Source: a virus
Virus record (IMG/VR): IMGVR_UViG_3300026076_000224
Coordinates: 1-20,230 of that record
Length of the DNA: 20,230 nt
Direction: 5' to 3' (one strand)
Shown here: piece after piece, positions 1 to 20,230 of the stretch
Position numbering within the stretch: position 1 is the stretch's first letter
Layout: each line of letters starts with the position of its first letter
Made by a program: the position numbers and the translations under genes
The notes under the pieces: generated by a model
Told to the model about the DNA's origin: nothing
The model's input: the letters and a program-made list of their open reading frames with translations, nothing else
The model's database searches: none

Positions 1-2
1 GC

Positions 3-1352
3 GTTCAGAGCTGGATAGATAACCCTGAGTCGCGTCTTCCAGTCAGTTGTACTGTATTTAATGTTGCAGATAGTTTTTCAGGCTCTGAGGGGATTGACGC
101 TTCTTTACGCTTTGTGTCTCATGCCCTCCGTTTCGGGGCTGGGTGTGCAATACATCTATCAGATTTAAGACCAAAAGGTACAGAAACTAAGAAAGGAAAA
201 GATACATTAGTTGCATCTGGACCTGTATCATTTGCAAAAATATATTCTATTTTAAATGAAGTTATTAGGCGGGGGGGCACGTATCGTAACGGCGCAATTT
301 GTATTCATGTTTCGCTTGGACATGCGGATATTAATGAATTTTTAACTGTCCCAAGATCAGAACTTCCTTGGGCTAAAAGATGTGTAGATCTAAATCAAGA
401 GTTATGGAATAAAGCCTCAACAGAAACTAAAACTTTATTACTTAGAGGTATCCATAGCGGTGATATTTGGTTAAACAAGATACGCCATGATCGCAGTGGT
501 CAACAGATTTTTGGGAATGTTTGCTTAGAGATATTCATTAAGTCTAGAGGTACATGTTTGCTTGAGCATGTTCAATTGGGAGCTTGCACAATAGAAGATA
601 TTCCTAAAGCTTATGTAGAAGGAATGACTGAATTATGTGAGCTACATAGAACTACAGGAGTAGGAGATTCTGGAGAGTATTTAACACCTGAAGAGGATAG
701 ACAAGTAGGTTTAGGAATCTTAGGGTTAGCAAATTGTCTTAGATATCACAAGGTAACTTATAAACAATTTGGTGAAGCATTACGAGACCTAAATAATGGG
801 ATGGTAGTTTCACAGACTACAGCTGGTTTATTAGCACGAGCTTTTGATGTTGGTATTCAAAAGGCTAGCGTAATTGCTAGAACTTATGGTATGCAGAGAG
901 CTTTCACAATAGCTCCCACAGCATCATGTAGTTATAAATATAAAGACCTAAAAGGTTATACAACGACCCCTGAAATTGCCCCTCCTATTTATAGGCATGT
1001 AGATAGAGACTCTGGAACCTTTGGAGTTACATCTTATGATTATGGAGATGTAGAAATAGCCTCAGAAGTTGGCTGGGATACTTATAAATTAGTAGCTGAT
1101 GAGTTAATGCGTTTGTATAACAACAGCGGATTAATGCACGGGTATAGTTTTAATACTTGGTCGGATGTAGTTACATATGATGAGGCATTTATAGAAGACT
1201 GGCTAAAGAGTCCACAAACTTCAATGTATTACGCATTGCAAGTACAACCTGAAACACAAAGAAAAGACGATGCCTCAGCCGTATTAGATGAGGATTATAA
1301 AGACATCTTCAATTTAGAAGAGCCACAGTTTTGCGCTGGATGCGCTGAATAA
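3..1352 (+). CDS. nrdA: Ribonucleotide reductase, catalytic alpha subunit (class I type), 5' end missing
   Basis: This enzyme reduces ribonucleotides to deoxyribonucleotides for phage DNA synthesis in the host cytoplasm. The frame is open from base 3, so the true start lies left of the window; the GTG at 114 is internal. Visible family landmarks are the DLRPKGTETK and SGPVSF stretches near bases 165-235, the active-site N-x-C-x-E at codons 516/522/528, an APTASCS loop near 915, a Tyr-Tyr pair at 1227-1232, and a C-terminal CxxC at 1332-1343 that would be re-reduced by thioredoxin or glutaredoxin. The Tyr-Tyr pair is part of the class I radical transfer path and is not expected in class II enzymes. 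The beta subunit starts 3 bases after the stop, which also argues for class I. I recall that the reductase of the related phage P-SSP7 was first labelled class II and later reassigned to class I; I could not check this. Confidence 0.9.
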   Translation, partial: VQSWIDNPESRLPVSCTVFNVADSFSGSEGIDASLRFVSHALRFGAGCAIHLSDLRPKGTETKKGKDTLVASGPVSFAKIYSILNEVIRRGGTYRNGAICIHVSLGHADINEFLTVPRSELPWAKRCVDLNQELWNKASTETKTLLLRGIHSGDIWLNKIRHDRSGQQIFGNVCLEIFIKSRGTCLLEHVQLGACTIEDIPKAYVEGMTELCELHRTTGVGDSGEYLTPEEDRQVGLGILGLANCLRYHKVTYKQFGEALRDLNNGMVVSQTTAGLLARAFDVGIQKASVIARTYGMQRAFTIAPTASCSYKYKDLKGYTTTPEIAPPIYRHVDRDSGTFGVTSYDYGDVEIASEVGWDTYKLVADELMRLYNNSGLMHGYSFNTWSDVVTYDEAFIEDWLKSPQTSMYYALQVQPETQRKDDASAVLDEDYKDIFNLEEPQFCAGCAE

Positions 1353-1355
1353 ATA

Positions 1356-2075
1356 ATGTCGAGCTATTTAAAACTTACGAAATCAAAAAGAAAATGGACC
1401 CCCGTAGCCTGTGATAAAGGTGAGCTTAGAGCTGGGAGTGAAGATAGTATTTATAGAGCGTTAGCTCTTAGGTGTTTAGAGTTACCAGTAAAGGAATTTT
1501 TACAACAAGGATTAGAAAAAGATTTACCTGATAAACCTGGGGTAATGGAGGCTTTACTCTCCAATCAAAAAGATGAAGATAAACATGATCTTGGTTTTCA
1601 GTATATTGTTGACGCTCATGGCAGTGTTGAGCGTTATGAACGGGAAGCCCAAAATATACTTAAAGTCTGGTTGGAATCTCCAGAGCATCCCATTCTCAAG
1701 GCAGCCATATTAGAAAGGAGTGTATTTTTTGTATTACTTCCTTTCTATAGATTCAATGGTGATATAGGGATACGCTCGTTATCTCAGGACATTAGCCGTG
1801 ATGAAATTTGCCACGTCGCGCAGCACGGAATGGTAGCCCATGATTTAGGACTTAAACAACCTGAGCATTTAAACAAGCTTAGGAAAGCCACTGTAGCTTG
1901 GGTTATGGATGGTTTAGGTAATCATGAAAACGACTACTTAGATAAAGATTTTTGGATGAATCAATCTGACTCTCTCTACCACCGAGGAAAAGCAGAGGGT
2001 CTAAAAGATACACAAAGAAGTCGAATGCCTTCTTTCTTTGAAACCTCAAACGTAAATTTACCCTCATATGGATGA
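1356..2075 (+). CDS. nrdB: Ribonucleotide reductase, short beta (R2-like) subunit
   Basis: At 239 residues this is a compact di-metal carboxylate protein, much shorter than typical R2 (about 320-380). It would generate the radical used by the alpha subunit encoded just upstream. Two E-x-x-H motifs are visible, E74-x-x-H77 and E150-x-x-H153, with E120 as a likely third carboxylate and E42 (or E47) as the first ligand, 27-32 residues before E74. The position four residues after the first His, which carries the radical Tyr in classical R2 (E-x-x-H-x-x-x-Y), is Phe81 here. Phe plus a Glu first ligand resembles the chlamydial subclass Ic pattern, so the cofactor may be metal-based and Tyr-free. 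That assignment is inference from spacing. The identification as beta rests on the motifs and on adjacency to alpha. The gene overlaps the next one by 8 bases. Confidence 0.85.
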   Translation: MSSYLKLTKSKRKWTPVACDKGELRAGSEDSIYRALALRCLELPVKEFLQQGLEKDLPDKPGVMEALLSNQKDEDKHDLGFQYIVDAHGSVERYEREAQNILKVWLESPEHPILKAAILERSVFFVLLPFYRFNGDIGIRSLSQDISRDEICHVAQHGMVAHDLGLKQPEHLNKLRKATVAWVMDGLGNHENDYLDKDFWMNQSDSLYHRGKAEGLKDTQRSRMPSFFETSNVNLPSYG

Positions 2076-2253
2076 ATTAAAATACGAGGATATTTTTGAA
2101 AATAATCACTATCAAATTAAAAAATTGATGGAGGATTTAGACGAAACTTTCCCACCGTTTTACCCATCACCTACCCATAGCATGAATGACATTATGTTCC
2201 GTTCAGGACAAAGATTTGTCATTGATTATTTAAAAGAAAAATTAGAACCATAA
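2068..2253 (+). CDS. Small acidic protein of unknown function
   Basis: This 61-residue protein starts inside the last 8 bases of the beta-subunit gene, so translation is probably coupled. It is acidic in the N-terminal half (MDELKYEDIFENN), has a Pro/Ser turn (FPPFYPSPTHS, residues 29-39), and ends in a likely amphipathic helix with RSGQRFVIDYLKEKL. I recall similar short proteins with an 'AGQR-x-V-x-Y/W' motif near the structural genes of other marine podophages, but no function can be assigned. No signal peptide or membrane segment is seen. Same strand, tight spacing and phage-like codon use support it being real. Confidence 0.7.
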   Translation: MDELKYEDIFENNHYQIKKLMEDLDETFPPFYPSPTHSMNDIMFRSGQRFVIDYLKEKLEP

Positions 2254-2257
2254 CGAT

Positions 2258-2632
2258 ATGTGTTTACCCAGCGCTCCGAAACTCCCCGAAGGTAGTGATA
2301 GAGCACCAAGCTTAAATCCATCAGTAGTACCTCAAAGATTACCAACGCAAGCTCCTCCACAAGCTCCTCCCCCAATGGCTATACCTCAGCCAATGGAAAC
2401 ACAACCCCCTATACAAGTAGCTCCAGCTAAAGAGATTGATCTTAAGCAAACACCTCCTCCAGTCTTAACTAATACAGGAACGGAAGAGCCAACACTTAAG
2501 AAGAGAAGATCTAGAAGACAAGAGTTACAACAAGCAAGTAAAGGAACTAGCGCTTTAAGGATTGAGAGATCTAAAGGGATAGGAACAAAAACGGGAGGCA
2601 CTGGAAGCACTGGTTTAAATATTCCTAAATAA
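2258..2632 (+). CDS. Proline-rich virion protein, T7 gp6.7/gp7.3-like
   Basis: This 124-residue protein lies directly upstream of the portal gene, where T7 carries gene 7.3. Residues 1-70 are dominated by Pro, Gln and Ala, with several APPQAPPP-type runs. Residues 80-90 form a basic cluster (KKRRSRRQE), and the tail reads SALRIERSKGIG, then a Gly/Thr stretch ending in GLNIPK. The basic patch followed by a Gly-rich, Asn-Ile-containing end resembles the T7 gp7.3 C-terminus. The Met-Cys start with PKLP resembles T7 gp6.7. Both comparisons are from memory. In T7 these small proteins are virion components involved in adsorption or ejection, so a similar role is inferred. The protein looks largely disordered. 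There is a 4-base gap from the preceding stop and no Shine-Dalgarno site. Confidence 0.65.
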   Translation: MCLPSAPKLPEGSDRAPSLNPSVVPQRLPTQAPPQAPPPMAIPQPMETQPPIQVAPAKEIDLKQTPPPVLTNTGTEEPTLKKRRSRRQELQQASKGTSALRIERSKGIGTKTGGTGSTGLNIPK

Positions 2633-2634
2633 AA

Positions 2635-4257
2635 ATGAAAGAACTAGCCCAAGCCCGATATCAATATTTAGTTACTGATAGGCAACCTTTTTTAGATGCT
2701 GCTAGAGAATGCGCCGCGCTGACGATACCTTATCTTCTACCAGAGGATGATTTAGCGTCAGGTGGAGCGCTTCCTATACCTTGGCAGTCACAGGGCAGTC
2801 GCGGAGTAAACGTCCTCTCCGCCAAATTAATGTTGTCACTCTTCCCTATAAATACAAGTTTTTTTAAGCTCCAAATAAACGATGCTGAGATAGCAAGTCT
2901 ACCTAACGTAGACGCTCAAGTACGTTCAGAGATAGACCTTTCTCTGTCAAAAATGGAGAAGATGATTATGCAACAGATCGCTGAATCTAGTGATCGTGTC
3001 ATCCTTCATGGGGCTATGAAGCATTTGATAGTTACAGGAAATGTACTGTTATTTGCTGGGAAGAAAAACCTCAAACTATTTCCAATGGATCGCTATGTCG
3101 TGAACCGCGATGGAGATGGGTCATGTATCGAGATCATTACTAAGGAGAGTATTCATAGATCACTCCTACCTAAAGAATTTCAAAAGCCTCTTACTGGTAG
3201 TGAAGATTCTAATTCCCCTGGAGAAGATGGTCCTAAGTTTGGAGTTGTAGGAGGATCAGCTAAGAAAGATGATGCTGATGTTTATACATGGGCCAAGTTA
3301 GATAATGGTCAATGGAAATGGCATCAAGAAATAGATCAAAAGATAGTCAACGGATCACATTCAAGTACCCCTAAAAAGATCAGTCCCTGGATGCCCTTAA
3401 TGTGGAATGTCTGTGACGGTGAAGCGTGGGGTCGTTCTAGATGTGAGGAGTTTATAGGCGACTTAAAATCACTAGATGGTCTAATGCAAAGTCTAGTGGA
3501 AGGCAGCGCCTCAGCTGCAAAAGTCGTTTTCATGGTATCTCCCAGCGCAACGACTAAGGCGCAAAGTTTAGCCCGTGCATCGAACGGTCAAGTCATACAA
3601 GGACGGGCGGATGACGTTTCGGTAGTGAATGTGGGGAAAACGGCGGACTTCCGTACAGCTAGCGAAATGATAGCGAGCCTAACGTCTAGATTATCTGATG
3701 CTTTCCTTATCCTTAATCCAAGGCAATCAGAACGCACAACCGCGACTGAAATATCTGCATTAATTCAGGAATTAAACGAGCAACTCGGAGGCATATTTGG
3801 AAACCTCACTATCTCCTTATTAACTCCTTACCTAGATAGAAAGTTATATCTACTTACTAGAAATAAAGCTATCCCTAGCCTCCCTAAAGGTTTGGTCATG
3901 CCTACTATTGTAGCTGGCTTAAATTCTGTAGGAAGAGGTCAGGATAAACAATCTCTTATGGAGTTTGTAACCACCATTGCACAGACAATGGGACCAGAGG
4001 CTTTAATGCAATATGTCAATCCTCAAGAGTTCTTAAAACGTCTAGCTGCCTCATCAGGTATAGAGACATTAGGACTAATTAAAGATGAGCAACAGATACA
4101 AGCTGAGAAACAGGAAGCGATGCAACAAGCTCAACAACAAGAGCTATTAAAGCAAGCTGGTCAATTATCAAAGTCACCAATAGCAGAACAGTTTATTAAT
4201 GGACAACCTCAACAACCCACCCAAGAAACCCAGGAAGCGCCGCCAACGGAATCCTGA
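2635..4257 (+). CDS. Portal (head-to-tail connector) protein, T7 gp8-like
   Basis: The portal forms the dodecameric ring at one capsid vertex through which DNA is packaged and leaves, and which binds the tail tube proteins. Its 540 residues are close to T7 gp8 (about 536). Residues 1-80 carry the typical start: RYQYLVTDRQPFLDAAREC, then TIPYLLP, PWQSQGSRGVN, and LSAKLMLSLFP followed by a Phe-rich strand. The central motif NVLLFAGKKN near residues 137-146 matches the T7 'AGNVLLY' region. The last 50 residues are Gln-rich and probably flexible. The gene starts 2 bases after the previous stop, and its final 59 bases also encode the start of the next ORF. The scaffold and capsid genes downstream complete a T7-type head module. 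Confidence 0.93.
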   Translation: MKELAQARYQYLVTDRQPFLDAARECAALTIPYLLPEDDLASGGALPIPWQSQGSRGVNVLSAKLMLSLFPINTSFFKLQINDAEIASLPNVDAQVRSEIDLSLSKMEKMIMQQIAESSDRVILHGAMKHLIVTGNVLLFAGKKNLKLFPMDRYVVNRDGDGSCIEIITKESIHRSLLPKEFQKPLTGSEDSNSPGEDGPKFGVVGGSAKKDDADVYTWAKLDNGQWKWHQEIDQKIVNGSHSSTPKKISPWMPLMWNVCDGEAWGRSRCEEFIGDLKSLDGLMQSLVEGSASAAKVVFMVSPSATTKAQSLARASNGQVIQGRADDVSVVNVGKTADFRTASEMIASLTSRLSDAFLILNPRQSERTTATEISALIQELNEQLGGIFGNLTISLLTPYLDRKLYLLTRNKAIPSLPKGLVMPTIVAGLNSVGRGQDKQSLMEFVTTIAQTMGPEALMQYVNPQEFLKRLAASSGIETLGLIKDEQQIQAEKQEAMQQAQQQELLKQAGQLSKSPIAEQFINGQPQQPTQETQEAPPTES

Positions 4258-4450
4258 CGGCACGTTTAAAAGTAAGAACGAAATCAAACCTGTAGATGCT
4301 GAGTTATTAGATAAACCAGCTGGTAAGTATTCGATTACTAAAAAAGTTAAAGGCACTACTGAAGGTCAGAAAGGCGCTGGTAAATATGCCAACAATTTAA
4401 AAGAACCTGTAAGACCTGACTTTCAAGGAATTAAAACTATTTATCATTAA
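4199..4450 (+). CDS. Small basic protein overlapping the portal gene, unknown function
   Basis: This 83-residue protein begins at the only Met codon of its frame, inside the portal gene, giving a 59-base dual-coding overlap. The N-terminal 25 residues are strongly basic (PPKKPRKRRQRNPDGTFKS). The middle is Lys/Gly/Thr-rich (KKVKGTTEGQKGAGKYAN) and the end contains an RPDFQGIKT segment. Its stop TAA overlaps the scaffold ATG by one base (TAATG), which suggests coupled translation. The placement between portal and scaffold suggests a role in head assembly or DNA binding, but this is only positional inference. It has no recognised domain. Confidence 0.65.
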   Translation: MDNLNNPPKKPRKRRQRNPDGTFKSKNEIKPVDAELLDKPAGKYSITKKVKGTTEGQKGAGKYANNLKEPVRPDFQGIKTIYH

Positions 4451-5286
4451 TGGCAACTACCACATTCGACCCAACCTCAGACGCACCCTCAGCAGAACAA
4501 CAGGAAGCTGAGGCGGCTGCATTAGCTCAAGGTGAAAAGATAGCTCAAGCTCAAGAGGAAGATAGACAAAAAGCGTTTGAACAGAACGAAACCTCAGAAG
4601 AAAATATAGATCTAATTGGTGGAAAATTTAAAAACCAAGAGGAATTACTAAAGGCTTATCAAGAGCTGGAGAAGTCTAGATCTAAAGAGAATAGCGAGGA
4701 GGAAGAAACCTCCAACGAGACCACCGAGGAAACAGAAGAAAAAACTGAAGAGCCTCCTAATGAAACTGTTGAATACATGGGGAGGTTAAGTCAAGAATTT
4801 GAGGAGAATGGACAACTATCTGAAGAGGCTATAGATAGTCTTAGTAAGATGGATTCCAAAGATCTAATTAAAAATTATCTTGAATACTACGGAAAGGCTC
4901 AAACAAAACAACAGCAACAAACAGTACAAGCAACTGAATTAGAAGCAATAAAAGCAAGCGTAGGAGGTGAGGATAAATATTCCGCTATGACCTCTTGGGC
5001 CGCTGATAATTTAACTGCTACAGAGATAAATGATTTTAATACTGTTACCAATAGTGGCTCTGTTGCTGCTATTAAATTTGCAGTAGAGGCTTTAAATACT
5101 CGGTATGTAAATGCCGAGGGATATGAAGCTCCTATGGTTTCAGGCAGTAAACCGTCAACAACCGCAAAAGCATATAGAAGTAATGCTGAATTATCGAGAG
5201 ATATAGCTAACCCTCTATATAACACTGATCCAGCCTTTAGGCAGGATGTAGAACGACGACTAGCACAAAGTACTGATCTTCTTTAA
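4450..5286 (+). CDS. Capsid assembly scaffolding protein, T7 gp9-like
   Basis: This 278-residue protein guides capsid subunits into the procapsid and leaves before DNA packaging. It is highly acidic and low-complexity in residues 75-115 (long Glu/Thr runs), helix-forming over much of its length, and ends in a hydrophilic segment, NPLYNTDPAFRQDVERRLAQ. Similar 'DPAFR' tails are typical of podophage scaffolds as I remember them. The GGKFKNQEELLKAYQELEK stretch at residues 57-75 also recurs in this family. T7 gp9 is about 307 residues, so length fits. Gene order portal-scaffold is as in T7, but here the capsid gene is separated from the scaffold by the hli-psbA insert. It overlaps the preceding stop by one base. 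Confidence 0.85.
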   Translation: MATTTFDPTSDAPSAEQQEAEAAALAQGEKIAQAQEEDRQKAFEQNETSEENIDLIGGKFKNQEELLKAYQELEKSRSKENSEEEETSNETTEETEEKTEEPPNETVEYMGRLSQEFEENGQLSEEAIDSLSKMDSKDLIKNYLEYYGKAQTKQQQQTVQATELEAIKASVGGEDKYSAMTSWAADNLTATEINDFNTVTNSGSVAAIKFAVEALNTRYVNAEGYEAPMVSGSKPSTTAKAYRSNAELSRDIANPLYNTDPAFRQDVERRLAQSTDLL

Positions 5287-5290
5287 AACA

Positions 5291-5425
5291 ATGGCAAAAG
5301 GAAAAGGCGCAGATAAAGCAGCATTTAACAGCTGCTTTAAAAATGGAAAAGATACTAGGTATAACCCTTGGGGTAAAGGTTCAACAAAGAATCCTACAAA
5401 CTCATCCCAAACAACTGGACCTTAA
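5291..5425 (+). CDS. 44-residue basic protein, unknown function
   Basis: A short frame runs from ATG 5291 to TAA 5423-5425 and starts 4 bases after the scaffold stop in the context AAAACAATGG, the same context as several clear phage genes here. The peptide begins MAKGKGADKAAFNSCFKNGK, continues with RYNPWGKGSTKNP and ends in a Ser/Thr/Gln tail. It is rich in Lys, Gly and Asn, has one Cys and one Trp, and has no membrane segment. It is the last phage-type gene before the hairpin that precedes hli. No family is recognised. Its reality is supported by position, start context and reading directly on from the operon. Confidence 0.55.
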   Translation: MAKGKGADKAAFNSCFKNGKDTRYNPWGKGSTKNPTNSSQTTGP

Positions 5426-5435
5426 ATAAAAACAT

Positions 5436-5470
5436 GGCGACCTGACCGATCATCCTCGCCTACGTTTTTT
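5436..5470 (+). terminator. Terminator-like hairpin before hli
   Basis: GGCGA (5436-5440) can pair with TCGCC (5456-5460). An inner TGA/TCA pairing closes a CCGA loop, and a run of six T follows at 5465-5470 after TACG. The arrangement fits a weak intrinsic terminator separating the head genes from the hli-psbA pair. The 5-base outer stem is short, so read-through is likely, and a role as an RNA processing site is also possible. Confidence 0.4.
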
Positions 5471-5484
5471 ATTTATTCAAACAA

Positions 5485-5649
5485 ATGCGTGACAACGTAT
5501 ATGGAAAAGAAGTAGCAGCCGCTGAGCCTATTTCTGAAACTTACCTAGAGGGAGCTGAGAGGACTAATGGTCAGCTTGCAATGATTGGTATTATTGCAGC
5601 TCTTGGAGCCTATATATCTACTGGTCAAATCATACCAGGAATATTTTAA
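5485..5649 (+). CDS. hli: High-light-inducible protein (Hli, one-helix Chl-binding type)
   Basis: This 54-residue thylakoid membrane protein belongs to the single-helix Lhc-like family, which binds chlorophyll and carotenoid, protects photosystem II during assembly and dissipates excess light energy. The chlorophyll-binding signature E-x-x-N-x-x-x-A-M is at E25-N28-A32-M33. It is followed by the hydrophobic segment MIGIIAALGAYISTGQIIPG. The TGQ..PG ending is typical of cyanobacterial and cyanophage Hli proteins. The ATG at 5485 gives the full family length; there is no clear Shine-Dalgarno site (context TTCAAACAAATG). The stop TAA abuts the psbA ATG directly, so the two are probably translated together. 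Phage hli genes are thought to derive from hosts and to help maintain photosynthesis during infection. Confidence 0.93.
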   Translation: MRDNVYGKEVAAAEPISETYLEGAERTNGQLAMIGIIAALGAYISTGQIIPGIF

Positions 5650-6705
5650 ATGACAGTATCAACCCTTAAACAACAATCTAATTGGAATAGCTTTTGTGAC
5701 TGGGTAACATCTACTGATAATCGTCTGTATGTCGGCTGGTTTGGGGTTCTTATGATCCCCTGCCTACTGGCAGCGGCAACCTGTTTTATTATTGCTTTTA
5801 TAGCAGCTCCCCCAGTGGACATAGACGGTATCAGGGAACCAGTAGCAGGCTCACTGATCTATGGAAACAACATCATCTCAGGGGCAGTTGTCCCGTCATC
5901 TAACGCAATCGGTCTTCACTTCTACCCAATCTGGGAAGCTGCAACCCTCGACGAGTGGTTATATAACGGAGGACCATATCAGCTCGTTGTGTTCCACTTT
6001 CTCATCGGTATCGCTTCATACATGGGACGTCAATGGGAACTTAGTTTTAGACTCGGAATGAGACCTTGGATATGTGTAGCTTATTCCGCTCCAGTAGCCG
6101 CCGCCTTTGCAGTATTTCTAGTTTACCCATTTGGTCAGGGAAGTTTCTCTGATGGTATGCCTCTTGGGATTTCAGGCACTTTCAATTTTATGTTTGTCTT
6201 TCAGGCAGAACATAATATCCTCATGCACCCTTTCCATATGCTCGGCGTTCTTGGGGTATTCGGTGGAGCTTTATTCGCTGCTATGCACGGATCTCTGGTT
6301 ACGTCTTCACTGGTTAGGGAAACGACTGGACTTGTTTCACAGAACTATGGATATAAATTCGGCCAAGAAAAAGAGACATATAACATCGTCGCGGCTCATG
6401 GCTACTTTGGGAGACTCATATTCCAGTATGCTTCTTTTAATAATAGTAGGAGTCTACATTTCTTCCTGGCTGTTTGGCCCGTCGTTTGCATATGGCTTAC
6501 CGCTATGGGAATCTCCACTATGGCTTTTAATCTCAACGGCTTTAACTTTAATCAGTCAGTCGTTGCCGCTGATGGGAGAGTCGTCCCAACTTGGGCAGAT
6601 GTTCTCAACCGTGCAAACCTAGGAATGGAAGTAATGCACGAAAGAAACGCTCATAATTTCCCATTAGATTTAGCAGCCGCAAAAACATTGACAACTATCT
6701 CTTAA
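5650..6705 (+). CDS. psbA: Photosystem II reaction-centre protein D1
   Basis: D1 is the fast-turnover core subunit of photosystem II. The phage copy replaces damaged host D1 so that electron flow continues during infection. The 351 residues follow host D1 with an offset of -2. Conserved are TyrZ (Y159), the Mn-cluster ligands D168, E331, H335 and D340, H188, the chlorophyll ligand H196, the iron ligands H213 and H270, and the QB-site S262. The processing site is A342 (A344 in host numbering), leaving a 9-residue tail (AAKTLTTIS), shorter than the usual 16. Host position 130 is Gln (Q128 here), as in low-light D1 forms. C-ending codons are more common than in neighbouring genes, a sign of host origin. 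An AGGA lies 9 bases before the ATG. No intron or frameshift is present. Confidence 0.98.
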
Positions 6706-6743
6706 ACCACGTCCGTTCGACTTATCTATTTAAGTTGCAGGCC

Positions 6744-6769
6744 ATCTAGTCATGGAACGGGGGCTAGAT
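6744..6769 (+). promoter_or_regulatory. Hairpin just upstream of the micro-ORF ribosome site
   Basis: ATCTAG (6744-6749) pairs exactly with CTAGAT (6764-6769) around a 14-base loop. The stem ends 3 bases before the GAGGT Shine-Dalgarno sequence of the 18-codon ORF. An alternative small stem CCAT/ATGG (6742-6745/6752-6755) would compete with it. A role in gating translation or stabilising the psbA 3' end is possible but unproven. Confidence 0.3.
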
Positions 6770-6784
6770 ATAGAGGTACTACCA

Positions 6785-6841
6785 ATGACTGTAACTCTTA
6801 CTTATCGCGGTGTTTCTTACACAAGAGTAACCCGCAAGTAA
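6785..6841 (+). CDS. 18-residue micro-ORF with strong ribosome site, YRG motif
   Basis: ATG 6785 to TAA 6839-6841 encodes MTVTLTYRGVSYTRVTRK. A GAGGT Shine-Dalgarno sequence lies at 6773-6777, 7 bases before the ATG, which is the best ribosome site in the whole window. The frame can extend back to ATG 6752 for 29 residues, but that start lacks such a site and lies in a hairpin loop. LTYRGVSY resembles the start of the small cyanobacterial and cyanophage proteins of the DUF4278 type, which carry a Y-R-G motif; this is from memory. Family members are usually longer (about 57 residues or more), so this is either a true micropeptide, a leader peptide or a truncated remnant. It lies 79 bases after psbA and 166 bases before the capsid gene. 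Confidence 0.45.
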   Translation: MTVTLTYRGVSYTRVTRK

Positions 6842-6844
6842 AAC

Positions 6845-6892
6845 AAAGGGAGAGAGACACCTCAGAGAAGGATCTCTCTCTCATCACCCTTT
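6845..6892 (+). terminator. Long hairpin after the micro-ORF (possible terminator or processing site)
   Basis: AAAGGG (6845-6850) pairs with CCCTTT (6887-6892), and inside it AGAGAGA (6851-6857) pairs with TCTCTCT (6873-6879). This leaves a 15-base loop and a 7-base bulge (6880-6886) on the 3' side. The structure starts 3 bases after the micro-ORF stop. There is no U-run downstream (TTTAGCCC follows), so a classical intrinsic terminator is uncertain; an RNase processing or stability element is an alternative. Confidence 0.4.
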
Positions 6893-7007
6893 AGCCCAGT
6901 GAGCTGGATAACTATGGGGTAGCTACCTTGAGAAGGTTAAATCTCAAAACAACAACAACTTTTGAATCGATTCGGGAAAATTATAAACATTTAATAGTTA
7001 AAAGAAA
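6893..7007 (+). other. Structured leader of the capsid gene, no coding seen
   Basis: With the micro-ORF, this fills the 302-base gap 6706-7007. It holds the perfect palindrome GGTAGCTACC (6918-6927), a stem ACCTT/AAGGT with loop GAG (6925-6937) that could switch with TTGAG/CTCAA (6928-6932/6943-6947), an unstructured AAC repeat (about 6947-6959), and the palindrome GAATCGATTC (6964-6973). The last 30 bases before the capsid ATG are nearly all A and T. T7 has its strong phi10 promoter at this place, so a phage promoter is expected here, but I could not recognise one. No tRNA fold was found. Confidence 0.35.
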
Positions 7008-7994
7008 ATGACTAATATGGCAAACATTACCCGCCCAAGTGCGGTTAATGGAAACCAAGGTAATACCTACGCTACCAAGTATGCAACAGCGCTTAAGCTG
7101 TTTAGTGGAGAGGTATTTACAGCATTCAATAACGCCTCAATCTTCAAGGGACTTGTAAGAAATTACAGTCTAAGAGGATCGAAATCAAAACAATTTTTAC
7201 TAACGGGTAAGCTCAGCGCGGGATTTCATACTCCAGGCCAACCAATCCTAGCCGATGCAGCGCTAAAGGCTAACGAAAAGACGCTATTATTAGATGATCT
7301 CCTTGTTAGCAGCCAATTTGTCTATGACCTTGATGAAATAATTTCTCAATGGTCTACCAGATCGGAGATAAGTAAGCAAATCGGCGAGAGTTTAGCTAAT
7401 TTTTACGATCTACGAATTGCTCGCGTAATTGATATGGCGAGTAGAGAAGCATCCGTAGTTACTGGAGAGCCTGGAGGCTTCGAGGTTTCTATCGGTTCAG
7501 GTAATCAGTTAAACGCTCAGAAAATTGTAGATGGTTTCTTTGAAGCTGCCTCAGTTTTAGACGAGCGCTCAGCTCCTCAAGAGGGACGTTCAGCTGTTCT
7601 ATCTCCTAGACAATATCATTCACTCGTATCTTCTGTAGATACAAACATCCTTAACAGAGACTTAGGTAACTCACAAGGCGACCTAAATAGCGGTAAAGGA
7701 TTAGTGAGCATTGCTGGAATTCGCATTTACAAATCCAATAATCTGCCCTTCATGGCAGCTTATAACTCAGCTGTTTCAGGTGAGAATAACGACTACACAG
7801 ATACAAATGCGACCTGCTGTGGCCTCATATTTCATAAACAGTGCGCGGGAGTGGTGCAAGCCGTCGCGCCGACTATCGAGACTACATCTAACGATTTCAA
7901 TGTCCAATACCAAGGTCAATTAATTGTGGGTAAGCTCGCAATGGGTTGTGGATCACTCGACGTTAAAGTTGCTGGTTCTTTACAAGCACAATAA
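7008..7994 (+). CDS. Major capsid protein, T7 gp10-like
   Basis: The 328-residue protein forms the icosahedral shell (HK97-type fold in this family; T7 gp10A is about 345 residues). Recognisable family stretches include ALKLFSGEVFTAFNNASIF (residues 28-46), a GKLSAGFHTPGQPIL region (67-81), DLLVSSQFVYDLDE (96-109) and AGIRIYKSNNLP (236-247). A second in-frame ATG at 7017 (MANITRPSA) could also start the protein; 7008 was kept because it lies after an A-rich stretch (TTAAAAGAAAATG). There is no GGAG-type ribosome site, which is notable for what should be the most abundant virion protein. A GC hairpin follows the stop. Confidence 0.95.
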   Translation: MTNMANITRPSAVNGNQGNTYATKYATALKLFSGEVFTAFNNASIFKGLVRNYSLRGSKSKQFLLTGKLSAGFHTPGQPILADAALKANEKTLLLDDLLVSSQFVYDLDEIISQWSTRSEISKQIGESLANFYDLRIARVIDMASREASVVTGEPGGFEVSIGSGNQLNAQKIVDGFFEAASVLDERSAPQEGRSAVLSPRQYHSLVSSVDTNILNRDLGNSQGDLNSGKGLVSIAGIRIYKSNNLPFMAAYNSAVSGENNDYTDTNATCCGLIFHKQCAGVVQAVAPTIETTSNDFNVQYQGQLIVGKLAMGCGSLDVKVAGSLQAQ

Positions 7995-8007
7995 TTTATT
8001 TAGCCCT

Positions 8008-8041
8008 AGGGGGTGCATCCCCCTCGGTGCTTCTCGTTCAC
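8008..8041 (+). terminator. Hairpin after the capsid gene, positional match of T7 Tphi
   Basis: AGGGGG (8008-8013) pairs with CCCCCT (8019-8024) around TGCAT, giving a very stable 6-pair stem 14 bases after the capsid stop. The downstream TTCTCGTT (8031-8038) is only moderately T-rich and begins after a CGGTGC spacer, so termination may be partial. T7 places its main late terminator Tphi directly after gene 10. A partial stop here would raise capsid mRNA above that of the tail genes. Confidence 0.6.
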
Positions 8042-8059
8042 TAGAAAATTAACGAAAAC

Positions 8060-8662
8060 ATGGCAAATATAGCTAAGGCTACAAAACTAGCTGCTGTAAA
8101 TACAATCATCTCAAATATAGGTCAAGCCCCAGTAACAACCTTAGAGAGTGGAAACCCATTAGTAGAGATGGCTGAACAGATACTCGATGAGATATCTAGA
8201 TCAGTTCAATCTGAAGGATGGGTATTTAATACCGAACATCATTACCCATTTGGTAGGGATGGTAATAAACATATCAAGATACCTTTTAATGTTCTATCTC
8301 TAGATACAAAACCAACATCCTTAAATAGAGCGGTTATTAGACAAAACAAACTCTATGACAAAGTAAATCATACATATGTCTGGGATGATGATATGGAGCT
8401 TGATGTTATCTGGCTCTTTTCATTTGAAGAGTTACCAGAGGCATTTAAAAACTACATAACAATTAGATCAGCTAATGTCTTTGCTGGTAGAAGTATCGGC
8501 TCAACAGAGGCGGTTAAATTTGGAGAAAGAGAGGAGATATTTGCTAGAGCATCTGCTTTAGAACACGACACCCAACAAGGGGATTACACCATATTCGCTG
8601 ATAAGGATAATCAACAGTCCTATCAAAGCTACCTACCATACAACGCTATACGTCGTCATTAA
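8060..8662 (+). CDS. Tail tube protein A (adaptor), T7 gp11-like
   Basis: The 200-residue protein forms the ring between the portal and the nozzle (T7 gp11 is about 196 residues). The start AAVNTIISNIGQAPVTTLE (residues 12-30), then LVEMAEQILDEISRSVQSEGW (34-54, cut by no gap), matches the T7 gp11 pattern of a helix pair followed by a Trp-Xaa-Phe-Asn strand (WVFNTE). EELPEAFKNYITIRSAN (residues 128-144) matches the conserved helix near the middle. The ATG follows AACGAAAAC without a Shine-Dalgarno site. It lies between the post-capsid hairpin and gp12, in the same order as in T7. Confidence 0.92.
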   Translation: MANIAKATKLAAVNTIISNIGQAPVTTLESGNPLVEMAEQILDEISRSVQSEGWVFNTEHHYPFGRDGNKHIKIPFNVLSLDTKPTSLNRAVIRQNKLYDKVNHTYVWDDDMELDVIWLFSFEELPEAFKNYITIRSANVFAGRSIGSTEAVKFGEREEIFARASALEHDTQQGDYTIFADKDNQQSYQSYLPYNAIRRH

Positions 8663-8665
8663 ATT

Positions 8666-11600
8666 ATGTCTGCAATCTCCCAATCAATTCCTAATTTATT
8701 AGGTGGAGTATCGCAGCAACCCGACCCTCTAAAAATACCTGGACAAGTAAGAGAAGCTGAGAATGTCTTATTAGATCCTACGTTTGGTTGCAGAAAGAGA
8801 CCACCTACAAAATTCATAAATCAACTCGCAACCGATATCCCTAAAGATGCTACATGGTTCCCTATCTTCCGAGACCAAAACGAAAGGTACATAGTAGCTA
8901 TATATAAAGATACTAATAGTGCAACTCAGATAAAGGTATGGGATGCTGACACTGGAGTTCCTGTTAATGTAAATACTCAAGGTACAGCCGCTCAATATTT
9001 AGATGTAGCTGACGTTAAAAACATTCGACCATTAACCATAAATGATTACACCTTGCTTTGTAATTCCGAGCAACGTGTATCTATGGATTCCTCAACTGTA
9101 GATAATAATGTTCAGGAAGCGTTAGTAGTTATAAATCAAATTGCTTATAACACAAACTACTCAATCGACTTTTTAAAAGACGGTCAATCAACTTCTCAAC
9201 AAAAGATCTATAGAGCACAAAAACTAACTATCAGTCCAGCTACATTTAAAGATTCTGGAGCATCAGCAAATAGCAACTGCCAAAGTGCGGGTAATGGTAA
9301 CTTCACTCACTCAGATACAGGTAAAACAGGTCTAGCTTTTAATATTGCTACTACTTGTCAATATGCCCAAGAGAAAACTGAGGTAGAGGGTGAACCATTC
9401 CCTACTGGAGTATGGATGAAGAATGTAAACACATCTTCTACTAATTCTAATGCAAGTGGTTTTACTGAAAATCTAAAACAGTTCTATGCTGAAAAAGCAA
9501 TAGGTATATCAGCCAATCATACAAGTGTTGTTTTAGGAGATGAGAGATATAAAGATACAACCCAAACCACTACGTCAGGTAACATAACTTGGCGGCAACA
9601 TTGGAGAGCTATTACTGATCCTCTACAACCTTTAGCTCAGTGGTACACTCAAGGATCTTTTACATATAACAATAGTACTGGTTATGCAGTTCAGAGAGAG
9701 CCTTGGGGTGGTGGTTTTAGGTATCATTTTTATTGGCAACATCAAGCTTTAGGTTTTGAAACTAGTACAACAATGTATCGAGGTGGTGGTGGTACAGCCG
9801 CTACAGCTACTGAGAAATATGAAGCATTTGGAGGGCTAACATCTGAACCAGATGCCGCTGGATATCATCATTATGGAATAGCTAAATGGACTAGAAACCT
9901 ACAAAATCAAGCTAATAGAAAATGGGAACTTCAAAGAGTAGAACAGATATCTTACACAGATAACTTTGGAGCTAATGCTCCTGACTGGAGTGAAAGCGTT
10001 GAATTTAAAGATACTCAATCCACCACTAATGCCTATACATTAGGGAATGATACTGTTATTGCAGGGGGTACAATAGCCTATGCTTGGTTTGCTGTTTCAG
10101 CTGTTCAACGTGGAAACCCACTAATTAGTTATCCTCAATACAGTGTCTATACAGCAAAAATTAATTTAACTAATGCGGGTGAAGGTTGGAGGGCAGGTGA
10201 TACTTTTACCAAAACCTTAGCGGGTAAAACTTATACAATTACGGTAGAGGAAGATAACTTTAGTTATAATTTCGCCTCAGAGAATGTTGTCACCTATACC
10301 TCCCCCGCCGATGCGTCAGCTGGTCAATTAAATGTAGGTACGATTGTAGGAAGTCTAGTTACTTCCATAACTGCCTTATCTAATTATACGGCTACAGCTA
10401 TTGGTAATGTTATCCATATAAAACGAGGGGATACTAGAGAATTTAATATCCAGACTAGAGGAGGTACAAATAATAAAGCGATGTATGCCTTAAAGGGAAG
10501 TGTAAGTAATGTCTCCTTACTTCCTGAGCAAGGTGTATCAGGAATGATATTAAAAATTCAAAATACTGAGGATTCTGAAGCTGATGATTACTATGTAAGA
10601 TTCACGGCAACTAGTGGGGATATTCCAGGTCAAGGTAGTTGGGAGGAAACTGTTAAGCCTGGTATTCCTTTAAACCTCAACACCTCAACAATGCCTCATG
10701 TATTAATAAGGGAGGCAAGTGGAAGCTTTACAGTTAGACCTTTATCAAATGCTTATAGTGATACTCAGTATTGGGCTTCTAGAGAAGTAGGAGATGAGAA
10801 CTCTAACCCAGCTCCATCGTTTGTAGGTCAGACAGTAAAGGATATGTTCTTCTTTATGAATCGTCTGGGATTCTTATCAAGTGATGGTGTGGTTATGAGT
10901 CAGCCTGGGGATTATTTTAATTTCTTCTCTAATAGTGCAATAACCATTTCAGATGCCGATCCAATAGATTTAACAGCATCAGCAACTAAACCATCTACAC
11001 TTAAAGCAGCTTTAGGAACACCAAAGGGTCTTTTATTATTTGCAGAAAATAGTCAATTTCTTTTATCTTCTCCAGATACTGCTTTTGGTCCAGCAACAGT
11101 ACAACTAAAAGAATTATCTAGTTACTCATATTCTTCCGATGTAAAACCATTAGAAACTGGAGTATCAATTATCTTTAGTACTGAGGCTGATACCTTTAGT
11201 AAGGTGTTTGAAATGGCTGTTGACTCTGTAGACAATAGACCTTTAGTAGCTGAAAATACGAGAATTATTCCTGAGTATATACCGCCTAATTTAACCACTT
11301 CTACTACAAGTCCTAATAACAGTTTTGTTTCTTTTGGAAATGATACGGATACCTTATATACGTTTAAATATTTCAATACAGGAAATGAAAGGAGTCTAGC
11401 TGGATGGGCTAAATGGACAATGCCAGCCATAGTTAAACTCTTTGGATTTGACCATGACACTGGATACTTTGTTTTATATAACGGTACTTCTCACATCCTG
11501 ACAAAGTTGGAGATGTTGGATGATGCCGAGACCTCCCCAATTACAGCAGCTGGTCAAAGTTTCGTGCCTCGATTAGATAACTATCTCTTCAAAAGTGAAG

Positions 11601-12166
11601 TAACTCAAGCCAATAGTGGTTCAGATAAAAAGAAACTAAGGTTTCCAGCTGGTAGTTATGTAGAAGGTAAACAAGCAAATGTAATTATTACCCAATCAGG
11701 TCAGGAAACTTTATTCTTACGTCCAGAAATTCAGTCTGATAGTACTGGATATTATGTTGAGGTAGATAATGAAGATGCTGCTGAGGAATTTATCTTAGGG
11801 TTGGAATACGATATGAGTGTAACCTTACCTTCATTCTTCCTTACTCAAGATAAGAGAGTTGATAGGACCAATATTCCTATGGTAGAAACTGCCTATTTAG
11901 ATCTTTACTATTCAGGTAGATATAACATCACAGTTTCTAAGACTGGATACGATGATATCAATTTAGATTTAGATGTTACTCCAGCTGATATTTATAAAGC
12001 TAATGAAGTAGCAGTCCAAGAATTAACCACAAAAGCTATTCCTGTATTTAGTCGAGGTGATTATGTGACCATTAAAATTAAAGCCTCTGATCCTTTACCA
12101 GCTTCAATAACTAGTTACAGCTGGGAGGGACATTACAGCAATAGAGGAATAGCAAATATTAGATAA
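8666..12166 (+). CDS. Tail tube protein B (nozzle), T7 gp12-like, enlarged
   Basis: This 1166-residue protein forms the hexameric nozzle that closes the tail and carries fibre contacts; T7 gp12 is about 794 residues. The N-terminus has the family start (SIPNLLGGVSQQPDPLK at residues 7-23, then a GCRKRPPTKFI turn). The second half aligns with T7 by eye: STMPHVLIREASGSF from residue 674, PSFVGQTVKDMFFFMNRLGF from 717, an ISDADPIDLTAS segment, and the end SYSWEGHYSNRG. The extra roughly 350 residues all lie in the N-terminal half, approximately residues 190-550. They are rich in Ser, Thr, Asn, Gly and aromatics, including WRQHWR at 309 and YHFYWQHQ at 353. This insert may be a surface domain that binds host envelope or sugar; that is inference. 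Confidence 0.9.
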   Translation: MSAISQSIPNLLGGVSQQPDPLKIPGQVREAENVLLDPTFGCRKRPPTKFINQLATDIPKDATWFPIFRDQNERYIVAIYKDTNSATQIKVWDADTGVPVNVNTQGTAAQYLDVADVKNIRPLTINDYTLLCNSEQRVSMDSSTVDNNVQEALVVINQIAYNTNYSIDFLKDGQSTSQQKIYRAQKLTISPATFKDSGASANSNCQSAGNGNFTHSDTGKTGLAFNIATTCQYAQEKTEVEGEPFPTGVWMKNVNTSSTNSNASGFTENLKQFYAEKAIGISANHTSVVLGDERYKDTTQTTTSGNITWRQHWRAITDPLQPLAQWYTQGSFTYNNSTGYAVQREPWGGGFRYHFYWQHQALGFETSTTMYRGGGGTAATATEKYEAFGGLTSEPDAAGYHHYGIAKWTRNLQNQANRKWELQRVEQISYTDNFGANAPDWSESVEFKDTQSTTNAYTLGNDTVIAGGTIAYAWFAVSAVQRGNPLISYPQYSVYTAKINLTNAGEGWRAGDTFTKTLAGKTYTITVEEDNFSYNFASENVVTYTSPADASAGQLNVGTIVGSLVTSITALSNYTATAIGNVIHIKRGDTREFNIQTRGGTNNKAMYALKGSVSNVSLLPEQGVSGMILKIQNTEDSEADDYYVRFTATSGDIPGQGSWEETVKPGIPLNLNTSTMPHVLIREASGSFTVRPLSNAYSDTQYWASREVGDENSNPAPSFVGQTVKDMFFFMNRLGFLSSDGVVMSQPGDYFNFFSNSAITISDADPIDLTASATKPSTLKAALGTPKGLLLFAENSQFLLSSPDTAFGPATVQLKELSSYSYSSDVKPLETGVSIIFSTEADTFSKVFEMAVDSVDNRPLVAENTRIIPEYIPPNLTTSTTSPNNSFVSFGNDTDTLYTFKYFNTGNERSLAGWAKWTMPAIVKLFGFDHDTGYFVLYNGTSHILTKLEMLDDAETSPITAAGQSFVPRLDNYLFKSEVTQANSGSDKKKLRFPAGSYVEGKQANVIITQSGQETLFLRPEIQSDSTGYYVEVDNEDAAEEFILGLEYDMSVTLPSFFLTQDKRVDRTNIPMVETAYLDLYYSGRYNITVSKTGYDDINLDLDVTPADIYKANEVAVQELTTKAIPVFSRGDYVTIKIKASDPLPASITSYSWEGHYSNRGIANIR

Positions 12167-12168
12167 AC

Positions 12169-12627
12169 ATGAAACTATACCGCGAAGCCACAGTTAAAGA
12201 TGGCTTTTTGGTAGCTAATCAATTAAGACCAGAGGATAAAAGGGAAGTGGAAGGTATGGGATGTACCCCCTTTCACATCCCTCTTTGTGTCTTAGGTAGT
12301 GAACATGCAACCGTTTTCCATTCACCAGATGGAGAAATTGCGGGGGTTGCTGGAATTGTTCGGTTAGATAACCAAATAGGTCAAATCTGGATGCTTTGCA
12401 CTCCAGCTATCACTAAATATCCACACATATTTGTACGGCGATCAAGTAAATGGTTGAAAGAAGTACAAAAAGAGTATCGATTACTTTGGGCTTTTGCAGA
12501 CGTAAGAAACCTCGTACATCACAAGTTACTCAAACACCTAGGGTTTAAAGCCTTAAGGACAGTACCCGTAGGACCAAAGAATCTTCCATATTATGAGATC
12601 GTAAAATTATGTGTTTACCCGCAGTAA
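12169..12627 (+). CDS. Internal virion protein, T7 gp13-like (GNAT-type fold)
   Basis: The 152-residue protein resembles T7 gp13 (about 138 residues) in size, position and sequence pattern. The N-terminus has LRPEDKREVEGMG (residues 19-31). A GEIAGVAGI strand pair (55-63) is followed by GQIWMLCTPAI (71-81), a helix with RRSSKWLKE, then LLWAFADVRNLVHHKLLKHL (104-123, ending in GFKAL), which is the typical Asn...His...lone-helix-Gly-Phe end of an acetyltransferase-like fold. Catalytic activity is not implied: T7 gp13 acts in morphogenesis of the virion and is lost on ejection. The gene starts 2 bases after gp12 in the context ATAAACATGA and overlaps gp14 by 19 bases. Confidence 0.85.
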   Translation: MKLYREATVKDGFLVANQLRPEDKREVEGMGCTPFHIPLCVLGSEHATVFHSPDGEIAGVAGIVRLDNQIGQIWMLCTPAITKYPHIFVRRSSKWLKEVQKEYRLLWAFADVRNLVHHKLLKHLGFKALRTVPVGPKNLPYYEIVKLCVYPQ

Positions 12628-13430
12628 CGGCGGCAACTCTACCAGCTTATACATTAGCTGTAGCTGCTGTAGGAACAGCCGCCTCAATCGGAATGGGTAT
12701 AGCGTCAGCTAGACAACAGGCCGCTCAAGCTCAAGTCCAATTAGACTTTCAAGCTCAACAAGCAAGAAATCAACAAAAGCTTGCAGTAGAGCAAGCTGAA
12801 TTACAACAACGTCAACAATATGACGCGCTGTTACTCCAACAGAAACAAAGTACTCAAGCTTATAACCTCCAAGTACAACAATCAAATACTCAAATCGCTA
12901 ACCAATATCAACAACAATTACAAGCGGTTAGAAATGAAAGAGTAGCTTTACTTGCTAAGAATACAGCTCAAAGAAATGAGTTTCAAAAAGGTAAAGAATC
13001 AGCTGTAGCTCAAAACAGACTAAATAATGAAGCTGCAAATAGAGCTTATGTTGGACAACAAAATAAATTAGAAGAAGCTAGAAAAAAAGCTGCTTTTGCT
13101 CAACAAGCATTACTAGCTAAATCTATCGGTGCTAAAGGTTCAATACTTGCATCAGGTAGAACAGGTCAATCAGTAGGACTATTAGTTAAGGATGTTGAAA
13201 GACAACAGGGATTAGCTACAGCTCAAGAGTTAGCTTCTATTGATTCAGCTAGGAATGCAGCAATTATTTCTATGGAGGGAGATTATCTCAAAGCCCAAAG
13301 CGCTAATAATGTTGCTCAAAGTCAAGTTGGCTTTGACCCTGGAAACCCATTACTACCTGACCTTCCACAAAGACCTAGATTTATTGAAGGTATAGGTCTA
13401 CAAATCAATGATAATTTTAGCTACGCATAA
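12609..13430 (+). CDS. Internal core/ejection protein, T7 gp14-like
   Basis: The 273-residue protein is longer than T7 gp14 (about 196). Residues 5-30 form an Ala/Gly-rich hydrophobic segment (LPAYTLAVAAVGTAASIGMG within it), then residues 33-170 are a long Gln/Ala-rich helix, probably coiled coil, and the last 35 residues are Pro-rich (DPGNPLLPDLPQRPRF). A membrane-active N-terminus followed by helices suits the T7 gp14 role of making the outer-membrane pore during ejection. The start overlaps gp13 by 19 bases. The first 12 bases, ATGTGTTTACCC, are identical to those of the proline-rich virion gene at 2258, so both proteins start Met-Cys-Leu-Pro; T7 gp14 also starts Met-Cys as I recall. Confidence 0.88.
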   Translation: MCLPAVTAATLPAYTLAVAAVGTAASIGMGIASARQQAAQAQVQLDFQAQQARNQQKLAVEQAELQQRQQYDALLLQQKQSTQAYNLQVQQSNTQIANQYQQQLQAVRNERVALLAKNTAQRNEFQKGKESAVAQNRLNNEAANRAYVGQQNKLEEARKKAAFAQQALLAKSIGAKGSILASGRTGQSVGLLVKDVERQQGLATAQELASIDSARNAAIISMEGDYLKAQSANNVAQSQVGFDPGNPLLPDLPQRPRFIEGIGLQINDNFSYA

Positions 13431-13432
13431 CA

Positions 13433-16084
13433 ATGGCAACACAAATAGCAGGGCGTGGAGGTTCTTTAAAAAAAGCTGAAATAGCAGGGAATAGATATCA
13501 AGGCTCAGTAGGTTCATCAGGATTTGAACCCGTCAAGGCAGTTAGTGAAGAGAAAGCAGCCAAGCAAAAAACACAAGCTGTAGAAAGTGAGAACAATATA
13601 AAAAGAAGAGCCTTAGAAAGACAACAACAGGCAGATACTTTAAATCTAAATGCTAAACAGAAAGCGATATCAAGTAAGCAAACACTTGATCAAAAAGTTG
13701 AACTTGGAGAATTAAAGCAAGATCAACTCTATGAAAAGAGCGTATTTGATCTTAAGAAAAGCTGGGTAACTCTCCAAGATAATCTAAAACTTTCAGAGCT
13801 AAAAGCTCAACATACGGTAGAGAGTACAAACCTAAAAACGATCAATAGCATCATTCAACTCTCAACATCATTTGCCAAGAGCTACCTAAGTTACTCTGAG
13901 CAAATGGGAGAGGTAAGAGAACAAGAGGCAGCTGTTAAATTATTTTTTGATGGTGGATCAGCCAGTGTATTTAAAGAAGCTGCAAACGTAGAAGATTCAA
14001 ATACAACTAAAGAAGCCATAACAGCTGAGGCAAATATAGAAGCGGCTGATGGTGATATATCAGTTCAAAATTCATTAAATAATGAAAACTCTCAGACTCG
14101 AACAGAGAGGATTTTTAAGAAGAAATCTGCTTTTGAGTTTGCTAGGGATTTTCCAGCTCTTTATAAAGATGAGTGGCAGAATAGTGATTTAAAAATTGAG
14201 TTAGAAGATGGGAGAGTTATTTCTCCACAAGATGCTCAAACAGCTGAGGAAGTTAACGCTGTTGGATTAGCTATAGCTTCTGAACTTGCTACTAGGTTTG
14301 GATTAAAAGATCTTGATGCTGAGGTTGTCTATCGAGTTGTCTTACCAAAAGTTAATGAAGCTAGATCACAAGTAGATACCGCTATTACTGCTGACGTTAT
14401 AAAAGCTAATGTTGATAATGCTGTTTCGGTAGAAGTTGATAATGCTGTCCAAAAAATAGCATCAGGCGAATACGATATGCAAGAGGTATTCGATGAACTA
14501 TATAAAGGCATTTTTATCTCTACAAAGCATAGAGGTAATAAAGGGGCAATTACTAATGAAGTAGTTACTGAATTAGTTAAAGCTTTAGAAGCAACTCAAG
14601 ATTTAGACGGCTTGCAAAAGTTAGCAGAAGTTGTAAAAGTCCCAGGTAATAAAGGTACAGCTTTAGGAAAAATAGGAGAAACTTCTAAAGCTATTAATGA
14701 TGCAATCGCAAGAGTTCGATCTTACGATCATGATCAAATGCAGCTAGAAATAAAACAAAGAGCTGTAGAAATAGAGAGTGCAAAAACAACACATAAAGAA
14801 GAGTTATTAGACGCTGGTAATGATATAGAAAAAATAATTGCAGCTAATTCAAAATATGAAGATAGGCTGACCAAAATCGGAGGTGCAAAAGCACTAGAGT
14901 TATATCAAACTCATGCAAATAAAGATGATAGACATAATCCATTCTTGGTTGGATATTATCAAAAACTAACTAACGATGGTAAGCGTATTTCTGAGAAAGA
15001 ACTAGACGCTAATGTAGCCAATGGGGCTATGACTGAGGAAGATAAAACCAAGGTCATGAATAACGCTGGTTTAACAAAAGAAGGAGCTGATCTTGCAGTA
15101 AAACCTTATCAATCTTCATGGGGAGATACATTAGAAGCTCGTATCATTCAAGGGGCTGCAATAACAGGTATAAATCCAACAGTTGCTGGGAAGTTAGTAA
15201 ATATAGTCAAGGAAGATATGCTAGGTGAAGTTAATCGCCAAATGGCTGATTATCTTGAAGAGAATCCTGATGCAACTAGAGGAGATATAAACAACGAGGC
15301 TATTAGTGTCATTGAGACAATAGTTAAAAATAAGATTGATAAAAAACAAGTTTATACATCAACTGGAGTATTTAATTCAAAAAATTATGAGTTCTTCTCT
15401 GGATCTAGAAGAAGAGAAGCTATGGAAGTTAAGACTAAAGTAGTTAGAAAGGCAGATGGAAGTGTTGACTACTCAGAATATAGATTAGACCTTACAGATC
15501 ATTCAGGTGAAGAAATACTTTCCTATGGAGAATTTGGAGCTGACCCTACAAGAGATAAAATCTTTTCAATAGAAGAAGTTACAAATGCTATAGAGATAGC
15601 TAGGAATAATGATTGGGAAAATGCAGATCAAAGATTTATTCAAATAGCTGAGTATTTTGATATGACTCCTAATCAATTACTAAAGGCAGTTGCTGGTCAA
15701 AGAGGTATAGATTTAGAGAAATATTTAAAGGTTGATAGTAAGTCAGAGGAAGCAGCAAAACCTTTAACTATGGATACTGGAGTTAGTGCAATTAAATCAT
15801 TTGGATTTTCTGAGAAAGGAGCTAAAGGTTTATCAGTTGTCTTACAAACTCAAGGTAAATGGACTGAGCTAAACAAAGGAAATTTAGGAGAAATTATTTT
15901 AGAAATGCAAGATAACTATCCTGAAGCTTACAGAATATTTACTTCTCCAACATCAACACAACGTCAAATACAACGAGCGGCTATTGAATGGGGAGGTTAT
16001 GAGATAGGAATTAAAGCAATGTCATACGACTTTGATAAATATAACGATCTACTTAAACAATTAAACAATGAACCCAGAAGATAA
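13433..16084 (+). CDS. Internal core/ejection protein, T7 gp15-like
   Basis: At 883 residues it is longer than T7 gp15 (about 747). It is hydrophilic and mostly helical. Residues 35-115 are rich in Lys, Gln, Glu and Leu and look like coiled coil (RRALERQQQADTLNLNAKQ within it). Residues 140-170 contain a conserved-looking SFAKSYLSYSEQMGE helix, and KKSAFEFARDFPALYKDEW lies near residue 228. No enzymatic motif, membrane segment or signal peptide is seen. Identity rests mainly on its position between gp14-like and gp16-like genes, its size, and its helical nature. In T7 gp15 and gp16 form the periplasmic tube that carries DNA to the cytoplasm. It starts 2 bases after gp14 (CATAACAATGG) and overlaps the next gene by 17 bases. 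Confidence 0.8.
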   Translation: MATQIAGRGGSLKKAEIAGNRYQGSVGSSGFEPVKAVSEEKAAKQKTQAVESENNIKRRALERQQQADTLNLNAKQKAISSKQTLDQKVELGELKQDQLYEKSVFDLKKSWVTLQDNLKLSELKAQHTVESTNLKTINSIIQLSTSFAKSYLSYSEQMGEVREQEAAVKLFFDGGSASVFKEAANVEDSNTTKEAITAEANIEAADGDISVQNSLNNENSQTRTERIFKKKSAFEFARDFPALYKDEWQNSDLKIELEDGRVISPQDAQTAEEVNAVGLAIASELATRFGLKDLDAEVVYRVVLPKVNEARSQVDTAITADVIKANVDNAVSVEVDNAVQKIASGEYDMQEVFDELYKGIFISTKHRGNKGAITNEVVTELVKALEATQDLDGLQKLAEVVKVPGNKGTALGKIGETSKAINDAIARVRSYDHDQMQLEIKQRAVEIESAKTTHKEELLDAGNDIEKIIAANSKYEDRLTKIGGAKALELYQTHANKDDRHNPFLVGYYQKLTNDGKRISEKELDANVANGAMTEEDKTKVMNNAGLTKEGADLAVKPYQSSWGDTLEARIIQGAAITGINPTVAGKLVNIVKEDMLGEVNRQMADYLEENPDATRGDINNEAISVIETIVKNKIDKKQVYTSTGVFNSKNYEFFSGSRRREAMEVKTKVVRKADGSVDYSEYRLDLTDHSGEEILSYGEFGADPTRDKIFSIEEVTNAIEIARNNDWENADQRFIQIAEYFDMTPNQLLKAVAGQRGIDLEKYLKVDSKSEEAAKPLTMDTGVSAIKSFGFSEKGAKGLSVVLQTQGKWTELNKGNLGEIILEMQDNYPEAYRIFTSPTSTQRQIQRAAIEWGGYEIGIKAMSYDFDKYNDLLKQLNNEPRR

Positions 16085-19000
16085 AGATGATGATCTTCTC
16101 GAACAACTCAGAAATGAATCTAATGAATCTTCTGATAGAGAAGTAGTTGAAGAAATTCAACCTCAAACCCCTCAGTCAACAAGTACACAAACCCCTACAC
16201 GAGACCAGACAGCAGAGTCTTTATCTGGTGTTGAACTCCCTCCAAACCTTTTAGAAAATGCACAAGTAGGTCTAAGAGATTTCATTGATAATACCTTTCA
16301 AGGTGATCAAAGATCTAAGGATGAGATCAAAACAGATAGACGTAATATTGCTAAACAGGGAGTAAAAAAGAGTGAAGAATTTCAAAAGAGTATTGATGAA
16401 GCAACACTAGATACAGCTCCATTAACAACAATAGCCAGAGAGGCCGTAAGAGCGCCTCTTGGAGGTATTACAGGAGCGGTAGAAGGTTTAGTTAATACAG
16501 CTGATTTAATAGGCGATACAGCGCTTACTGTCTTCACAGATGAGTCTGAAAAGAATAATGTTTTAGGTGATAAATATGAAGCATTAAACTTTGACTTAGG
16601 TGTTGCAGAAAACAAAACAGCTGTAGGTAGTTTTGTAAGAGAAGCTATCTCTATTTATATCTTAATGAGAAGAGCTTCCGTAGTCCCTGGACTCGGTGGA
16701 GCTGAGAAAACTAGCGCAGCTGGACGGCTAGCTGTAGAAACTGCTAGAGGTGCAATAGCTGATTTTATTACTGATGGTGGTACAGGTAATTTATCTAACT
16801 TATTAGAAGAAATTAACCCTAACCTAAGTAATACCTTTTGGACTGCTTTAGCTCATGATGAAGATGATAACCCCTGGGAAAGAAAACTAAAAAATACTAT
16901 TGAAGGGGGATTCTTTGGTTTAGGAGTTGATGGTGTATCTGAGTTCTTAGGTGCTACTAGAGCCGCTAAGAGAGTATTAAATAAGAAAGGATATGATGTC
17001 TTCTTTAGTACTGATCCATTAAACATCAAGAAAGCTGATATGGACGATGCGATAGACGCAGCGTTACAACATATCAGAGATAATTCAACTTGGTATCCTA
17101 CAAAAGATGCAAGATTAATTAGTCAAGTTAATCTCTTAAAAGATGGAGAAACTTTAGATAATCTTAACCGAGGTTTTAAAGCTAATCTTCAAACAGAAAT
17201 CAGACAAGCTGTACCAGCTACCGATAATATCCCACGAGAAGTAAATGATCTTTTTGATCCAGCATTAAGAGCAATAGATAAAGCTGAAAAGTTACAAAAA
17301 CAAATTAGTGTAGATGCACAAATTAATGAATGGGGTGAGGCTCTTAAATCTACATATACACCTAATGGCGCTCAAATAGATTGGAACTTTACCGACGTAA
17401 CTAAGAACGCTACTCCAGGTGCTAAAACATTGGAGGTAATGTTTGATATTAATAAAGAACAAACTAATCTTAGAAATATTAGAAAGACGTTTAAGTTCTT
17501 TGTTAATAGTGTTAAATATGATGGGAAATTTCAAAAGGCTTTAGAAAAAGTAGACATAATGGGTCGTTATGCAAAAGGAAATATAACGAATGATGTTTGG
17601 CAAAAGCTAGACATGGAAGAAAGGATGGTATTAATTGAAGATGCTATTGATTATGGAAATCAATATAGATCTATATATCCTACTGATTTTCAAGATGCCT
17701 ATAAAAAAATAGAGAATCTTTTAAATGAATATGATGCTGCAATCGGGAATAATCTAGGTGGACATATTTTCAAAGTATTTCCTCAATTCAATGAAATAAT
17801 AAAAGATTTAGAACCAGGAACAATCTTAAAAAATACTCCAGATAGAGATGGAGGTTTTGGGAGACTTTCAGGAAAACAATCAAGAATATCTTTATCTGAA
17901 GCTGGTAGAGGAAATGTAAGAAAAACTATTTATAAAAGAGCTGGTTTTGGGCCTCAGCAAAATGATCAATATATGTATGCGGTTGTTAAGCGTGATAAAT
18001 CAGGAAAGAATATTCTTCGACCTATAGATGACACGTTTACTAGAGAAGCTGGTCTACCTGGAAGAGGTAAACTAGACAAGATTCTTGAGCAAGCTTCAAT
18101 AGATGAAAGAGTAGATTTAGATCCTAAGAAGTATTATCTAAGCGCTAATTCAGCAGCAATAGAACTAGAGCTAATTACAAATGGATATAACAGAAGAGAA
18201 AGCGCTCAACACTATATAGACTTTTTCAATAAGCTAACACCTAGTGAGATATCTAATTGGTTAGAAAGTACAACCAAAAGTAATCAAAGCAGTATAAGAC
18301 CTTACCTACCTACCCAATATCAATTAATTAAATGGGGAAATATCAAACTTATCTCTGAAGTAGGTGATGCAAGAATTGAATGGTTAATGTATCCAGATGA
18401 TGAGGACTTATTAACGACAATAGGTAACACTGAACTTAGTAGTCTAGGACCAAAAGTTTATCAGGTTGTTTGGAAGCCAACTCAACCTGGCATGAAGTTA
18501 AACCTCTCAGGTACGAGAGTAATAACTAAATTCAATGAGTTAGCTGCTGATAGTTTTGAGCCTGGAACAATCTTAAGTAATAGTCCAGCTTCTGATGGAT
18601 TAAGCGAAGCCTCTATGGCACAAAGAAGAGCTAATAATAAAGCCCAGATAGAGTCTGATAAAAAATGGATAGAGGATAATAAAGAAGGTTGGCTTGATGA
18701 AGCAGAAAGAGGGGCTTTTGGTGATGTATTAGAAGGTTGGCCTATAAAGTGGCAAATATTAGATGAATTTGGGGATACCGCTAAAACTGTAGAGGTTACT
18801 AGTTGGGAAGATCTCTGGAATAAGATGCCAGATATCCAAAGAAAGAAAGACTTAGAAGAATTAGCAAGACAAGATCTAATAAATCCTCGACCTCAAGATG
18901 TTGAGAAAGGAGGTGGAGTAAGAGCAAGGATTTATGAAAGAGCTGGATTCACTAAAATGGACAGTTTCTTTGGAATGCAATTTGCAATGGTGAAATCAGT

Positions 19001-20230
19001 TCCTGATAGTAGAGGGCGTATCTTTGAACCATTAGAAATTGAGTTTGATGAGTATGGAGAAGTTAAAGAATTTGGAGAAAGCCTTGTTGATCAATACAAG
19101 AGAAACACAACTCCCCCTGAGCAACTATATGAACCTCATGAAAGAGCTGGAAGAACCAAAGATGGTAATCCTCAAGAGGCTGCTAAATCTCAAGCACAAA
19201 TAGAAGACTTCGATAATGTTTCTCAAGTCGCATCTACTCCTTTATTATCCGACGCTGCTTACGCTTCTATTACTACTAGGGCGCTACAAAATGCAACCAA
19301 AGCTCAAGTAGATGAATTAAAAGAGATCATTGGAGAAGTTGGATCTCAAATAGATGTAGAAGAATTATCTAGAAGTTTAGGTCAGTCAGATTTAGAAACA
19401 GTAAGTAAAGCTTTAGTTGGTATTCGTAAGTTCTTAGGAGCTAGCAACGAGACCCCTGAGAATGCTTTAAAACTATATGAAAATGAACTTACCTTTACTA
19501 CTAACGTCAAGGGAGAAGAGTTTAAGGTTCTAAGTAGAGAGGGTGTAGTAGCTACCAAGACATTAATTACTGATACAGCTCTACAGATTCAAAACCTAGC
19601 TGAGGTATCTGAAGATTTAATCCTTCATAGATTAGATACAGCTAGACAATCAGAACATCTAGTAACTCGTCTTCAAGGTTTATTACGTCTTCATAAAGTA
19701 TCAGCTGTTCACTATGGATCTGGTCTTAGAAGTTTCCAAGTTGGACCTTTAAAAGGTTTTGCTGAGGATCTATCTAAGAATCTTGCTGGAATAGATAACT
19801 CTTTAAATAAGATGAAAGAGTTACTTAGGAAAGGTGATGCTCAAGCAATAGCTGACTATAAGGATATGGTTAGAGGTTTAGTTCTAGCCGATGGAGATCC
19901 ATTAAAGCAGTTAAGTTTCAACGCTTTAGCTCAACAAGTGGGATGGCGAGAAGCATTGAAGAGTATGTATAACTCAATGCTTAGTGGTCCTGTTACTCAA
20001 GCAAGGAACATTATTGGTTCAGCAATGACATCAACCCTAAGACCTTTAGCTATGGCTACTGGCTATACCTTGCAGGGTAATAAAGAGATGGCAAGAATCT
20101 CTATGGGAGCATTTCATTCATATCAAGAAAGTATGAGTGAAGCTTTTATGATCTTTAAGAAGAGCTGGAATGAGAAGAAACCTATTAATGAAGGTGAGAA
20201 GTTTGCAGCTCGTACAGCTGAAACTAAAAA
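16068..20230 (+). CDS. Giant internal virion protein, T7 gp16-like, 3' end missing
   Basis: The frame is open from ATG 16068 to the right edge: 1387 codons, already longer than T7 gp16 (about 1318 residues). I read every codon and found no stop. Residues 1-60 are acidic and Ser/Thr/Gln-rich. Residues 115-150 hold an Ala/Gly-rich helix (REAVRAPLGGITGAVEGLVN), and FWTALAHDEDDNPWERKLKN near 261 looks like a family signature seen in other marine podophages. The stretch LSGPVTQARNIIGSAM near residue 1305 resembles a membrane-active helix. The N-terminal lytic transglycosylase of T7 gp16 is not recognisable. Two pairs of similar segments occur: EPGTIL-x-N-x-P at 582 and 831, and a V-R-x-x-IY-x-RAGF motif at 617 and 951, suggesting an internal duplication. 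The role, by position, is DNA ejection into the host. Confidence 0.82.
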   Translation, partial: MNPEDKDDDLLEQLRNESNESSDREVVEEIQPQTPQSTSTQTPTRDQTAESLSGVELPPNLLENAQVGLRDFIDNTFQGDQRSKDEIKTDRRNIAKQGVKKSEEFQKSIDEATLDTAPLTTIAREAVRAPLGGITGAVEGLVNTADLIGDTALTVFTDESEKNNVLGDKYEALNFDLGVAENKTAVGSFVREAISIYILMRRASVVPGLGGAEKTSAAGRLAVETARGAIADFITDGGTGNLSNLLEEINPNLSNTFWTALAHDEDDNPWERKLKNTIEGGFFGLGVDGVSEFLGATRAAKRVLNKKGYDVFFSTDPLNIKKADMDDAIDAALQHIRDNSTWYPTKDARLISQVNLLKDGETLDNLNRGFKANLQTEIRQAVPATDNIPREVNDLFDPALRAIDKAEKLQKQISVDAQINEWGEALKSTYTPNGAQIDWNFTDVTKNATPGAKTLEVMFDINKEQTNLRNIRKTFKFFVNSVKYDGKFQKALEKVDIMGRYAKGNITNDVWQKLDMEERMVLIEDAIDYGNQYRSIYPTDFQDAYKKIENLLNEYDAAIGNNLGGHIFKVFPQFNEIIKDLEPGTILKNTPDRDGGFGRLSGKQSRISLSEAGRGNVRKTIYKRAGFGPQQNDQYMYAVVKRDKSGKNILRPIDDTFTREAGLPGRGKLDKILEQASIDERVDLDPKKYYLSANSAAIELELITNGYNRRESAQHYIDFFNKLTPSEISNWLESTTKSNQSSIRPYLPTQYQLIKWGNIKLISEVGDARIEWLMYPDDEDLLTTIGNTELSSLGPKVYQVVWKPTQPGMKLNLSGTRVITKFNELAADSFEPGTILSNSPASDGLSEASMAQRRANNKAQIESDKKWIEDNKEGWLDEAERGAFGDVLEGWPIKWQILDEFGDTAKTVEVTSWEDLWNKMPDIQRKKDLEELARQDLINPRPQDVEKGGGVRARIYERAGFTKMDSFFGMQFAMVKSVPDSRGRIFEPLEIEFDEYGEVKEFGESLVDQYKRNTTPPEQLYEPHERAGRTKDGNPQEAAKSQAQIEDFDNVSQVASTPLLSDAAYASITTRALQNATKAQVDELKEIIGEVGSQIDVEELSRSLGQSDLETVSKALVGIRKFLGASNETPENALKLYENELTFTTNVKGEEFKVLSREGVVATKTLITDTALQIQNLAEVSEDLILHRLDTARQSEHLVTRLQGLLRLHKVSAVHYGSGLRSFQVGPLKGFAEDLSKNLAGIDNSLNKMKELLRKGDAQAIADYKDMVRGLVLADGDPLKQLSFNALAQQVGWREALKSMYNSMLSGPVTQARNIIGSAMTSTLRPLAMATGYTLQGNKEMARISMGAFHSYQESMSEAFMIFKKSWNEKKPINEGEKFAARTAETK

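Follow-up and report, generated by a model that had tools for sequence, protein, structure and literature searches.

Does the 18-codon open reading frame (ORF) lying directly behind psbA in the 20,230-nucleotide viral stretch analyzed here (the window) encode a working peptide, and does the conspicuous ribosome site in front of it belong to a regulated gene? The claim that GAGGT sits 7 bases before the ATG at 6785 was reproduced, as were the coordinates and the translation: the ORF reads MTVTLTYRGVSYTRVTRK and ends with TAA at 6839 to 6841. It also holds that this is the window's best ribosome site, since it pairs with the anti-Shine-Dalgarno (anti-SD) sequence at -7.2 kcal/mol and ranks first of the 16 starts tested, followed by psbA (-4.3 kcal/mol), with MCP at about 0. 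However, about 5% of random positions match this strength, so that the SD alone is weak evidence and gives no basis for a gene call. What goes far beyond chance is a riboswitch match upstream (E = 2e-9 for the whole window) together with the conservation of aptamer and peptide; on these comparisons, the micro-ORF behind psbA appears to be a real gene, an 18-residue phage peptide following a predicted glutamine-sensing riboswitch. The interval singled out by the earlier note, 6706 to 6841, covers this unit of riboswitch and ORF well. Its features are as follows.

6711..6769, + strand: Glutamine-II (type 2 glutamine, Downstream-peptide) riboswitch aptamer, RF01704 (cmscan 49.1 bits, gathering threshold 33, E 2.2e-9)
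6714..6718, + strand: pseudoknot strand CGUUC, pairing with GAACG at 6755 to 6759 (sequence and alignment)
6720..6735, + strand: stem P1, ACUUA/UAAGU (cmscan match and covariation)
6744..6769, + strand: stem P2, AUCUAG/CUAGAU, the second arm being CUAGAT in the DNA (cmscan match and covariation)
6767..6806, + strand: putative expression platform, a hairpin holding SD and AUG whose 3' arm lies in the coding sequence (covariation in 43 relatives)
6773..6777, + strand: Shine-Dalgarno sequence GAGGU, 7 bases before the ATG, top among the 16 window starts tested
6785..6841, + strand: micropeptide ORF of 18 codons, MTVTLTYRGVSYTRVTRK, with a single YRG motif, DUF4278-like (conserved in phage relatives, under purifying selection)

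Taken as a whole, positions 6711 to 6841 very probably constitute a single regulated micro-gene belonging to a T7-like phage of cyanobacteria, in which a glutamine-II riboswitch would turn on a small, basic, single-motif DUF4278-like peptide.

In a scan of all Rfam families, the glutamine-II aptamer was the only match in the whole 20-kb window; neither PhotoRC nor psbA leaders nor other known elements were found there by this search. The match explains the 6-pair hairpin that had been noticed upstream of the ORF (ATCTAG at 6744 to 6749 with CTAGAT at 6764 to 6769), because this hairpin is stem P2 of the aptamer and thus belongs to the micro-gene. Across 67 phage aptamers, P1 and P2 covary, with 148 double-change cells versus 33 in shuffled and 27 to 47 in slid controls. 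The pseudoknot shows no covariation because it is invariant in an aptamer set that was selected for it. Both the identity of the aptamer and the covariation of P1 and P2 are shown here. In the crystal structure, the CGUUC strand lines the glutamine pocket (PMC6698751), and all of the pocket residues (C1, G2, U3, U4, C5, G18, C19, G35, G36, and A37, and likewise A38, C39, G40, and G41) are present in the window. The sole departure concerns A6:C17, which are coplanar but not hydrogen-bonded in the crystal (PMC6698751) and are replaced by G:U in the window, in its nearest relatives L131 and L135, and in L118; this looks like a compensating change. The ATG of the ORF follows 15 nucleotides past the aptamer end. 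Cyanobacterial members of the glutamine-II class bind L-glutamine and act as ON switches of translation (PMC6316151, PMC6698751).

Seven phage records in which the region downstream of psbA matches or comes near that of the window were obtained by a DNA search, six of them annotated isolates and one unannotated. The aptamer is present in each of these records, with an ORF such as MTVKLKYRGVSYTKTLNN behind it. Scanning viral contigs by pattern, by capsid gene, and by psbA added more than 80 loci. A short ORF of the YRG type follows 85 of the 90 aptamer matches versus 1.7% of random positions; of the five others, one runs into the end of its contig and four are weak matches (21 to 33 bits). In 40 independent close pairs, differences at codon positions 1, 2, and 3 number 53, 33, and 114, and codons with a single change include 81 synonymous versus 46 nonsynonymous ones, where 26% synonymous would be expected (p 5e-19). 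The 18-codon ORF is therefore a conserved coding sequence under strong purifying selection, which bears out the suggestion of a working micropeptide gene. Leader, ORF, and hairpin, which the earlier note had proposed to compare among relatives, are kept together, and synonymous changes are favored.

The single YRGVxY motif is kept by relatives in more than 80 phage loci, and the peptides around it come in two forms. The short form measures mostly 16 to 20 amino acids (aa), the commonest length in phages, while the longer form of about 32 to 42 aa starts with VELQARxKEQ... and then joins the KLKYRGVxY end that it shares with the short form. The statement that the ORF stops far short of the usual length is thus correct with respect to host DUF4278 proteins but not with respect to phage forms. 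Two loci among the nearest capsid relatives, L139 and L184, have the longer form before an almost identical capsid leader, so that short and long alleles have been exchanged.

As for its genomic place, 63 cassettes that had been collected by aptamer pattern or psbA, without use of the capsid gene, have at least 2 kb of downstream sequence, and in 59 of them a T7-like capsid gene follows within 2.5 kb. Three of the four non-capsid contexts (L058, L065, and L128) turned out to be chance pattern matches, leaving 59 of 60 genuine cassettes before the capsid gene. Among 23 isolates examined, aptamer and peptide are present in 16: P-SSP7 (whose peptide is MKVTFVYRGVAYTRVIG), P-SSP2, S-TIP37, S-TIP28, S-RIP2, S-CBP1, S-CBP3, SS120-1, 9515-10a, P-SSP6, NATL2A-133, P-SSP10, P-GSP1, NATL1A-7, P-SCSP-R27W, and S-SBP1, the last with a partial aptamer match. 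The aptamer was not found in isolates Syn5, S-CBP42, P60, S-CBP2, S-SRP01, S-B28, and DSL-LC07. Most of the cyanobacterial T7-like phages examined, P-SSP7 included, thus carry the aptamer-peptide pair just before the capsid gene. Although few marine phages have been studied as well as the cyanopodoviruses, the cassette is unannotated in most phage records examined, including that of P-SSP7. On the other side of psbA, immediately before it, the window holds a high-light-inducible-like ORF (5487 to 5648, + strand; MRDNVYGKEVAAAEPISETYLEGAERTNGQLAMIGIIAALGAYISTGQIIPGIF), which falls under the 60-aa listing limit.

How might glutamine act on the ribosome site? In the short form, codons 3 to 8 of the ORF pair with the stretch of leader that begins at the end of P2 and includes the SD. 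In 43 relatives, 85.6% of the cells of this hairpin are paired, with 62 double-change cells versus 24 in shuffled and 10 to 18 in slid controls, and of 51 sequences, which are related to one another, 92% have a weaker hairpin after synonymous recoding of the ORF (mean z -1.34). With a z of 0.09, the hairpin of the window itself is weak; it is weaker than in the relatives and does not surpass recoded controls. Since positions 6767 to 6769 are common to the hairpin base and the 3' arm of P2, the full hairpin and the full P2 are mutually exclusive. Without glutamine, pairing with the first codons of the ORF would keep SD and AUG in the hairpin; glutamine would stabilize the aptamer pseudoknot and P2, and P2 would then retake the hairpin base through the shared bases, opening the ribosome site. 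If the switch works in this way, a high glutamine level in the infected cell would lead to synthesis of the peptide. The mutual exclusion fits the published ON behavior and a proposed alternative structure that would hide the ribosome site in the absence of ligand (PMC6698751), although in-line probing cited by Huang et al. suggested that P2 is already formed without ligand (PMC6698751). Simple folding does not give a clean two-state switch in every phage. The longer phage forms of 32 to 42 aa show no excess folding with their first 10 codons and may therefore switch in another way, and we claim no hairpin mechanism for the hosts because their DUF4278 genes show no excess of a ribosome-site hairpin over recoded controls. 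That glutamine switches the element in the window's own phage is what we infer by analogy with the cyanobacterial members.

The position of the cassette suggests other readings, which the earlier note had in part raised. One is that it is a neutral remnant of host DNA brought in with psbA, as its place directly behind psbA in the window and in many phages would suggest. Yet among 65 contigs that were selected by their capsid gene and show both scaffold and capsid genes, many of them near-duplicates, 37 hold the cassette, and in 32 of these 37 no psbA lies between, as in isolates SS120-1 and S-TIP28; conversely, where at least 250 nucleotides downstream of psbA are available, 52 of 73 loci have no cassette there. 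The cassette thus belongs to the scaffold-capsid junction, into which psbA is also inserted, and is not psbA cargo, and a remnant is barely credible for a coding sequence under such strong purifying selection. The same junction invites the idea of a leader peptide or attenuator, in which the capsid gene is controlled through the state of the riboswitch or through the translation of the micro-ORF. The distance to the capsid gene is indeed only 233 to 410 nucleotides in most loci, and nearly all genuine cassettes lie upstream of it; but in 9515-10a and its relatives, about 1.2 to 1.3 kb with three or four genes intervene, and the remaining 28 of the 65 contigs have scaffold and capsid genes without the cassette. 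Moreover, the spacing from aptamer to peptide is tightly held while that from aptamer to capsid gene varies, and the capsid gene has a structured leader of its own, kept in cassette-less phages such as Syn5. We consider control of the capsid gene improbable, and the suggestion to this effect in the earlier note was not borne out.

It might also be that function resides in the RNA, for instance as a glutamine-dependent element of mRNA stability or processing, and that the peptide is a by-product of ribosome opening. Coding conservation does overlap the ribosome-site hairpin, so that part of the codon conservation reflects constraint on the RNA. However, conservation extends to the codons past the hairpin (VxYTK), most changes along the ORF are synonymous, and the C-terminal motif persists in the longer forms despite their different N terminus, which makes this reading very improbable compared with a riboswitch-controlled peptide gene.

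A second, strongly covarying structured RNA lies between the micro-ORF and the capsid gene, in the leader of the latter (6881 to 6951, + strand), with homologues such as L410:2358-2433 (Syn5) and L179:3868-3942. It consists of a bulged stem, AGCC-hairpin-GGAYAAC, and a hairpin whose loop GGU/GGC covaries with an upstream ACC/GCC, a possible pseudoknot; 98% of its cells are paired, with 55 double-change cells versus 14 in shuffled controls. It has no match in Rfam, and the matches of its covariance model, R2, are confined to the coding strand immediately upstream of capsid genes; they occur in many cyanopodoviruses, Syn5 among them. Just before it lies a hairpin (6848 to 6882, + strand; L160 3810-3845 and others). 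Either its loop is the conserved CACCUCAGAGNNGGA or, in a different set of phages, its place is taken by a hairpin resembling a tRNA T-arm (GGUUCGAUUCC); this is possibly an RNA processing site.

What the peptide does can be approached through the host proteins encoded behind this riboswitch. Genomes of Prochlorococcus and Synechococcus have the glutamine-II aptamer in front of DUF4278 proteins of 55 to 65 aa with three motif copies. The likeness of the YRG motif to DUF4278, already remarked on, is real: the window's peptide resembles these proteins and keeps one copy of the motif, as do nearly all phage short forms, rather than two or more repeats. Phage forms of 40 to 46 aa pass the Pfam cut-off for DUF4278 (PF14105; 25.3) with scores of 29.5 and 27.0, while a 20-residue stretch of a short relative (19.1), a 33-aa relative (16.8), and relatives of 20 to 25 aa fall below it; the window's 18-aa ORF is under the Pfam scoring limit of 20. 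DUF4278 forms the N-terminal part of IF17 (GifB), where it aids stability rather than inhibition (PMC6316151), and the C-terminal region of IF17 that inactivates glutamine synthetase is absent from the phage peptide, so that direct inhibition of this enzyme would be a guess. By analogy with IF17 and the DUF4278 proteins, the peptide would most likely interfere with or tune host nitrogen assimilation, and we infer such a role at plentiful glutamine as the most economical reading. In the hosts, a second small-protein family also stands behind a glutamine-II aptamer (MNNLLQIREKIKRANRLYEAQ..., about 50 to 56 aa, starting with MNNLLQIREK; L289-L408).

It is tempting to speculate further, although we regard this as possible rather than probable, that most cyanobacterial T7-like phages carry an unannotated glutamine-gated micropeptide that acts on host nitrogen assimilation during infection and that the codons of the short form are the expression platform, one 40-nucleotide stretch being both motif-coding and switching RNA. 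The cassette would imply that the phage senses host glutamine at a late stage of infection and responds by making a peptide, which would tie infection to nitrogen status in a way that can be tested directly, and the short form offers an explicit model for the unsolved glutamine-II expression platform.

Glutamine-II riboswitches before ORFs of 17 to 100 aa are already known in marine cyanobacteria (PMC2864571). In the open-access literature searched, we found no paper on a glutamine-II cassette of cyanopodoviruses; the riboswitch class is known, while its fixed scaffold-capsid place, together with an unannotated micropeptide, did not turn up in that literature. The glnA-type (glutamine-I) riboswitches of cyanomyophages and of phages Melnitz and Mosig (PMC9964418, PMC9004378) likewise place a glutamine-sensing element in marine phages but differ in aptamer class and genomic setting. 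With marine picocyanobacterial DUF4278 proteins (e.g., PMM1846) and the N terminus of IF17, the phage peptide shares the L[TN]YRG.xY(TK) motif, its basic character, and the upstream glutamine-II aptamer, whereas it has 18 aa and one motif copy instead of 55 to 65 aa and three, and lacks the C-terminal part that inactivates GS. From RF01704 as described, the element keeps the aptamer sequence, the three helices and pseudoknot, the pocket residues, and a site 24 to 26 nucleotides before a short ORF. It differs in being phage-borne at the scaffold-capsid junction, in having G:U for the crystal's A6:C17, and in that the putative masking arm of the short phage form is, unlike in host DUF4278 genes, the coding sequence itself.
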